Positions 1 through 64,000 of a DNA stretch of 64,000 nt are shown here, piece by piece. The notes under the pieces were generated by a model. That model was not told the DNA's origin, ran no database searches, and was given only the letters and a program-made list of their open reading frames with translations. Made by a program: the position numbers and the translations under genes. How positions within the stretch are numbered: the stretch's first letter is position 1; each line of letters starts with the position of its first letter. Source of the stretch: Gammaproteobacteria bacterium (GTDB lineage: Bacteria > Pseudomonadota > Gammaproteobacteria > SZUA-229); contig JAOUKV010000001.1 in NCBI GenBank assembly GCA_029882355.1, forward strand, positions 124,001-188,000. Reading direction: 5' to 3'.

Positions 1-474
1 CTCGCTGACACGCAAACCTGTGGCGTAAAGTAATTCCAACATGGCTCTATCACGCAAACCAAGCTCGTCATCAACATCTGGCGCATCTAATAATTGCTCA
101 ACCTGAGTTTCATTAAGTGTTGAAGGTAAAGATTGCTCCGCTTTTGGTGATTCCAATAATTTGGTCGGATTTTCCTGAATTCGATGCTCACGCAACAAAA
201 AACCATAAAATCGACGCAACGATGACAATAATCTCGCTGCTGAACGAATTTTTGTACCGGATTTATGCTGTTGGTTTAAATAATTTTGAATAGAAAGTGT
301 ATCAGCCGTGCAAAACACCTTGCCCTGTTGGCTCAACCACAACGAAAAACCCGCTAAATCATTTCGATATGCGGCTAATGTATTTTCACTGAGTGCATTC
401 TCCATCCACAAATGATCAATGAATTGCTCCAGCAATTTTTGTTCATTAAGTGGCATTTGATCAGCTTTGGCCAT
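1..474 (-). CDS. xerD: Tyrosine recombinase XerD, 5' part (gene runs off the window)
   Basis: Reading leftwards from an ATG at 474 gives 158 codons that stay open to base 1, so only the N-terminal part is present. It holds the SAM-like core-binding domain of phage-type integrases (about residues 13-100, with ENTLAAYRNDL) and the start of the catalytic domain, including YATGLRVSE, whose Arg is the first catalytic residue of the family. The N-terminus and spacing match XerD better than XerC. Known role: with XerC it resolves chromosome dimers at dif during division, under FtsK control. The catalytic Tyr lies outside the window. The gene is read away from the H1-like gene and is separated from it by a terminator. 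Confidence 0.87.
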   Translation of the reverse strand, partial: MAKADQMPLNEQKLLEQFIDHLWMENALSENTLAAYRNDLAGFSLWLSQQGKVFCTADTLSIQNYLNQQHKSGTKIRSAARLLSSLRRFYGFLLREHRIQENPTKLLESPKAEQSLPSTLNETQVEQLLDAPDVDDELGLRDRAMLELLYATGLRVSE

Positions 475-506
475 AATACCCTTCAAAAACAATCATTATG
501 CAAACA

Positions 507-542
507 ATAAAAAAGGGGCATTCATCAACGACAAATGCCCCT
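507..542 (-). terminator. Intrinsic terminator after the H1-like gene
   Basis: A perfect 9-bp inverted repeat (514-522 with 534-542, AGGGGCATT/AATGCCCCT) is followed on the minus strand by a run of six T. It lies 34 bp beyond the stop of the Lys/Ala-rich gene and before xerD, so it should end that transcript and make xerD a separate unit. Confidence 0.75.
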
Positions 543-575
543 CCCAATAAGCTTTTAAGCTTAAACTTTTACGTC

Positions 576-1091
576 TTATTTCTTCTTAGCAGGACGTTTT
601 TTGCTTTTCTTCGCTCTAGCTGCTGCTCTCTTAGCTTTAGCTTTAGCCGCTGCTGCTGCTCTCTTCTCTTTAGCCTTATTGGCTTTTGCTACCTTGGCAT
701 CTTCTTTCTTAGTCCACTGCGCAACAAATGCCGCTATTGCAGCTTCTTTTCTCTTTGCTGTCTTCACAATTGCTTCTTTACGTTTTTTAGCTGCTGCCAC
801 TTCTGCTTTGGCTGCTGCTAAAGCTCTTTTCTTAGCTAGGATCGCTTTTTTCTTATCTGCGGCAGCTTTTTTCTTAGCTGCTGCTGCTTTTTTCTTAGCT
901 GCTGCTGCTTTTTTCTTAACGGCTGCTGCTTTTTTCTTAGCTGCTGCTGCTTTTTTCTTAGCTGCTGCTGCTTTTTTCTTAGCTGCAACATTAGATGTTT
1001 TCTTCTTTGCTACTTTAAGTTTTACTGTTTTCTTTTTTACTGCGCGTTTTGCGGTTGTTTTTTTCTTGCTTTTTGCTTTAGCTTTAGCCAT
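576..1091 (-). CDS. Histone H1-like Lys/Ala-rich DNA-binding protein
   Basis: The 171-residue protein is almost entirely Ala, Lys, Arg and Val. Residues about 35-83 are seven-residue repeats of the AAAAKKK type, and the tail again is rich in KAKRAAA-like segments ending in PAKKK. There is no signal peptide, membrane span or enzyme motif. The composition resembles bacterial histone H1-like proteins and the C-terminal domain of AlgP/AlgR3 from Pseudomonas, which bind DNA non-specifically or modulate transcription. That similarity is by composition, so nucleoid binding is an inference. The low-complexity region is encoded by 21-bp DNA repeats and probably varies in copy number between strains. 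The gene is monocistronic and ends at a terminator. Confidence 0.75.
   Translation of the reverse strand: MAKAKAKSKKKTTAKRAVKKKTVKLKVAKKKTSNVAAKKKAAAAKKKAAAAKKKAAAVKKKAAAAKKKAAAAKKKAAADKKKAILAKKRALAAAKAEVAAAKKRKEAIVKTAKRKEAAIAAFVAQWTKKEDAKVAKANKAKEKRAAAAAKAKAKRAAARAKKSKKRPAKKK
844..990 (-). repeat. Seven 21-bp tandem units inside the H1-like gene
   Basis: Consecutive 21-bp units start at 844, 865, 886, 907, 928, 949 and 970. The inner units differ by only a few bases and the outer ones are more diverged. Each encodes one KKKAAAA-type heptad. Because the unit length is a multiple of three, unit gain or loss by slippage would keep the frame. Confidence 0.85.
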
Positions 1092-1239
1092 CTTCGCATC
1101 CTCTTTGATAAGTTACATTCGTGAGTATAAAACGATATTTTAATTTAGCAATGTTTTTTTATTTTAAAAGTCACTTTTTTATGATAAAAATCAGACATTC
1201 ATAAATGTTTTTCACAAAAAACATTCCTCTAATTAAAAA

Positions 1240-2391
1240 TTAGAACTTAAATCCAGTTTGTACAAAGGCACCCAATGAATCTCCCGCACCAGCCATCACA
1301 GCAATATCCAGATTAAAACCTAACCATAGACCAATGCCTGCTGTTGTAATTACTTTTTTGTCATCACCTGAAAGTTCACCAGCAATATTTTTAATCATTC
1401 CAAGACGTAGCTGTAAAAAATCAAAAAAATCAACTTCCAGCCCCATAGATAAATTCTGTCGTTTTAAACCACTAAACGCACCGCCTGATAACACTGAATC
1501 ATTCTCAATCAAATCAAGATCTGCACCAATAGTTAAAAAATTACTCGCATAAGCAACGCCAATTTTTAACTGTGTATCAAATGATAAGTCAGCAGTACCA
1601 CCTGACGTTGTCAGAAAGGACATATCTTCCGTAATCATATTTTTAGCAACTAAACCTACTTGAATATTCTCGGTCACAGCCATAACTGCACCAATATCAA
1701 ACGTAGTAAAACTACCTAAATCCTGCACTGCATTATCAACCAGATCACTCAATCCTGTGTTCGCGGTTATAACTGACTCTACATAGCCTACAGCTTCTAC
1801 TGACACCATTTTAGGAGTCACGCCGATTGATACTTTCCTATCCATAAACTCAAAATCACGAGATATGGAAAAACCTACCTCAGTTGTCTTAGCTCCCACA
1901 ATGTTTAAAATATCAAACGCAGGATCGACCACTTGGGCTACATCAGTTGCAACGTTAGTCACGCCACCCGCAACGATCACATCTGTACGTGCACTAACAG
2001 ACATAGAATAAGTCTCACCAGAAAAACCTATTGCTAAAACAGTAGATAACTCAGGCGCTATCACCTTGCCATCGAGTTGTTGCGCCTCCCACAACATTGT
2101 ATTGGTGTCATTTGCAGATTCAGCTGACTGAAACCGGTCTATATTTTCGATCATGCCATCATTATCATTAAAATAACCACCAAGCCCTACTAACAACGAA
2201 AAATCGTCATCATCCTTCTGAAAAGATAACATCGCCGGATTGGCAAAAGGTGCTGTCGCAATGTCGGCAGTCGCTACACCAATATTACCCATACCTAAAG
2301 ATCTCGCCTCATAGGCAAATGACGCTGCAAGTACAGACTGAGAAACTACAGCTAATGCTGCCGCATAAAAGCCACTTTTAATTACATTCAT
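1240..2391 (-). CDS. TraF_2-type outer-membrane protein (OmpP1/FadL-like fold)
   Basis: 383 residues with an N-terminal signal peptide (cleavage after about residue 22, near VLAASFA). The mature N-terminus, with ARSLGMGNIGVATADIATAPFANPA, is the hallmark of the family annotated as conjugal transfer protein TraF (TraF_2), which has no demonstrated link to conjugation in most genomes. The rest alternates short polar and hydrophobic stretches and ends in a C-terminal aromatic (QTGFKF), as expected for an outer-membrane beta-barrel. AGGTGA precedes the start at suitable spacing. No transfer genes are nearby, so the family name should not be read as a function. An outer-membrane porin or transport role is an inference. 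Confidence 0.7.
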   Translation of the reverse strand: MNVIKSGFYAAALAVVSQSVLAASFAYEARSLGMGNIGVATADIATAPFANPAMLSFQKDDDDFSLLVGLGGYFNDNDGMIENIDRFQSAESANDTNTMLWEAQQLDGKVIAPELSTVLAIGFSGETYSMSVSARTDVIVAGGVTNVATDVAQVVDPAFDILNIVGAKTTEVGFSISRDFEFMDRKVSIGVTPKMVSVEAVGYVESVITANTGLSDLVDNAVQDLGSFTTFDIGAVMAVTENIQVGLVAKNMITEDMSFLTTSGGTADLSFDTQLKIGVAYASNFLTIGADLDLIENDSVLSGGAFSGLKRQNLSMGLEVDFFDFLQLRLGMIKNIAGELSGDDKKVITTAGIGLWLGFNLDIAVMAGAGDSLGAFVQTGFKF

Positions 2392-2524
2392 AAATCACCT
2401 TTTTCTATTTAATTACTAATTCGTTGAAGCTTATTGCATAGAAATACAATATCAAGCTTACTTGACATAGAATACACAACAACATAACAAACAAAACAAA
2501 CAAAACATTATAAATAATCAGCTT

Positions 2525-2977
2525 ATGAATAACGCAAATGAAACTCAGCCCTCTTTCTCTGGCGTTGGTTTATTACGCCGACTGATGGCCATATTTTACG
2601 ATCTGTTCTTACTAACAGCCATTCTTTTTCTAGCAACAGCTCTGGTAAATGCAACTAATCACGGTGAAGCTATTGATCAGAGCACGCTATATACTATGAT
2701 TTTACGTTTGCTACTTGGTGCACTTATTGTTTCATACTTCAGCTGGTTCTGGATACATGGCGGCCAAACATTGGGCATGAAAACCTGGAAAGTAAAATTA
2801 ATAAACAATGATTCTCAAGTTATCAACTGGAAGCAAGCGCTAACAAGGGAAATTACCGCTGTTATTTCATGGCTTTTTCTTGGACTGGGTTTTATCTGGT
2901 CTATTTTCGACAAACAAAATCGATGCTGGCACGATATAATTTCTAATACTTCACTTATTGATTTGAGAGAGAAATAA
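2525..2977 (+). CDS. RDD family membrane protein
   Basis: 150 residues with the RDD-domain layout: an N-terminal RRLMAIFYDLF segment (the Arg and Asp that name the family), a first membrane helix at about 25-45, a second at about 65-85, and a third near the C-terminus (about 113-130). The loop GQTLGMKTWKVKLIN between helices two and three is typical. The function of most RDD proteins is unknown; transport or ion homeostasis has been suggested for some. The gene stands alone on the plus strand, convergent with lptG, which ends 22 bp beyond. Confidence 0.8.
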   Translation: MNNANETQPSFSGVGLLRRLMAIFYDLFLLTAILFLATALVNATNHGEAIDQSTLYTMILRLLLGALIVSYFSWFWIHGGQTLGMKTWKVKLINNDSQVINWKQALTREITAVISWLFLGLGFIWSIFDKQNRCWHDIISNTSLIDLREK

Positions 2978-2999
2978 AGAATTGTTTCTCTACAGGGTG

Positions 3000-4064
3000 C
3001 TAACGTATGCGCCGAATCATAATAACGGTAATAATCGTAACAAAGACCAACGGTATTGAAGCACTAATTACCGGCATCACGTTATAAACCACTCCTAAAT
3101 GATTAATCGCTCGATTAAATATAAAGAATAAAATACCGAATAACAGCCCTATAACCACTCGCTGCCCGATGCCTCCCGATCTTGATGATGTGGTAAATAC
3201 CATAGGTATGGCAATCAATAACATGACCAGACAGGCCAATGGTGTAAACAATTTCATCCAGAATGCCAATTGATAGACCGCTGCATCCAGTTCATTTTCT
3301 TCCAGATATTCGCTGTACTGCATCAAAGAAAGTGCAGACATCTCCTCAGGCTCAAGCCTCAGTACTTCTAACAAATCTAATTTTATTAGACTTGACCACT
3401 CTTCACGCTTATTTTGATAGGTCTTAACCCCTGTCTCAGAAATCTCACTGTGTCTGACATTTCTCAACAACCAATGCCCATTCTGAAATGACGCACTCCG
3501 AGCATGGCTAGAGCGCTTCAATTTTCTATTTTCATCCAGCTGGTAAATACTAACATCCCGCAACTTCATATCAGGCATCACCGTTTTCACATTAAAGTAG
3601 CGGTTATCATCTCGCGCCCACAAACCATGCGCGCCACCCACTAACACATGTTCATCCATGGCGGCGGCGCGCAGGTTTCTAGCCATACTGGTTGCATACG
3701 GCGCAACAAACTCTCCCATCAAACCAACTAATATAGCTAGTACCAGACCCGTCTGTATTACCGAACGAATTATTCGAGACACTGTTATGCCTGAAGAACG
3801 CATCACTACTAACTCCGAATTAGTCGCCATCGCCCCCATTGAGATAAGCCCGCCTAATAAAATAATGGATGGTGCCAGATCGTATAATTTTTTTGGCAAA
3901 CTCAACAATACAAAAATTATCGCCTCCATCAAACCAAAGTCTTTGGTACCGATGTGTTCAAGCTGCCTGACAAAGTCGATGAAAAGAAAGAGTGCCGCGA
4001 AAACAAAAAGGACGCCAAGAGTAGTGCTTATAATAGAGCGTGCAATATAACGATCAATAATCAT
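3000..4064 (-). CDS. lptG: LPS export ABC transporter permease LptG
   Basis: 354 residues of the YjgP/YjgQ permease family. Membrane helices lie near the N-terminus (about 12-34), 55-80, 95-120 and in three C-terminal segments after about residue 270. Between them is the large periplasmic beta-jellyroll domain that passes LPS to LptC/LptA. The start IIDRYIARSI is the usual N-terminal amphipathic helix. LptG pairs with LptF and the LptB ATPase to extract LPS from the inner membrane. Its ATG overlaps the lptF stop by 4 bp, indicating translational coupling. It was assigned G rather than F from its second position in the operon. Confidence 0.92.
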   Translation of the reverse strand: MIIDRYIARSIISTTLGVLFVFAALFLFIDFVRQLEHIGTKDFGLMEAIIFVLLSLPKKLYDLAPSIILLGGLISMGAMATNSELVVMRSSGITVSRIIRSVIQTGLVLAILVGLMGEFVAPYATSMARNLRAAAMDEHVLVGGAHGLWARDDNRYFNVKTVMPDMKLRDVSIYQLDENRKLKRSSHARSASFQNGHWLLRNVRHSEISETGVKTYQNKREEWSSLIKLDLLEVLRLEPEEMSALSLMQYSEYLEENELDAAVYQLAFWMKLFTPLACLVMLLIAIPMVFTTSSRSGGIGQRVVIGLLFGILFFIFNRAINHLGVVYNVMPVISASIPLVFVTIITVIMIRRIR

Positions 4065-5182
4065 TGACTCATCACTCCATCATGTAACTTATTTTTTGGC
4101 TTACTACTTCGGAACACATGACCACTAAGCTTCAGTAAAACAAATAACAGGACCAGGGCGATAAAATGTACCCACCAGGTTCCAACCCAAACAGGAACGC
4201 GTTCTTTGATAATCCAGTTATAACTCATACTCAACAAGTTCGAATACACCAGATACAACAATATGGCCCAGGCCATATTGGCATAACGACCACTACGCGG
4301 TGTCGTCTGGCTCAGCGGTAATGCCAGCATAGCTATGATCAGGGTAGCAATCGGCACAGTTAAGCGCCACTGCAATTCGGCTTGATGCCGGGGCAGACCG
4401 GACTGCCATAACTGCTCACTGGGTGATGCCTTAACCGATAAAGTTGCCGCCACCTCTTTGGTACCAGGAATATAAATACCATACTGCTGATATTCAGTAA
4501 TTTTGTACTGACTGCTGCCGGCTTCACCTTCGTAATGTGTACCAGACTCCATCACCATGTAATTACGTCCATTTTTGTCGTGATGATTCTGTGCACGCTT
4601 TGCAATATCAACATGGGCAACATCATCGCGCATTTGCTGATAGAACACATGATCCATGACCTTCTTATCTTCACTCTGTGATTCCAGAAAGAAAATAGCA
4701 TTCCCTTCTCTAGATTGATTAAATCGTCCAGCAAACAGGGCACTGAGTTCAGTGCGACTTTTAATATCAGCCATCAGGCCATCACGGTGTCCAACTACAG
4801 AAGGAATTGCAAACAGGGTCAGGTAAAACATTAATAATGTTATTGGCAGCGCTACCAATAACAAAGGTCGATACCATTGGATGGGACCCAGCCCAGCTGA
4901 CATCACAGCTGTCATTTCGCTATCTTTATAGAGTCGACCAAAAGCCAGCAAAATACCCAGAAGCAAACTCAAGGGCACCAGCATGACAGTAAATTCATAA
5001 AAATTACTTAGTAATAGCGATAAGAACATATCAATTGGAATACGCCCATCCACTAACCATGCCAGTAAATGCACGGCATCGGCACTGATTACGACCATGA
5101 TGAGTACAAACAGAACAGACAACCAGGAAAAAATTATTTCCTGGGCGATATAACGATCGATAATCGACAAATGTTTTTTCAT
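4061..5182 (-). CDS. lptF: LPS export ABC transporter permease LptF
   Basis: About 373 residues from the chosen ATG at 5182, which gives the usual family start (MKKHLSIIDRYIAQEI). The frame is open up to an ATG at 5245, but the extra 21 residues have no family likeness and none of the candidate starts has a strong ribosome site. The layout matches LptG: N-terminal helices, a periplasmic jellyroll domain in the middle and C-terminal helices. It is the first gene of the lptFG operon and is divergent from pepA, as in many gammaproteobacteria. Function: inner-membrane half of the LptB2FG LPS extractor. Confidence 0.9.
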   Translation of the reverse strand: MKKHLSIIDRYIAQEIIFSWLSVLFVLIMVVISADAVHLLAWLVDGRIPIDMFLSLLLSNFYEFTVMLVPLSLLLGILLAFGRLYKDSEMTAVMSAGLGPIQWYRPLLLVALPITLLMFYLTLFAIPSVVGHRDGLMADIKSRTELSALFAGRFNQSREGNAIFFLESQSEDKKVMDHVFYQQMRDDVAHVDIAKRAQNHHDKNGRNYMVMESGTHYEGEAGSSQYKITEYQQYGIYIPGTKEVAATLSVKASPSEQLWQSGLPRHQAELQWRLTVPIATLIIAMLALPLSQTTPRSGRYANMAWAILLYLVYSNLLSMSYNWIIKERVPVWVGTWWVHFIALVLLFVLLKLSGHVFRSSKPKNKLHDGVMSQ

Positions 5183-5301
5183 AAATTTACTCATTACACT
5201 GGCATTATCACATTGACTACCCGACAATGCATTAATTGCATACAATCTACACCTAATAAAATACCAAATTAATAACTAAGCGAATATCTCTGGAGACACT
5301 C

Positions 5302-6810
5302 ATGGAATATACAGTTAAAAGTGGCAGCCCTGAAAAACAACGTATTGGATGTGTTGTCGCCGCTGTCTATGCCTCACGCAAACTATCACCTTCGGCTAAA
5401 ATTCTAGACGATGTCAGCGGTGGAGTAATATCTAATCTGGTTCGTCGAGGTGAATTAGAAGGTGATATAGGCCAGACTTTATTATTGCATAATGTTGAGA
5501 ATACACTCTGTGACCGCGTTCTATTGGTCGGTTGCGGTAAAGAAAAAGATCTCTCAACCCCGAACTTCCGCAAAATAAACCAGGCCATGGTTAAACGCCT
5601 GCAAGCCAGTGGCGCTACAGAAATCGCCTCCTATCTAACCGAAGCGCCAGTTAAACGTCGCGATATTACCTGGAAAATTGGCCAGTCCATCGAAGCCATT
5701 GATGAATGCCTGTATCATTTCAATCAACTTAAAAGCGACCAGAAACCACCTCGCCGTCCTTTAAGAAAGTTCATATTCAGCGTTTCCGGTCGTGGCCAGC
5801 TAACCGATGGCGAAGTCGCAGTCAGAAACAGCATGGCGATTTCTACGGGTATTAATCTCAGCAAGGATCTTTCCAATCTGCCAGGCAATATTTGTACGCC
5901 ATCTTATCTGGCAAAACAGGCCAGCGTCTTACAGGAGCAATACCTCAACATCAAAACGACAGTGCTCGAAGAAAATGAAATGGAAAAATTGGGTATGGGT
6001 GCCCTGCTCGCAGTTTCACGCGGTAGTCGTGAAGCGGGCAAACTCATTGCCGTTGAATATATGGCGGGAGATAAAGATCAAGCACCTATCGTACTAGTAG
6101 GGAAAGGTGTCACTTTTGATTCAGGTGGTATCAGCCTCAAACCCGGTGCAGGCATGGATGAGATGAAATACGATATGTGCGGCGCCGCCAGCGTACTTGG
6201 CACTATCGCTGCCTGTGCTGAATTACAATTACCAATGAACATTGTTGCCATTGTACCCACGGTTGAAAACATGCCCGGCGGCATTGCTATTAAACCTGGT
6301 GACATTGTCACCAGTATGTCTGGCACCACCATTGAAATTCTCAATACCGATGCCGAAGGCCGCCTAATTTTGTGTGACGCACTCACTTATGCTGCTAAAT
6401 ATGAGCCTGATGTGGTGATTGATGTTGCCACTTTGACAGGTGCATGCATTGTCGCACTGGGCGAACACCCTGCTGGATTATTAGGCAACCATAGCCCTCT
6501 CATCAACGATCTACTCAGCGCGGGTCAAAAAAGTGGTGACCGTTGTTGGGAACTGCCTTTATGGGATGATTATGATGAACAGCTTAAAAGTAATTTTGCC
6601 GACATTGCTAATATCGGTGGCAAAGGTGCCGGCACCATTACCGCCGCATGCTTCCTGTCGCGTTTCACCAAAAAATACCACTGGGCACATCTCGACATTG
6701 CGGGTGTCGCCTGGAAATCTGGCCATCATAAAGGTGCTACAGGACGTCCTGTCAGCCTGCTGATGCAATACATTCTTGATCGCTTTGAAGGAACACAGTC
6801 TGCAATGTAA
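5302..6810 (+). CDS. pepA: Leucyl aminopeptidase PepA (M17)
   Basis: 502 residues, the usual length. The C-terminal catalytic domain holds the M17 signature NTDAEGRL at residues 348-355 and the metal-binding segment GKGVTFDSGG (K268, D273), which ligate the two active-site divalent metals. It removes N-terminal Leu and other residues from peptides in the cytosol. In E. coli the protein also binds DNA as an accessory factor for Xer recombination and as a regulator of carAB. CTGGAG lies upstream of the ATG. It is divergent from lptF and leads towards valS, the conserved gammaproteobacterial order. Confidence 0.95.
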   Translation: MEYTVKSGSPEKQRIGCVVAAVYASRKLSPSAKILDDVSGGVISNLVRRGELEGDIGQTLLLHNVENTLCDRVLLVGCGKEKDLSTPNFRKINQAMVKRLQASGATEIASYLTEAPVKRRDITWKIGQSIEAIDECLYHFNQLKSDQKPPRRPLRKFIFSVSGRGQLTDGEVAVRNSMAISTGINLSKDLSNLPGNICTPSYLAKQASVLQEQYLNIKTTVLEENEMEKLGMGALLAVSRGSREAGKLIAVEYMAGDKDQAPIVLVGKGVTFDSGGISLKPGAGMDEMKYDMCGAASVLGTIAACAELQLPMNIVAIVPTVENMPGGIAIKPGDIVTSMSGTTIEILNTDAEGRLILCDALTYAAKYEPDVVIDVATLTGACIVALGEHPAGLLGNHSPLINDLLSAGQKSGDRCWELPLWDDYDEQLKSNFADIANIGGKGAGTITAACFLSRFTKKYHWAHLDIAGVAWKSGHHKGATGRPVSLLMQYILDRFEGTQSAM

Positions 6811-6918
6811 AAAATATGCTTTTTTATGTTATAAATAATCCATACTAAAAAAGCAATTACTCTATAGATCGTTATAATAGTTACAACGCATACCGGGATA
6901 ACTGAAACACTGGAAACC

Positions 6919-7317
6919 ATGTCCGAAGATAAACACAAAAATATCCCTGTATTGGACAATATCATTCAATCAGGAAGAGCCCAACCTGCTGCAGCGAAAA
7001 AAAACAGCGCCAATAGCAAAATCCAGAGCCCGCCTGTTGCTAAACGAAGTACTGGCGACCGTCGTCAGCTGGATCGCCGTAAGGCACAAACTACTCCTGT
7101 AGCAAATAAACCCGAACGCCGTGTTGCAGAACAACGTGTTGAACCACGCCGTACCAGCGACCAACGCCGCAATACCGAAATTGATCAACTGGCTGAAAAG
7201 ATCATGCAGGATATGATGCCCGATCTGGAACAACATTTATTCATGCAATTACGTTTCGAGCTGCAAAAATACATTCCAAAAATACTCAGTGAATTTAAAG
7301 ATAAGGACAAAGAATAA
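6919..7317 (+). CDS. Conserved basic protein of unknown function between pepA and valS
   Basis: 132 residues. The first 90 are hydrophilic, rich in Arg, Gln, Ala and Lys and probably disordered (repeated RRQLDRRK-like motifs). The last 45 are predicted helical and amphipathic (QLAEKIMQDMMPDLEQHLF onwards). There is no signal peptide. In Pseudomonas and relatives, pepA is followed by holC (polymerase III chi) and then a small protein of similar position before valS. This looks like the second of those, with holC absent. Function is not known. Confidence 0.65.
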   Translation: MSEDKHKNIPVLDNIIQSGRAQPAAAKKNSANSKIQSPPVAKRSTGDRRQLDRRKAQTTPVANKPERRVAEQRVEPRRTSDQRRNTEIDQLAEKIMQDMMPDLEQHLFMQLRFELQKYIPKILSEFKDKDKE

Positions 7318-7417
7318 GCAACACCGGTAGATCCCATCATGAGCACGCATACGGTATAATCTCCTGCTTTAAATCTGTCTCGCCGCAAAGGCCTTCTTGA
7401 ACGAAGCATATTCGCCC

Positions 7418-10270
7418 ATGGAAAAACCAAAAACCCTCGATACCCTCGAAAAAACCTATAACCCAAAAACCATCGAAAAGACCTGGTACAAGAACTGGGA
7501 AGAAAACGGTTATTTCGCCCCCCATCACAAGCCAGATACGAATGCTTATAGCATTATGATTCCACCGCCGAATGTCACCGGCAATCTGCATATGGGGCAT
7601 GGTTTTAATAATACCGTGATGGATACGCTGATCCGCTATCACCGCATGAAGGGCGACAACACGCTCTGGCAACCAGGCACCGATCACGCCGGTATCGCCA
7701 CACAAATGGTGGTTGAGCGCCAACTGGAAGCCGAAGGCAAAACGCGCCATGATTTAGGCCGCGATGACTTTATCGACCGAATCTGGGACTGGAAAGAAGA
7801 ATCCGGCGGTAATATTACCCGCCAGCTTCGTCGTCTTGGTTCATCTCTGGACTGGGAACACGAACGCTTCACCATGGATGATGGCCTGTCTGACTCGGTC
7901 AAAGAAGTATTTGTTCGTCTTTACGAAGAAGGCCTGATTTATCGTGGCAAACGATTAGTTAACTGGGATACCAAATTACACACTGCTGTTTCCGACCTGG
8001 AAGTTCTCAACGAAGAAGAAAACGGCCACATGTGGTACATGCGTTACCCGCTATCTAATGGACAGGGTCAATTAGTGGTAGCAACAACACGTCCTGAAAC
8101 ATTATTGGGTGACTGCGCAGTCGCAGTTAATCCCAACGACGAGCGTTACAAGCACATGATCGGTGAATTACTGGAACTGCCACTCACCGGTCGCAAGATT
8201 CCGATCATCGCTGACGAAGAGCACGTGGACCCAGAATTCGGTACCGGTTGCGTAAAAATCACCCCAGCTCACGATTTCAATGACTACGCCGTCTGGCAAC
8301 GTCACCGCGATGAAAGTGCTATCAGCGATCAAAAACATGGCGGTCTGATTAATATTTTCACCGTTGATGCGGCTATCCGCGAAAATGACGAAGATGAAAA
8401 CGAACTCATCCCTGCTAAATACATCGGCATGGATCGTTATGCAGCGCGTAAACAAATGGTCGCCGACCTAGATGCGCTGGGTTTGCTGGACAAAGTAGTT
8501 GATCATAAACTGGTGGTGCCTCGCGGTGATCGTTCCGGCACGGTGATCGAACCATTCCTCACCGATCAATGGTACGTCAAAGTTGCACCACTCGCCAAAC
8601 CTGCGATTGAAGCGGTAGAAAACGGCAGGATTCGTTTTGTGCCCGACAACTGGAAGAACACTTATTTTGACTGGATGAATAACATTCAGGACTGGTGCAT
8701 CAGTCGTCAAATCTGGTGGGGGCACCGTATTCCTGCCTGGTTCGATGAAGAAGGCAATATTTATGTTGGCCGCAACGAAGAAGAAGTGCGCGAAAAACAT
8801 AACCTCAATGACAAATATCCATTACGTCAGGATGAAGATGTACTCGACACCTGGTTTTCTTCTGCACTGTGGCCGTTTTCAACCACTGGCTGGCCTGAAG
8901 ATACGCAACGCCTGAAAGAATTTTATCCAACCAATGTTTTAGTCACTGGCTTCGATATTATTTTCTTCTGGGTGGCTCGCATGATTATGATGGGCCTGAA
9001 ATTCATGGACGATGTTCCCTTCCATGAAGTTTATGTTCACGGTTTAGTACGCGATTCCTACGGACAGAAAATGTCAAAATCAAAAGGTAACGTACTCGAC
9101 CCGATTGATTTGATCGACGGCATTGACCTGGAATCATTAGTGACAAAACGCACCGCCAACATGATGCAGCCGGAACTGGCGAAAAAAATTGAAAAACAAA
9201 CCCGCAAAGAATTCCCCGATGGCATTCCTGCATTCGGCACCGATGCCCTGCGTTTTACTTTTGCAGCTCTGGCGTCGACCGGTCGCGATGTGCGTTTTGA
9301 CTTGCAGCGCTTCGAAGGTTATCGCAACTTCTGCAACAAAATATGGAATGCAACACGTTATGTATTGATGCAAACCGAAGATAAAGATACCGGTATTGGT
9401 AATGACGAGGTTGAATTATCCCTCGCTGATCGCTGGATCATTTCCCGTTTGCAACGCGTTGAAGAAAACGTTGGATCTCACATCGAAAAATATCGTTTTG
9501 ACCTCGCCGCACAAGACCTGTTTTCCTTTGTATGGGAAGATTACTGTGACTGGTATCTGGAATTATCAAAACCCATTTTATTCAGCGATGAGACCTCAGA
9601 AGCGGCTCAACGTGGCACACGCCGAACATTGGTTCGCGTTCTGGAAACTATTTTACGTTTGAATCATCCGATCATGCCGTTTATTACCGAAGAACTCTGG
9701 CAAATGATCGCGCCGCTTGCAGGCAAGTCGGGTGACACCATCATGACGCAGCCGTATCCGATTGCCGACCAAAGCAAAGTAGATGAGACAGCCGAAGCTG
9801 AACTTGAATGGGTGAAAAATTTCATTACCGGCGTGCGTAAAATTCGTTCGGAGATGGATATTCCACCGGGAAAACCATTACCTGTTTTATTGCAGAATGC
9901 CAGCAACGAAGACAAAACCTGTTTCAACAGCAATCAGAATTTTATCGAAACATTAGCTAAGCTGGAATCGGTTGAATGGTTGAACGATGGTGATGCTGCA
10001 CCTGAATCGGCCATGGCCTTAGTGGGTGAAATGCAAATCTTAATTCCACTTGCAGGCTTGATCGATAAAGAAGCTGAACTGGCGCGTCTGGAAAAAGAAA
10101 TGGGCAAGCTGAGTATCAATATCGAAAAGGGTGAAGCTAAATTACAGAACCCCGGTTTTGTTGATAAGGCACCCGAAGCAGTGGTAGAAAAAGAACGTCA
10201 ACGTCTTGCTGAATTATCTAAATCTTTACAGCAATTACAGGAACAGGCAGTAAAAATTAGCGCCCTGTAA
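7418..10270 (+). CDS. valS: Valyl-tRNA synthetase
   Basis: 950 residues from ATG 7418. A TTG at 7397 in the same frame is a less likely start. The class I signature HMGH is at residue 58 and KMSKS at about residue 551. Between them lies the CP1 editing domain, which hydrolyses mischarged Thr-tRNA(Val). The tRNA-binding anticodon domain follows, and the last 65 residues form the ValS C-terminal coiled coil rich in Lys and Glu. It charges tRNA(Val) in the cytosol. The next gene starts 12 bp after the stop, so the two are likely co-transcribed. Confidence 0.97.
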
Positions 10271-10282
10271 CAGGAGAATATT

Positions 10283-10834
10283 ATGCAAACACCCGACAAA
10301 CTTGAACAAATTCTGCAAACTCACGCAGGCCTCATTGTTGCCGTGGTGCAGACCATTCATAATCCTGAATTAAAACCACAGCTTGATCACGTACTGAAAC
10401 AGTCTGAACAAAATGGTTGGGTAGGACTGGTTGCTGCGATCAGGAAAATTGTCGCTGGCAGCCGTGACAACAGCTTATTGGCGGGACATGACGATGAAGA
10501 CAGGGTCATTATTGATGCTATTTTGAAAGGTATTCAAGACCCATCTAGCCTGCCCAAACCAGAACAACAGGCTGATGCCAGCTCTGCAGCACCGATGCTG
10601 GCTCAACTAATTAATGATGCGAGTCGCGGTGATCATGATGCGGTTATCATGTTAGGTGGTCTGGCGGAACAGATGTCTAATGCTGGCGGAGATCTTGCCA
10701 ACCTCAGCGCCGTTATCAAAAACATGATTGATGGTGAACGTAATATTGATAAATTATGTACCCGCATGGGTCCACATGGTGAGTCCTTGATTACGGCTAT
10801 TATTTCAGAACTCGGCAAATTTGACACCCATTAA
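10283..10834 (+). CDS. Conserved protein of unknown function after valS
   Basis: 183 residues, soluble and acidic, with no signal peptide and no Cys pair or nucleotide motif. The sequence is helical and mostly ends each helix with Asp/Gly, and the segment DEDRVIIDAILKGIQDPSSLP sits in the middle. The C-terminal part (MLGGLAEQMSNAGGDLANLS) resembles helical repeats. AGGAG precedes the ATG. The gene lies 12 bp after valS and 12 bp before the HPP gene, so it probably belongs to the valS transcript. I do not recognise a characterised family. Confidence 0.6.
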   Translation: MQTPDKLEQILQTHAGLIVAVVQTIHNPELKPQLDHVLKQSEQNGWVGLVAAIRKIVAGSRDNSLLAGHDDEDRVIIDAILKGIQDPSSLPKPEQQADASSAAPMLAQLINDASRGDHDAVIMLGGLAEQMSNAGGDLANLSAVIKNMIDGERNIDKLCTRMGPHGESLITAIISELGKFDTH

Positions 10835-10846
10835 GAGACATAAAAA

Positions 10847-11395
10847 ATGCAACTGATCTATCAATATCTAAATAAAATGCGTGGTGGCTCTCGAACACCT
10901 ATACGAGCCCCGTTCTATGAAATTTTCTGGTCAGGTTTAGGCTGCTTTTTTGGCATCGCTGCTGTCTATTTAGTCGGACATTTGCAAGATCTTCACATTG
11001 AAGACTCTTTGTTTTTAGTCGGTTCTTTTGGTGCCAGTGCCATCTTAATTTATGGTGTACCAAACAGCCCTTATGCACAACCACGGAATCTGATGGGTGG
11101 ACATATATTCTCTGCAATAGCTGGTGTTAGTTGCGCTATGCTAATCTCAAATCCTATGATTGCAGCAGCAGCAGCCGTTGCTTTAGCTGTCATCGTTATG
11201 CATCTTACACGCAGTATTCATCCACCCGGTGGCGCAACCGCCCTGATCGCCGTCATTGGCGGGCAGAATATTCACGCCTTGGGGTACTGGTATGTAATCA
11301 CACCAATTGCTAGTGGCGCTATCTTGATGTTGATTGTGGCGCTCATCACCAATAACCTGTCATCGCAAAGACGCTATCCAAGTTACTGGTTATAA
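10847..11395 (+). CDS. HPP family integral membrane protein
   Basis: 182 residues with four hydrophobic helices (about 25-45, 55-75, 90-120 and 145-170). The family signature HPPGGATALIAVIGG sits at about residues 125-139, just before the last helix. HPP proteins are small polytopic membrane proteins. One plant and cyanobacterial branch has been linked to nitrite transport, but function is unknown for most bacterial members, so none is inferred. It lies 12 bp downstream of the preceding gene and likely shares its transcript. Confidence 0.82.
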   Translation: MQLIYQYLNKMRGGSRTPIRAPFYEIFWSGLGCFFGIAAVYLVGHLQDLHIEDSLFLVGSFGASAILIYGVPNSPYAQPRNLMGGHIFSAIAGVSCAMLISNPMIAAAAAVALAVIVMHLTRSIHPPGGATALIAVIGGQNIHALGYWYVITPIASGAILMLIVALITNNLSSQRRYPSYWL

Positions 11396-11523
11396 CTAGA
11401 GAAACACCAATACAACAACCAGAGCGGCCATTAAAAATGTCAGTATTCAAACAGTTGTTAATGCTGGTTTAATGAATTTCAGCTATAAACCAACTTTAGA
11501 TAACTCATCACAGGAACATACTC

Positions 11524-12162
11524 ATGAATGAAAAAAATCTTATCCCCGTCTGGGACATTCTAGTTCGTATTTTTCACTGGTCACTGGTACTGGCTTTTAC
11601 CATCGCCTACTTATCAGAGGATGAGTTCGAAGACCTTCATGTTTACGCTGGATATGTCGTACTCGGTTTAATCTGCTTTCGTGTAGTTTGGGGTTTCATT
11701 GGTAGTCGATATGCGAGATTCAGTAATTTCATTTATTCCTTCGCTGAAATTAAAGCCTATTTATCCAGTCTGTTAGCTAAAAACCCGAAACATTATTTAG
11801 GACACAACCCAGCCGGTGGTGTAATGATTATCGCCTTATTGCTTTCACTATTTGCTGCCACCCTTAGTGGTGTGAAAGTTTATGGTGTACAGGGTTATGG
11901 TCCGTTAGCGGATAATGGTTTTGAAATTTCTATTATTTCGGAATCGCAGGCACATGGTGATAATAAACATGATGATGAGAAATCTGGAACTAAGAAAGAA
12001 GAAAGTGCCGAGGAAGAATTTTGGGAAGAGATTCATGAATTTTTCTCTAACTTTACTTTGTTGTTAATATTTATTCATATAGCAGGTGTAGTGGTAGCCA
12101 GTCGGGTTCATGGGGAGAATTTGGTTAGGGCTATGATTACTGGTAAGAAAGAGAATCTTTAG
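11524..12162 (+). CDS. Cytochrome b561 / Ni-Fe hydrogenase-type b cytochrome
   Basis: 212 residues of the prokaryotic cytochrome b561 family. The N-terminal VWDILVRIFHWSLVLAF is the typical first helix with a haem-ligand His. Further His ligands are likely at LHVYAGYVV and in the last helix (LIFIHIAGVVVASRVHGEN). A hydrophilic, acidic insert of about 35 residues (about 140-175, rich in Glu, Asp, Lys and His) precedes the final helix, as in many family members. Role: membrane electron carrier between quinone and a periplasmic partner, usually a c-type cytochrome. No such partner is adjacent. AGGAA lies upstream of the ATG. Confidence 0.82.
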   Translation: MNEKNLIPVWDILVRIFHWSLVLAFTIAYLSEDEFEDLHVYAGYVVLGLICFRVVWGFIGSRYARFSNFIYSFAEIKAYLSSLLAKNPKHYLGHNPAGGVMIIALLLSLFAATLSGVKVYGVQGYGPLADNGFEISIISESQAHGDNKHDDEKSGTKKEESAEEEFWEEIHEFFSNFTLLLIFIHIAGVVVASRVHGENLVRAMITGKKENL

Positions 12163-12227
12163 TAGTTAAGTATTTACGGCATTGCCATGCAGAGCGTGGC
12201 GACGGGAGAAAATAAATACTCTGAAAA

Positions 12228-12262
12228 CAATAACGCACCAAAGTATGGTGCGTTATTGTTTA
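12228..12262. terminator. Bidirectional terminator hairpin
   Basis: A perfect 13-bp inverted repeat (12228-12240 with 12246-12258) with a 5-base loop. It is followed by TTT on the plus strand and preceded by AAAA, which is TTTT on the minus strand. It lies between the convergent cytochrome b561 gene and the secreted orphan and can serve both. Confidence 0.75.
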
Positions 12263-12291
12263 CTAACCTTATCTAAATCTTAGTTAGATAT

Positions 12292-12759
12292 CTATCCACC
12301 TGCCTTTACAGCAAAGGTATCAGTGTCACTGCCACCAAGATTTACGTTATTACAAGAAAGCTTATCTCCAATAGCCAGGTATCCTTCTATTGTTCCTGAA
12401 GAACAATCAGCCATAGGCGGAGTCACAATCTGTGTCTCAACAGGACCCGAGCGTAAGCCAGTGTCAGTAAGTATAGTTTCAATGGTAGGCTCTCCAACTG
12501 TAGTAGAAACTAAATAACCTACTTCAGTACCCGGACAAATTTTCACAACATTTTTACCACGGTTGGTTAGACCATCAGTCGTCATAAAATGCCCTTGAAA
12601 TGTTGTGGTCAAAGTTGCATTAACTGATGCACTCTGCCCACCACCTATCGACTCTATGATTTGAACTGGGTAATCATCGACACAGGCTGAGATAGCTACA
12701 CCTGGTACAATTAAGCCCAAACCTAAGATTGCATTCATTGCTAATTTATCAATATTCAT
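12292..12759 (-). CDS. Small secreted protein of unknown function
   Basis: About 155 residues. The ATG at 12759 is chosen because GAGGATA sits 5-11 bases upstream; an in-frame ATG at 12774 lacks a ribosome site. Residues 1-25 form a signal peptide (LGLGLIVPGVAISA then CVDDYP). The mature protein has four Cys (one at its very N-terminus) and many Gly, Thr and Ser, compatible with a disulfide-stabilised beta-rich exported protein. The Cys just after the signal could suggest a lipoprotein, but AISAC is only a weak lipobox. No family is recognised. It is isolated, with a terminator after it and about 290 bp of non-coding DNA before it. Confidence 0.6.
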   Translation of the reverse strand: MNIDKLAMNAILGLGLIVPGVAISACVDDYPVQIIESIGGGQSASVNATLTTTFQGHFMTTDGLTNRGKNVVKICPGTEVGYLVSTTVGEPTIETILTDTGLRSGPVETQIVTPPMADCSSGTIEGYLAIGDKLSCNNVNLGGSDTDTFAVKAGG

Positions 12760-13050
12760 TATCAATATCCTCATTAAATATAAAACACGGTGTTGACTCT
12801 ATAACTGAGTCAAAAATTAAGATTTTTTTGGAGGCATTTATGTTTTGGTGCATTTAATGGGGCTTGAAAAACACATCTAATACTATTGTTGAACAACTTT
12901 AGTATCGACCCACTTTATTCTTGCTACCTAAAGAATACTGCAAAACTCAATGAATTTCACTAAGATTCTTCAATCACATCTAAATAAAAATAAAAACCTA
13001 TATATATCAAATAGATAAGATTAATTCACCGTTTTAGATAATAGCAAAAA

Positions 13051-14640
13051 CTAGCTATAAATTCCGTGCTCACGCGTAGATAAAAACTTGATCTCCGGCC
13101 ATTTCTCCATGGTCATATCCAAATTAACACTCGATGATGCGATATAAGCTAAATCCCCTGCATGATCCAAAGCCAAATTCGTGCTGTGACGATCTTTAAA
13201 TTTATTCAATTCCCTCTCATCATCACATTCAATCCAACGTGCAGTCTTTACGTTCACATGCTCAAAGTTACAATCGACATTGTATTCATCTTTAAGTCGA
13301 TGCTTAACCACTTCAAACTGCAAAACACCAACCGCACCTAGAATAAGATCATTGTTATTAAGCGGACGATACAACTGCGTGGCGCCTTCTTCACACAATT
13401 GCATCAAACCCTTCTGCATGGCTTTCATTTTAAGCGGATCACGTAATTGCGCTCGACGGAATAATTCCGGTGCGAAATTGGGAATACCGGTGAAAGCTAA
13501 ATCTTCACCTTGTGTGAAGGTATCACCGATGCGCATAGTGCCATGATTGTGCAGACCTATGATGTCGCCGGTGAATGCTTCTTCAACGGCTTCGCGATCA
13601 GACGCCATGAAAGTCACCGCATCATTGAGCCTAATGTCCTTACCTATGCGAACATGTTTTACTTTCATACCTTTGCTATAGGTACCGGAACAGATACGCA
13701 CAAAGGCAATTCGGTCGCGATGACCGGGGTCCATGTTTGCCTGAATCTTGAAAACAAATCCGGTGAATTTTTCCTCTTCGGGCTTAACTTCTCGTGTCTG
13801 GCTCATACGTGATTTAGGTGCAGGCGCATATTCATCCAGCGCATCCAATAATTCTTTAACACCAAAATTATTAATGCCTGAACCAAAAAATACCGGAGTC
13901 ATTTCGCCACGTTGATAAGCTTCCAAATCAAATTCGTGACTAGCACCTTTAACTAGTTCAATTTCGTCACGCAACTCTTCAGCAACACTGCCCAGCACTT
14001 CATCGAGCAACGGGTTATCCAGACCTTCGATGGTATCACCCTGCTGGATTTTTCCACCGTGGGTCGCACTATAAAAATGCACTTTGTTTTCAATAAGATT
14101 AAACACGCCTTTAAATGCTTTACCCATGCCAATTGGCCAGGTAATCGGGGCACATTGAATGCTTAGAATATCTTCAATTTCATCGAGCACATCAATCGGG
14201 TCACGAGCTTCGCGATCCATTTTATTGATGAAAGTGATAATTGGGGTGGTGCGTAGACGACAAACTTCCATCAGTTTAATGGTGCGATCCTCTACCCCTT
14301 TCGCCGCATCAATCACCATCAGCGCAGAATCAACAGCGGTCAGTGTTCGATAAGTATCTTCCGAGAAGTCGGCATGACCGGGGGTATCCAGCAAATTGAT
14401 AATGCAATCTTTATAGGGGAACTGCATCACCGATGATGTCACTGAAATACCGCGTTCTTTTTCCAGCTCCATCCAGTCAGAGGTAGCATGACGTGCCGCT
14501 TTGCGGCCTTTAACTGTACCCGAGACCTGAATAGCACCCCCAAATAACAACAATTTTTCGGTAAGCGTGGTTTTACCCGCATCGGGATGCGAGATAATGG
14601 CGAAAGTTCGCCTGCGGTTAACTTCTTCTAGATATGACAT
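13051..14640 (-). CDS. prfC: Peptide chain release factor 3
   Basis: 529 residues, the usual RF3 length. Translation-GTPase motifs are present: the P-loop [12 protein letters not shown] at about residues 18-29, DTPGHADF (G3) and FINKMDRE (G4). Beta-barrel domain II and the RF3-specific C-terminal domain follow. RF3 uses GTP to remove RF1/RF2 from the ribosome after peptide release. It is the last gene of the leuA-UDG-rimI-prfC run, 89 bp after rimI. Confidence 0.96.
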
Positions 14641-14729
14641 GGTGGCAGATTATACAGCAGCTAATGGGCTGTTTAAGGATTTTCAACCACGAAATTAATA
14701 CTGTAAATAATTAACTATCTGCGGCTCAA

Positions 14730-15221
14730 TTATTTTTCATTAAAACTCAGATATTTGGCAAATATTATGGCATCTTCGCGACCATTATCGGCGGGGTAAT
14801 AGCCTTTTCTCACACCCAGCTCATGAAAACCTTCATCATCATAAAGATCAATAGCAGATTGATTGGAGCGACGTACTTCCAGCAAAATCATATCAACGCC
14901 GGACTGTTCAGAACTTTTCACCAACAGACGCAACAATTCACGGCCTATTCCCTTTCTTTGTTGATCTGGTTTTACGCAAAGATTGAGTACGTGTGATTCA
15001 CCCGGCGCCAACATCAAAACACCATAACCGACAATTGCTTCATCTTGCATCGCTGCCCAGCAACGATGAGTACGCAGACAATCTTTAAATATTCCTAATG
15101 TCCAGGGGTGACTATAAGCCTGTACTTCAATAGCCATGATCTGTTTAAGATCATCGGCGTGCATCGTCCTGAAAGTGAGCTCACTACTTACTGGTGAAGC
15201 ATCTTCAAATGAAGCACTCAT
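14730..15221 (-). CDS. rimI: Ribosomal protein S18-alanine N-acetyltransferase
   Basis: 163 residues of the GNAT fold. The acetyl-CoA pyrophosphate-binding motif QQRKGIGRELL is at about residues 88-98, after beta-strand 4 (SHVLNLCVKP), and the EVRRSNQSAIDLYDDEGF segment is typical of RimI. It acetylates the N-terminal Ala of ribosomal protein S18. Its ATG overlaps the stop of the uracil-DNA glycosylase gene by 4 bp. RimI and a family 4 UDG-like gene are neighbours in many proteobacteria. Confidence 0.92.
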   Translation of the reverse strand: MSASFEDASPVSSELTFRTMHADDLKQIMAIEVQAYSHPWTLGIFKDCLRTHRCWAAMQDEAIVGYGVLMLAPGESHVLNLCVKPDQQRKGIGRELLRLLVKSSEQSGVDMILLEVRRSNQSAIDLYDDEGFHELGVRKGYYPADNGREDAIIFAKYLSFNEK

Positions 15222-15994
15222 TCTGTTAACAACTTTTTCACTTGCAATAAATCCTGCCAGGCTTTTCTCTTTTCACTGGGTTTTCGCAATAGGTAGGCGG
15301 GGTGAAAACTTGCGATTAAGGGTATGCCTTCAAAGTTGTGTTGGCGTTCACGCAACAGGCTGATGCTTTCTTCTGAAGCAAGTAAAGCCTGTGAAGCCAT
15401 GGCGCCTACTGCGTAGATCACTTTGGGTTGTATTAATTCAATTTGTCGACGTAGATAGGTATTACAAATTTCTATTTCAGCCGTTAGAGGATCACGTTTA
15501 TCAGGGCTATAACATTTGACGATATTAGTGATATAAACCTCTTCCCTTGGCAAGTCGATGGCTTTTAGCATGGCTGTCAACAGATCCCCTGCCTCACCGA
15601 CAAAAGCTTCAGCTTGCGCATCTTCATCCTGTTTCGGTGCTTCACCTACCACCAACAGGCGTGCATTTTGATTGCCACTGCCAAATATGGCCTGTGAGCG
15701 CGTTACCTGTAATTTACATTTTGTACATTGTTGAACCAGTGATTCAAGCTCCTGCCAGTTACAGGTTGAAGCATCTGTCTGAGCTTCAATCGCTGGTGGA
15801 TTATCTTGAGGTGCTTCTTGTTGAGCCGGGATTTCGACGACAGCTGAAACTTCTTGCTGTACATCCATGGGCATAGCTTCGGGATACAATTCATCCCAAA
15901 CCTGTATACCCATGGTATCCAGATAATATCGCCTTAGTTCTTCGGGCAATTCACAACCATCAGTTTTATCCTGTGGTACTGACAAACTAGACAT
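15218..15994 (-). CDS. Uracil-DNA glycosylase, family 4 (Fe-S type)
   Basis: About 258 residues from ATG 15994, which has AAAGGG close upstream; the frame is open to an ATG at 16024. The family 4 core follows a variable N-terminal extension of about 90 residues. Four Cys are spaced as for the [4Fe-4S] cluster (CTKC, then [10 protein letters not shown] and, 16 residues on, EIC). The active-site motif is GEAPKQDED, followed by FVGEAGDLL, and the C-terminal motif is HPAYLLRKP. It removes uracil from DNA. The start overlaps the leuA stop by 8 bp, so the genes are co-transcribed. Older annotations name this family phage SPO1 DNA polymerase-related protein. Confidence 0.88.
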
Positions 15995-17543
15995 CACCCT
16001 TTTGTGGATGCGCCCTATCATCATTGCGCGTCAATTTATTGAGCGCATTGATATAGGCCTTGGCTGAAGCAATAACAATATCGGTATCAGCGCCCTGTCC
16101 ACTGACAATACGCCCGCCCTTTTCCAGTCTGACGGTGACTTCACCCTGCGCATCAGTGCCGCTGGTGATGGCATTGACCGAATACAGCTGCAATTCGGTT
16201 TCACTGTTAACCACAGACTCAATGGCGCGAAATACCGCGTCCACCGGACCACTACCATCCGATTTTGCCGCTACTTCTTTTTCATCGACACTCAATACCA
16301 ATGAGGCATTGGGTATTTCACCCGTTTCAGAACAGACTTTGAGACTGACTAATTTGAAATTCTCATTTTCTGCCGACAAGTTACTTGCTGCCACCAACGC
16401 CTGAAGATCTTCATCAAAAATCTCGTGTTTTTTATCGGCAAGATCTTTAAAGCGTGAGAAAGTCTCGTTCAGTTCCTGCTCGGAAGAAAAATCGATATTC
16501 AATTCTTTCATGCGTGTTTTAAATGCATTACGACCAGAGTGTTTACCCATGACCATACGGTTAGCTGCCCAACCAACATCCTGAGCACGCATAATTTCGT
16601 AAGTCTCACGGTTTTTCAAAACACCATCCTGATGAATGCCCGATTCATGCGCAAAGGCATTGGCACCAACAATGGCTTTATTTGGCTGTACAGGGAAACC
16701 GGTGATGCTCGATACCATGCGTGAGCAAGTCATGATCTGCGTGGTATCCAATGTGGTATCGCAGTTAAATATATCCTGACGGGTGCGCACAGCCATGACC
16801 ACTTCTTCCAGCGAAGCATTACCAGCGCGTTCACCCAGGCCATTAATCGTGCACTCAACCTGACGTGCACCATTGAGTACCGCCGCCAAAGAATTGCCCA
16901 CGGCCAAGCCCAAATCGTTATGACAATGTACAGAGAAAATCGCCTTGTCTGCGTTAGGAATACGTTCCAGTAAATTTTTGATCAAGTCACCAAACTGGTG
17001 TGGAATGTTGTAACCCACGGTATCAGGAATATTAATCGTAGTAGCACCGGCATCAATCACCGCTTCGATAATACGGCAAAGGAAATCCAGCTCCGAACGT
17101 CCGGCATCTTCCGGCGAGAACTCAACGTCATCAGTCAAACCACGTGCTTGCTTGACCGATCTGACCGCCTGCGCCAAAACATCCTCAGGCTTCATACGCA
17201 ATTTCTTCTCCATATGAATCGGAGAGGTTGCAATGAAAGTATGAATACGAGAAGACTCAGCAGATTTTAGTGCTTCACCGGCACGGGCGATGTCATTCTC
17301 CAGCGCGCGAGCCAAACCACAAACAGTACTATCTTTTATGACACTGGCGACTGCCTGAACCGATTCGAAATCACCCTGACTGGCTATGGGGAAACCTGCT
17401 TCGATAACATCAACACGCATTTTTTCCAGCGCCCTGGCGATACGAACTTTTTCGTCTCGGGTCATGGAAGCACCCGGACTTTGTTCACCATCACGCAAGG
17501 TGGTGTCGAATATAACTAATTTATCTTGATTGTTTTTGCTCAT
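15987..17543 (-). CDS. leuA: 2-isopropylmalate synthase
   Basis: 518 residues of the long (type 1) LeuA. The TIM-barrel start has [14 protein letters not shown], and the divalent-metal ligands include [13 protein letters not shown]. The C-terminal half carries the leucine-binding regulatory domain (about 390-518), which gives feedback inhibition. It condenses acetyl-CoA with 2-oxoisovalerate, the first leucine-specific step, and takes its substrate from the ilvBNC pathway encoded just upstream. The gene is preceded by a leucine-rich leader peptide (17644-17751), which points to transcription attenuation by leucyl-tRNA supply. Confidence 0.96.
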
Positions 17544-17556
17544 GCTCTACTCCGGC

Positions 17557-17588
17557 AAAAAATACTTTGGTCGCTAATATACCAAAAA
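17557..17588 (-). terminator. Candidate attenuator terminator before leuA
   Basis: On the minus strand a short hairpin (TTTGGT at 17586-17581 with ACCAAA at 17571-17566, 9-base loop) is followed by GTA and six T (17562-17557), just upstream of the leuA start. The stem is weak. A second small hairpin with a GTAA loop (TGCC/GGCA) covers the leader stop codon. Which hairpin terminates transcription cannot be settled by eye. Confidence 0.35.
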
Positions 17589-17643
17589 ATGTGCAGAAAA
17601 TAATAAATATGCGTTAGGTCTCGCCAGACTTGATTAATATGCC

Positions 17644-17751
17644 TTACGGCAGGAGCAGTAGTAAAGACAGGTCATGCACAACAGAACACAACGGGCTCAC
17701 GGTAAGCTCGCTGCTGATAGAAAAAACACTTTGTTGTTCTGGAGAGTTCAT
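17644..17751 (-). CDS. leuL: leuA leader peptide (leucine attenuator)
   Basis: A 35-codon reading frame begins at ATG 17751 and ends at TAA 17644-17646, 100 bp before leuA. Its end reads HDLSLLLLLP: five consecutive Leu codons (TTA, CTA, CTG, CTC, CTG), plus another Leu two codons earlier, immediately before the stop. In total 8 of 35 residues are Leu. This is the design of enterobacterial leu leader peptides, where ribosome stalling at Leu codons during leucine shortage prevents terminator formation. It starts 54 bp after the pssA stop. The peptide itself is not expected to have a function. Expression and the terminator remain unproven. Confidence 0.75.
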   Translation of the reverse strand: MNSPEQQSVFSISSELTVSPLCSVVHDLSLLLLLP

Positions 17752-17805
17752 GATTGCGTTTAACTATAACGACTGATTTGATTCTACACAAGCCCTTTGA
17801 GACAA

Positions 17806-18594
17806 TTATTCGGGCGGCCGTTGCGAACGTTTTTTAATCCGACGCAAGACGCTAACTACCGGACCAGATAAGGCATAAATAAGAAAACAGCCAAATAGAA
17901 TCTTGGGTGGATCAATCGATGCCAGTACAAAAATTAGCACGACTACAAACACCGCTATAAAAGGCACTTTGTTTTTGAAGTCGAGATCTTTGAAGCTGTA
18001 ATAGGAAATATTGCTGACCATCAGCAAGCCGGCGATAACAGTCAGCACTAACGCGATTGGTGCAACGTCCTGACCTTTAATACCCTGATCAAAAAATGCC
18101 CAGACCATACCAATAACAACTGCTGCTGCAGCTGGACTTGGTAAGCCCTGAAAATATCGCTTATCGCTACTTCCAACATGGGTATTAAATCTTGCCAATC
18201 TGAGTGCCGCAGCAGCGACATAAATAAAAGCACCCAACCAGCCCAGCTTTCCCCATTGCCAGCCATGGTCAACCAAAGAGGATAAAGACCAGATATACAT
18301 CACCAAAGCAGGCGCAACGCCAAAAGAAACCATATCTGCAAGGCTATCGTATTCAGCACCAAAATCGCTTTGTGTGTTGGTCATGCGTGCTACGCGACCA
18401 TCCAGACCATCAAGAACCATTGCGATAAATATCGCAATCGAGGCCTGTTCAAAACCACCATTCATGGCGGTGACAATGCCGTAGAAACCGGCAAACAATG
18501 CACCCGTAGTTAAAAGATTAGGCAGCAGGTAAACGCCGCGTCTTCTAGGTACCACTACAGATTCTTCAGTTGGGTCTTCTTTTTGGTCATTCAT
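17806..18594 (-). CDS. pssA: CDP-diacylglycerol--serine O-phosphatidyltransferase
   Basis: 262 residues with about seven membrane helices. The CDP-alcohol phosphotransferase signature lies at about residues 62-87: DGLDGRVARMT, then FGAEYDSLADMVSFG, with the conserved Asp and Gly residues. It makes phosphatidylserine, the precursor of phosphatidylethanolamine, in the inner membrane. The ilvC-pssA order is conserved in pseudomonads and relatives. A strong terminator between ilvC and this gene suggests pssA has its own promoter or depends on read-through. Confidence 0.92.
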   Translation of the reverse strand: MNDQKEDPTEESVVVPRRRGVYLLPNLLTTGALFAGFYGIVTAMNGGFEQASIAIFIAMVLDGLDGRVARMTNTQSDFGAEYDSLADMVSFGVAPALVMYIWSLSSLVDHGWQWGKLGWLGAFIYVAAAALRLARFNTHVGSSDKRYFQGLPSPAAAAVVIGMVWAFFDQGIKGQDVAPIALVLTVIAGLLMVSNISYYSFKDLDFKNKVPFIAVFVVVLIFVLASIDPPKILFGCFLIYALSGPVVSVLRRIKKRSQRPPE

Positions 18595-18634
18595 GCTATA
18601 AGGTTAGTCTATATATAAAAATCTTCCACAAATA

Positions 18635-18659
18635 AAAAGGGCTGCTAAGCAGCCCTTTT
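18635..18659. terminator. Bidirectional terminator between ilvC and pssA
   Basis: Perfect stem AAAAGGGCTGC/GCAGCCCTTTT (18635-18645 with 18649-18659, TAA loop), symmetric in its A and T runs. It lies just after the ilvC stop and should end the ilvBNC transcript. Confidence 0.85.
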
Positions 18660-18668
18660 ATGCAGATC

Positions 18669-19700
<1,032 letters not shown>

Positions 19701-19728
19701 TTATTTTCTTAAAAATTTTATAGTTTAA

Positions 19729-20229
19729 TTAGTTTTGTGAAGCCAGTACTCGATCACCGCGGCTTATGCCCAACAGACCTGAACGCACGACTTCGTGAAT
19801 AGTGATGCTAGACAGTGCTTCCATAAAAGCATCTAGTTTGGCACCATTGCCGGTAATTTCTATGGTGTAAGTGGTATCGGTGACATCAATAATTCGAGCT
19901 CGAAATATCTCAACCAGTCGCTTCACTTCATCACGCGCATTACCGGTCGCCTGAACTTTTATCAGCATCAGCTCACGTTCTATGTGTGCATCTTCTGTGA
20001 GGTCGAGTATTTTAACCACATCAATCAGCTTATTTAACTGTTTGCTGATTTGCTCAATGATGTCGTCGGTTCCCGATGTCACCAGAGTCATACGTGATAA
20101 CGTTGGATCATCCGTTGGTGCTACCGTCAGCGATTCAATATTATAGGCACGTGCCGAAAACAGGCCTGCGACCCTCGATAAAGCACCCGATTCATTTTCT
20201 AGTAGTATTGAAATAATATGTCGCATCAT
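19729..20229 (-). CDS. ilvN: Acetolactate synthase small (regulatory) subunit
   Basis: 166 residues, the long IlvH-type small subunit. The N-terminal ACT domain (RHIISILLENESGALSRVAGLFSARAYN..., about residues 3-77) binds valine for feedback control. A C-terminal domain (about 80-160) contacts the catalytic subunit and stimulates it. The start ATGATG lies directly after the ilvB stop, so translation is coupled. An in-frame second Met at 20226 is an equally possible start. ilvH would be an equally valid symbol. Confidence 0.95.
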   Translation of the reverse strand: MMRHIISILLENESGALSRVAGLFSARAYNIESLTVAPTDDPTLSRMTLVTSGTDDIIEQISKQLNKLIDVVKILDLTEDAHIERELMLIKVQATGNARDEVKRLVEIFRARIIDVTDTTYTIEITGNGAKLDAFMEALSSITIHEVVRSGLLGISRGDRVLASQN

Positions 20230-20231
20230 AT

Positions 20232-21926
20232 TTACACCAATATCATTTCGTTAAGACCCGCACCGGCTGGAATCATTGGATAGACATTTTCTTCCTGAGA
20301 AGTAATGAAATCCAAAAACACCAGACGATCTTTTTGTGCAATGGCTTCTCTCAGTGCCGGCTCGACATCAACAGGCTTTTCAACTTTTATACCAACATGA
20401 CCATAAGCCTCAGCCAGCATTTTGAAATCAGGCTGAACATCCATATGTGAATTAGAGTAGCGTTTGTCATAGAAGAATTCCTGCCACTGACGCACCATGC
20501 CCATATAACCATTATTTAGATTAATGATTTTCAATGGCAGGCCATACTGAGTACAGGTCGCCAGCTCCTGAATACACATTTGTATGCTGGATTCACCAGT
20601 AACACACATAACCAGGTCATCAGGATGTGCTAATTGCGCCCCCATAGCCGCAGGCAGGCCAAAGCCCATTGTGCCCAGGCCGCCAGAATTTATCCAGCGG
20701 CGAGGCTCATCGAAACCATAATATTGTGCGGCAAACATCTGGTGCTGACCGACATCAGATGTGACGATAGCACCACCATTGGTCACTTCATACATCTTTT
20801 CAAGGACAAATTGTGGTTTGATGATTTCACTTTCACGATCATATTTCAGGCAATCCTGTGAGCGCCATTCATTAATTTGAGCCCACCATTTCTCTATGGC
20901 AGAAGCATTAGGCACCCTGTCAGTATTTTCAAGTGCTTCATTAAATTCATTCAAAACCTGAACTACTTCGCCGACAATCGGCACATCGACACGTACATTC
21001 TTTGAAATAGACGCAGGATCAACATCTACATGGATAATAGTGGCATCAGGGCAGAATTTCTCCAGATTGCCGGTAACACGGTCATCAAAGCGAGCACCAA
21101 TGGCTATCAGTACGTCACAGTGGTGCATGCTCATATTGGCTTCATAGGTACCGTGCATACCCAACATACCCAGCGACTGCTTGTCGGTTGCGGGGAATGC
21201 ACCCAGGCCCATCAAAGTTTGAGTAATTGGATAACCCAATTTTCTGGTGAATTTTCGTAATTGCTCTGAACCATTGCCCAAAATCACGCCACCACCGGTG
21301 TATATCATGGGACGTTCAGCAGACAAAATATAATCAATAGCTCGTTTGACCTGCCCGGGGTGGCCCTTAACCGTTGGGCTATATGAGCGCATAATCATCT
21401 CTTCCGGATAGCTAAACTCAGTCTTATGAGCAGTAACATCTTTGGGAATATCGATTACTACAGGGCCAGGCCTGCCCGTTGTAGCGACAAAAAAAGCCTG
21501 TTTGAAAACTCGCGCAACATCCTTCACGTCTTCAATCAGGAAGTTATGTTTCACGACAGGGCGGGTGATGCCGACTGAATCGACTTCCTGAAATGCATCA
21601 TTACCAATCAAAGGCTTAGGCACCTGACCAGTAATAACAATCATAGGAATGGAATCCATATAAGCGGTAGCGATTCCTGTCACCGCATTGGTCGCACCTG
21701 GACCGGAAGTCACCAGTACAACGCCCGGTTTACCAGTAGAGCGCGCATAACCATCCGCAGCATGGGTCGCCCCCTGCTCATGGCGCACGAGAATATGCTT
21801 CACATCATCCTGCTTAAAAAAAGCATCATAGATATGTAATACTGCGCCACCAGGATATCCAAAGACGTGTTCAACGTCCTCAGCCTTGAGACACTCAATA
21901 ATAATTTCTGCGCCAGTTAATTCCAC
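20232..21926 (-). CDS. ilvB: Acetolactate synthase large (catalytic) subunit
   Basis: 564 residues of the thiamine-diphosphate enzyme family. The N-terminal domain has the catalytic Glu in VFGYPGGAVLHIYDAF and RHEQGATHAADGYAR. The central FAD-binding domain follows, then the C-terminal ThDP/Mg motif (GESSIQMCIQEL ... NNGYMGMVRQWQEFF). It condenses two pyruvates, or pyruvate with 2-oxobutyrate. The start is a GTG at 21926 with TAGGGT upstream; no in-frame ATG is nearby. No Ile/Val-rich leader peptide was found in the 150 bp upstream, unlike leuA. ilvI is an equally valid symbol. Confidence 0.95.
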   Translation of the reverse strand: MELTGAEIIIECLKAEDVEHVFGYPGGAVLHIYDAFFKQDDVKHILVRHEQGATHAADGYARSTGKPGVVLVTSGPGATNAVTGIATAYMDSIPMIVITGQVPKPLIGNDAFQEVDSVGITRPVVKHNFLIEDVKDVARVFKQAFFVATTGRPGPVVIDIPKDVTAHKTEFSYPEEMIMRSYSPTVKGHPGQVKRAIDYILSAERPMIYTGGGVILGNGSEQLRKFTRKLGYPITQTLMGLGAFPATDKQSLGMLGMHGTYEANMSMHHCDVLIAIGARFDDRVTGNLEKFCPDATIIHVDVDPASISKNVRVDVPIVGEVVQVLNEFNEALENTDRVPNASAIEKWWAQINEWRSQDCLKYDRESEIIKPQFVLEKMYEVTNGGAIVTSDVGQHQMFAAQYYGFDEPRRWINSGGLGTMGFGLPAAMGAQLAHPDDLVMCVTGESSIQMCIQELATCTQYGLPLKIINLNNGYMGMVRQWQEFFYDKRYSNSHMDVQPDFKMLAEAYGHVGIKVEKPVDVEPALREAIAQKDRLVFLDFITSQEENVYPMIPAGAGLNEMILV

Positions 21927-22074
21927 ATTAAGACCCTACAAAAAAACCTTTTTAAATCAGATACTTTTAAACGCACCTTTCAAAGGCACGAATTGTAGAT
22001 TCTAAACTGTTACGAAATAAATTTCACGAACTTTATTATCTAATGCTTATTTACCCTATAAAAAACCCACTCAT

Positions 22075-22104
22075 AAAAAAGCCCCGGCAATACCGAGGCT
22101 TTTT
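22075..22104. terminator. Bidirectional intrinsic terminator
   Basis: Stem of 7 bp (GCCCCGG at 22081-22087, CCGAGGC at 22093-22099, with one G-U pair on one strand) flanked by a run of six A and a run of five T. It lies just after the stop of the exported protein at 22128-23060 and should end that minus-strand transcript before the ilvB promoter region. Confidence 0.85.
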
Positions 22105-22127
22105 AAATATTCGAATATCTCTAATAT

Positions 22128-23060
22128 TTAGAAATCTTCGTTTTTCTCACCACCCGCAGCTGCGGTCATTGCATCTCTAATTGCATCCGGAGAAGGCATG
22201 ATATTCATAAAGCTATTAGCACCCATCATGCTCAAATCAGGGAAATTCATAGCAATACGGAAACGTGAATGCAAACCTTCGATATCACCACCATTTACCA
22301 GCATTTCATACGGCAGATGAGGTGTTGAGCGAGTTTCCTTAAAGTCGATCTCATTCATGATAAAGCTATCATCCATATACTTATTGCCGTCTTCACCTGC
22401 TTTCATACCCACACCAAACAAAGTTTGCTTGGTGCCAGGAATATCGATACGATAAACCTTAAAGGCTCCGCCTGCATGAGCAGCCAGATTTTTCTCTACA
22501 GCAGCTGTAGCTTCAGCCTGATTGTTGTATGAAGCCAGGTCGTTTGGTTCATCAAAGTATTCCATACCGAAGGTATAGTGATACTCAGCCAAATCTTCTT
22601 TAGTTCGGCCTTCTGCTGGACCAAATGCCTTAACATAACCCAAAGCTGCTTTCAAAGCGGTGCCAACACTTGGCATATTAGTGTCGTCAACACGGTAAGC
22701 GGCAGCCATATACTCAGGATTGGTATAAGCGATCTGAACTTTGCCTGCCACTTTAGTGATTGATACACGTTGAGCAGCAACATAACCGGCTCGACTATGG
22801 CTTGCAGCTGCTTTCTTCAACGTATTGTTAGTAACAACAATAACATGCGCATCTTTATACGGTGAGTAATCACCTGCAATTTCAAAATCATTGTTTTGCA
22901 GCACTGTTTTTACTTTAGCAATTTTGTCAGCAACTTCACCATCACCACTTGAAGCTAAAACAAACGGCATAATTTCACCTGCCGCCTGAGCAGCAAGAGA
23001 CGTCACACTTAGAACGGCAACAGCAACACCCGCTAACCATTTTGATTGAACTGATTTCAT
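22128..23060 (-). CDS. Exported protein of unknown function
   Basis: 310 residues with a clear Sec signal peptide (residues 1-27, ending AAQAA). The mature part starts with a segment about 75 residues long (MPFVLAS to VVTNNTLKKAAA) that may form a small alpha/beta domain reminiscent of DUF302-like folds. A central region rich in Tyr and Ala and a C-terminal region rich in Met, Asp and Asn follow (MNFPDLSMMGANSFMNIMPSP). There is no Cys in the mature protein and no haem motif. It is bounded by a terminator after it and by the FadL-type gene's terminator before it, so it is monocistronic. A periplasmic role is inferred only from the signal peptide. Confidence 0.6.
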   Translation of the reverse strand: MKSVQSKWLAGVAVAVLSVTSLAAQAAGEIMPFVLASSGDGEVADKIAKVKTVLQNNDFEIAGDYSPYKDAHVIVVTNNTLKKAAASHSRAGYVAAQRVSITKVAGKVQIAYTNPEYMAAAYRVDDTNMPSVGTALKAALGYVKAFGPAEGRTKEDLAEYHYTFGMEYFDEPNDLASYNNQAEATAAVEKNLAAHAGGAFKVYRIDIPGTKQTLFGVGMKAGEDGNKYMDDSFIMNEIDFKETRSTPHLPYEMLVNGGDIEGLHSRFRIAMNFPDLSMMGANSFMNIMPSPDAIRDAMTAAAGGEKNEDF

Positions 23061-23215
23061 ACTTTTTTCCTCTCCAATTTAGTATTTTTTTATTCTACTT
23101 TTAACTCACCTGCCCCCAGAAAGGAAACCGATAGCTACTTGATAAACGTAGGCTGAGTAATGTAATTCAATTCAGCTACACAATGCAAGCCTTAGCCTTA
23201 GCAGCCTGCAAAAAT

Positions 23216-23242
23216 AAAGGCCTCCAATCGGAGGCCTTTATA
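23216..23242. terminator. Bidirectional intrinsic terminator after the FadL-type gene
   Basis: Perfect 10-bp inverted repeat AAAGGCCTCC/GGAGGCCTTT (23216-23225 with 23230-23239) with a 4-base loop. On the minus strand it lies about 30 bp after the stop of the FadL-type gene. Confidence 0.85.
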
Positions 23243-23271
23243 ATCAATCACTTATATTCTGATTTATTAAA

Positions 23272-24618
23272 CTAGTACTTCCAGGCCCAACCAACCTGAA
23301 TTTCTTTCTGCTCCATTTCGATTTCAATATCTGTAGAACCTCCATCAAATGGATTCGCACCTTTGACCGAAGTATTCGGTGCAATCATAATCGCAAGATT
23401 GAACTCCTGATCTTGGCCGACAGGTGCAGTCATGCCGAATGTGATGTGCTGTTCGATAACGGCTGGTGCAAGAATATTGAAGAATGTCTGTGATGCCATT
23501 GGGCTCGCACCACCGACAATAGGCATATCACCCTTACTATAACCAAAACGATACACGTTGCCACCAGCCTCTATTTCGTAACCCAGCTTCATTACAGTCA
23601 TGTCTTCCCAACCGAAACCACCACCGTTAGCACCACCTAGACAATCAGCATCACCGGGCGCTGTACAACCAAATAAATTCTGCACAGGATTAGCAACAGA
23701 CGCCACTTCACTATAGTTGATTTTTTGGACATCAAAAACCAACTTACCGGAAGCTCCTAAGCCATATGCAAAACCTAAAGTGTATGTGGATGGAACATCA
23801 AAACCACCTGCTTCTGCAAACAGCCCCTTATACTCATCAAATTCACTCATGACTATCTTTGATTGATAACTGACACCAACTGAGAAATTATTAGCCACTT
23901 CACCCTGATAGCCTAATTTCACACCTGCACCATAAGAATATGAATGTCTATTTCCCGATAGGCTATTTGGATCAAGTGAAAAACCAGATGCACCAAAAGA
24001 CTCTAAACCCTGCGCAGCAAATCTCTGCCCAACCATAATAAGACTGGCACCATAAGCTTGCTTAGCATCAATCTTTTTCGCGTAACTGACATTTAAGAAC
24101 ATCTGTTCAAGATTAATGCCCGCATCACCTGCACCAAAGATACCGGCGCCACCTGGAGTTGCTGAGGCAGCGTACTTAGTATTCATACCACCATTACCAT
24201 AAACAGCAACACCGAATGCACTTTCACTATCCAGAGCCATGCTGTAACCAAACTGGGGAATAAAAAAGAGATCATTCTCACTGGTATATGTAGTACCAGG
24301 GACTGCATTCACAAAAGTTGCTGGTGCACCTGGTACTGTAGGAGGAACTGGAGTACCAGTTAGCGTAAAACCGCGATCAGAAGGACTGAACATAGTAACA
24401 GCCGCATCCATACGCTCACCAACAAATGCTATACCAGCAGGATTAGTGGCGGCAGCCAATGAATCTTGTGCGTAAGCAACGCCAGCACCAGCCAGACCTT
24501 TCTCTTTAGTGCTGTATCCGTGCATAAAATAACCATTGGTTGCCTGCGCTACTGGCACAACAAATAAGCCAGACATCACTACAAACGATATTAATGTACT
24601 TTTATTTATAGCTTTCAT
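23272..24618 (-). CDS. FadL/OmpP1 family outer-membrane transporter
   Basis: 448 residues. After a signal peptide (1-26, VAQATNG) comes the family's N-terminal hatch motif: NGYFMHGYSTKEKGLAGAG and DSLAAATNPAGIAFVG. The remainder is a beta-barrel with alternating hydrophobic residues, ending in VGWAWKY, a C-terminal aromatic for BAM recognition. FadL-family proteins carry long-chain fatty acids or other hydrophobic compounds across the outer membrane. Substrate is not predictable here. A Cys pair (FGCTAPGDADCLGG) lies in a predicted external loop. It lies directly upstream of the exported protein at 22128-23060 but is separated by a terminator. Confidence 0.85.
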   Translation of the reverse strand: MKAINKSTLISFVVMSGLFVVPVAQATNGYFMHGYSTKEKGLAGAGVAYAQDSLAAATNPAGIAFVGERMDAAVTMFSPSDRGFTLTGTPVPPTVPGAPATFVNAVPGTTYTSENDLFFIPQFGYSMALDSESAFGVAVYGNGGMNTKYAASATPGGAGIFGAGDAGINLEQMFLNVSYAKKIDAKQAYGASLIMVGQRFAAQGLESFGASGFSLDPNSLSGNRHSYSYGAGVKLGYQGEVANNFSVGVSYQSKIVMSEFDEYKGLFAEAGGFDVPSTYTLGFAYGLGASGKLVFDVQKINYSEVASVANPVQNLFGCTAPGDADCLGGANGGGFGWEDMTVMKLGYEIEAGGNVYRFGYSKGDMPIVGGASPMASQTFFNILAPAVIEQHITFGMTAPVGQDQEFNLAIMIAPNTSVKGANPFDGGSTDIEIEMEQKEIQVGWAWKY

Positions 24619-24825
24619 CTTTCAATCCTCCGAAGAAAAAACAAAGTAACCATATCATTGATTATACGAATAACCAAATAGATTAATAGCTAATCATACC
24701 CACTAAACAGTCAAAATAATCCGCTTATCTTAAATCTGAGTTAGAATGAAAAGACAGCAGACAATTGTTAAAATAATCCATTTATTAGGGAACCAACACC
24801 CTGCAAACAGAATCTCATAACCATT

Positions 24826-26256
24826 ATGCACTTTTCCCATTTATCCTGTAATTTAAGGTTTTTTTTTCGACGACTTCTATTCACTGCTTTAATTGTTGTT
24901 AGTAACGCTGTTTATGCCGAACTTCCAGATCTGGGCGACCCAACTTTAAAGACATTCGGTACGGAAGAAGAAAAAAAACTAGGCCTGATGTTTTTTCAAA
25001 CTTTGAAAAACAATCTTGCTTTCATTGATGACCCTCAACTCAATTATTACATTAAAAACTTGGGGCAAAAATTGGCCACGCACTCTGATGCTGCTGATAA
25101 AAATTTTAAGTTTTTTATTATTGACTCCGCGGCCATCAATGCCTTTGCTGGACCTGATGCCCACATTGGAATTAATAGCGGATTATTTCTAGAGTCAGCC
25201 AATGAAAGTCAACTGGCCAGTGTCATGGCTCACGAAATTTCACATGTATCACAACGACATCTTGCGCGTGCTATTGATAAGTCAGGAACCTCAGCGATAG
25301 CAACGTTTGCTACCGTACTTGCCGCCATTCTTCTTGGCTCACAGGACTCTCAGGTTACACAAGCTGTTTTATATACAGGATTGGCCGGCGCCCAACAAAA
25401 CTCTATCAACTTTACACGCACCAATGAGTATGAAGCTGATCGAATTGGCATAGGCATTCTTGCTAAAAGCGGGATAAATCCACAAGGCATGGTTGACTTC
25501 TTTTCAACTTTGTTATCAAAAAGTAGTGATGGCGGTATTGAGTACCTTAGAACTCATCCACTGAATACCAACCGTGTTAGTGAAGCTAAAGATCGTGTAC
25601 AAAAAATACAGCTTAATCTGCCTGAAGATAGTCAGGATTTTCAGTTTGCCCATGCAAGACTTGAAGTACTCAGCAACACAAACCCATCAATAAATATCAA
25701 ACCTAATATTGCAAGGAGCAGCAATGACATAAGCCTCTATAAATACTCACTTGAACTGATTCGTAATAATAATTTAACAAAAGCCATTACAAATCTTGAA
25801 ACCCTATCAAAAAGAAATAATCACCCATGGATAAAACTGGCCCTGGCCAAAGCTTATCAATCAAACAATCAAAGTCGTCAATCACTCACTTTACTAAAAG
25901 AACTCTCCGAGTTTTTCCCCGGCTACTTACCCGTGACATTACTCTACGCCGACACGCTCACGATAAATGGCCATGCCAGTAAAAGTATTTCTTTATTAAA
26001 ACACCAGTTACAAACCAATGATCAATCCATCATATACAAAACGCTAGCACGAGCCTACTTTAAAAATGGACAAATTGATGCAGCGCTTGAATCGACTGGA
26101 GACCAATATGAAAAGGAAGGTTATTACGAACTTGCTCTACAGCAATATGAAATGGCTCTGCAACAGCCCAATCTCAGCGTCACCACAAATAAAAGATTAC
26201 AAACAAAAAAAGAAACGCTCAAATTAAGCACGAACAATAAAAGTGAGCGTCAATAA
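24826..26256 (+). CDS. bepA: Beta-barrel assembly-enhancing protease BepA (M48)
   Basis: 476 residues: N-terminal signal peptide (about 1-32), then an M48 metalloprotease domain with HEXXH at residues 136-140 (HEISH) and the third zinc ligand in NEYEADRIG. A C-terminal TPR region (about 300-470) follows. BepA sits in the periplasm, helps LptD assemble and degrades misassembled barrel proteins at the BAM complex. The gene is monocistronic, about 230 bp before the sox cluster. Confidence 0.9.
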   Translation: MHFSHLSCNLRFFFRRLLFTALIVVSNAVYAELPDLGDPTLKTFGTEEEKKLGLMFFQTLKNNLAFIDDPQLNYYIKNLGQKLATHSDAADKNFKFFIIDSAAINAFAGPDAHIGINSGLFLESANESQLASVMAHEISHVSQRHLARAIDKSGTSAIATFATVLAAILLGSQDSQVTQAVLYTGLAGAQQNSINFTRTNEYEADRIGIGILAKSGINPQGMVDFFSTLLSKSSDGGIEYLRTHPLNTNRVSEAKDRVQKIQLNLPEDSQDFQFAHARLEVLSNTNPSINIKPNIARSSNDISLYKYSLELIRNNNLTKAITNLETLSKRNNHPWIKLALAKAYQSNNQSRQSLTLLKELSEFFPGYLPVTLLYADTLTINGHASKSISLLKHQLQTNDQSIIYKTLARAYFKNGQIDAALESTGDQYEKEGYYELALQQYEMALQQPNLSVTTNKRLQTKKETLKLSTNNKSERQ

Positions 26257-26382
26257 TGAAGTACTTATATATCTTTTTAACGACTAAGTAATAGCCATTT
26301 AATTCCAGTAATTTTCTAATTATTTTACAGTCAGGGCTCTTGCTATATGATTTCCACGTAGTATGCTATATGCGTTTATCTC

Positions 26383-26401
26383 AATACTGATTATCATTCT
26401 G
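26383..26401 (+). promoter_or_regulatory. Fur-box-like sequence upstream of soxX
   Basis: The 19 bases match the palindromic Fur consensus GATAATGATTATCATTATC at 15 positions, including the whole core TGATTATCATT. It lies about 85 bp before soxX. An 8-bp direct repeat GCTATATG (26342-26349 and 26365-26372) lies just upstream of it. No promoter could be assigned with confidence. Binding by Fur is a hypothesis. Confidence 0.4.
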
Positions 26402-26484
26402 ATATACCTGAATTTCGATAACTAAAACTATAAAAGACATATTTAACGGATAGGATCATCCATCAACATAATGAGGAGCAAAAA

Positions 26485-26859
26485 ATGCAAGGTTTTATGC
26501 ATAAGATATCAACTACCGTCTCGGTAGCCGCGTTAAGCGCTTGCCTTGGTCTAGCAATACCTCTAAGTGCCAATGCTGCAGAAGACGCAGACATCGCTAA
26601 GGGTAAAGAATTGGCATTCGACAGAAAAAAAGGCAACTGCCTGGCATGTCATGATATTGCTGGAGGCAGCCTACCCGGTAATATAGGTCCACCACTAGTC
26701 GCGATGAAAGCAAGATTCCCTGACTTTGATAAGTTAAGAGATCAAATTTCAGACGCTCGAATAAACAATCCAAATACAATCATGATTCCGTTTGGCCCAC
26801 ACGAAGTACTTTCTGCTAAAGAAATAGACCTGGTCGCCAAATTTATCCACACACTATAA
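26485..26859 (+). CDS. soxX: Sulfur oxidation c-type cytochrome SoxX
   Basis: 124 residues with a signal peptide (1-32, ending SANAAED). A single haem site CLACH is at residues 52-56, and the SoxX segment GSLPGNIGPPLVAMKARFPD follows. A distal Met lies in NPNTIMIPFGPH. SoxX is the electron-accepting half of SoxXA, which oxidatively joins a sulfur substrate to the SoxY Cys in the periplasm. AGGAG precedes the ATG at good spacing. It is the first gene of soxXYZA. Confidence 0.95.
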   Translation: MQGFMHKISTTVSVAALSACLGLAIPLSANAAEDADIAKGKELAFDRKKGNCLACHDIAGGSLPGNIGPPLVAMKARFPDFDKLRDQISDARINNPNTIMIPFGPHEVLSAKEIDLVAKFIHTL

Positions 26860-26877
26860 AGATTTGAGGTAATACTA

Positions 26878-27348
26878 ATGGATCACAAACGTAGAATTCT
26901 ACTTAAAAGCACACTGGCTGCCAGCGCAACAACTATGGCAATCAGCGCAGGCTTGCTCACCCCTAAAGCAGTTTTAGCTGCCTGGAACACTACTGCATTT
27001 AACGCTAAAGATGTTGACACTGCATTGACTAGCGCATATGGCAGCACCGATACAACAGACAGCGATAAAATAAAACTTAAAGCACCTGACGTTGCTGAAA
27101 ATGGCGCTTCTGTCACCATCACTGTTGATAGCACACTAGACAAAACAGAAGCCATCAGCATTCTTGTGAAAAATAATGCACAACCTTTAACAGCTAGTTT
27201 TAAGCTTGGCGCTAATACAGAAGGTTTTATTACCACCAACATTAAAATGGGTAAATCTTCTGACGTCATCGCTGTTGTCAAAGCTAATGGCAAACTTTAC
27301 AGCACCAAACAACAAGTCAAAGTCACCATCGGTGGTTGCGGCGGTTAA
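26878..27348 (+). CDS. soxY: Thiosulfate oxidation carrier protein SoxY
   Basis: 156 residues. The N-terminus has a Tat-like signal (KRRILLKSTLAASATT, cleavage near residue 34), as for SoxY exported folded with SoxZ. The C-terminus ends in the signature GGCGG, whose Cys154 is the swinging-arm site that carries sulfur intermediates as a thioether or persulfide. It follows soxX by 18 bp and precedes soxZ by 24 bp. Confidence 0.95.
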   Translation: MDHKRRILLKSTLAASATTMAISAGLLTPKAVLAAWNTTAFNAKDVDTALTSAYGSTDTTDSDKIKLKAPDVAENGASVTITVDSTLDKTEAISILVKNNAQPLTASFKLGANTEGFITTNIKMGKSSDVIAVVKANGKLYSTKQQVKVTIGGCGG

Positions 27349-27372
27349 TCAAAAGATTCGAGGATATATATA

Positions 27373-27699
27373 ATGGCCAATTCAATTCAAGTACGATCCA
27401 GCGTTAAAAAAGGCGTTGCAACTATTAAGTGCCTGATCAGTCACCCTATGGAGACTGGCATGCGTAAAGACAAAAAGGGCAATCTCATTCCTGCCAAGTT
27501 CATTCAGAATCTTGCCTGTGAGCACGCTGGAAATGTTGTGTTAGATGCTGAGCTCAATGGCTCTGTCTCAACCAACCCATATATAAAATTCAAGTTTAGT
27601 GGCGCTAAAAATGGTGACACCATTAAAGTTAGCTGGGTTGATAACAAAGGAGATAAGGACTCCGTCGAAGTTGAGATTCCAACTAAACGCAGAAAATAA
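27373..27699 (+). CDS. soxZ: Thiosulfate oxidation carrier complex protein SoxZ
   Basis: 108 residues, all-beta and without a signal peptide, as usual, since it is carried across the membrane with SoxY. It shows the SoxZ features IKCLISHPMETGMRKDKKG and a C-terminal KVSWVDNKGD segment. It binds SoxY and positions the SoxY Cys arm for the enzymes of the pathway. Confidence 0.95.
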   Translation: MANSIQVRSSVKKGVATIKCLISHPMETGMRKDKKGNLIPAKFIQNLACEHAGNVVLDAELNGSVSTNPYIKFKFSGAKNGDTIKVSWVDNKGDKDSVEVEIPTKRRK

Positions 27700-27727
27700 C
27701 AGGCATAACCACACTAAAAGGTGAACC

Positions 27728-28579
27728 ATGAAAAAATATTTAGCAGCACTGTCTGCCCTGCTGATGCTTATCACGCCAATCGCGTCACAAGCATCACCAG
27801 AAGACGACTTAAAATCATTTAGATCTTACTTCACAGATAAATTCCCAGAAGTACCCATGGCTGACTTTGTCAATGGCGTCTACTCTGTGGATAAGGCATC
27901 TCGTGAACAATGGGAAGAGTTTGAAGAATTCCCCGCCTATGAGATTTATATCTCCAAAGGTGAAGATTTATTCAACAAAAAATTTGCTAATGGCAAGAAC
28001 TTTGCCAGTTGCTTCCCTAATTACAAAAAGGGCATTCGTCAGAACTACCCTAGATTTGATAAGGCTAGTGGTAAAATCGTTACAATGGAAGGCGACATTA
28101 ACAAATGCCTAACTGATAACGGCGAAAAAGCATACGGCTGGAAAAAAGGCAAGATTGCTTATGTAGGCGCCTATCTTGCTTACATGTCCAGAGGCAATCT
28201 GATCAATGTTAAAACACCCAGCAGCCCTGCGGAGCTGGCAGCCTACAATCGGGGTAAAAAACATTTTTATTCAAAACGCGGCCAATTGAATATGTCGTGT
28301 GCGGACTGCCATTACAATAATGCCGGCAATAAAATTCGCGCTGACATCCTCAGCCCGGCTTTAGGTCATCCTAGCGGCTTCCCTGTTTATCGAAATAAAT
28401 GGGCTGGCGGTTCCAAAGGTGACGGTATGGGTACATTGCATCGCCGTTATGGCGGTTGTAACAAACAGGTACGCGCTAAACCATTCAAAGCACAAAGCGA
28501 TGAATACAAGGCACTTGAATACTTCCATACTTATATGAGTAATGGTCTTGAAGTAAATGGACCTAGCTTGCGTAAGTAA
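27728..28579 (+). CDS. soxA: Sulfur oxidation c-type cytochrome SoxA (mono-haem form)
   Basis: 283 residues with a signal peptide (1-23). One haem motif is present, CADCH at residues 191-195; the conserved Cys244 in YGGCNKQ is the expected persulfide haem ligand at the active site. The N-terminal half has Cys residues (FASCFPN and INKCLTD) but no CXXCH, so the first haem of di-haem SoxA is missing, as in other mono-haem SoxA proteins. With SoxX it attaches the sulfur substrate to SoxYZ. It ends the cluster and is followed by a terminator; soxB and soxCD are not adjacent. Confidence 0.94.
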   Translation: MKKYLAALSALLMLITPIASQASPEDDLKSFRSYFTDKFPEVPMADFVNGVYSVDKASREQWEEFEEFPAYEIYISKGEDLFNKKFANGKNFASCFPNYKKGIRQNYPRFDKASGKIVTMEGDINKCLTDNGEKAYGWKKGKIAYVGAYLAYMSRGNLINVKTPSSPAELAAYNRGKKHFYSKRGQLNMSCADCHYNNAGNKIRADILSPALGHPSGFPVYRNKWAGGSKGDGMGTLHRRYGGCNKQVRAKPFKAQSDEYKALEYFHTYMSNGLEVNGPSLRK

Positions 28580-28601
28580 TTACTCAACAGTCCAGGGACA
28601 A

Positions 28602-28632
28602 AAAAAAGCCCGGTTTTAACCGGGCTTTTTTT
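28602..28632 (+). terminator. Intrinsic terminator of the sox cluster
   Basis: Stem GCCCGG/CCGGGC extended by A/T pairs (AAAAAA before and TTTTTT after), with a 6-base loop, 22 bp after the soxA stop. The symmetry means it could also act on the opposite strand after tRNA-Lys. Confidence 0.9.
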
Positions 28633-28669
28633 ATGTTTATTTTATTCTGTGAAGAATAAAAGGAGTAGA

Positions 28670-28745
28670 TGGTGGGCCGTCCGCGACTCGAACGCGGGAC
28701 CATCGGATTAAAAGTCCGGTGCTCTACCAACTGAGCTAACGGCCC
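28670..28745 (-). tRNA. tRNA-Lys (anticodon TTT)
   Basis: 76 bases including an encoded CCA. The cloverleaf is complete: acceptor GGGCCGT/ACGGCCC with discriminator A, D arm GCTC/GAGC, anticodon loop CTTTTAA, T arm CCGCG-TTCGAGT-CGCGG. The top of the anticodon stem has a C-A mismatch (27-43). tRNA-Lys after the tol-pal-cpoB-queE-queC block is conserved in gammaproteobacteria. Confidence 0.97.
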
Positions 28746-28811
28746 GAGGCGCGTATGATACTTGGACTCGACAAGAAAAACAAACCCTAAACTTACCGTT
28801 TAAAAAAATAA

Positions 28812-29489
28812 TTACTGATAATGGGTAACGTCTTCAATACCCGCTTCTTCAAAACCTTTTTTTCGATAGCGACAGGAGTCGCAAACACCACAAGCTTTGC
28901 CTTGTAAATCAGCCTGATAGCAGGATACGGTGCGACTGTAATCAACACCTCTCTCAATCCCTACGCGAATAATCTCTGCTTTGGTCATATCAATCAGAGG
29001 TGTATGAATACGCAAATTATGGCCTTCTACTCCTGCTTTGGTGGCTAAATTAGCCATTTTTTCAAAAGCTTCTATATAGGCTGGGCGGCAATCCGGGTAG
29101 CCTGAATAATCCACCGCATTCACACCGATGAATATATCCGATGAATGATTAACCTCAGCGATGGCCAGGGCATGCGCCAGAAACACCGTATTTCGAGCTG
29201 GTACATAAGTAACTGGAATACCCCGCTCGATGTGATCAGGTACATCAATCGTCTCATCAGTGAGCGCTGAACCACCTAATACGCCATCATCCAGCCTGAT
29301 AATTTGATGCTGAATACCGTAGTCACCAGCAATCGCTTTTGCCGCTACCAGTTCGGAGACATGTCGCTGCCGGTAATCAAAACTCAGCGCTATACATTCA
29401 TAATCCTGATTAGCAATAGCCAGCACGGTGGTGGAGTCCAGTCCACCGGAGAACAAAACAATCGCTTTGGGTTTTTCTAAGCCTGACAT
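28812..29489 (-). CDS. queC: 7-cyano-7-deazaguanine synthase QueC
   Basis: 225 residues. The PP-loop ATP-binding motif [11 protein letters not shown] is at about residues 15-25. The C-terminal zinc site is [17 protein letters not shown] (four Cys). It converts 7-carboxy-7-deazaguanine to preQ0 with ATP and ammonia, in queuosine synthesis. It lies 5 bp after queE, which makes its substrate. QueD and QueF are not in the window. Confidence 0.96.
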
Positions 29490-29494
29490 ACTCT

Positions 29495-30148
29495 TTATCT
29501 ACCCGGCTCATCGCCCCAGAGGTATTTGTGCAACTGAACCTGCATTCTGACTGGCAAATGATCACGCAATATCCAGTCAGCCAGATCACGCTCTTTTAGA
29601 ACCTGATGGCTAACTGAAAATAAAATTTCACAACGCTCTGCCAGATTATATTTTTTTAACATCGAACATGACCATTGATAATCCTGCTCATCACAAATCA
29701 CAAATTTAACCTGATCTTTAGCATCAAGATGGTCAATATTTGCATATAGATTTTTCTCCACCTCACCTGATGCCGGTGTTTTCAAATCCATCACCTTAAC
29801 GACTCTTGGATCCACCTCAGCGACGCTAATGGCACCACTGGTTTCCAGTGAGACCTCATAGCCCTGATCACAGAGTTTTTCCAACAGATCGTTACAATGC
29901 TTCTGAGCCAGTGGCTCACCACCTGTGACGGTGACGTATTTTGCCTTAAACCCTGCCACTGTCTCAAGAATCTCATCCAGACCCAGCCAATCACCGCCAG
30001 TAAAGGCATATTCAGTATCACAATAATTACATCGCAGTGGGCAACCTGTCAGGCGGATAAACACCGTCGGCAAACCAACGGTTCGCGATTCACCCTGTAG
30101 GGAATAGAATATTTCAAATATTCGTAGCTGATCTGGATGAACTGCCAC
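29495..30148 (-). CDS. queE: 7-carboxy-7-deazaguanine synthase QueE (radical SAM)
   Basis: 217 residues. The radical-SAM cluster site is C36-x3-C40-x2-C43 ([14 protein letters not shown]). The N-terminal SLQGE and the VTGGEPLAQ segment are typical of QueE. It contracts 6-carboxytetrahydropterin to 7-carboxy-7-deazaguanine. It sits between cpoB (3 bp upstream) and queC (5 bp downstream), in the conserved tol-pal-cpoB-queE-queC operon. Confidence 0.96.
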
Positions 30149-30151
30149 GAA

Positions 30152-30946
30152 TTAATGACCTTCGCGTGTAATACGCTCCAATCGTTCATTCGCTTTCTTA
30201 GCCAGATTGGTATTAGGAAACAATTTAATTATCTGTTGCAAACTTTCCCGTGCAGCAGTCCAATTCTTCATTTCATAATAAACATAAGCGATTTTTAGTC
30301 TCGCACCCTGTACCTTGCTGCTATCTGGATACTTTTCAATTAAACGCTGAAATTCACTCAAGGCCTGCTTGTATTGGCGATAGGCATAGTTCGCTTCACC
30401 CAACCAATACTGTGCATTATCTGCATATTGGCTATTGGAATGGCTTTCAAGAAAACTTCCAAATGCAACAATGGCTTGTTTGTAACGGCCTTCCTTCAAC
30501 AAAGCAAATGCCTTGTCATAGTCAGATTTTCCATTAGCGTCACTCGAAGGCGAAGCCGGTATCATGGTGGCATGATTGCCAGGTGTGCTCACGGGTGCCC
30601 TATTTGAACCAGGGGCAGGAACAGGTGCAGATATACCCAAAGCGGGTGCCGAGGTTTCAACCACATTGATACGCCTATCCATATCCGCATACAAACTACG
30701 CTGACGCTGCTTAATCGTACTTAATTCGTAACCCTGCTGATCCAGCTGCTCACGAAGCACCGCTATTTCCTCCTGCAAAGCCTCAATCTGTTGAGACTGC
30801 TGCATCAACATCTCAGACCCCACCATGCGTTCCACACGTTCAAGACGTTGTTTTACACTCATCATAGATATCACATCTTTTTCTGCCGCAATAGCCGATG
30901 AGACCGTGAAAAAAAAGATCGAAAAAACAATAAAACGCTTAAACAT
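30152..30946 (-). CDS. cpoB: Cell division coordinator CpoB (YbgF)
   Basis: 264 residues: signal peptide (1-20, AIAAE), an N-terminal coiled coil (about 28-90, MQQSQQIEALQEEIAVLREQ) that trimerises, a Pro/Ala/Ser linker (about 100-135), and C-terminal TPR repeats (about 140-260) with the Tol-Pal system protein YbgF signature (SDYDKAFALLKEGRY). CpoB links peptidoglycan synthesis (PBP1B-LpoB) to outer-membrane constriction by Tol-Pal. It lies 35 bp after pal. Confidence 0.94.
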   Translation of the reverse strand: MFKRFIVFSIFFFTVSSAIAAEKDVISMMSVKQRLERVERMVGSEMLMQQSQQIEALQEEIAVLREQLDQQGYELSTIKQRQRSLYADMDRRINVVETSAPALGISAPVPAPGSNRAPVSTPGNHATMIPASPSSDANGKSDYDKAFALLKEGRYKQAIVAFGSFLESHSNSQYADNAQYWLGEANYAYRQYKQALSEFQRLIEKYPDSSKVQGARLKIAYVYYEMKNWTAARESLQQIIKLFPNTNLAKKANERLERITREGH

Positions 30947-30981
30947 AGTTCACCTGGTTGATTATTTCTTAACAGAACAGC

Positions 30982-31512
30982 TTATTGATAAACAAGCTCA
31001 GCTCGACGATTCAAATGCCATGAATCTTCATCATGCCCCAAACTGGCAGGCTTTTCTTCACCATAGCTAATCGTAGTGATTTGATCGCTTGAAGCCCCCT
31101 GGAACATCAATAAACGCTCAACCGATTGTGCACGGCGATCGGCCAAAGCCACATTGTATTCGCGTGTTCCCCTTTCGTCGGTGTGACCCTCAAGTCTGAT
31201 TTTTGCACCAGGATTGGCAGATAAGTACTTACCATGATGTTTTACCAGTTCGACAAAATCTGAAGCCACCTTGCTACTGTCAAAATCAAAGTAAATAACA
31301 CGTCCTGCGAGCACACTGTTCGCATCATTGATTGCGCCAGCCTCATAGGAAGCAGATAAAGCCTGACCGGCACTGGCACCAGTACCATCAACCGAACCCA
31401 CCTGTGCGCCATTACGACCATCAGCCGCTGAATCATCACCATCAGGTTTTACATTCTCATCACAAGCGACCAAAGCCATGGCCATTAATAAAATCAGTAA
31501 ATAATTTTTCAT
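30982..31512 (-). CDS. pal: Peptidoglycan-associated lipoprotein Pal
   Basis: 176 residues. A lipoprotein signal ends in LVAC with Cys17 as the lipidated residue. A flexible Gly/Ala/Asp-rich linker (about 18-65) follows, then the OmpA-like peptidoglycan-binding domain (about 70-176) with GHTDERGTREYNVALADRRA. It anchors the outer membrane to peptidoglycan and interacts with TolB and TolA during constriction. Confidence 0.96.
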   Translation of the reverse strand: MKNYLLILLMAMALVACDENVKPDGDDSAADGRNGAQVGSVDGTGASAGQALSASYEAGAINDANSVLAGRVIYFDFDSSKVASDFVELVKHHGKYLSANPGAKIRLEGHTDERGTREYNVALADRRAQSVERLLMFQGASSDQITTISYGEEKPASLGHDEDSWHLNRRAELVYQ

Positions 31513-31561
31513 CTTTCTCTCCTGTTATCGATCTAATTTATTTATTATTCAGTCTAACTGG

Positions 31562-32857
31562 TTATTTTCTCACTGAAGACCATGCCGGCTCTCTAACTTC
31601 ACCGTCAGACAGAACCAAACGCTGTTTATGCCTGCCATCTGTTGATACCGCCGCCAACACCGGACGCCCCTGATACTGTGACGCGTAAAGAATCATACTA
31701 CCATTTGGCGAGAATTCAGGCGACTCATCCAACGGGCCATCAGTGACTAACTGCACCAAATTTGTCTCCAGATACAATACAGCGACTCTAAAAACATTAT
31801 TATCACCCTGCACAAAGCTGATGGTTTTTCCATCACGAGAGACACTAGCATTGGCATTGTAACCACCCTCAAAGGTCAAACGCCTGGGCTTAGCTCCCGC
31901 TTCTACCGAAATCCGATACAACTGGGGTTTACCACTACGACTGGAGGTAAATATCAGCGATTCGCCATCCGGCATCCACACTGCTTCTGTATCAATAGAC
32001 CAGTGCCTGGTGATTCGCGTCAGCCGCTTGTTGAGTAAATCCAAAATATATATATCTGGATTGCCGTCCTTCGACAAAGTGACAGCTAGTCGAGTTCCAT
32101 CTGGTGACCATGCTGGCGCACCATTAATACCCTTAAATTTTGATATCAGCCGACGTTTTGCCGTGTGAATATCATGAACAAATATTTCCGCTACGCCGTG
32201 CTCAAAAGAGACATAGGCCAACTGCATGCCATCAGGCGACCAGACTGGTGACATAATCGGTTCATTTGAAGTGAGTAGGTTTTGTGAATTAAACCCATCA
32301 GTATCCGCTGTCTGCAACAAATACTTCACCGCCATACCCGGTTTCTGTTTAGACGAGACGTAAGCAACACGAGCATCAAAAGCCCCAGATAACCCCGTTA
32401 GGCTCTTGATGATGTGATCACTAATCTTATGCGCAACCGATCTTAAAGATTTTTTTGTAGCAGCAAAACTATAACCCAGCAATTGCTCACCCTTTAGCAC
32501 ATCAAACAAACGAAAATACACCTGATATTGATCTTCGGATTCCTGCTTGATACCACCGATAATCAAATGGTCAACCCCTGTCATTCGCCAAGAAGGAAAA
32601 TGCACATCTTCGGGTTTCTGCGGGTAAGCAATCATATCTTTTGATGCTAAAGGTGAAAACTTTCCGCTACGCGCCAAATCCGATGTCACGATCGCAGACA
32701 CATCAGCATCGCCAAACTTAACACCGCCCGGCCACTGAAACGGCACCACCGCGATAGGCAAAGAACCTTCAACACCTTCCGTTATCTCGATATTAAGCAC
32801 GGCATGCGATAGCGAGTAAAAAAAGAATAATATCAACCCAGAAATAAAACTTTTCAT
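31562..32857 (-). CDS. tolB: Tol-Pal system protein TolB
   Basis: 431 residues: signal peptide (1-19), an N-terminal alpha/beta domain (about 22-160) and a six-bladed beta-propeller with repeated TolB-type motifs (PVWSPDGMQLAYVS, PAWSPDGTRLAV, AVWMPDGESLIF, PEFSPNGSMILY). It is periplasmic and binds Pal and TolA. It lies 49 bp upstream of pal. Confidence 0.96.
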   Translation of the reverse strand: MKSFISGLILFFFYSLSHAVLNIEITEGVEGSLPIAVVPFQWPGGVKFGDADVSAIVTSDLARSGKFSPLASKDMIAYPQKPEDVHFPSWRMTGVDHLIIGGIKQESEDQYQVYFRLFDVLKGEQLLGYSFAATKKSLRSVAHKISDHIIKSLTGLSGAFDARVAYVSSKQKPGMAVKYLLQTADTDGFNSQNLLTSNEPIMSPVWSPDGMQLAYVSFEHGVAEIFVHDIHTAKRRLISKFKGINGAPAWSPDGTRLAVTLSKDGNPDIYILDLLNKRLTRITRHWSIDTEAVWMPDGESLIFTSSRSGKPQLYRISVEAGAKPRRLTFEGGYNANASVSRDGKTISFVQGDNNVFRVAVLYLETNLVQLVTDGPLDESPEFSPNGSMILYASQYQGRPVLAAVSTDGRHKQRLVLSDGEVREPAWSSVRK

Positions 32858-32900
32858 AAATTCATAACCTTAAAATTCATAACAGAGCAATCACTACAAA

Positions 32901-33719
32901 TTAACTACGCGGCTTGAACGTAAAATGAATTTCACGATCAAAGACCTCGGGCTTTGGCGGTGGCGGCAACGGCGAAGCTTTTCTTACCGCGCGCTCTATA
33001 GAACGTTGAAAAGCCAAATCATTCGCACATTTTTTTAAACTCACATCAATCACATCACCTAAAGATGTTTGCGTCACAATTACTTCACAGGACATGCTTG
33101 AGGTAGAAGTAGTAGGACGAAGCCAGTTACGTTCAACTTTCTGTTCAATTAACCTGACATACTGTGAGCGCAAAGACTGTAATTTGGCATTATCTTCTTT
33201 TGCCTGACGAGCTTCTGCTTCCAGACGCTCCTCCTCTGCCAACTTACGCTGCAACTCTTCTGCCTCAGCTTTACGCCTGTTATCATCTTCTAACTGACGC
33301 CTGGCCTCAAGCTCTTCCTTTTGTTTTTTATCTGCCGCCGCTTTTTTATTTTCTTCCTGAATACGTTTTTTTTCAGCCAGTTGTTTTTTCTCAGCAACTT
33401 GCTTCTTCTTAAGATCTGCCAAACGTTTTTTCTCATCAGCCAGCTGCTTTTTCGCCTTTTCTGCCTGAGCGATTTTTTTCTTTTTCTTGTTATCTTCAGC
33501 CAGTTTCAATTTTCTGGCTTCGGCCTCAATTTTAGCGCCATCGACAACAACTGCCTGCACTGTTTTTTTATTCGAACTAGCAGGTTTATGTACTTCACTA
33601 CTGGTCAAATTAACGCCCAGCAATATAATTAAGACAAAATGCAAAGCTAACGCTGCCAATAAAACAATCGGCTTTTTCTTAACATCGTTAAACAGACCTG
33701 ATGAAGTCATTATTTTCAT
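32901..33719 (-). CDS. tolA: Cell envelope integrity protein TolA
   Basis: 272 residues: an N-terminal cytoplasmic stub and membrane helix (about 17-38), a long Lys/Ala/Glu/Gln-rich helical domain (about 55-190) spanning the periplasm, and a C-terminal TonB-like domain (about 190-272) ending in REIHFTFKPRS with two Cys (SCEVIV and KKCAND). It transmits proton-motive-force energy from TolQR to Pal and TolB. The KKK stretches are AT-rich and repetitive in DNA. Confidence 0.94.
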   Translation of the reverse strand: MKIMTSSGLFNDVKKKPIVLLAALALHFVLIILLGVNLTSSEVHKPASSNKKTVQAVVVDGAKIEAEARKLKLAEDNKKKKKIAQAEKAKKQLADEKKRLADLKKKQVAEKKQLAEKKRIQEENKKAAADKKQKEELEARRQLEDDNRRKAEAEELQRKLAEEERLEAEARQAKEDNAKLQSLRSQYVRLIEQKVERNWLRPTTSTSSMSCEVIVTQTSLGDVIDVSLKKCANDLAFQRSIERAVRKASPLPPPPKPEVFDREIHFTFKPRS

Positions 33720-33725
33720 GGTGAT

Positions 33726-34148
33726 CTAATTTTCCGGCTGATCCGTCATCAAGCCCACTTTTTCCACACCCGCAGTTTGTAATAACACCATAGCGTTAGT
33801 GATACTGCCATAATTTACGTTTTTATCACCACGAACTAGTACCGGTGTTTCAGGCTGATACTTAAGCACTGCGGCAACACGGTGCACCAGAACTTCTTCA
33901 CTAACAGGATCTTTAACATGCTCACCCACATTCAAATAATACTCACCCGTCTTGCTCACCGACAACACAACAGGCTCACGTTGCTCAGGTGGCAAAGGAT
34001 TGGCATTAGCCTGCGGCAAATCAATCTCGACACCCTGCTGCAACAAAGGTGCGGTAATCATAAAAATAATCAACAGAACTAACATTACATCAATGTATGG
34101 CACAACATTGATTTCAGAAACAGCTCTACGTTTACGGTGAGGAGGCAT
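33726..34148 (-). CDS. tolR: Tol-Pal system protein TolR (ExbD family)
   Basis: 140 residues. A single membrane helix (about 18-38) contains the proton-relay Asp in YIDVMLVLLIIFMITAP. A periplasmic domain with PVLVRGDKNVNYGSITNAM follows. It works with TolQ as the proton-driven motor. The ATG lies 5 bp after tolQ. Confidence 0.96.
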   Translation of the reverse strand: MPPHRKRRAVSEINVVPYIDVMLVLLIIFMITAPLLQQGVEIDLPQANANPLPPEQREPVVLSVSKTGEYYLNVGEHVKDPVSEEVLVHRVAAVLKYQPETPVLVRGDKNVNYGSITNAMVLLQTAGVEKVGLMTDQPEN

Positions 34149-34153
34149 GCGTT

Positions 34154-34873
34154 TTAAATCTTAGTTTCAGGGACTGAAGCTGTATCAGCTTGTTTATTTT
34201 CTTCACTCGACAACGACTGACTTTGACGTTGTAAAATAGTGGCAAATTCTTCCGCAAAATTCTCATAAGAAATAGCCAATCGATCAACGCGTTCCGCGTA
34301 CCGATTGTAAGCTATCACTGCTGGAATCGCTGCAAACAAACCCATGGCAGTAGCAATCAAAGCCTCAGCGATACCCGGTGCGACCATCGCTAAACTTGCT
34401 TGTTGCACAGAACCCAGAGCAATAAACGAACGCATAATACCCCACACCGTACCAAACAAACCAATGTAAGGACTAATTGAACCGATGGTCGCCAGTAATG
34501 ACAAATGCGCATCCAGTCGTTCTTCTTCTCGCGCCAACGCGACTTTCATACTACGTTGCACACCGGACAGCATTATTTCCGAATTATTCGCTGTATGTTT
34601 ACGTGCACGAATAAATTCTGTAAACCCCGCCACAAAAATCCGCGCCAGCCCACATTCATCATCTGCATTCTTTTTAACACGTGCGTACAAATCAGCCAAA
34701 TTAATACCCGACCAAAACTGATCTTCAAAACGCATGGCATTTTCGCGAGCATTCTTCAGCACATCATATTTAAGATAAATAATGACCCAGGATAAAACCG
34801 AAGCACTTAGTAAAATAAGCATGACCAGTTGTACGGTAAAACTTGCCCGCGCAACCAGACTTAATAAAGACAT
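34154..34873 (-). CDS. tolQ: Tol-Pal system protein TolQ (MotA/TolQ/ExbB family)
   Basis: 239 residues from the ATG at 34873, chosen because GGAAG lies 6 bases upstream; a GTG at 34885 is in frame but weaker. Three membrane helices (about 12-32, 130-155 and 165-190). The second and third carry the family motif (LFGTVWGIMRSFIALG and GIAEALIATAMGLFAAIPAVIAYN). It is the proton channel of the Tol motor. The start lies 1 bp past the ybgC stop. Confidence 0.95.
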   Translation of the reverse strand: MSLLSLVARASFTVQLVMLILLSASVLSWVIIYLKYDVLKNARENAMRFEDQFWSGINLADLYARVKKNADDECGLARIFVAGFTEFIRARKHTANNSEIMLSGVQRSMKVALAREEERLDAHLSLLATIGSISPYIGLFGTVWGIMRSFIALGSVQQASLAMVAPGIAEALIATAMGLFAAIPAVIAYNRYAERVDRLAISYENFAEEFATILQRQSQSLSSEENKQADTASVPETKI

Positions 34874-34874
34874 A

Positions 34875-35315
34875 TCAGCTTCCACTGACTACCCCCTGTT
34901 TAATTTTTGACCACATTGTTTTTGGTATCACCATAGGTGTAAATTTCTCAGCGTTAATACAAGCCACTTTTATTTCAGCTTCACAAAGCAGTGTTTCATC
35001 GGATGCGCGCAGCACTGATTGTGTGAAATCAAAACTAGCACGACCACAATGACTTATTTCTGTTTTCACTATTAACTCATCATTAAATACGGCGGGCTTT
35101 TTATATTGTACCGATAAACTATGCACTGCAAAAATAACACCTGGCTCTTTAATCAACTGATCTTGCTCGAAACCAAAACTACGCAACATTTCAGTTCGTG
35201 CACGCTCCATGAATTTAAGATAATTGGCGTAATAAACCACACCGCCTGAATCTGTATCCTCATAGTAGACACGTACTGGCCACAAAAATTCATTTTCTAA
35301 GATAGTCACAAACAC
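34875..35315 (-). CDS. ybgC: Acyl-CoA thioesterase YbgC
   Basis: 146 residues of the hot-dog fold 4-hydroxybenzoyl-CoA thioesterase type. The catalytic motif YYEDTDSGGVVYYANYLKFMERARTE has the nucleophilic Asp in EDTDSGGVVYYANY. Both candidate starts are GTG (35315 and 35309), and no ATG occurs before the domain. YbgC hydrolyses acyl-CoA or acyl-ACP and is encoded with Tol-Pal across proteobacteria. It is placed between ruvB and tolQ as usual. Confidence 0.93.
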   Translation of the reverse strand: MFVTILENEFLWPVRVYYEDTDSGGVVYYANYLKFMERARTEMLRSFGFEQDQLIKEPGVIFAVHSLSVQYKKPAVFNDELIVKTEISHCGRASFDFTQSVLRASDETLLCEAEIKVACINAEKFTPMVIPKTMWSKIKQGVVSGS

Positions 35316-35338
35316 AAATCCGTATATTATATTTATTA

Positions 35339-36403
35339 TTAATTATTTTTAATGACCGAATCACATTCTGATAATTCAAGCGTTGCCTGAGTCAGTTGTT
35401 CATTCACCGGTTGCTTGAGTCCAAAATGACGATAGACACTTGGTGTTGCTACCCGACCACGCGGTGTACGCATCAGATAACCCTGCTGAATCAGGTATGG
35501 CTCAATTACATCTTCAATGGTATCGCGTTCTTCACCAATCGCCGCTGCCAGATTTTCCACACCGACCGGGCCACCATTGAATTTATCAATAATTGCTCGT
35601 AATAAACGGGAATCCATCACATCAAAACCCACCGGATCAACATTCAGCAATTTAAGCGCTTTCGATGAGACATCGACGGTGATTTTACCATCGGCCTTGA
35701 CCTGCGCGTAATCACGTACTCGGCGCAATAAACGATTAGCAATACGTGGTGTACCACGAGCACGGCGTGCAATCTCAGTGGCACCTTCGATATCCATTTC
35801 GACATTTAAAATATTGGCGGTACGCTGAACGATATGGGTTAAGTCTGGTACTGAATAAAAATCCAGGCGCAGAACAATTCCAAAACGATCACGCAGTGGC
35901 GAAGTTAACGAACCCGCTCTGGTAGTAGCTCCAACTAAAGTAAACGGCGGCAAATCTAATTTAATCGAGCGTGCAGCCGGGCCTTCACCAATCATAATAT
36001 CCAGCTGATGATCTTCCATCGCGGGATACAAAATTTCTTCGACTACTGGGCTGAGACGATGAATCTCATCAATAAATAACACATCGTGTGGTTCGAGATT
36101 AGTCAGCAGCGCAGCCAGATCACCGGGGCGTTCCAGCACAGGTCCCGAAGTAGAATGCAGCGTTGCATTCATTTCATTAGCAACGATATGCGCCAAAGTT
36201 GTTTTACCCAGACCTGGAGGTCCAAAAAATAATAAATGATCCAGCGCTTCACTACGGCCTTTAGCCGCCGGAATAAAAATTTCTAGTTGTTCAGTGACAG
36301 CTGGCTGACCGCGATAGTCCTTAAGTAATTGCGGCCTGATCGCACGGTCAATCGAAACTTCCTCATCAGATTGCTCAGCAGTAATGATACGTTCTTGTGT
36401 CAT
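35339..36403 (-). CDS. ruvB: Holliday junction branch migration helicase RuvB
   Basis: 354 residues. AAA+ domain with Walker [13 protein letters not shown] (about 64-75), Walker [10 protein letters not shown], sensor 1 GATTRAGSL and the winged-helix DNA-binding domain (about 260-335, with [15 protein letters not shown]). It pumps DNA through the RuvA-bound junction. Its ATG overlaps the ruvA stop by 4 bp. Confidence 0.97.
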
Positions 36404-37011
36404 TTTTTCACCATGCTCTGTAGTGCCGCTTTAATAATTTCTTCGGTGGTCAAACCTTCAGTAGAAACAAGGCGAACCATTTGACTCGCCTCCTGTGCTT
36501 TATATCCTAGCGAAGTCAGGGCACTGACCGCATCACTGATCGGATTCGAGTCTACTTTCAAACCAGCAACACTGCCGCTACCGGGTAATATCGCGGTTGC
36601 ATTCCTGGCTAATCGATCACGTAACTCCACGATCAAACGCTCAGCGGTTTTTTTACCAACACCGGGCAAAGCGGTTAAAGATTTAGCATCGCTCTCCATC
36701 ACGCAACGAGTAAATTCTTCTGCACTGACACCGGAGAGAATGGTTAAGGCCAATTTCGGGCCGACACCATTAATTTTGATTAGGTCTCTAAATAACTGAC
36801 GTTCAGACAGACTATAAAACGCGTACAGTAATTGCGCATCCTCACGTACCACCATATGAATATGTAAGGTGACTGATTCACCCATCGCAGGCAATTGGTA
36901 AAAAGTCGACATCGGCGCTTCCAGTTCGTAACCTACCCCCTGTACATCAACCAATAATTGCGGTGGTTGCTTTTCCAGTAAAAGCCCACTCAATCGACCA
37001 ATCATAGCCAA
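36400..37011 (-). CDS. ruvA: Holliday junction branch migration protein RuvA
   Basis: 203 residues. OB-fold domain I (1-64), tandem helix-hairpin-helix domain II with [19 protein letters not shown] and [13 protein letters not shown], and RuvB-binding domain III (about 155-203, [16 protein letters not shown]). It binds the four-way junction as a tetramer. The start overlaps the ruvC stop by 10 bp. Confidence 0.97.
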
Positions 37012-37526
37012 CGTCCTCGACGTGAACCGCGAACCACGCCCACTGACTTAACGTGCGCATGATTGGCGTGGCACATAGCTATCGCCAGGCCATCCGCTTC
37101 ATCGCTTTGTAATGTTTGTTCCAGACCTAATAATTTCTGCATCATTATTTGTATTTGTTGTTTGCTCGCCGCGCCCGTACCGACCACAGCTTTCTTGATA
37201 ACACGTGCGGCATATTCATCGACACTCAGATCAGCCTGCACACCAGCGCAAATCGCCGCGCCCCGTGCCTGCCCCAGCTTGAGCGCAGAATCTGCATTAC
37301 GACTCATGAACACCTGTTCAATCGCCATCGAATCCGGCTGCCACTTTTCAATCACTGCGGCCACTTCCCGAAAAATAATACCCAGCTTCTCCGGCAAAGC
37401 ATCTGCCTTTATAGTGATAAACCCACTGGCCACATAATTATGACGAAAACCATCGGTGTCGAGAATGCCGTAGCCCGTGATGCGAGAGCCTGGATCGATA
37501 CCGATGATGCGTATTTTTGTTTTCAA
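37002..37526 (-). CDS. ruvC: Crossover junction endodeoxyribonuclease RuvC
   Basis: 174 residues. The RNase H-like core has catalytic acidic residues in IIGIDPGSRITGYG (first Asp), AIEQVFM (Glu) and EADGLAIAMCHAN (Asp). It resolves Holliday junctions. It is the first gene of ruvCAB; yebC, often next to it, is absent here, and a lipase-like hydrolase gene lies upstream instead. Confidence 0.96.
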   Translation of the reverse strand: MKTKIRIIGIDPGSRITGYGILDTDGFRHNYVASGFITIKADALPEKLGIIFREVAAVIEKWQPDSMAIEQVFMSRNADSALKLGQARGAAICAGVQADLSVDEYAARVIKKAVVGTGAASKQQIQIMMQKLLGLEQTLQSDEADGLAIAMCHANHAHVKSVGVVRGSRRGRWL

Positions 37527-37660
37527 AGCTCTACCACTATTTTTTCCACGCTGTCATTGGTGAACACTTCATTATGAATACAGCTAGCAAAGTCTAACAT
37601 TGGCCGTATCATTGATGAATAAAAAGAATCTTTACTGACCACGCATTCGATGGCGGTGGC

Positions 37661-38437
37661 TCAAGCCGCACTGGAATCAGGAATCGCGGTCAACGTATCT
37701 TCATCAAATTTGCCCGTACGCAGGAAAATTATTACTTGATCAGCAACCTCCGCTGAAAACAATATCCCCATATGACTTACTGGCATAAGAACACAATCCG
37801 AAGCACCTTTAAGCTGGGTTTCTTCAACAGATACCGAACCATCGTGTGGCAAATCCAGGCCACCGACAAACAAGCCCACGCCCAGAGGAAACGAACCTGA
37901 AATAGTACCGATATCCCGCCAGCCCCTCCATTCAGGCACACCACCGCCCAGCCCCTGCTCTATACTTTGTCCCAGTGCCCAGCGCGTAAAAGATGTGTGA
38001 TTCAGCCGTTTTGCCACAGCACTACCGTTAACCGGGCTTGCCAACAAGACAATACGGCCTTTTTTAGTGAATGGAAATTGATCAAATAAATGCATCAAAA
38101 CGATGCCGCCGAGACTGTGACCAACAAAATGCACGACAGGGGCATCAATGGTTTCGGAAAATTCATGTAGACGAGCCGCCGTTTCAGCCAGTGAGCTACC
38201 CCAGACATGGTATTTAAAGACATGGCACTCGTAACCAGCACGCGTCAATTTTTGGCGTAAACGCCAAAACTCGATGCCATTCATCCAGATACCATGTACT
38301 AAAACAACCGCTTCTCGCATAGAAGAGCAGTTTAGCGGAGAGTTGGGTTTATGGGGAAATTTATAGTCGGTTTTGCCCACCTGAATACCTTGTTTATTAC
38401 TTAGGCGGTTGATGGCAATCTGCTGAGGTGGAAACAT
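37661..38437 (-). CDS. Alpha/beta hydrolase, lipase/esterase type
   Basis: Up to 258 residues. The hydrolase fold begins at about residue 40 (REAVVLVHGIWMNG). The nucleophile elbow is FVGHSLGGIVLM, and a C-terminal His in PVSHMGILFS is the likely catalytic base. The first 39 residues are not conserved-looking, and an internal ATG at 38320 gives a 219-residue protein starting right at the domain; neither start has a clear ribosome site. There is no signal peptide. The fold resembles PGAP1/YheT-like lipases. The substrate is unknown. It is transcribed apart from ruvC and follows a terminator. Confidence 0.78.
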   Translation of the reverse strand: MFPPQQIAINRLSNKQGIQVGKTDYKFPHKPNSPLNCSSMREAVVLVHGIWMNGIEFWRLRQKLTRAGYECHVFKYHVWGSSLAETAARLHEFSETIDAPVVHFVGHSLGGIVLMHLFDQFPFTKKGRIVLLASPVNGSAVAKRLNHTSFTRWALGQSIEQGLGGGVPEWRGWRDIGTISGSFPLGVGLFVGGLDLPHDGSVSVEETQLKGASDCVLMPVSHMGILFSAEVADQVIIFLRTGKFDEDTLTAIPDSSAA

Positions 38438-38451
38438 GAAACACTGGCAAT

Positions 38452-38479
38452 AAAAAAGCAGCCCAAAGGCTGCTTTTTT
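38452..38479. terminator. Bidirectional intrinsic terminator after mrp
   Basis: Perfect stem AAAAAAGCAGCC/GGCTGCTTTTTT (38452-38463 with 38468-38479), loop CAAA. It lies 21 bp after the mrp stop on the minus strand, and ends that transcript before the hydrolase gene. Confidence 0.9.
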
Positions 38480-38500
38480 ATCAAACCAAAAACGGCTCTG

Positions 38501-39589
38501 TTAGTTGTTCTGAATAACGATATTCGGGAACTTGGCAGAAAAGTCTTTTGCCTTCAGTGAAAGCTTGGCCGCTGTACGACGTGCAATATCACGATAAATC
38601 TGGCTAGCCTGACTTTCGGGATCTCTTGCTACGCTTGGGTGACCACCATCAGCATTGATACGAATATCAATATCCAGCGGTAATGAACCCAGGAAGTCGA
38701 CGTTGTACTGTTCGCACATTTTCTCGCCACCGCCCTGACCAAAGATATGCTCAGCATTGCCACATTTAGAACAGATGTGAATGCTCATGTTTTCAACGAT
38801 ACCGAGCACAGGCACTTCAACCTTCTCGAACATCTTCAGACCTTTGCGTGCATCTAATAGAGCGATGTCCTGAGGTGTGGTTACAATCACTGAACCACTG
38901 ACGGGGACTTTTTGTGCCAGTGTCAGCTGTACATCACCGGTGCCTGGAGGCAGGTCGATGACTAAATAATCCAGGTTCTTCCATTGGGTATCACGCAGCA
39001 ACTGCTCCAGAGCCTGTGTCACCATCGGGCCACGCCAGATCATGGGGGTTTCTTCGTCGATCATGAAGCCAATCGACATTGCCTGTACACCGTGGCCACC
39101 CATGGGCTCAAGTGATTTACCGTCAATAGATTCAGGCTTACCTTCGATACCTAACATACGAGGAATACTGGGGCCGTAGATGTCGGCGTCCAGAATACCG
39201 ACTTTGGCACCTTCGACTTGCAGCGCCAGCGCCAGATTCACCGCAGTGGTGGATTTACCGACACCACCTTTACCAGAAGCCACCGCAATCACATTCTTGA
39301 TGCCTTCCAGTGGGTTCATGCCACCCTGTACGGTGTGGCTAACAATTTCTGAACGCACTTCGATTTCGGCGGATGAAACGCCATCAACGGCTTCGATTTT
39401 GCTTTTTAGCTCATTGGCCAGTTTGTCGATGTAACCGAAAGCAGGGAAACCCAGTACGATTTTTACGCTAACTGCATCGTCTTCGACTTTGATGTCTTTA
39501 ACTGCACCGGCTTTGACCAGATCCATTTCAAGATAAGGATCGATATATTGTTTGATTGCTGATTCAACTTGTTCCTGTGTCACACTCAT
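38501..39589 (-). CDS. mrp: Iron-sulfur cluster carrier protein Mrp/ApbC
   Basis: 362 residues from the ATG at 39589, with GGAG about 9 bases upstream; a GTG at 39622 is in frame but lacks support. The N-terminal MIP18/DUF59 domain (about 5-80) precedes the P-loop NTPase domain with the deviant Walker A GKGGVGKST. The cluster-binding motif CSKCGNAEHIFG gives CxxC. It delivers [4Fe-4S] clusters to target proteins. It is divergent from metG, the same arrangement as in E. coli. Confidence 0.93.
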   Translation of the reverse strand: MSVTQEQVESAIKQYIDPYLEMDLVKAGAVKDIKVEDDAVSVKIVLGFPAFGYIDKLANELKSKIEAVDGVSSAEIEVRSEIVSHTVQGGMNPLEGIKNVIAVASGKGGVGKSTTAVNLALALQVEGAKVGILDADIYGPSIPRMLGIEGKPESIDGKSLEPMGGHGVQAMSIGFMIDEETPMIWRGPMVTQALEQLLRDTQWKNLDYLVIDLPPGTGDVQLTLAQKVPVSGSVIVTTPQDIALLDARKGLKMFEKVEVPVLGIVENMSIHICSKCGNAEHIFGQGGGEKMCEQYNVDFLGSLPLDIDIRINADGGHPSVARDPESQASQIYRDIARRTAAKLSLKAKDFSAKFPNIVIQNN

Positions 39590-39787
39590 GCGTGTAATCT
39601 CCACAACATTAGATTTCGCCACAAAAAACGTAGCATATTAGAAGGAGGCGATATTCTACACCACTGAGGTTTTATTTTAACCCTACAATCGTCTTTGATA
39701 TCAGCTTTTTAGGTGCTCAAAACCGCCAGACATGGTAAGTTATGCGCCCCGTGTGGTGCAGCCACAGAACACCAAGAACAGAGAATA

Positions 39788-41809
39788 ATGACCGACAAAC
39801 GCAACATATTAGTCACCAGTGCCCTGCCTTACGCCAATGGTCCGATTCATCTGGGACATCTGGTCGAATACATCCAGACCGATATCTGGGCACGTTTTCA
39901 GCGTTTGCGCGGGCAAACCTGCTATTACGTCTGTGCTGATGATGCGCATGGTACACCCATTATGCTGCGCGCACGTCAGGACGGCATCACACCTGAAGAG
40001 CTGATTGCGGCAACCCAGAAAGACCACGAGGCAGATTTTGCTGATTTCCTGATCGGTTTCGATAATTATTACACCACGCATTCGGATGAGAACAAGGAAA
40101 TTGCCAGCGATATCTATCTGAAGCTGCGCGAAGACGGCCACATCCGTACCGAAACCATCAAACAGGCTTACGACCCGGAAGCGGAAATGTTCCTGCCAGA
40201 TCGTTTCATCAAGGGTATCTGCCCTAAATGCAATGCTGATGACCAATACGGTGATAACTGCGAAGCCTGCGGTGCAACTTATGCACCCACCGAATTGAAA
40301 AACCCGGTGTCTGCGGTCAGCGGTGCGACCCCCATCGAAAAAGATTCTGAGCAGTATTTTTTCAAGCTTAGTGATTTTTCTGAGATGCTGAAAAAATGGA
40401 TGTTTGAAGATGGCCACGTTCAGAGTGAAATCGCCAACAAACAATCCGAATGGCTGGAAGAAGGTTTGCAGGACTGGGACATCTCCCGCAACGCACCTTA
40501 CTGGGGGTTCGAGATTCCTGATGCGCCAGGCAAGTATTTTTATGTCTGGATGGACGCGCCTATGGGCTACATCGCCAGCTTCAAAAACCTGTGCGACAAG
40601 ACCGACATTAATTTTGAAGAATACTGGGGCAAGGACAGCAAAAACGAGGTCTACCATTTCATCGGTAAAGACATCGCACGTTTCCACACCCTGTTCTGGC
40701 CTGCAGTACTTTATGGCAGCGGCTATCGCACACCCAGTGCAGTTTTCTGTCATGGCTTCTTAACGGTGAATGGCCAGAAAATGTCGAAGTCACGTGGCAC
40801 CTTTATTAAGGCACGCACCTATCTCGACCACCTGAAACCAGAATACCTGCGTTATTACTACGCGGCGAAATTATCCGACGGTGTCGATGATATCGATTTG
40901 AATCTGGAAGATTTCCGGCAGCGGGTGAATTCCGATCTGGTTGGTAAGGTAGTCAACATCGCCAGCCGTTGTGCCGGTTTCATCAAAAAGAAATTTGATA
41001 ATCAACTGTCAGCTGAATTACCCGAGCCTGATTTATATAACGAGATGGTCGCCGCAGGTGAGCACATCGCCGAGTGTTTTGAAAATCGCGAATACAGCAA
41101 AGCGGTGCGCGAGATCATGGCACAGGCCGATAAAGCCAACGTTTACATTGATGATAAAAAACCCTGGGTGCTAGCCAAGGAAGAAGGTCAGGAAGATAAT
41201 GTGCAAAAAATCTGTACACAGGGCTTGAATATGTTCCGCCTGTTGATGACTTATTTAAAACCAATTCTGCCGGAGACCGCTGAGAAATCAGAAGTATTTC
41301 TAAATACCGAATTATTGTGGAACAATATTGAACAGCCTTTATTGAGCCACACCATCAACAAATTCAAACCACTAATCACTCGCATCGAACAAGAGCAGAC
41401 TGACGCCATGACCGAAGATTCAACAGAAAACATGCCAGTAGCCGAAGTAGTCACAGGCCCATTGGCTGACGACCCTATCTCCGATGAAATCCAGTTTGAT
41501 GATTTTGCCAAAATCGATTTACGTATCGCCAGAATTATCAAAGCCGAACACGTTGAAGGTGCGGATAAATTATTACAGCTGACACTCGATTTAGGTGGCC
41601 AAAGCAAAAATGTATTCGCGGGCATTAAATCAGCTTACAAACCCGAAGACCTCGAAGGCAAACTCACGGTCATGGTGGCTAATCTGGCACCACGTAAAAT
41701 GCGCTTTGGTTTGTCCGAAGGTATGGTCTTAGCTGCAGGTCCAGGTGGTAAAGATTTATTCATCCTCAATCCTGATGACGGCGCTGAACCCGGTATGCGC
41801 GTCAAGTAA
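39788..41809 (+). CDS. metG: Methionyl-tRNA synthetase
   Basis: 673 residues from ATG 39788, which has GAGA just upstream; an in-frame ATG at 39713 would add 25 unconserved residues. Class I motifs HLGH at residues 21-24 and KMSKS at about residue 331. A zinc-knuckle region has [18 protein letters not shown]. The C-terminal EMAP/Trbp111 tRNA-binding domain (about 575-673) is present, so this is the dimeric long form. It charges tRNA(Met) for initiation and elongation. Confidence 0.97.
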
Positions 41810-41976
41810 AACCCAAATACAAATAAGAATTAATCACATTAAGCCACTAAATACTCAACAGCTTATAAAAACTGAAGAGCGTCAGTGATCAGCAGGAAAC
41901 TACCGCACATCACAAAATTCTGCTACCTGTTAAACAGTTTACCTATACTTTCTATCACAGGGATGTGATACATACT

Positions 41977-41996
41977 CATTTGGCAAATACCAAATG
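41977..41996. promoter_or_regulatory. Inverted repeat upstream of the two-REC GGDEF gene
   Basis: CATTTGG (41977-41983) and CCAAATG (41990-41996) form a perfect 7-bp inverted repeat with 6-base spacing, 27 bp before the start codon. It may be an operator or a hairpin in the leader; no T run follows, so it is not a terminator. Confidence 0.3.
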
Positions 41997-42022
41997 GAAC
42001 TGAAACGATCCTTGCGGTATAT

Positions 42023-43339
42023 ATGAAAGTACTCGTCCTAGAACACAGTCGCTTATTCCAGAAAATGCTCACTGAGCTTCTGGAGGAACTTGGCTGTGAA
42101 GTCGATTGCGTTCGTTCTGGTGCAGAAGGTATGGAAAACCTCAAAGAAGAACAGCATTACAACCTGATCCTGGCTGGACAACATATTTTTGATGAAAGTG
42201 GCATGGACTTTGCCGATTGCTGTCGCAGCAAACAAGTTTCATGCCCCATCATACTGCTCACCTCCGAACCCAATGAAGCATTGTTAAAAAATGCTTACAG
42301 CGCCGGCATTACTGATATTTTTCCAAAAACCAATTTTACTTATTTACGTGAAAGCCTGCGTTATTATATCGAAGGTCAAACCGCTGTAGATATTGAAGGC
42401 GGCCGTGTCCTCTATGTTGAAGACAGCCGCTCAGTTGCCCACGTTGTTATTGGTTATCTGAACAAAATAAATTTAGACGTTACTCATTTTACTAATGCTG
42501 AATCTGCTCTGGAATCGGTTCTTAATGAAAACTATGACCTGGTCATTACCGATGTCATGCTAGATGGCACCATGAGCGGTGTTGCACTTGTCAGAATGAT
42601 ACGTGCCAATAGCTCGCATATTTCAGAAATACCCATTCTTGCCATGACCGGTCACGATGATCCCAAAAGAAGAATTGAGTTATATCATGCTGGCATCAAT
42701 GACTACGTCACCAAGCCACCCATTGAAGAAGAATTAGCGGCGCGTGTTTACAATTTAATCACTAATAAACGATTGCTCGATCAGGTTCGTGAACAACAGA
42801 AATCGCTTTATGAAATGGCAATGAAAGACCAGCTCACTACCTGTCACAATCGCCATAGCCTTGCCGAGCATGCCAACAAATACATTCATGACGCCATTAA
42901 ATATAAATCGCCTTTGGCAATGATGATTCTCGATCTCGATCATTTCAAGGAAGTCAACGATCAACACGGACATACCACTGGTGATATCGTGCTAAGTAAT
43001 ATTGGTGAGCTGCTAATGGCTTGCTGTAAGCAGGGTGATTTTATTGCACGTATTGGTGGTGAAGAATTTGCCATCATGCTACCCCATTACACAGCCAGCA
43101 CCGCCATGGAAAAAGCCGAAGAAATTCGTAGTATTATCGAACTGCGCAAACCTGCTGGGCTTGTAGTGACCGCAAGCATTGGCGTTGCCTGCTTATCGAA
43201 AAAACATGATGGCAACTATGACCGTTTATATAAGGATGCCGATCAGGCTGTTTATATGTCGAAAGAAAATGGTAGGAACTGTATTAGTTTCTACGATGAT
43301 GAAGTGATGATTAATAAAACTTCTGCTGCAGGAAATTGA
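42023..43339 (+). CDS. Two-receiver response regulator with GGDEF diguanylate cyclase domain
   Basis: 438 residues: receiver 1 (about 1-120), receiver 2 (about 128-250) and GGDEF (about 265-430). Receiver 2 is complete, with phosphoacceptor Asp in LVITDVML, acidic pair in LYVEDSRS and Lys in VTKPPIEEE. Receiver 1 has LILAGQHIF, where the phosphoacceptor Asp should be, so it is probably not phosphorylated. The GGDEF active site is RIGGEEFAIML, likely active in making cyclic di-GMP. The inhibitory I-site position reads KQGD, not RxxD, so product inhibition may be absent. The layout resembles PleD-like regulators. No kinase gene is adjacent. Confidence 0.88.
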   Translation: MKVLVLEHSRLFQKMLTELLEELGCEVDCVRSGAEGMENLKEEQHYNLILAGQHIFDESGMDFADCCRSKQVSCPIILLTSEPNEALLKNAYSAGITDIFPKTNFTYLRESLRYYIEGQTAVDIEGGRVLYVEDSRSVAHVVIGYLNKINLDVTHFTNAESALESVLNENYDLVITDVMLDGTMSGVALVRMIRANSSHISEIPILAMTGHDDPKRRIELYHAGINDYVTKPPIEEELAARVYNLITNKRLLDQVREQQKSLYEMAMKDQLTTCHNRHSLAEHANKYIHDAIKYKSPLAMMILDLDHFKEVNDQHGHTTGDIVLSNIGELLMACCKQGDFIARIGGEEFAIMLPHYTASTAMEKAEEIRSIIELRKPAGLVVTASIGVACLSKKHDGNYDRLYKDADQAVYMSKENGRNCISFYDDEVMINKTSAAGN

Positions 43340-43359
43340 GCTTCCGACAATAGCCATAA

Positions 43360-44472
43360 TTAATCAGCAACCACTACCCTGTTCCGCCCCTGTTCCTTGG
43401 CTTTTAACAAAGCACCGTCAGCACTTGTTAACAACTGCTCGGCAATCTCACCACTATCACCAATGCTGTTGTTTTTTGGAATAAAACTGGCCAATCCAAC
43501 CGAAATCGATATTTTCAATGGTGCTTGCCCATCAATCTCTATATTGGCATCGGCGACCGCACAGCGAACACGTTCAGCCGTCTCAATAGCAATCAAACCG
43601 GTAATGCCGGGCAGAATCACCACAAATTCTTCTCCACCATAACGCGCCACCACATCGCCGGTACGTACGGCATTCAGCATGACTTGCGCCACTTTCTGCA
43701 AGACTTGATCTCCAATATCATGACCATAATTGTCATTTACTTTCTTGAAAAAATCCACATCCAGATACAGGCAACTCAGAGGCAGAACATCGCGCAAAGA
43801 TCGACTAATCTCGATATTCATCCATTTTTCCAGCTCTCGTCGATTAGCCAGACCGGTCAATGCATCGGTTAGACCCAAACGTCTCAGACGTTCATAATTC
43901 AGGCAATTCTCGACGCAGATAGCCGTCACTGCCGCAAGCCGTTGTAAAAACTCGGTAGCCGCACCCGATTGATAACGTGTCGTATCCTGACTAAACAACG
44001 CCAGACAACCAATCAGCTGATCCCGACGGATAAAGGGTAAGACAACGATACTACCTTCTTTATCTTTAACCTCCTTAAATAACCACTGATGATCTTCAGG
44101 CTCATAACGACTCAGAAACGGGGATTTCCCCATCGAATCCAACAATTCAATTTGAATTGGATCATGCGTCAGCATCATTCCATCCGGACATTCCTGCTGA
44201 CCATTTATACTGCACAGAGCAGAAGAGATTGCATTATCATCATCCAGCATAACCAGAGAAACCGCACCTAAGTGCTGAGTTTCCTTGAACTCTCCCTGCA
44301 GATAACGACCTATTTCAGAGAAATCCTGAGCCGACAACAGAGCCAGCTCGATAGCCTGAAATCGGTTGTGGACTTGCTCGTTATGCCTGGCGGCATCCAG
44401 CTGCTTGGCAACCTGTCGCCGCAAACGCACCACTTCTGAATTTAAATCAGGCATTTTGTATGTATTACCCAT
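43360..44472 (-). CDS. DUF484/GAF domain diguanylate cyclase
   Basis: 370 residues. The N-terminal part (about 8-45) is a coiled coil of the DUF484 type (VVRLRRQVAKQLDAARHNEQ). A GAF-like sensory domain covers about 45-195 and a GGDEF domain about 205-370, with ARYGGEEFVVILPG. An RTGD sits five residues before GGEEF, the canonical inhibitory I-site. It is soluble, with no membrane helix. It would make cyclic di-GMP in response to an unknown ligand or redox cue. It is convergent with the other cyclase gene, 20 bp apart. Confidence 0.85.
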   Translation of the reverse strand: MGNTYKMPDLNSEVVRLRRQVAKQLDAARHNEQVHNRFQAIELALLSAQDFSEIGRYLQGEFKETQHLGAVSLVMLDDDNAISSALCSINGQQECPDGMMLTHDPIQIELLDSMGKSPFLSRYEPEDHQWLFKEVKDKEGSIVVLPFIRRDQLIGCLALFSQDTTRYQSGAATEFLQRLAAVTAICVENCLNYERLRRLGLTDALTGLANRRELEKWMNIEISRSLRDVLPLSCLYLDVDFFKKVNDNYGHDIGDQVLQKVAQVMLNAVRTGDVVARYGGEEFVVILPGITGLIAIETAERVRCAVADANIEIDGQAPLKISISVGLASFIPKNNSIGDSGEIAEQLLTSADGALLKAKEQGRNRVVVAD

Positions 44473-44624
44473 CTATTTAGGTCCATTTAAATTACTTCCA
44501 GCAAGCATAGTAAAATCCTGAATTTACAAACTATATACGAAACACGAGTTTGCCGGATTCTTATTTCATATACCATCCCCTTGGTTATAGGTTTTTGTGA
44601 CTCACTATTTGATACAATCACGCG

Positions 44625-45206
44625 ATGACTGAATATGCACTCATATTATTAAGCACCATACTGGTTAATAACTTTGTACTGGTGAAGTTTCTCGGCCTGT
44701 GTCCGTTTATGGGCGTCTCCCGCAAACTGGAAACGGCTATTGGCATGGCGCTGGCAACCACATTCGTACTGACGCTGTCCTCAGTATGTAGCTTTCTGGT
44801 CAATCAATATATCCTCGCGCCACTGGGTATCGAATTCATGCGCACCATCATGTTTATTCTGGTCATTGCCGTTGTCGTTCAATTCACCGAAATGGTGGTA
44901 CACAAGACCAGTCCGATGCTATACAACGTATTGGGGATTTTTCTGCCGCTCATCACCACCAACTGTGCAGTCCTGGGTGTTGCTCTGCTCAACGTGCAGG
45001 AACAGCATGGTTTTTTACAATCACTATTTTATGGCTTTGGTGCGGCGGTTGGTTTCTCCATGGTGTTGATTCTGTTTGCGGCCATGCGTGAAAAAATTGC
45101 TGCTGCCGATGTGCCGGAAATTTTCCAGGGCAGCGCCATTGCCTTGATCACAGCGGGCATTATGTCACTGGCGTTTATGGGCTTTGGCGGCCTCATCAAG
45201 GTTTGA
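44625..45206 (+). CDS. rnfA: Rnf electron transport complex subunit RnfA/RsxA
   Basis: 193 residues, six membrane helices, with the RnfA/RnfE/NqrD/NqrE-family start [29 protein letters not shown]. The motif NCAVLG is present. It is the first gene of rnfABCDGE. RnfA and RnfE together form the antiparallel pair in the membrane domain, binding an Fe-S cluster with Cys residues. The complex moves electrons between ferredoxin and NADH, coupled to ion flow, and in E. coli reduces SoxR. Confidence 0.95.
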
Positions 45207-45216
45207 TTCAAATTAC

Positions 45217-45780
45217 ATGGTAACCGTCGTTGTCATTCTTCTGGCTATTATTGCTGCTATTTTTGGCATCATACTGGGCTATTCTGCGATACGTTTTAGA
45301 GTTGAAGGTAACCCTGTGGTCGATAAGATCGATGCCCTGTTACCTCAAACCCAATGCGGCCAGTGTACTTATCCCGGCTGTCGCCCCTACGCCGAGGCCA
45401 TGGCCAGTGGTGAAGCACCAATCAATCAGTGCCCACCCGGCGGTGAAGCTACCATTGTTGCGCTGGCCGACTTGCTGGGTGTCGAAGTACTACCACTCAA
45501 TGCTGAAAACGGTGAAGTCAAAGAAGGCAAAACCGTTGTTGTTATCGATGAACAAACCTGCATTGGCTGCACCCTTTGTATTCAGGCCTGCCCGGTTGAT
45601 GCCATATTGGGCGCCGCCAAACAAATGCACACGATCATCACTTCAGAATGCACCGGTTGTGATTTATGTATTCCACCCTGCCCGGTTGATTGCATTCATA
45701 TTGTTCCCGTCGAACAAAATATGAACAACTGGAAATGGCCGGCACCCAACGGTGGCCACGCGGCACCCAAGGCAAGTTAG
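45217..45780 (+). CDS. rnfB: Rnf electron transport complex subunit RnfB
   Basis: 187 residues from ATG 45217; an upstream in-frame TTG at 45184 would overlap rnfA and is less likely. N-terminal membrane helix (1-25), a cluster motif [11 protein letters not shown] and two ferredoxin-type [4Fe-4S] sites: [12 protein letters not shown] and [12 protein letters not shown]. It accepts electrons from ferredoxin on the cytoplasmic side. Confidence 0.95.
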
Positions 45781-45785
45781 CGCTC

Positions 45786-47435
45786 ATGGAATCAACAAAA
45801 CTTAAACATTTTCACGGTGGTTTATGTCTGGATTATCATAAGGATATATCCAGACAGACCGCTATTGTCGTCTGCCCTGCGCAATCTCGTTACGTTATCC
45901 CCTTACAACAGCACATTGGTGCTGCCGGCAAAGTCACCGTCGAACAAGGTCAACGTGTTTTAAAAGGCCAGATGCTGGCGACCACAAAAAAACTCATCAG
46001 TGCTCCGGTACATTCTCCTGTCTCGGGCACTGTTGTTGAAATTACTAAACATGCAGTACCGCATCCATCTGGTATGGAAGCCGACTGCATCATCATCGAA
46101 AATGATTTTCAGGATGAATGGGTAGAAAGAAAACCTGTTGCCCAAAACTATCACCAGATGAATTCCCACGACCTGCGCAATATCGTTCGCGATGCGGGTA
46201 TTGTTGGTCTTGGTGGTGCGGTATTCCCAGCGGCGATTAAACAAACGGAAATCAATATCAACACCTTGATCCTTAACGGTGTTGAGTGCGAACCCTATAT
46301 CACCTGTGATGACAGACTGATGCAGGAACGTGCCAGAGAAATTATTTCAGGCGCTGACATTATTGGTCACATTATCAAAGCACGTGAATGTATCATCGCC
46401 ATCGAGGACAATAAGCCCGAAGCCATTGCAGCCATGCAGGTCGCTATCAATGAAGACAATACCGGTTTCTTTCGCGTACAGGTGATACCCACCCTTTATC
46501 CCAGTGGCAGTGAAAAACAGCTAATACAAATTATCACTGGCAAAGAAGTTCCTATTAATGGTTTACCCGCCGATATTGATACGCTCTGCCAGAACGTCGG
46601 CACCGCTTATGCTATTCACAAGGCCGTATTTGAAGATGAGCCATTAATTTCACGCATCGTTACCATCACCGGCAAAGGCATTAAACAACCGCAAAATATG
46701 GAAGTTGCCATTGGCACTTATATAGCTGACTGCATCGAGCAATGCGGCGGTTATAACGATGATGCCAGCTGCATGATCATGGGTGGGCCGATGATGGGCT
46801 TCACAATAAACAGCGATCAATTACCGGTGGTCAAAGCATGCAACTGCCTGTTAGTAACTACCAGCGATGAAATCTATCCTGCCAATACAGAGGCACACAT
46901 GCCCTGCATTCGCTGCGGAAGATGTGTTGAAGTTTGCCCGGCAAAACTGTTGCCGCAGCAACTTTACTGGTACGCCAGCACCAACAATTCTGAACGTGCT
47001 GCTGAATATCATTTATTTGACTGTATCGAATGCGGCTGTTGTTCCTATGTCTGTCCCAGCCAGATACCATTGGTACAATACTATCGCAGCGCTAAATCAG
47101 AAATCTGGGCGCTCGAAGCTGACCGTAAAAAATCAAATGCAGCACGCCAACGCCATGAGGCACGTCTATTCCGTCTCGAACAACAAAAACGGGAACGTGA
47201 TGAGAAACTACGCATAAAACGCGAGATGCTAAATAAGAAAAAAGGCAAAACTGAAGAAATCGAAATCGATGCGAAGAAAGCAGCGATAGCCGAAGCACTG
47301 GCACGCGTAAAAAAGAAAAAAGAAACTCAGGCGATCACGCCTAAAAATACCGATCATCTTAGCGCTGAACAGGAACGTCAGATCAAAGAAGCAGATCGAC
47401 GTCGTCAGATGTTAAAGGATGAAAACCATGAATAG
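45786..47435 (+). CDS. rnfC: Rnf electron transport complex subunit RnfC
   Basis: 549 residues from ATG 45786, 5 bp after rnfB; the reading frame extends back into rnfB but the family start is FHGGL after this ATG. The NQR-like N-terminal domain, FMN/NADH-binding region with ILNGVECEPYIT, and two [4Fe-4S] motifs, CIRCGRCVEVCP and CIECGCCSYVCP. The C-terminal tail (about 450-549) is a Lys/Glu-rich charged helix, shorter than in E. coli RsxC. It is the NADH-binding subunit. Confidence 0.93.
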   Translation: MESTKLKHFHGGLCLDYHKDISRQTAIVVCPAQSRYVIPLQQHIGAAGKVTVEQGQRVLKGQMLATTKKLISAPVHSPVSGTVVEITKHAVPHPSGMEADCIIIENDFQDEWVERKPVAQNYHQMNSHDLRNIVRDAGIVGLGGAVFPAAIKQTEININTLILNGVECEPYITCDDRLMQERAREIISGADIIGHIIKARECIIAIEDNKPEAIAAMQVAINEDNTGFFRVQVIPTLYPSGSEKQLIQIITGKEVPINGLPADIDTLCQNVGTAYAIHKAVFEDEPLISRIVTITGKGIKQPQNMEVAIGTYIADCIEQCGGYNDDASCMIMGGPMMGFTINSDQLPVVKACNCLLVTTSDEIYPANTEAHMPCIRCGRCVEVCPAKLLPQQLYWYASTNNSERAAEYHLFDCIECGCCSYVCPSQIPLVQYYRSAKSEIWALEADRKKSNAARQRHEARLFRLEQQKRERDEKLRIKREMLNKKKGKTEEIEIDAKKAAIAEALARVKKKKETQAITPKNTDHLSAEQERQIKEADRRRQMLKDENHE

Positions 47436-47488
47436 TCGACGTCTAACAAAACTATTATTGAATCAAAATTATTCAGGACGGATGGAAA

Positions 47489-48538
47489 ATGTTATTTCGT
47501 AAAGCCAGCTCTCCTTTTATCAGCGCACAGGCCAGCGTACATTCGATCATGTATCAGGTGTTATACGCCCTGATCCCTGGAACATTAGCCGCCATCTATT
47601 TCTTTGGCTGGGGTATATTAATCAATCTGCTGATCGCTGCCATTATCTGTCTGCTCAGCGAAGCCTTTGTTCTCAAGCTCAGAAACCGTCCCATTAAAGC
47701 TTCACTCACAGACGGTAGCGCACTCATCACCGCCTGTCTGTTAGCACTGGCCCTGCCCCCACTCGCGCCCTGGTGGCTCACCGCTATTGCCTCGATTTTT
47801 GCTATCGTAATTGCCAAACAACTCTATGGCGGTCTCGGCTTCAACGTATTTAATCCCGCTATGGTCGGTTATATTGTTGTCATGATTTCATTCCCACGGG
47901 AAATGACTTTCTGGGTAGCACCGCTAGGCGCAGTCGATCACTGGCTTAGTTTCAGTGATACCTTCAGCATTATTTTTTCCGGGGCTTTACCCGATCAAAG
48001 TTCCATCGATAGCGTCACCATGGCCACACCCATGGATACCTTAAAAACCCAGATAGCTTTAGAAAACGATATTGAAAGCACCCGTCATCATAAAGTTTAC
48101 GGTGCTCTATTTAATAACTTTGGCGGTAAAGGCTGGCAGTGGATTAATTTATTATTTCTGCTCAGCGGCCTCTGGATGATCAAACAAAAAATCATCGACT
48201 GGCGCATCCCGGTTTCGTTTTTACTGACACTCTTATTTATTGCCAATTTTTTTGCGGTCAGCGATTACGCTAGCTATCCATCTGCTTTGTTTCATCTGTT
48301 TAGCGGTGGCACCATGTTGTGTGCTTTCTTTATCGCCACCGATCCCATTTCAGCCAGCACCACACCAAAAGGTCGATGGATTTACGGTATGGGTATTGCT
48401 GTGCTGGTTTACTGTATTAGAACCTGGGGAGGCTACCCTGATGGCATCGCCTTCGCCATTGTCCTGATGAATATAACCGTACCCTTACTCGACTATTACA
48501 CGCAGCCAAAAACTTACGGTAAGTCGGAAGTCGAATAA
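47489..48538 (+). CDS. rnfD: Rnf electron transport complex subunit RnfD
   Basis: 349 residues, about nine membrane helices, NqrB/RnfD family. The start MLFRKASSPFISAQASV is typical, with GGATGGA before it. The FMN-attachment Thr lies in the SVTMATPMDTLK segment; the C-terminal region FIATDPISASTTPKGRWIYG is conserved. It carries covalent FMN and forms part of the ion path. Confidence 0.94.
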   Translation: MLFRKASSPFISAQASVHSIMYQVLYALIPGTLAAIYFFGWGILINLLIAAIICLLSEAFVLKLRNRPIKASLTDGSALITACLLALALPPLAPWWLTAIASIFAIVIAKQLYGGLGFNVFNPAMVGYIVVMISFPREMTFWVAPLGAVDHWLSFSDTFSIIFSGALPDQSSIDSVTMATPMDTLKTQIALENDIESTRHHKVYGALFNNFGGKGWQWINLLFLLSGLWMIKQKIIDWRIPVSFLLTLLFIANFFAVSDYASYPSALFHLFSGGTMLCAFFIATDPISASTTPKGRWIYGMGIAVLVYCIRTWGGYPDGIAFAIVLMNITVPLLDYYTQPKTYGKSEVE

Positions 48539-49218
48539 TGAATATTCATAAACAGGTCGCCACTACTGCTTTATTATTGATGTTGTTCGCCGTTATCGGC
48601 GCTGCACTGGTGGGTATTATTTATGACAATACTTATGAAACTATCAAATACAACGAACAGCAGGCCTTGCTCAAACAGCTCAATAACATTGTGCCCGCAT
48701 CAGACTACGACAATGATTTACTCTCAGATACGCTTGAGCTAGCAGCCGATCATAATCTGGGCACATCTGAAACTTCCACTGCTTACCGTGCGCGTAAACA
48801 GGGTAAAAATGTCGCCGTGGTATTTTCTGCCATCGCGCCCAATGGATACAATGGTTCCATTCATCTATTGGTCGGTGTTTATAATGACGGTAACCTGGCA
48901 GGTGTGCGCGTTGTAAAACACCGTGAAACTCCCGGTCTGGGCGATGCTATCGAAGCCAGGCGTTCAGACTGGATTCTCGATTTCACTGATAAATCACTAG
49001 CCAAACTAAACGACAAACAGTGGAAAGTAAAACGTGATGGCGGTGAGTTCGATCAGTTCACTGGTGCCACCATAACACCACGCGCAGTAGTGAAAGCCGT
49101 ACACTCTGCTTTGTTATACTACAAAACCAATCAAACTATTTTGTTTAATAAAAACATTAACGACAATGATATTAATAGCGAAAAACCAAGTTTAGAAACT
49201 GATAAACCAGAGCCTTAA
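48538..49218 (+). CDS. rnfG: Rnf electron transport complex subunit RnfG
   Basis: 226 residues: one N-terminal membrane helix (about 9-30) and a periplasmic FMN-binding domain. The flavinylation motif is FTGATIT, whose second Thr is the expected covalent FMN site. [10 protein letters not shown] is the conserved family segment. Its ATG overlaps the rnfD stop by one base. Confidence 0.94.
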
Positions 49219-49223
49219 ACATC

Positions 49224-49916
49224 ATGACAACCGAACAACAAACAATTGTTAAAAATGGTCTGTGGACAAACAATGTCGCACTGGTGCAACTACTGGGACT
49301 CTGCCCACTGTTGGCGGTAACATCTAGCCTTATTAATGGCTTAGGTTTGGGCATCGCCACATTAATTACTTTGGTTCTATCTAATACTTTTGTTTCTATT
49401 ATTCGTCACTGGACCCGCCCGGAAGTCCGTATCCCTATTTTTGTATTGATCATCGCCTCCATCGTCACCGCCATTGAACTGGCGATGAATGCCTGGTTCC
49501 ACGAACTATTTTTAATACTGGGTATATTTATTCCGCTGATTGTCACCAACTGCTCCATCATCGCGCGTGCCGAGGCTTTTGCATCCAGGAACAACATCCT
49601 CGATTCCGCACTCGATGGTTTCATGATGGGCATGGGCTTCCTGCTGGTGCTGGTATTACTTGGCGGGCTACGCGAAGCTATTGGACAGGGTACGCTCTTT
49701 GCCAATGCCCACCTGATGTTCGGTTCCGCCGCTGAAGGACTGGAATTCACCCTGATTCAAGATTACCCAGGCTTCCTGCTCGCTATTCTGCCACCCGGTG
49801 CTTTTATCGGACTGGGACTTTTAATCGCTGTCAAAAACAGCATCGAAAAACATAAAAGTAAAAAAGTTGTTCTGGTTAGCGCACCCGTTAAACCGGCTGA
49901 AGCCCCAGCGCAATAA
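49224..49916 (+). CDS. rnfE: Rnf electron transport complex subunit RnfE
   Basis: 230 residues, six membrane helices. The RnfE start region is [25 protein letters not shown], and the second Cys motif is [15 protein letters not shown]. It pairs with RnfA. The gene is last in the complex and is followed 11 bp later by nth, the usual gammaproteobacterial order. Confidence 0.95.
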
Positions 49917-49927
49917 ACCAAGCCAGA

Positions 49928-50560
49928 ATGAATGCACAGAAACGCTTCGAGATTTTCTCACGTCTCAAAGACAACAATCCCAACCCAACTACCGAACTCA
50001 ATTACCAAAACCCCTTTGAGTTACTGATTGCTGTCATTCTTTCTGCACAGGCGACCGATGTCAGCGTCAACAAAGCTACCGATAAACTCTACCCCATCGC
50101 CAATACACCTAAAGCGATTTACCAACTCGGTGAAAAAGGTCTTAAACAGTACATCCGCACCATTGGCCTGTTCAACACCAAAGCGGCCAATATCATCAAA
50201 ACCTGTAAAATTCTGCGCGATGAATACGCCAGCGAAGTACCGCAGCAGCAAGAACAACTCGAGGCACTGCCTGGAGTCGGACGAAAAACCGCCAACGTGG
50301 TCCGCAACACCGCTTTTGGTCATCCGACCATCGCCGTCGATACACACATCTTTCGTGTTTCCAATCGAACCAAAATTGCACCCGGTAAAAATGTAGTTGA
50401 AGTTGAAAAAAAATTAATGAAATTCGTGCCCAAAGAGTTTTTACAAGATGCCCATCACTGGCTTATCCTGCTGGGCCGTTATACCTGCATCGCACGCAAA
50501 CCCCGTTGTGGCTCCTGCGTGATCGAAGACCTCTGTGAATTCAAGGATAAAACTGAATAA
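49928..50560 (+). CDS. nth: Endonuclease III
   Basis: 210 residues. The helix-hairpin-helix LPGVGRKTANVV contains the catalytic Lys, with catalytic Asp in AVDTHIFRVS. The C-terminal [4Fe-4S] site is C-x6-C-x2-C-x5-C (CIARKPRCGSCVIEDLC). It is a bifunctional glycosylase/AP lyase for oxidised pyrimidines. It belongs to the rnf operon by position. Confidence 0.96.
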   Translation: MNAQKRFEIFSRLKDNNPNPTTELNYQNPFELLIAVILSAQATDVSVNKATDKLYPIANTPKAIYQLGEKGLKQYIRTIGLFNTKAANIIKTCKILRDEYASEVPQQQEQLEALPGVGRKTANVVRNTAFGHPTIAVDTHIFRVSNRTKIAPGKNVVEVEKKLMKFVPKEFLQDAHHWLILLGRYTCIARKPRCGSCVIEDLCEFKDKTE

Positions 50561-50982
50561 TGTTTAATCAAGACCGTAATCAAATGCGCAAAGTTTTTTT
50601 TGACTGCTGGAAAGCTCATCGAGAAAATGCCCCGCTAGACGCCATGCAAAAGATCATTGTTCACATTATTGAATTACATACTGAATACCAAAGTTTACTG
50701 GAAAACGAAGCCGCACTGGATAAAGACTATCTCCCCGAGCAGGGCGAAGTAAATCCTTTTTTACATATGAGCATGCATATCGCCCTGCACGAGCAAATCA
50801 GCACTGATCGACCTGACGGCATAAAAGCACTGTACCAATCGATCATTATGAAACAAGGTTCTGCACACGAAGCAGAACATAAAATGATGGATTGTTTAGG
50901 TGAAGCTTTGTGGTTGGCGCAAAGAAATAACACGATGCCGGATGAAGTGGCTTATTTTGAGTGTTTGAAAAAGCTAAGCTAA
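50560..50982 (+). CDS. DUF1841 family protein
   Basis: 140 residues, soluble, helical, with the family pattern MFNQDRNQMRKVFFDCWKAH and NPFLHMSMHIALHEQ. The family is widespread in gamma- and betaproteobacteria, often next to nth, and has no known function. His-rich helices (HMSMHIALHE, HEAEHKMMDCLGEALW) suggest a possible metal site, which is an inference. Its ATG overlaps the nth stop by one base. Confidence 0.83.
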   Translation: MFNQDRNQMRKVFFDCWKAHRENAPLDAMQKIIVHIIELHTEYQSLLENEAALDKDYLPEQGEVNPFLHMSMHIALHEQISTDRPDGIKALYQSIIMKQGSAHEAEHKMMDCLGEALWLAQRNNTMPDEVAYFECLKKLS

Positions 50983-50995
50983 CGCATAGATCCGC

Positions 50996-52444
50996 TTACC
51001 AGCTCAGCAATACATAACGCTGCATATCCCCGGAGCGGATCAGCAACAATACACCTTTCTCTTTATCAGCCTTATTGATTTCACGGCTAAATTCATCCGC
51101 TGTTTTAATCGGCTTGCGATTTATCTGCAAAATTATAGCACCTGTTTTAATGCCCGCCATGGCTGCCACTGATCCGCGTTTAACTTCGGTCACCACAACA
51201 CCGTCACCTGCCCTGGCGTTAAACTGTCTTGCCAAATCAACTGTGAGCGTTTGTACTGTAAGCCCAAGTTGAGCCGAGCTCTGGGCCGAACCTTTAGCAA
51301 CGACTTCATCATGGCTGCGCGCGCCAATGGTAACCACTAAATCATGTTGCTTACCGTCGCGAAGAATAGTGATCTTTTCCTGCTTACCAGGCGGTGTCAA
51401 CGAAACCTTGTTACGAAAATCACCCACATCTGTAACAGGCTTACCACGAAAAGCGATGATGACATCGCCCTGTTTAAAACCAGCTTTATCCGCAGCTGAA
51501 TCTTCGACTACCTCGGCAACAAGAATTCCCTGATTTTGTTTAATCTTAAAAGCTTTTGCCAGTTCAGTAGTTAGTGGCTGGATGGAAACGCCCAGATAAC
51601 CGCGAGAAACTTCCCCTTTGTCTATGAGTTGATTCGCAATTTCTTTTGCCATATTAATCGGTATAGCAAAACCAATACCCATGTAACCGCCCGTGCGAGT
51701 AAAAATGGCCGTATTCATACCAATCACTTCACCATTCAGGTTGACCAGCGGCCCACCCGAATTACCCGGATTAATGGCGGCATCGGTCTGGATGAAATCT
51801 TCGTAGTCATTAATGCCCACACTGGTTCGACCAGTTGCACTCACCACGCCAACTGTGAGCGTGTGGCTCAGGCCGAAAGGATTGCCTATGGCCACCACCC
51901 ATTCCCCCACATCCAGTTTTGATGAATCGCCAAGCGGCAACACTGTCGGTTTTACAGTACTAATTTCAATGACAGCAATATCAGACTGTGGATCACGTCC
52001 GGTGACCGAGGCCTCGTATTCTTTACCATCATTGAATTTAACACTGACTTTGTCTGCACCTTCTACAACATGGTTATTAGTCATGATATAGGTCTTATCA
52101 GCTAATAAGCCGTCTTTTACCCTGAACACAAATCCAGAGCCCTGACTTACACTACGATACTGATCCTGAGGCAATTCCTGATGTGGTGGCAAGCCGGGGA
52201 AAGACTCGCCAAAAAACCGTTTAAAGAAGTCATGCTCGAAAGGAAAAGGAATCGATTCTGGCTGCTGAATACGAGAGCTGCCCTCGACCTGAATAAAAAC
52301 AACCGAAGGTGAAACGGATTTGGCCACCGATGAAAAGGCCTTGCCGCTTTGACGCAGGCTCTCGACACCACTATCCTGCGCTTGAGCGGAAAAACACACA
52401 GCCATAGTTAATATGAACACCCGGACTAATTGCCTATTCATCAC
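50996..52444 (-). CDS. Periplasmic serine endoprotease, DegQ/DegP/MucD type
   Basis: 482 residues: signal peptide (1-22), trypsin-like protease domain with triad H125 (NNHVVEG), D155 (QSDIAVIE) and S229 (GNSGGPL), and two C-terminal PDZ domains (about 275-365 and 385-475). It degrades or refolds damaged proteins in the periplasm. Length and layout match DegQ and MucD; no regulatory genes of the algU type are next to it. It is convergent with the DUF1841 gene, 13 bp apart. Confidence 0.93.
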   Translation of the reverse strand: MMNRQLVRVFILTMAVCFSAQAQDSGVESLRQSGKAFSSVAKSVSPSVVFIQVEGSSRIQQPESIPFPFEHDFFKRFFGESFPGLPPHQELPQDQYRSVSQGSGFVFRVKDGLLADKTYIMTNNHVVEGADKVSVKFNDGKEYEASVTGRDPQSDIAVIEISTVKPTVLPLGDSSKLDVGEWVVAIGNPFGLSHTLTVGVVSATGRTSVGINDYEDFIQTDAAINPGNSGGPLVNLNGEVIGMNTAIFTRTGGYMGIGFAIPINMAKEIANQLIDKGEVSRGYLGVSIQPLTTELAKAFKIKQNQGILVAEVVEDSAADKAGFKQGDVIIAFRGKPVTDVGDFRNKVSLTPPGKQEKITILRDGKQHDLVVTIGARSHDEVVAKGSAQSSAQLGLTVQTLTVDLARQFNARAGDGVVVTEVKRGSVAAMAGIKTGAIILQINRKPIKTADEFSREINKADKEKGVLLLIRSGDMQRYVLLSW

Positions 52445-52555
52445 CTTTTATCTCCCTTGTTTAACAGACCTATTTATATATCAAGCAGAACCTTCGAACC
52501 GCCACCGGCCATGCAGCAACTATTTAAGTGAAATAAAACCAGAAAACCCACACAA

Positions 52556-52590
52556 TCAAAAAGCACTACCCTCATAAATTGAGGGTAGTG
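52556..52590 (-). terminator. Intrinsic terminator after hsp20
   Basis: Perfect 10-bp stem CACTACCCTC/GAGGGTAGTG (52564-52573 with 52581-52590) with a 7-base loop. On the minus strand it is followed by CTTTTTG. It lies 8 bp after the Hsp20 stop and separates that gene from the protease gene. Confidence 0.8.
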
Positions 52591-52597
52591 TCAGCAG

Positions 52598-53098
52598 TCA
52601 TTCCACTTTGACGCTTTTATGAGTCGATTTTTTAATTTTGGGAATGGTGAGTTTTAAAACACCATGCTTAAACTTAGCTTTAGCCTTATCAGCATCGACT
52701 TCACTAGGCAGTGATAAAGTCCTGGAAAAAGATCCCTGAGAAATTTCACAACGGTGATAATCACCTTCCTCCTCTTTTTCTTCTGCTTTGGTTGTACCTT
52801 TGATAGTCACTGAATTACCCGTCAGCGTTATCTCAACATCATTTTTATCAACACCAGGCAGCTCTGCTTTAACAAAGATTTCTTTATCACGGTCGACCAC
52901 ATCAACGCTTGGCGCCCTGCCCTCGAATGGTGCAGGCAAATGACTCCATGAGGGGCGATCGAAACTGAATGGCCTGATCCAACGTTTTGGGAAAACATCC
53001 TCAAACATTTGTTCGAAATCTTCAAGACGACTCAGTACATCCGCACCGACATTTTTGCCAGTAGATTTGGCCACTTCTTTTTTGCTTGTTGCTGTCAT
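52598..53098 (-). CDS. Small heat shock protein, Hsp20 family
   Basis: 166 residues from the ATG at 53098, which has AGGAGG upstream; an in-frame ATG at 53155 has no ribosome site. The alpha-crystallin domain covers about residues 60-160, starting at APSVDVVDRDKEIFVKAELPGV and containing the SFSRTLSLPSEVD segment. The last residues lack the usual I-x-I/V anchor in clear form (LTIPKIKK is closest). The N-terminal 25 residues are Lys/Thr/Ala-rich. It is an ATP-independent holdase chaperone. Its neighbour downstream is the periplasmic protease gene. Confidence 0.92.
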   Translation of the reverse strand: MTATSKKEVAKSTGKNVGADVLSRLEDFEQMFEDVFPKRWIRPFSFDRPSWSHLPAPFEGRAPSVDVVDRDKEIFVKAELPGVDKNDVEITLTGNSVTIKGTTKAEEKEEEGDYHRCEISQGSFSRTLSLPSEVDADKAKAKFKHGVLKLTIPKIKKSTHKSVKVE

Positions 53099-53280
53099 GA
53101 TTTTCCTCCTGTTCTTTATTTGATGTTTCATTGTCGTAGCGAAAATAACAACCATCCGCCAGTTAATTAGGCCCCCACCATTCTATGTATTCATGACATA
53201 GATCAACTAACTTTAAAAAACAACCAAACCCAAAGTACCACCTGATATATAACAATACTAATAAACTGTGTCGTGGTTAT

Positions 53281-53367
53281 ATGAAAATTCGTACACCGAT
53301 CAAGACTCTGGAAAAGATTAATGAAAAGGAACACGAGCTTTATAATCAACTATGTCAGCTTAGCTAA
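53281..53367 (+). CDS. Possible 28-residue small protein
   Basis: An ATG at 53281 opens a 28-codon frame, charged and helical (MKIRTPIKTLEKINEKEHEL onwards), ending 23 bp before the next small gene. The ribosome site is weak (GTGG about 6 bases upstream). No family is recognised. It may be a small stress protein or a chance frame. Confidence 0.3.
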   Translation: MKIRTPIKTLEKINEKEHELYNQLCQLS

Positions 53368-53390
53368 CATTATAATCAGGAGATAAAATC

Positions 53391-53636
53391 ATGACAGAAC
53401 TCAAGCATACCCAGAACGTCGGCGCACCTGATCCAGAATTAAAGACCTCTCCCATTGCAGAAGAAAACAGCAGTGAATTCGAAGCATTACGTCAGGAAAT
53501 GCCAGGTGAGCCCGTTTGTTATTTCAATGATCAAAGTTTTCCGACGGGTGTCTATGTAAAAAGCGGAACATCACTACTGAAATGTACTTATGGTATTTGG
53601 GAACAGGCAGGCTCTTCGGACCCGGATCACCCTTAA
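53391..53636 (+). CDS. Small protein of unknown function (possibly DUF1496-like)
   Basis: 81 residues with AGGAGA well placed before the ATG, so it is probably translated. The N-terminal half is hydrophilic (Glu, Pro, Ser), and the C-terminal half has CYFNDQSFPTGVYVKSGTS and LLKCTYGIWE, with two Cys 23 residues apart. That pattern is reminiscent of DUF1496 proteins, but the match is weak. No signal peptide. Function is not known. Confidence 0.55.
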   Translation: MTELKHTQNVGAPDPELKTSPIAEENSSEFEALRQEMPGEPVCYFNDQSFPTGVYVKSGTSLLKCTYGIWEQAGSSDPDHP

Positions 53637-53744
53637 GTGACAAACTACTAAGAGACTCCTGTCCGTGGGCAGGTAAATCATCGCTGCAGCGGATCTGTAG
53701 TAGCCTGTTAATAAAATAATCCTTACTCTTAATCCGCATCTCTC

Positions 53745-54230
53745 TCAGGCGCTATCATTAGTTGTCAATCGACGATACTTACTGTCATGGCATCTGGGAC
53801 ATGGCGGCATGTGGCCCGGTTTATGGAAATGGATGACCTCGCCACAACCTATGCATTCAAAAGTTCCGAGACCAACAATCTCTCCCGTATGCCACTCACC
53901 GATGCGTGATGCCTCATTCTCAAACTTCTTGAGCGTTTCACGTGTCTCATCAACCATTTTAGAGAAGGTGTCGCCTAAGGTACCTTCGATCATGTAATAA
54001 TCATACATGAGCCAGTCTTTGAGCTCTTTCCTGTTGATTTCCATGAAATTGGCCGCATCCTCGACATCACGCCTGAGATAGTCAGCAATTTTATCAACCT
54101 CTTCACGGGTTAATTCTCCCCACTCTGCAAGGCGCTCTAGCGCATGATCAATCTGTGGTTTCTCGTGGAGAAGTTCCATTAGCTTCTGATAGCCGGCTGC
54201 AAGACGATTACTATTGTTTGAATCATTCAT
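53745..54230 (-). CDS. Zinc-ribbon-containing protein, YbeL/DUF1451 family
   Basis: 161 residues. The N-terminal two thirds are helical and acidic (LERLAEWGELTREEVDKIADYLRRD). The C-terminus has a zinc ribbon CIGCGEVIHFHKPGHMPPCPRC (two CxxC pairs). This is the layout of E. coli YbeL, whose function is not known. It stands alone, opposite in strand to the small protein upstream. Confidence 0.82.
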   Translation of the reverse strand: MNDSNNSNRLAAGYQKLMELLHEKPQIDHALERLAEWGELTREEVDKIADYLRRDVEDAANFMEINRKELKDWLMYDYYMIEGTLGDTFSKMVDETRETLKKFENEASRIGEWHTGEIVGLGTFECIGCGEVIHFHKPGHMPPCPRCHDSKYRRLTTNDSA

Positions 54231-54327
54231 AACATCACCCCCAATCTATGTAATTTCTACGGTTTCAGTGTGGCCCAAATTACTATATTTTCCAAGCCCT
54301 GTGAAATGCAAAAGGCCAGCTCAGTAG

Positions 54328-55134
54328 TCACAAATTCTGCGCAAATATCCACGCAAATCCGACACCAATAAGATAATAATCTTTCTGCTCGACCAGAGGA
54401 CTATCTTCAAACACAGCTCCGTTCAAATTCTGGTAACGCAATAACGTCCACCAGATCCAGTCACCTTCACGCCAGCTTGCCCTGATCTTGGCAAAAGAAC
54501 CTCCGTAACCTTTTTCCGAAGCATAAGCAGGTCGAGTGGCGGTTGAAAAACCTGGATCAACATCATAATAATATGCATGGAAATCCTGCGTCGCGTATTT
54601 AAGCCCAGCGGTAAATTTCATCGCCAGGCCTGATTTGAGTATTCTACGTTTTTCAATACTAAAACGTGGTTCCATTATCCAGCCTTCATTACTGGTGTGT
54701 TTTATATCCGAAGCAATTGCTGCTCTTAAAGGTAATTCAAACCGTACATCAATCTGATCTCTTCTAAGTTCAGTCAATAAAAACTCCAATGAAGGCCCGA
54801 TCTGTAGCACCGCATCGAGGTCAGGCATACCAATTCGAACACCACTATCATCGCTATCTACCGGTATACCAAAATCGGCACTCAGATCAAGCACCACATC
54901 ATCCGACTTGAACAAAAAGCCTCGAATCCCCCTACCTATCTCCAGTTTTTCAGACACTAAAGTAAAATAAGGAATAGGCAGAATATAATTTTTTGTATCT
55001 GTTGAGCCAGGATATAAATTAAGATTAAATTCAGCAATACCAGCACCTAACTGCCATGCAATTTCTTTTGAAATGGAAGCTGAGCAGTAAAAAAAACTGA
55101 GGCTAATCAGCACAGGCAATACTTTTTTCATCAT
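54328..55134 (-). CDS. MipA/OmpV family outer-membrane protein
   Basis: About 268 residues from ATG 55134, which places a signal peptide at the N-terminus (MMKKVLPVLISLSFFYCSAS). The frame is open to ATG 55191; the start is uncertain, since no site has a clear ribosome sequence. The mature protein has WQLGAGIAEFNLNLYPGS, then YILPIPYFTL, and ends in a barrel strand with a C-terminal NL preceded by FAWIFAQ. The MipA/OmpV family includes a scaffold of the murein synthase MltA/PBP1B complex and porin-like proteins. The exact role here is unknown. Confidence 0.75.
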   Translation of the reverse strand: MMKKVLPVLISLSFFYCSASISKEIAWQLGAGIAEFNLNLYPGSTDTKNYILPIPYFTLVSEKLEIGRGIRGFLFKSDDVVLDLSADFGIPVDSDDSGVRIGMPDLDAVLQIGPSLEFLLTELRRDQIDVRFELPLRAAIASDIKHTSNEGWIMEPRFSIEKRRILKSGLAMKFTAGLKYATQDFHAYYYDVDPGFSTATRPAYASEKGYGGSFAKIRASWREGDWIWWTLLRYQNLNGAVFEDSPLVEQKDYYLIGVGFAWIFAQNL

Positions 55135-55258
55135 ATTTTTATTTATAATAAATACAGTCATTTTATTATTATACCTGTAATAGCTATACATCCATTACAG
55201 ATGATCATTGATAGCGATATGGGTATTATTTACCCTCATTACCCAATAGACTACAGAC

Positions 55259-56164
55259 GTGCCAAATACTCCCAACAAAAGTAACGATATAAACAGGCCT
55301 GCATCAAAACCTCGTCCTGAGCCAGCGGTATTAAAATTAATTCGCTTTGCCTTTCAGGTAGGTGGTCGCATAGCCCCGCCCATAGCAGGGCGTATCGCCT
55401 ACAAACTATGGCTAACACCCACACGCCATAAAACACCAGCATCAGAAAAAGAAGCACTGGATAGCGCCGATATCCAATATATCCAAATCAACGATAACAA
55501 GATCACCACATTTAGCTGGGGAACTTCAGGTCCAATCGTGTTATTAGTACATGGCTGGAGTGGACGTGGCACACAGATGGGGGCTTTCATACGACCACTA
55601 CTAAATGCAGGTTATCGAGTATTGAGTTTTGATGCACCGGCGCACGGTAAAAGCACTGGCAAACAAACTAATATTTATCAAGTCGCTGATACCATCATTG
55701 CCATGCAACATCACTTTGGAACTATTGACTCAGTCATTAGCCATTCATTTGGTGGCCCGTGTGCCGCCATAGCCATTCAACGCGGCCTAAAAATTAAACG
55801 CCTGGTTAGTATTTGTCCACCGGCAAACACTTTAGGACTTATCGAAAAATTCATCAGTATTTTACGCATACCAACAAAGGCTGGCGACCACCTGACACAG
55901 CGTTTTGAAAATAACTTTGGCAAAGAAGTTTGGCATGATGTATCTATGGTTAACACCGTCAAACAACTAAAGATTCCAGGCTTATTAATACACGACAGTC
56001 ATGATGACGATATTCCATGGCAGGAAGGACATGCCGTTTCAGAGGCATGGGACAATGCCGAATTTATAAAAACAACCGGCCTGGGTCATCGAAGAATTTT
56101 AAGGGACGCTGCTGTTATTGAAGCGGTTGTCAGCTTTATTAGTGACAGCAATAAGGATGAATGA
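55259..56164 (+). CDS. Alpha/beta hydrolase
   Basis: 301 residues. The start is a GTG at 55259; an in-frame stop at 55247 excludes an earlier start, and no ATG is near. The hydrolase fold starts at about residue 90 (IVLLVHGWSGRGTQ); the nucleophile is the Ser in ISHSFGGPCAA, the acid the Asp in IHDSHDDDIPW, and the base the His in GLGHRRIL. The N-terminal 60 residues contain a basic amphipathic segment. No signal peptide. The substrate is unknown; it resembles the BAAT/YheT-like hydrolase group. It is divergent from the MipA gene. Confidence 0.8.
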   Translation: MPNTPNKSNDINRPASKPRPEPAVLKLIRFAFQVGGRIAPPIAGRIAYKLWLTPTRHKTPASEKEALDSADIQYIQINDNKITTFSWGTSGPIVLLVHGWSGRGTQMGAFIRPLLNAGYRVLSFDAPAHGKSTGKQTNIYQVADTIIAMQHHFGTIDSVISHSFGGPCAAIAIQRGLKIKRLVSICPPANTLGLIEKFISILRIPTKAGDHLTQRFENNFGKEVWHDVSMVNTVKQLKIPGLLIHDSHDDDIPWQEGHAVSEAWDNAEFIKTTGLGHRRILRDAAVIEAVVSFISDSNKDE

Positions 56165-56181
56165 AATTAAATATAAAGCTG

Positions 56182-57597
56182 TCAATTCTTTGTCAAATTT
56201 ACCGGTATTTTATATAAGGTGAGATTATATTTGGATGCATCTTTAATAGATTTTTCATTCCCTACTAACCAGACATGGTCATTTGCAGCATAAAATATTG
56301 ATCTCCATGAACGACTAATAACGGCATCACCTAATACGACATTAGCATGCAGCGTTTTAGTATCCAGACTAATCAATTGATTATTAATCAACATAAATAA
56401 CTGATCATTGTAAAACATTATCTTTACTGCACCAATCGACATACCATTTGCACTTTTTAGTATATGCCGCCAGTGTTTAGTTCCCGTATCAAAGACCGAC
56501 AAACCATCTTCCTTTCTGCCATGACTAACCCATACCTGATCAGCTGTTACTACCACATCAGAGCACTCGTTTTTTGCGTCCAGTCCCATCTCTTTTCGTG
56601 TGTATGTATTAAATGTTCTATGCTTTCCATTATATCGAGACATACATATTTCATTTAAACGGCTTTTCTTTTCATCTTTTCTAAATTTAGAATAATTGCT
56701 ATACCAGATATCGTTATCACTAGCAGACAGAATATTGGCTCTTTTGCTTACATCTTTAGCTTTACTTTTACTTTTACTTTTATCTTTGTTCCTATCTTTA
56801 TCCTTGTCTTTCTCTTTACCCTTTTCTTTGTCCAACAAGGCATCTTTATAACTAATACTCTTATTATTCTTTTTTGGCACTACATAACCTAGTCCTTTAG
56901 AAGACTCAACAAACCAAAGTTTTTCACCTATAAACTGAGATGAACGTGGCCGAAGATCAAGCTGTTGAGAAAGATCACTCGTTCTCGTATCGAATAAAAA
57001 CAAACCGGATTGAACTTTATTATTTATTGAGTTAGAAGTTTCCAGAACGACCGATTTATCTGATACAAAAAGATTACCAATCACATGATCTAAATCAAAC
57101 TCACCCCATGCTTCCTGCTCAACATCAAACCTCAACAGCTTATCGTTGATAACAATCCAAACTGCATCTTGACCATATTTAATAACAGTCGGATTTGCAT
57201 ATTGAGTTTTGAGCATATACTTAGTCATGCCATCCGCCTCTACTTTTCTAAAGGAAACGGTCTTTCCAGGCACAATAGTTTTAGGTATTTGAAACTCTGA
57301 TTTATTATCTTTCATCTCAACGGCTTGATAAACAGACTGGTTAATGTACAAGGTATATTCCTTGCCATGACAAAATATATTCGCTTCATGCGCATCTGAT
57401 GAAAGAAGTTTAACGCCTTCCGGGCTTTGCTCGCCGGCTGACAAAAAATGCTGTTTCCCATTAATCTCGATCAGGGCTCGATCATTAAAAAGAGCTTTTA
57501 CAGCGAATGTAATTTTAGCTTCAGTTGCAGATAGAGCCTGTACAGAGTAGAAGCTTATAAGCACCAACAGCAAAGCCATCGTTTTTTTTAATTTCAT
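56182..57597 (-). CDS. Exported protein with N-terminal aspartic-protease-associated domain and charged low-complexity insert
   Basis: 471 residues: signal peptide (1-24, LSATEA) and then a segment of about 60 residues, LFNDRALIEINGKQHFLSAG, resembling the N-terminal domain seen in TIGR02281-type clan AA aspartic proteases. No DTG/DSG protease motif follows. From about 130 on are repeated beta-strand blocks (KVLRFDVE, LFLFDTRTSD, DNDIWYSNYSKF, LSVFDTGTKHW, LISLDTKT) that suggest a beta-propeller. At about 252-288 lies a Lys/Glu/Asp/Ser tract (KGKEKDKDKDRNKDK). Function is unknown. Confidence 0.6.
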   Translation of the reverse strand: MKLKKTMALLLVLISFYSVQALSATEAKITFAVKALFNDRALIEINGKQHFLSAGEQSPEGVKLLSSDAHEANIFCHGKEYTLYINQSVYQAVEMKDNKSEFQIPKTIVPGKTVSFRKVEADGMTKYMLKTQYANPTVIKYGQDAVWIVINDKLLRFDVEQEAWGEFDLDHVIGNLFVSDKSVVLETSNSINNKVQSGLFLFDTRTSDLSQQLDLRPRSSQFIGEKLWFVESSKGLGYVVPKKNNKSISYKDALLDKEKGKEKDKDKDRNKDKSKSKSKAKDVSKRANILSASDNDIWYSNYSKFRKDEKKSRLNEICMSRYNGKHRTFNTYTRKEMGLDAKNECSDVVVTADQVWVSHGRKEDGLSVFDTGTKHWRHILKSANGMSIGAVKIMFYNDQLFMLINNQLISLDTKTLHANVVLGDAVISRSWRSIFYAANDHVWLVGNEKSIKDASKYNLTLYKIPVNLTKN

Positions 57598-57639
57598 AGC
57601 AATATTATTCTTCCATAATTCATATCAGTGTAATTAGAT

Positions 57640-57954
57640 TTACTCTTTCAACGCCATCGGCCTTTGCTCAGATAACTGTCCTCGACTACATGGCTTAACC
57701 ATTATTTCCAGATAAAATGTTTCAAGCCCTTCCGACTCGGCCCAACTAATCAATTTATTAATTTCGGAGAGATGAACAACTTCACTATTTGTCTCGTCAA
57801 CACCGAATCGACAGTCAAAATCCCAATAGTCAGCATCTTCAGGCAACGCCCGTCTGCGTTCTCTTTTTATATATTTTTTTACTTCGTATTTGATGGATTC
57901 TACAAGCCTTGGAAGAGTTAGCTTTTCATGGGTTAATTTGAATGTTTTTTTCAT
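57640..57954 (-). CDS. DUF6172 family protein
   Basis: 104 residues. Strong family pattern: MKKTFKLTHEKLTLPRLVES, then YIKRERRRALPEDADYWDFDC and HLSEINKLI. Soluble, basic, no signal. The family is widespread in gammaproteobacteria and of unknown function. It lies downstream of the MAPEG gene on the same strand, 36 bp apart, so the two may be co-transcribed. Confidence 0.8.
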   Translation of the reverse strand: MKKTFKLTHEKLTLPRLVESIKYEVKKYIKRERRRALPEDADYWDFDCRFGVDETNSEVVHLSEINKLISWAESEGLETFYLEIMVKPCSRGQLSEQRPMALKE

Positions 57955-57990
57955 ATTGCCTCAAAATTTGACGAGAAGTAGACCTGTAGA

Positions 57991-58365
57991 TCAAAGCCAA
58001 TTATACAATATTAAACAGCTCGAAAAGATGGTCAAAGCATAACTCAAGCCTGATGATACCTGCCATGCTCTAAAGATAAACCGTGTAACACCCAAAGCGT
58101 GAACAATCCTTAATACAAGAAAACTGATCGCCAAAGTTTGAACAAGAGTCTGGCTGGTATTTTGTGCAATTAAGACATAAAGAATGAGAGCAAACGGGAT
58201 TAAATGCTCAAGCGCGTTGGAATGGGCCACTATGGCATTGCGTAACTTCTTACTCTCACCATGACCATGAGCTATTCGTTCTTTGTATCTAAGGCGGGAG
58301 ACGTTGAGAGCGAGAATTACAATTAACAAACAGGATGAGCCAACGAATAGATTAAAGCTTTGCAT
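57991..58365 (-). CDS. MAPEG family membrane protein
   Basis: 124 residues and four membrane helices (about 5-25, 50-70, 72-92 and 103-122). It has the MAPEG pattern (RIAHGHGESKKLRNAIVAHSNALEHLIPF). Bacterial members are often glutathione-dependent or of unknown function. No role is inferred from the context. Confidence 0.83.
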   Translation of the reverse strand: MQSFNLFVGSSCLLIVILALNVSRLRYKERIAHGHGESKKLRNAIVAHSNALEHLIPFALILYVLIAQNTSQTLVQTLAISFLVLRIVHALGVTRFIFRAWQVSSGLSYALTIFSSCLILYNWL

Positions 58366-58622
58366 ATTTGTTTTCCTGTTTTTATTCGATGGCGATTACA
58401 AATTTTTTTATACAGTGCAAAGCACTGTGTTTTGTGAAACTATTTTTACGCCAATACCTTGAATATAGCAAGGAAGTTTTGGCTTTGACAAAACACTTCC
58501 TGTGTTTTGCCCTACGGGCCAGCTATACAACAACTGTTCAAATTCACTCCTGATGAATTTAGTGACTTAAACCTCCCTGTACAAGCTGTCTCAGTGTACG
58601 CGGGATGACGGGCTTAAGTTAG
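58366..58622. other. Intergenic stretch between the MAPEG gene and copA
   Basis: 257 bp, AT-rich. A 61-codon plus-strand frame (58368-58553) lacks a ribosome site and resembles no family. I see no hairpin terminator, tRNA or repeat here; it should hold the MAPEG promoter and the end of the copA transcript. Confidence 0.5.
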
Positions 58623-60953
58623 TTATAAATTAACCCTCCTAAGCCTCAACGAATTAACAATCACCGAGACTGAACTAAAACTCATCGCTACCGCCGCCAG
58701 CATCGGTGATAATAATAAACCAAACACTGGATACAAAACTCCGGCGGCAATCGGTACACCCGCTGAGTTATAAAAAAAGGCAAAAAATAAATTCTGCCGA
58801 ATATTTTTCATCACCGCTCGACTCAAACGAATTGCCCGAACAATGCCGCGTAAATCGCCCTTCACCAATGTCACACCAGCTGATTCCATAGCGACATCCG
58901 TACCCGTGCCCATAGCAATGCCGACATTTGCCTGTGCTAATGCCGGTGCATCATTAATACCATCCCCTGCCATCGCGACAATTTTATTCATTGCCTGTAA
59001 CTGTTTAATGATCTTTGCTTTCTGTTCGGGCAAGACTTCGGCTTCAACGTGGTTAATGCCCAGTTTTTTTGCGACAGCCTGCGCAGTAGTATGACTATCA
59101 CCCGTTAACATCACGATCTGCACACCTTCTTTGTACAGCTGAGCAATGGCTTCGGGTGCTGATGTTTTAACTGGATCGGCAACGCCGATGAGTCCGGCGG
59201 CCTTGCCATCAATGGCGATCAACATCACTGTTTGGCCTTCAGCACGAGCAGCTTCTGCTTTTTCAGATAAAGTACCAGCTTCAATATTCAGATCTTGCAT
59301 CAATTGAATATTACCCATAGCGACTTCATGATTATCAACCACCCCAACGACACCCTTGCCTGTGACTGATTCAAATGTATCGACGGGCACTAATTCAAGA
59401 TTCTGTTGTTGCGCTTCATTAACGATGGCTTCGGCCAGGGGATGTTCGCTGGCGCGTTCCAGACTGGCGACCAGTGTCAGCATTTCATCGACATCAAAAT
59501 TGGCAGTGGTTTCAAGTCTAACCAGTTTGGGTTTGCCTTCGGTAAGTGTTCCAGTTTTATCGACGACCAGCACATCTACTTTTTCAAGAATTTCCAGGGC
59601 TTCAGCATTTTTAATCAACACACCAAGGGTTGCACCCTTGCCGGTGCCGACCATAATCGACATCGGTGTAGCCAGACCCAGTGCACAGGGACAGGCGATG
59701 ATTAATACCGCAACAGCGTTGACAACCGCATAAGCGAGAGCAGGTTCTGGCCCGTATAACCACCATATGAAGAAAGCCAGTGTAGCTACCAAAACCACGG
59801 CGGGTACAAAATAACTGGCGACTACATCGGCGAGTTTTTGAATGGGCGCACGCGATCGTTGTGCTTCGCTGACCATCTTCACAATCTGTGACAACAGAGT
59901 ATGAGTACCCACTTTTTCAGCTCGCATCAATAAACTACCAGTGCCATTAACGGTGGAACCGATAAGTTTTTCTTCGACTGTTTTTTCTACTGGTATGGGT
60001 TCACCCGTAACCATGGATTCATCTACCGAGCTATTTCCTTCTACGACCTGACCATCGACAGGAATTTTTTCGCCAGGCCGGACTCGTAACAAATCGCCGA
60101 CGACAACATGCTCTAGTGGCACATCTTCTTCGTCACCGTTTTCACGCACGATACGAGCAGTTTTTGGTGCCAGCCCCAGCAATAATTTAATCGCGCTATT
60201 GGTTTGACTGCGGGCGCGGAGTTCCAGCACCTGCCCTAGCAGAACTAACGCGACGATAACGGCGGCGGCTTCGAAATAAACACCGACCAGGCCATCTTCC
60301 ATGCGCATAGCGGCGGGAAAGATTTCAGGTACAAACAGGGCAATCAGGCTGTAACTCCAGGCGACGGATACGCCCAGCCCGATCAGGGTGAACATATTCA
60401 GATTCCAGCTGACTACCGACTGCACACCGCGTACAAAAAATGGCCAGCCACCCCAGATGACGACCGGTGTCGCCAATACGAATTCCAGCAATTGCACACT
60501 TTGCATGGGTAGATCTTCTGGCAATAAGGAAGGCGCCATATCCGCTATCATGGCGAGCACGAAAACAGGAAAAGCCAGTACCGTGCTGATCCAGAAACGA
60601 CGCGTCATATCGATAAGTTCGGTATTATCTTCTTCGACACTGATGTTTTTGGCTTCCAGTGCCATGCCGCATTTGGGACAGGAACCTGGGCCCTGTTGCT
60701 CGACTTCAGGATGCATAGGGCAAGTGTAGGTATCGGAACTCAGCTGACAACTTCCATGGTCGCTGCTCGTTGGCACTTCTGGTTCGGGATTCAAATATTT
60801 GTCGGGATTATCGGCGAATTTCTGCTGACAGCCTGAACTACAGAAATAATAATCCGTGGCTTCATGAATATGACGGTGTTCACTGTCTTCGCTAACGGTC
60901 ATACCGCAAACGGGGTCGAGCATTTTTATTTCATTGGTAGATGGCTCTAACAT
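58623..60953 (-). CDS. copA: Copper-translocating P1B-type ATPase CopA with YHS and heavy-metal-binding N-terminus
   Basis: 776 residues. The start at 60953 has AGGAG 6 bases upstream. N-terminus: a YHS domain (LDPVCGMTV ... [12 protein letters not shown], about 12-55) and then a heavy-metal-binding domain ([21 protein letters not shown], about 75-100), with no GMTCxxC HMA domain. The membrane ion-binding site is C421-P-C423 ([12 protein letters not shown]), the phosphorylated Asp is D465 in DKTGT, and the hinge motif is [14 protein letters not shown]. It exports Cu(I), or possibly Ag(I), to the periplasm. It is divergent from hvfA, whose product likely binds copper there. Confidence 0.93.
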
Positions 60954-61120
60954 TAGCGGCTCCTCATGTAAGCAATCTCACGACCAGTATAGAGCCGAAG
61001 CAACTTATTTATCACCCCTCTGATACCAGTGGTTTTATCGAACAGAGCAGTATTTCTTATGCAGATTACTCAATTTTTTATAATTATTCTAAGTTGAGAA
61101 TGAACTTCATTTGTTAATGC

Positions 61121-61148
61121 TTGTCATTACTATCGTTATCAATATAAA
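61121..61148 (+). promoter_or_regulatory. Candidate hvfA promoter overlapped by a Fur-box-like sequence
   Basis: TTGTCA (61121-61126) and TATAAA (61143-61148), 16 bases apart, form a good sigma-70 promoter 53 bp before hvfA. The bases 61122-61140 read on the minus strand as GATAACGATAGTAATGACA, 13 of 19 matches to the Fur consensus, covering the -35 and spacer. A second imperfect palindrome AATGAA-C-TTCATT lies at about 61099-61111. Confidence 0.45.
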
Positions 61149-61201
61149 ATCAGGCAGGCGACTTACTATGTCCCCGCTATATAACCAGGAGAACAACAAT
61201 A

Positions 61202-61537
61202 ATGTCCAATTTAAAGAAATCTGTATCCATCGCCATGGGCGCAACTTTTGCAGCAACCATGGCTGCTACACCACTGGCTAATGCGGCTGAAAACCCATTT
61301 GGTATGCAAAACCTGGAAAGCGGCTACATGCAGGTTGCTGAAGCTAAATGCGGTGGCAATATGGATTCAAACAAAGATGCCGAAGGCAAATGTGGCGAAG
61401 GTAAAAAAGCAGTCACTGAAGGAAAATGCGGTGAAGGCAAAAAAGATGCCGAAGGTAAATGCGGCGAAGGTAAAAAAGAAGCAGCTAAAACAGAAGAAGG
61501 TAAATGTGGCGAAGCTAAATGTGGCGCTAATAACTAA
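61202..61537 (+). CDS. HvfA-type copper-binding RiPP precursor (KCG-repeat peptide)
   Basis: 111 residues. Residues 1-29 form a Sec signal peptide (TPLANAAEN). The mature part has six Cys (50, 64, 76, 87, 102, 107), all in KCG: four are EGKCGE, the first is EAKCGG and the last EAKCGA. Between them is Lys/Glu/Asp/Gly spacer. No other domain is present. In HvfA and bufferin families such Cys are modified by the MNIO enzyme to thiooxazole- or oxazolone/thioamide-type groups that bind copper. A good ribosome site (AGGAG) precedes the ATG. The protein is separated from hvfX by a strong terminator. Confidence 0.85.
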   Translation: MSNLKKSVSIAMGATFAATMAATPLANAAENPFGMQNLESGYMQVAEAKCGGNMDSNKDAEGKCGEGKKAVTEGKCGEGKKDAEGKCGEGKKEAAKTEEGKCGEAKCGANN

Positions 61538-61558
61538 ACCACCTGTATTTAGCTAGAC

Positions 61559-61594
61559 AAAAAACCCCGGGGGCTTGCCCCACGGGGTTTTTTT
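61559..61594 (+). terminator. Intrinsic terminator between hvfA and hvfX
   Basis: Outer stem of 10 bp (AAAAACCCCG/CGGGGTTTTT, 61560-61569 with 61583-61592) encloses an inner GGGGC/GCCCC stem with one bulged base. A T run follows. Most transcripts should stop here, with the rest of the operon made by read-through or a second promoter. Confidence 0.88.
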
Positions 61595-61621
61595 AGCTCT
61601 TAACAAAAGTAGAGACTTATT

Positions 61622-62224
61622 ATGGAAAAAATTCTATCTTTAGCCTGCAAAGCACAATCACGACTCAATCAAACTCGTAGGCTCGATTTTCTGGCACCGC
61701 TGGCACTGCGTTTATATCTGGTTCCCATCTTCTGGATGGCGGGCACCAAAAAACTGGGTGATATGGAAAGTACCATCGGCTGGTTTGGTAATCCAGACTG
61801 GGGCCTGGGTTTACCCTTCCCTGAATTATTAGCCTGGCTGGCAACGCTCACTGAAGTGGTTGGCGCGGCTGCACTACTGATTGGTCTTGGTGTTCGCTGG
61901 ATATCCCTGCCATTGATGTTTACCATGATCATTGCCGCAATCACGGTACACCTAAAAAACGGCTGGCTGGCGATTGCCGAAGGCTCAGGATTTTTTGCCA
62001 GCGAGCGCACCGTGGGTGCAATAGAACGTCTGGACAGAGCCAAAGATATTCTGCGGGAACACGGCAACTACAGCTGGCTGACCGAAAATGGTAGCTTTGT
62101 TATATTGAACAACGGCATTGAATTTGCGGCCACATACTTTATTATGTTGTTTGTTCTTTTCTTCTACGGGCCGGGTAAAGCCAGTCTGGATTACTTCATC
62201 GAGAAACGTTACGGACGTTGCTAA
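61622..62224 (+). CDS. HvfX/DoxX-family membrane protein
   Basis: 200 residues and four to five membrane helices. DoxX/MauE-like features: RLYLVPIFWMAGTKKLGDMES at about residues 30-50, LTEVVGAAALLIGLGVRWISLP and the C-terminal FAATYFIMLFVLFFYG helix. Members of this subfamily in Hvf/bufferin operons (HvfX) are thought to help handling of copper or maturation, but the role is not established. It ends 1 bp into hvfB. Confidence 0.85.
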   Translation: MEKILSLACKAQSRLNQTRRLDFLAPLALRLYLVPIFWMAGTKKLGDMESTIGWFGNPDWGLGLPFPELLAWLATLTEVVGAAALLIGLGVRWISLPLMFTMIIAAITVHLKNGWLAIAEGSGFFASERTVGAIERLDRAKDILREHGNYSWLTENGSFVILNNGIEFAATYFIMLFVLFFYGPGKASLDYFIEKRYGRC

Positions 62225-63096
62225 TGAGCACAGCTAAAAATAATCATCCCGTTCAAGGTGCCGGTCTCGGCCTGCGTCGTGAAGTAATTGATGCCATGGC
62301 CAGCATCAGCAATGATCAGGTCGATTTCATGGAAGTTGCCCCGGAGAACTGGATTGGCGTCGGTGGTGCTTATGCCAAAAAATTTCGCGCCTTCACCGAG
62401 CGTTTCGATTTTGTTCTGCACGGTTTGTCATTATCGATAGGCGGGCCTTCTGCTCTGGATGAAGATCTGATCAAATCTATTGGCCAGCTGATGCAGCAAC
62501 ACGGCATCAAGTTTTATTCTGAACATTTAACTTATTGCTCAGATGATGGCCATCTCTACGATTTATTACCCATTCCTTTTACCGAGGAAGCCGTGCACTA
62601 CACCGCTAAACGCATCAAACGTGTGCAGGATATTCTTGGTCAGCAAATCGCCATGGAAAATGCCTCCTATTACACACCTGCTCCCGGTGGTGAAATGCAG
62701 GAAATTGATTTCATCAAAGCCGTACTGGAAGAAGCGGACTGCTCTTTGTTGCTCGATGTAAATAATATTTACGTCAATTCAATCAACCACGGTTACGACC
62801 CGGTTGAGTTCATGCAGGCCCTGCCCGCCGAGCGAATCGCCTACGGTCATATAGCCGGGCATTACAATGAAGCCGATGATTTGATTGTGGATACACACGG
62901 TGCAGATATTATTGAAAACGTCTGGCAGTTGCTCGATAAAACTTTTGAGCATTTTGGTGCTTTCCCCATGTTGCTGGAACGCGATTTTAATATTCCACCA
63001 ATTCCTGAATTGCTCAGCGAAGTTGAATGTATAAAAGCATCACAACAAAAATATTCGGCCAAATCAGTGCATACAAATGGACAGGCTCATGGTTAA
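62224..63096 (+). CDS. HvfB-type MNIO (DUF692) RiPP maturase
   Basis: 290 residues from ATG 62224, which overlaps the hvfX stop by one base (a TTG at 62218 is less likely). TIM-barrel MNIO signature residues are H66 (HGLSLSIGG), E100/H101 (SEHLTY), E145 (MENASYY), D178 (LLDVNNIYVNS), H209 and H213 (GHIAGH), D223 and H225 (DTHGADI) and E252 (LERDFN), which bind two or three iron atoms. MNIO enzymes use O2 to modify peptide Cys. Here the substrate would be the KCG Cys of the adjacent HvfA-type peptide. Confidence 0.92.
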   Translation: MSTAKNNHPVQGAGLGLRREVIDAMASISNDQVDFMEVAPENWIGVGGAYAKKFRAFTERFDFVLHGLSLSIGGPSALDEDLIKSIGQLMQQHGIKFYSEHLTYCSDDGHLYDLLPIPFTEEAVHYTAKRIKRVQDILGQQIAMENASYYTPAPGGEMQEIDFIKAVLEEADCSLLLDVNNIYVNSINHGYDPVEFMQALPAERIAYGHIAGHYNEADDLIVDTHGADIIENVWQLLDKTFEHFGAFPMLLERDFNIPPIPELLSEVECIKASQQKYSAKSVHTNGQAHG

Positions 63097-63853
63097 ACAA
63101 AGCCTCAAAGAGATACAGTTTGCTTTTGCCGCGCACCTGCGTGACCCGGAAAACAAACCGGCACCCGAAGGTATCGAAGATCGACGCATGGGTATTTATC
63201 GAGACCTGATTTACAATAATATCGAAGGTTTTTTATCTAAAGGCTTTCCCGTTATTCGCAGCATTTACACCGATGAAAACTGGCATCGCATGGTGCGTGA
63301 CTTTTTTTCTCAGCACAAAAGCCAAAGTCCCTACTTTCTAGAAATTTCTCAGGAGTTCCTTGCTTACTTACAAAACGAACGTGAAGCACAGCCCGAAGAT
63401 CCCGCCGGTCTATTAGAGCTGGCCCACTACGAATGGGTCGAACTGGCGCTGAATGTTTCTGAGGAAAATAATGATCTCGAAGGTATTGATGCCAATGGTG
63501 ACCTGTTAACAGGACATCCTGTTTTTTCACCACTGGCATGGTCACTGGCCTACTCATTTCCTGTGCATAAAATGGCAGCTGATTATTTACCCGAACAGAC
63601 ACCTGAGCAGCCCAGCTACCTGGTGGTCTATCGCAATCGTAATGATGAAGTAAAATTTATGGAAATAAATCCAGTCACTGCACGTCTATTTGATTTATTG
63701 GATAACGATAGATGTATGACGGGGAGACAGGCATTGGAACAAATAGTATTGGAAATGAACCACCCCAATCCTGAAGTAGTCATTAATGGTGGTTTATCAA
63801 CGCTACAGGAACTACAAAGCAATGGTGTTATTCTGGGTACGAGTCATCAATAA
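63089..63853 (+). CDS. HvfC-type RiPP maturation partner (DUF2063)
   Basis: 254 residues from ATG 63089, with ACAGG closely upstream; ATG 63077 is in frame but has no ribosome site. The DUF2063 N-terminal domain (KEIQFAFAAHLRDPENKP ... RRMGIYRDLIYNNIEGFLSKGFPVI) is followed by a C-terminal domain (about 165-254) with RNRNDEVKFMEINPVTARLFDLLD. In related systems the DUF2063 protein binds the precursor and presents it to the MNIO enzyme. It overlaps hvfB by 8 bp and is followed 1 bp later by the next gene. Confidence 0.9.
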   Translation: MVKQSLKEIQFAFAAHLRDPENKPAPEGIEDRRMGIYRDLIYNNIEGFLSKGFPVIRSIYTDENWHRMVRDFFSQHKSQSPYFLEISQEFLAYLQNEREAQPEDPAGLLELAHYEWVELALNVSEENNDLEGIDANGDLLTGHPVFSPLAWSLAYSFPVHKMAADYLPEQTPEQPSYLVVYRNRNDEVKFMEINPVTARLFDLLDNDRCMTGRQALEQIVLEMNHPNPEVVINGGLSTLQELQSNGVILGTSHQ

Positions 63854-63854
63854 G

Positions 63855-64000
63855 ATGAAGCTGATTAAACTTATAATTGTTACAGGTCTTTTTCTGGGCG
63901 CTTATTCAGCCCAGGCTGCCAATACCAGGGTTCACAAAAATGAACAAACAAGTTTGCTGACATACACCTCTGAAGGTAATGGTTTTAGCGTCGAGCTTAT
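63855..64000 (+). CDS. Start of an exported protein, truncated by the window edge
   Basis: ATG 63855, 1 bp after the hvfC stop, opens a frame that runs to the end of the window (48 codons). Residues 1-22 form a signal peptide (LIIVTGLFLGAYSAQAAN), followed by TRVHKNEQTSLLTYTSEGNG. Too short to identify. The spacing suggests it is translated with hvfC and belongs to the copper operon. Confidence 0.6.
   Translation, partial: MKLIKLIIVTGLFLGAYSAQAANTRVHKNEQTSLLTYTSEGNGFSVEL

Follow-up and report, generated by a model that had tools for sequence, protein, structure and literature searches.

The DNA upstream of leuA in gammaproteobacterial contig JAOUKV010000001.1 (assembly GCA_029882355.1), analyzed here within a stretch of 64,000 nucleotides that we call the window, carries what is apparently an undescribed form of leucine leader that is widespread, contains a pseudoknot and probably acts on leuA translation. 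We hypothesize that positions 17545 to 17768 (minus strand) form a cis-acting leucine sensor that controls leuA by ribosome-controlled translational attenuation, and we put the probability of this reading slightly above one half (about 0.52). A Leu-rich leader, a pseudoknot and the leuA context are present both at this locus and in its relatives. Comparison of those relatives establishes the leader, the hairpin at its stop codon (P1), the pseudoknot, the position before leuA and the spacing of the promoter, and shows that a terminator is not a general feature.

Leader frame and promoter

The minus-strand gene order is ilvB-ilvH-ilvC-pssA-leader-leuA, with families assigned by profile. The leader frame (17644 to 17751, minus strand) opens with an ATG at 17751, closes with a TAA at 17646 to 17644, and encodes the 35-codon peptide MNSPEQQSVFSISSELTVSPLCSVVHDLSLLLLLP, whose homologues in relatives end in LLLP before the stop; it follows the pssA stop (17806) and precedes the leuA ATG (17543). 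The putatively regulated gene, leuA (15987 to 17543, minus strand), encodes 2-isopropylmalate synthase, as indicated by NCBIfam NF002087 (914 bits, cut-off 729), by TIGR00973 and by PDB 3rmj (E 4e-160).

Direct reading reproduced the 35-codon frame ending in DLSLLLLLP that an earlier note on this DNA had described, together with its five consecutive leucine codons of four kinds (TTA CTA CTG CTC CTG, 17650 to 17664, minus strand) and its spacing of 100 nt from the leader stop to the leuA ATG. The run is terminal, as claimed, but is one codon away from standing just before the stop, with a single proline codon intervening. The six frames of the window hold 628 ATG frames of 12 to 60 amino acids, and none but the leader frame has 5 or more leucines in its last 7 codons. 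That it is a chance frame with no regulatory role is scarcely conceivable, as conservation, synteny and covariation all stand against this explanation and no point in its support was found.

A -10 hexamer, TATAGT (17763 to 17768, minus strand), lies 11 nt before the leader ATG and is preceded, across a 17-nt spacer, by the -35-like hexamer TTGTGT (17786 to 17791, minus strand), which reads TTGGCA in many relatives; these carry tTGGCAa-N17-TATAGT at the equivalent place. A strict promoter scan of 17400 to 17950 detected nothing, the leader promoter included. A TATANT hexamer ends 5 to 12 nt before the in-frame leader ATG in 64 of 116 relatives, where about 0.03 would be expected per sequence, and with this conserved spacing the transcript should start at the leader AUG or a few bases before it. 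The leader frame is thus predicted from the promoter position to be leaderless or nearly so, with a 5' UTR of a few nucleotides, and would lend itself well to studies of how leaderless initiation serves regulation. Some distant members (L144, L151, L152, L154 and others) have -10-like sequences (TATAAT, TACAAT, TATGCT) between the pseudoknot and leuA, 50 to 90 nt before the gene, and a second promoter is possibly present there in some clades.

Conserved hairpin and pseudoknot

Almost all of 30 relatives' loci combine a leader ending in LLLP with a CTGCC-stop-GGCAG hairpin. In the window this hairpin, P1 (17640 to 17651, minus strand), is formed by UGCC and GGCA around a GUAA loop that holds the stop codon. 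Its stem persists in L010 and L020, whose stop codon lies outside it, and distant members build it from other bases (GCCGC/GCGGC in L181/L186). About 10 nt past the hairpin, most of the 30 loci share CCTGGCGAGG followed by ACGC. We considered CCTGGCGAGG as a DNA operator palindrome and rejected this reading, because the compensating change falls downstream, beyond the dyad.

The H-type pseudoknot (17611 to 17629, minus strand) reads GUCU-G-GCG-AGAC-CUAA-CGC in the window, with GUCU and AGAC forming stem 1 and the loop GCG pairing with the downstream CGC to form stem 2. Covariation supports both stems. The outer pair of stem 1 varies by lineage among GC, CG, UA and AU, and stem 2 shows the compensatory change from GGCG/ACGC to GACG/ACGU: a loop A is accompanied by a downstream U in 6 of 6 cases and a loop G by 95 C and 11 U (Fisher p 5e-6, counting sequences as independent). 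This test took the form of a two-by-two table because MAFFT does not align the variable loop of the pseudoknot. G-U intermediates are seen between sister sequences in four lineages (L202/L197, L200/L194, L167/L128 and L125/L114, the second of each pair being the intermediate). Plain folding of 17541 to 17751 gave a stability no greater than that of shuffled sequences (z 0.32), since such folding misses the pseudoknot and the long-range stem.

The pseudoknot spans about 19 to 25 nt, and its inter-stem loop is mostly 4 to 10 nt and often A-rich. It begins 8 to 11 nt after the end of P1 in 82 of 111 members, and the leader stop begins 16 to 18 nt ahead of it in most. A ribosome of standard dimensions positioned at the stop codon would be expected to melt P1 and spare the pseudoknot, which would lie just beyond it. 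This placement, the tight spacing, and the near invariance of the loop G and of the A before CGC, both unpaired, would suit a riboswitch-like arrangement in which a protein or small molecule recognizes the pseudoknot and the leader peptide is a second layer. We consider such an arrangement very unlikely: known aptamers are larger than the pseudoknot, and L023, L024, L025, L028, L030 and the L150 group have the Leu run and P1 without it (in these loci and in L157 and L166, the Leu-rich peptide and the stop hairpin are kept and the pseudoknot is absent). It is quite unlikely, too, that the pseudoknot itself is an active sensor or a ribosome-interacting device that binds a ligand, a protein or the terminating ribosome. 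Were this so, a quarter of sampled gammaproteobacterial genomes would control leuA by a dual peptide-plus-pseudoknot switch that is described in no family.

Distribution of the element

We built a covariance model from the element and used it for family, class and phylum searches. All 22 near-complete genomes examined from the window's family gave a match, as did 88 of 369 genomes of the class, representing 59 of 272 genera, with one copy per genome in nearly all cases and with leuA directly after the element in 81 of 83 fetched class matches. The comparison of relatives proposed in the earlier note therefore came out in favor of its leader peptide, in that a Leu run before leuA recurs across the family and in about a quarter of the class genomes. 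A phylum-wide sample yielded 6 matches in 398, mostly weak. A pattern scan of 85,000 prokaryote genomes returned 42 matches, 41 of them directly upstream of leuA; all 42 lie in metagenome assemblies, and these are Gammaproteobacteria or subgroups of it by name except one labeled only Proteobacteria. The covariance model is usable for genome annotation.

Several individual loci depart from the common layout. Matches L177 and L189 (25 to 27 bits) are not associated with leuA and were judged to be chance. Genome G066 has two copies of the element (L094, L193), each preceding a leuA gene, which may be paralogues or reflect a mixed assembly. At L035 (3935 to 4000, minus strand) the element scores 44.6 bits and precedes a 237-amino-acid open reading frame with an F-box-like stretch; no leuA occurs within the 8 kb examined, and the element looks like one orphaned through loss or replacement of leuA. 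In L210 and L211, which belong to another class of the same phylum, the leader before a distant leuA (29 to 33% identity) ends in LLLP and has the same CTGCC-GTAA-GGCA hairpin but no pseudoknot, so that this hairpin may be older or convergent.

Predicted pairing of the leucine codons with the leuA Shine-Dalgarno sequence

When the pseudoknot bases are held out, folding predicts a base stem between the Leu codons (5' arm CU-A-CUGCUCC, 17652 to 17661, minus strand) and GGAGUAGAG (3' arm, 17545 to 17553, minus strand). The 3' arm includes the leuA Shine-Dalgarno sequence GGAG (17553 to 17550), which lies 6 nt ahead of the leuA start codon. Some complementarity is to be expected between pyrimidine-rich Leu codons and purine-rich Shine-Dalgarno sequences, and we therefore compared the strength of each sequence's own duplex with that of duplexes swapped between sequence clusters. 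Own duplexes were stronger than swapped ones in the discovery set (p 0.0003 to 0.07, varying with the segments chosen), in a second set (p 0.004 to 0.012), and in that second set after removal of the four sequences it shares with the discovery set (held-out p 0.0035 to 0.018). Swaps of Shine-Dalgarno sequence and leader within single families made no difference (28 families, p 0.44), so covariation at close range does not prove the base stem.

We also modeled the effect of a ribosome on the cost of opening the Shine-Dalgarno sequence, holding the pseudoknot out. Averaged over 76 clusters, this cost falls from 6.2 to 4.4 kcal/mol with a ribosome on the Leu codons, and is 6.0 with a footprint 36 nt upstream and 5.5 with the ribosome at the stop. 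Stalling on the Leu codons thus lowers the opening cost by 1.8 kcal/mol versus 0.2 for the upstream footprint (p 2e-6), although the pyrimidine-rich composition of Leu codons accounts for part of this difference. For the window's own sequence, a stalled ribosome brings no modeled release (the cost stays at 4.1 kcal/mol when the pseudoknot is held out, and goes from 4.7 to 6.1 kcal/mol when it is not), six sister species show a release of 4 to 8 kcal/mol, and in clades such as those of L047, L051 and L060 the Shine-Dalgarno sequence is almost unpaired whatever the state. Taken together, we regard the base stem as moderately supported. From the four kinds of codon in the Leu run, the earlier note suggested that the sensor may read several leucyl-tRNA isoacceptors; alternatively, pairing with the Shine-Dalgarno sequence may be what limits the choice of codons.

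Proposed mechanism and alternatives at the level of transcription

In the mechanism we propose, the dedicated promoter would give rise to an RNA starting a few bases before the leader AUG, and a ribosome would translate the leader at once and arrive at its terminal Leu run. When leucyl-tRNA is scarce, the ribosome would stall on the run and cover it, leaving the Shine-Dalgarno sequence unpaired and free for translation of leuA. When leucine is plentiful, it would read through the run and leave at the stop codon, whereupon the vacated Leu codons would pair with the Shine-Dalgarno sequence in the base stem and leuA translation would fall. P1 and the H-type pseudoknot, enclosed by the base stem, would bring its two arms together by compacting the RNA. 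In this scheme, stalling on the Leu run, the direction and level of control, and what the pseudoknot contributes are inferred.

The earlier note had taken the Leu-rich leader as the classical sign of transcription attenuation. The conserved leucine leader peptide for leuA stands, but the classical mechanism and its terminator found no support, and the mutually exclusive hairpins and T-run terminator that the note pointed to were not what comparison revealed: the conserved structures are P1 and the pseudoknot, which are able to coexist, and a scan of 17400 to 17950 found no terminator-like site or T-run terminator between the leader and leuA. Terminator-like hairpins near a T run occur in 15 of 112 relatives versus 3.2 expected from shuffles, mostly with poor T tails and none of them conserved, and no intrinsic terminator was found here or generally across relatives. 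The window does contain a weak TTTGGT/ACCAAA hairpin followed by GTATTTTTT (approximately 17586 to 17557, minus strand), which is present in most of the genus, absent from L003, and too weak for a standard terminator. Attenuation by an intrinsic terminator and antiterminator, as in the enteric leu operon, could draw on this hairpin, on the excess among relatives and on the Leu-rich leader directly before leuA. Set against the empty scan, the unconserved hairpins and the nature of the conserved structures, it seems very doubtful, all the more as the Rfam model of the enteric attenuator, RF00512 (Leu_leader), does not match the locus and exceeds its cut-off in none of the 369 sampled class genomes, about a quarter of which have the present element.

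The lack of an intrinsic terminator, in the window scan and across the 112 relatives, is compatible with Rho-dependent attenuation, which remains the main rival. Here a stalled ribosome or the folded leader would gate the access of Rho past the pseudoknot, with a C-rich, G-poor stretch as its target, and an ample supply of leucine would make the transcript end short of leuA. The 35 nt that follow the pseudoknot do have more C than G (0.244 versus 0.130), with C exceeding G in 85% of members, but this bias is modest, the same stretch is A-rich (0.35) and it has no conserved sequence. Rho-dependent termination would also leave the between-lineage match of Leu run and Shine-Dalgarno sequence unexplained, and we consider it unlikely. 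Of these readings, translational attenuation of leuA accounts for most of the observations.

Comparison with known leucine leaders

Textbooks describe leucine attenuation from enteric bacteria. The likeness of the present element to RF00512 lies in a leader peptide with Leu codons before leuA; RF00512 is a terminator-type attenuator, whereas the present element has no terminator that is conserved. Neither the window's leader nor any of 20 diverse members matched an Rfam family, and we found no description of the element in the open-access literature, although an earlier partial description may exist. The Shewanella leuA attenuator, also gammaproteobacterial, has a leader peptide, alternative hairpins, and terminator and antiterminator stems (PMC2659441). 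It shares the leuA leader peptide with the element described here, from which its terminator/antiterminator pair is absent.

Among described systems, the LEU element found upstream of leuA in Actinobacteria comes closest. It has a Leu-rich leader, a pseudoknot, and a base stem in which the Leu run pairs with the leuA Shine-Dalgarno sequence (Seliverstov et al. 2005, PMC1262725). Both systems have a Leu leader peptide and a conserved pseudoknot, which here differs in sequence and form; the predicted base stem would be a further likeness. The actinobacterial leaders L204 and L206 look leaderless, much like the near-leaderless leader predicted here. The covariance model (R1) has no match in actinobacterial leuA leaders L204, L206, L207 and L208 at E 10, and in place of CCUGGCGAGG followed by ACGC these leaders enclose a long GCCGCGACG/CGUCGCGGC helix together with a hairpin at the stop codon; their leuA is itself a distant form (about 26% identity for L204). 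With no model match and a different core helix, the likeness is architectural, and homology is not shown. Mutations in the Streptomyces coelicolor leuA leader did not fit the predictions of classical attenuation, as the authors noted (PMC1262725), and since leuA there has the analogous LEU element, these data count against the reading proposed here.

In the erm-type attenuators (ermC/ermB), ribosome stalling on a leader frame frees a sequestered Shine-Dalgarno sequence (PMC10219788). That stall is induced by an antibiotic, whereas here a shortage of leucyl-tRNA would induce it and, unlike in the erm-type systems, the sensing codons themselves would act as the anti-Shine-Dalgarno sequence. Alongside the actinobacterial LEU element, this would be a second and apparently convergent example of codons that both sense an amino acid and serve as an anti-Shine-Dalgarno sequence.
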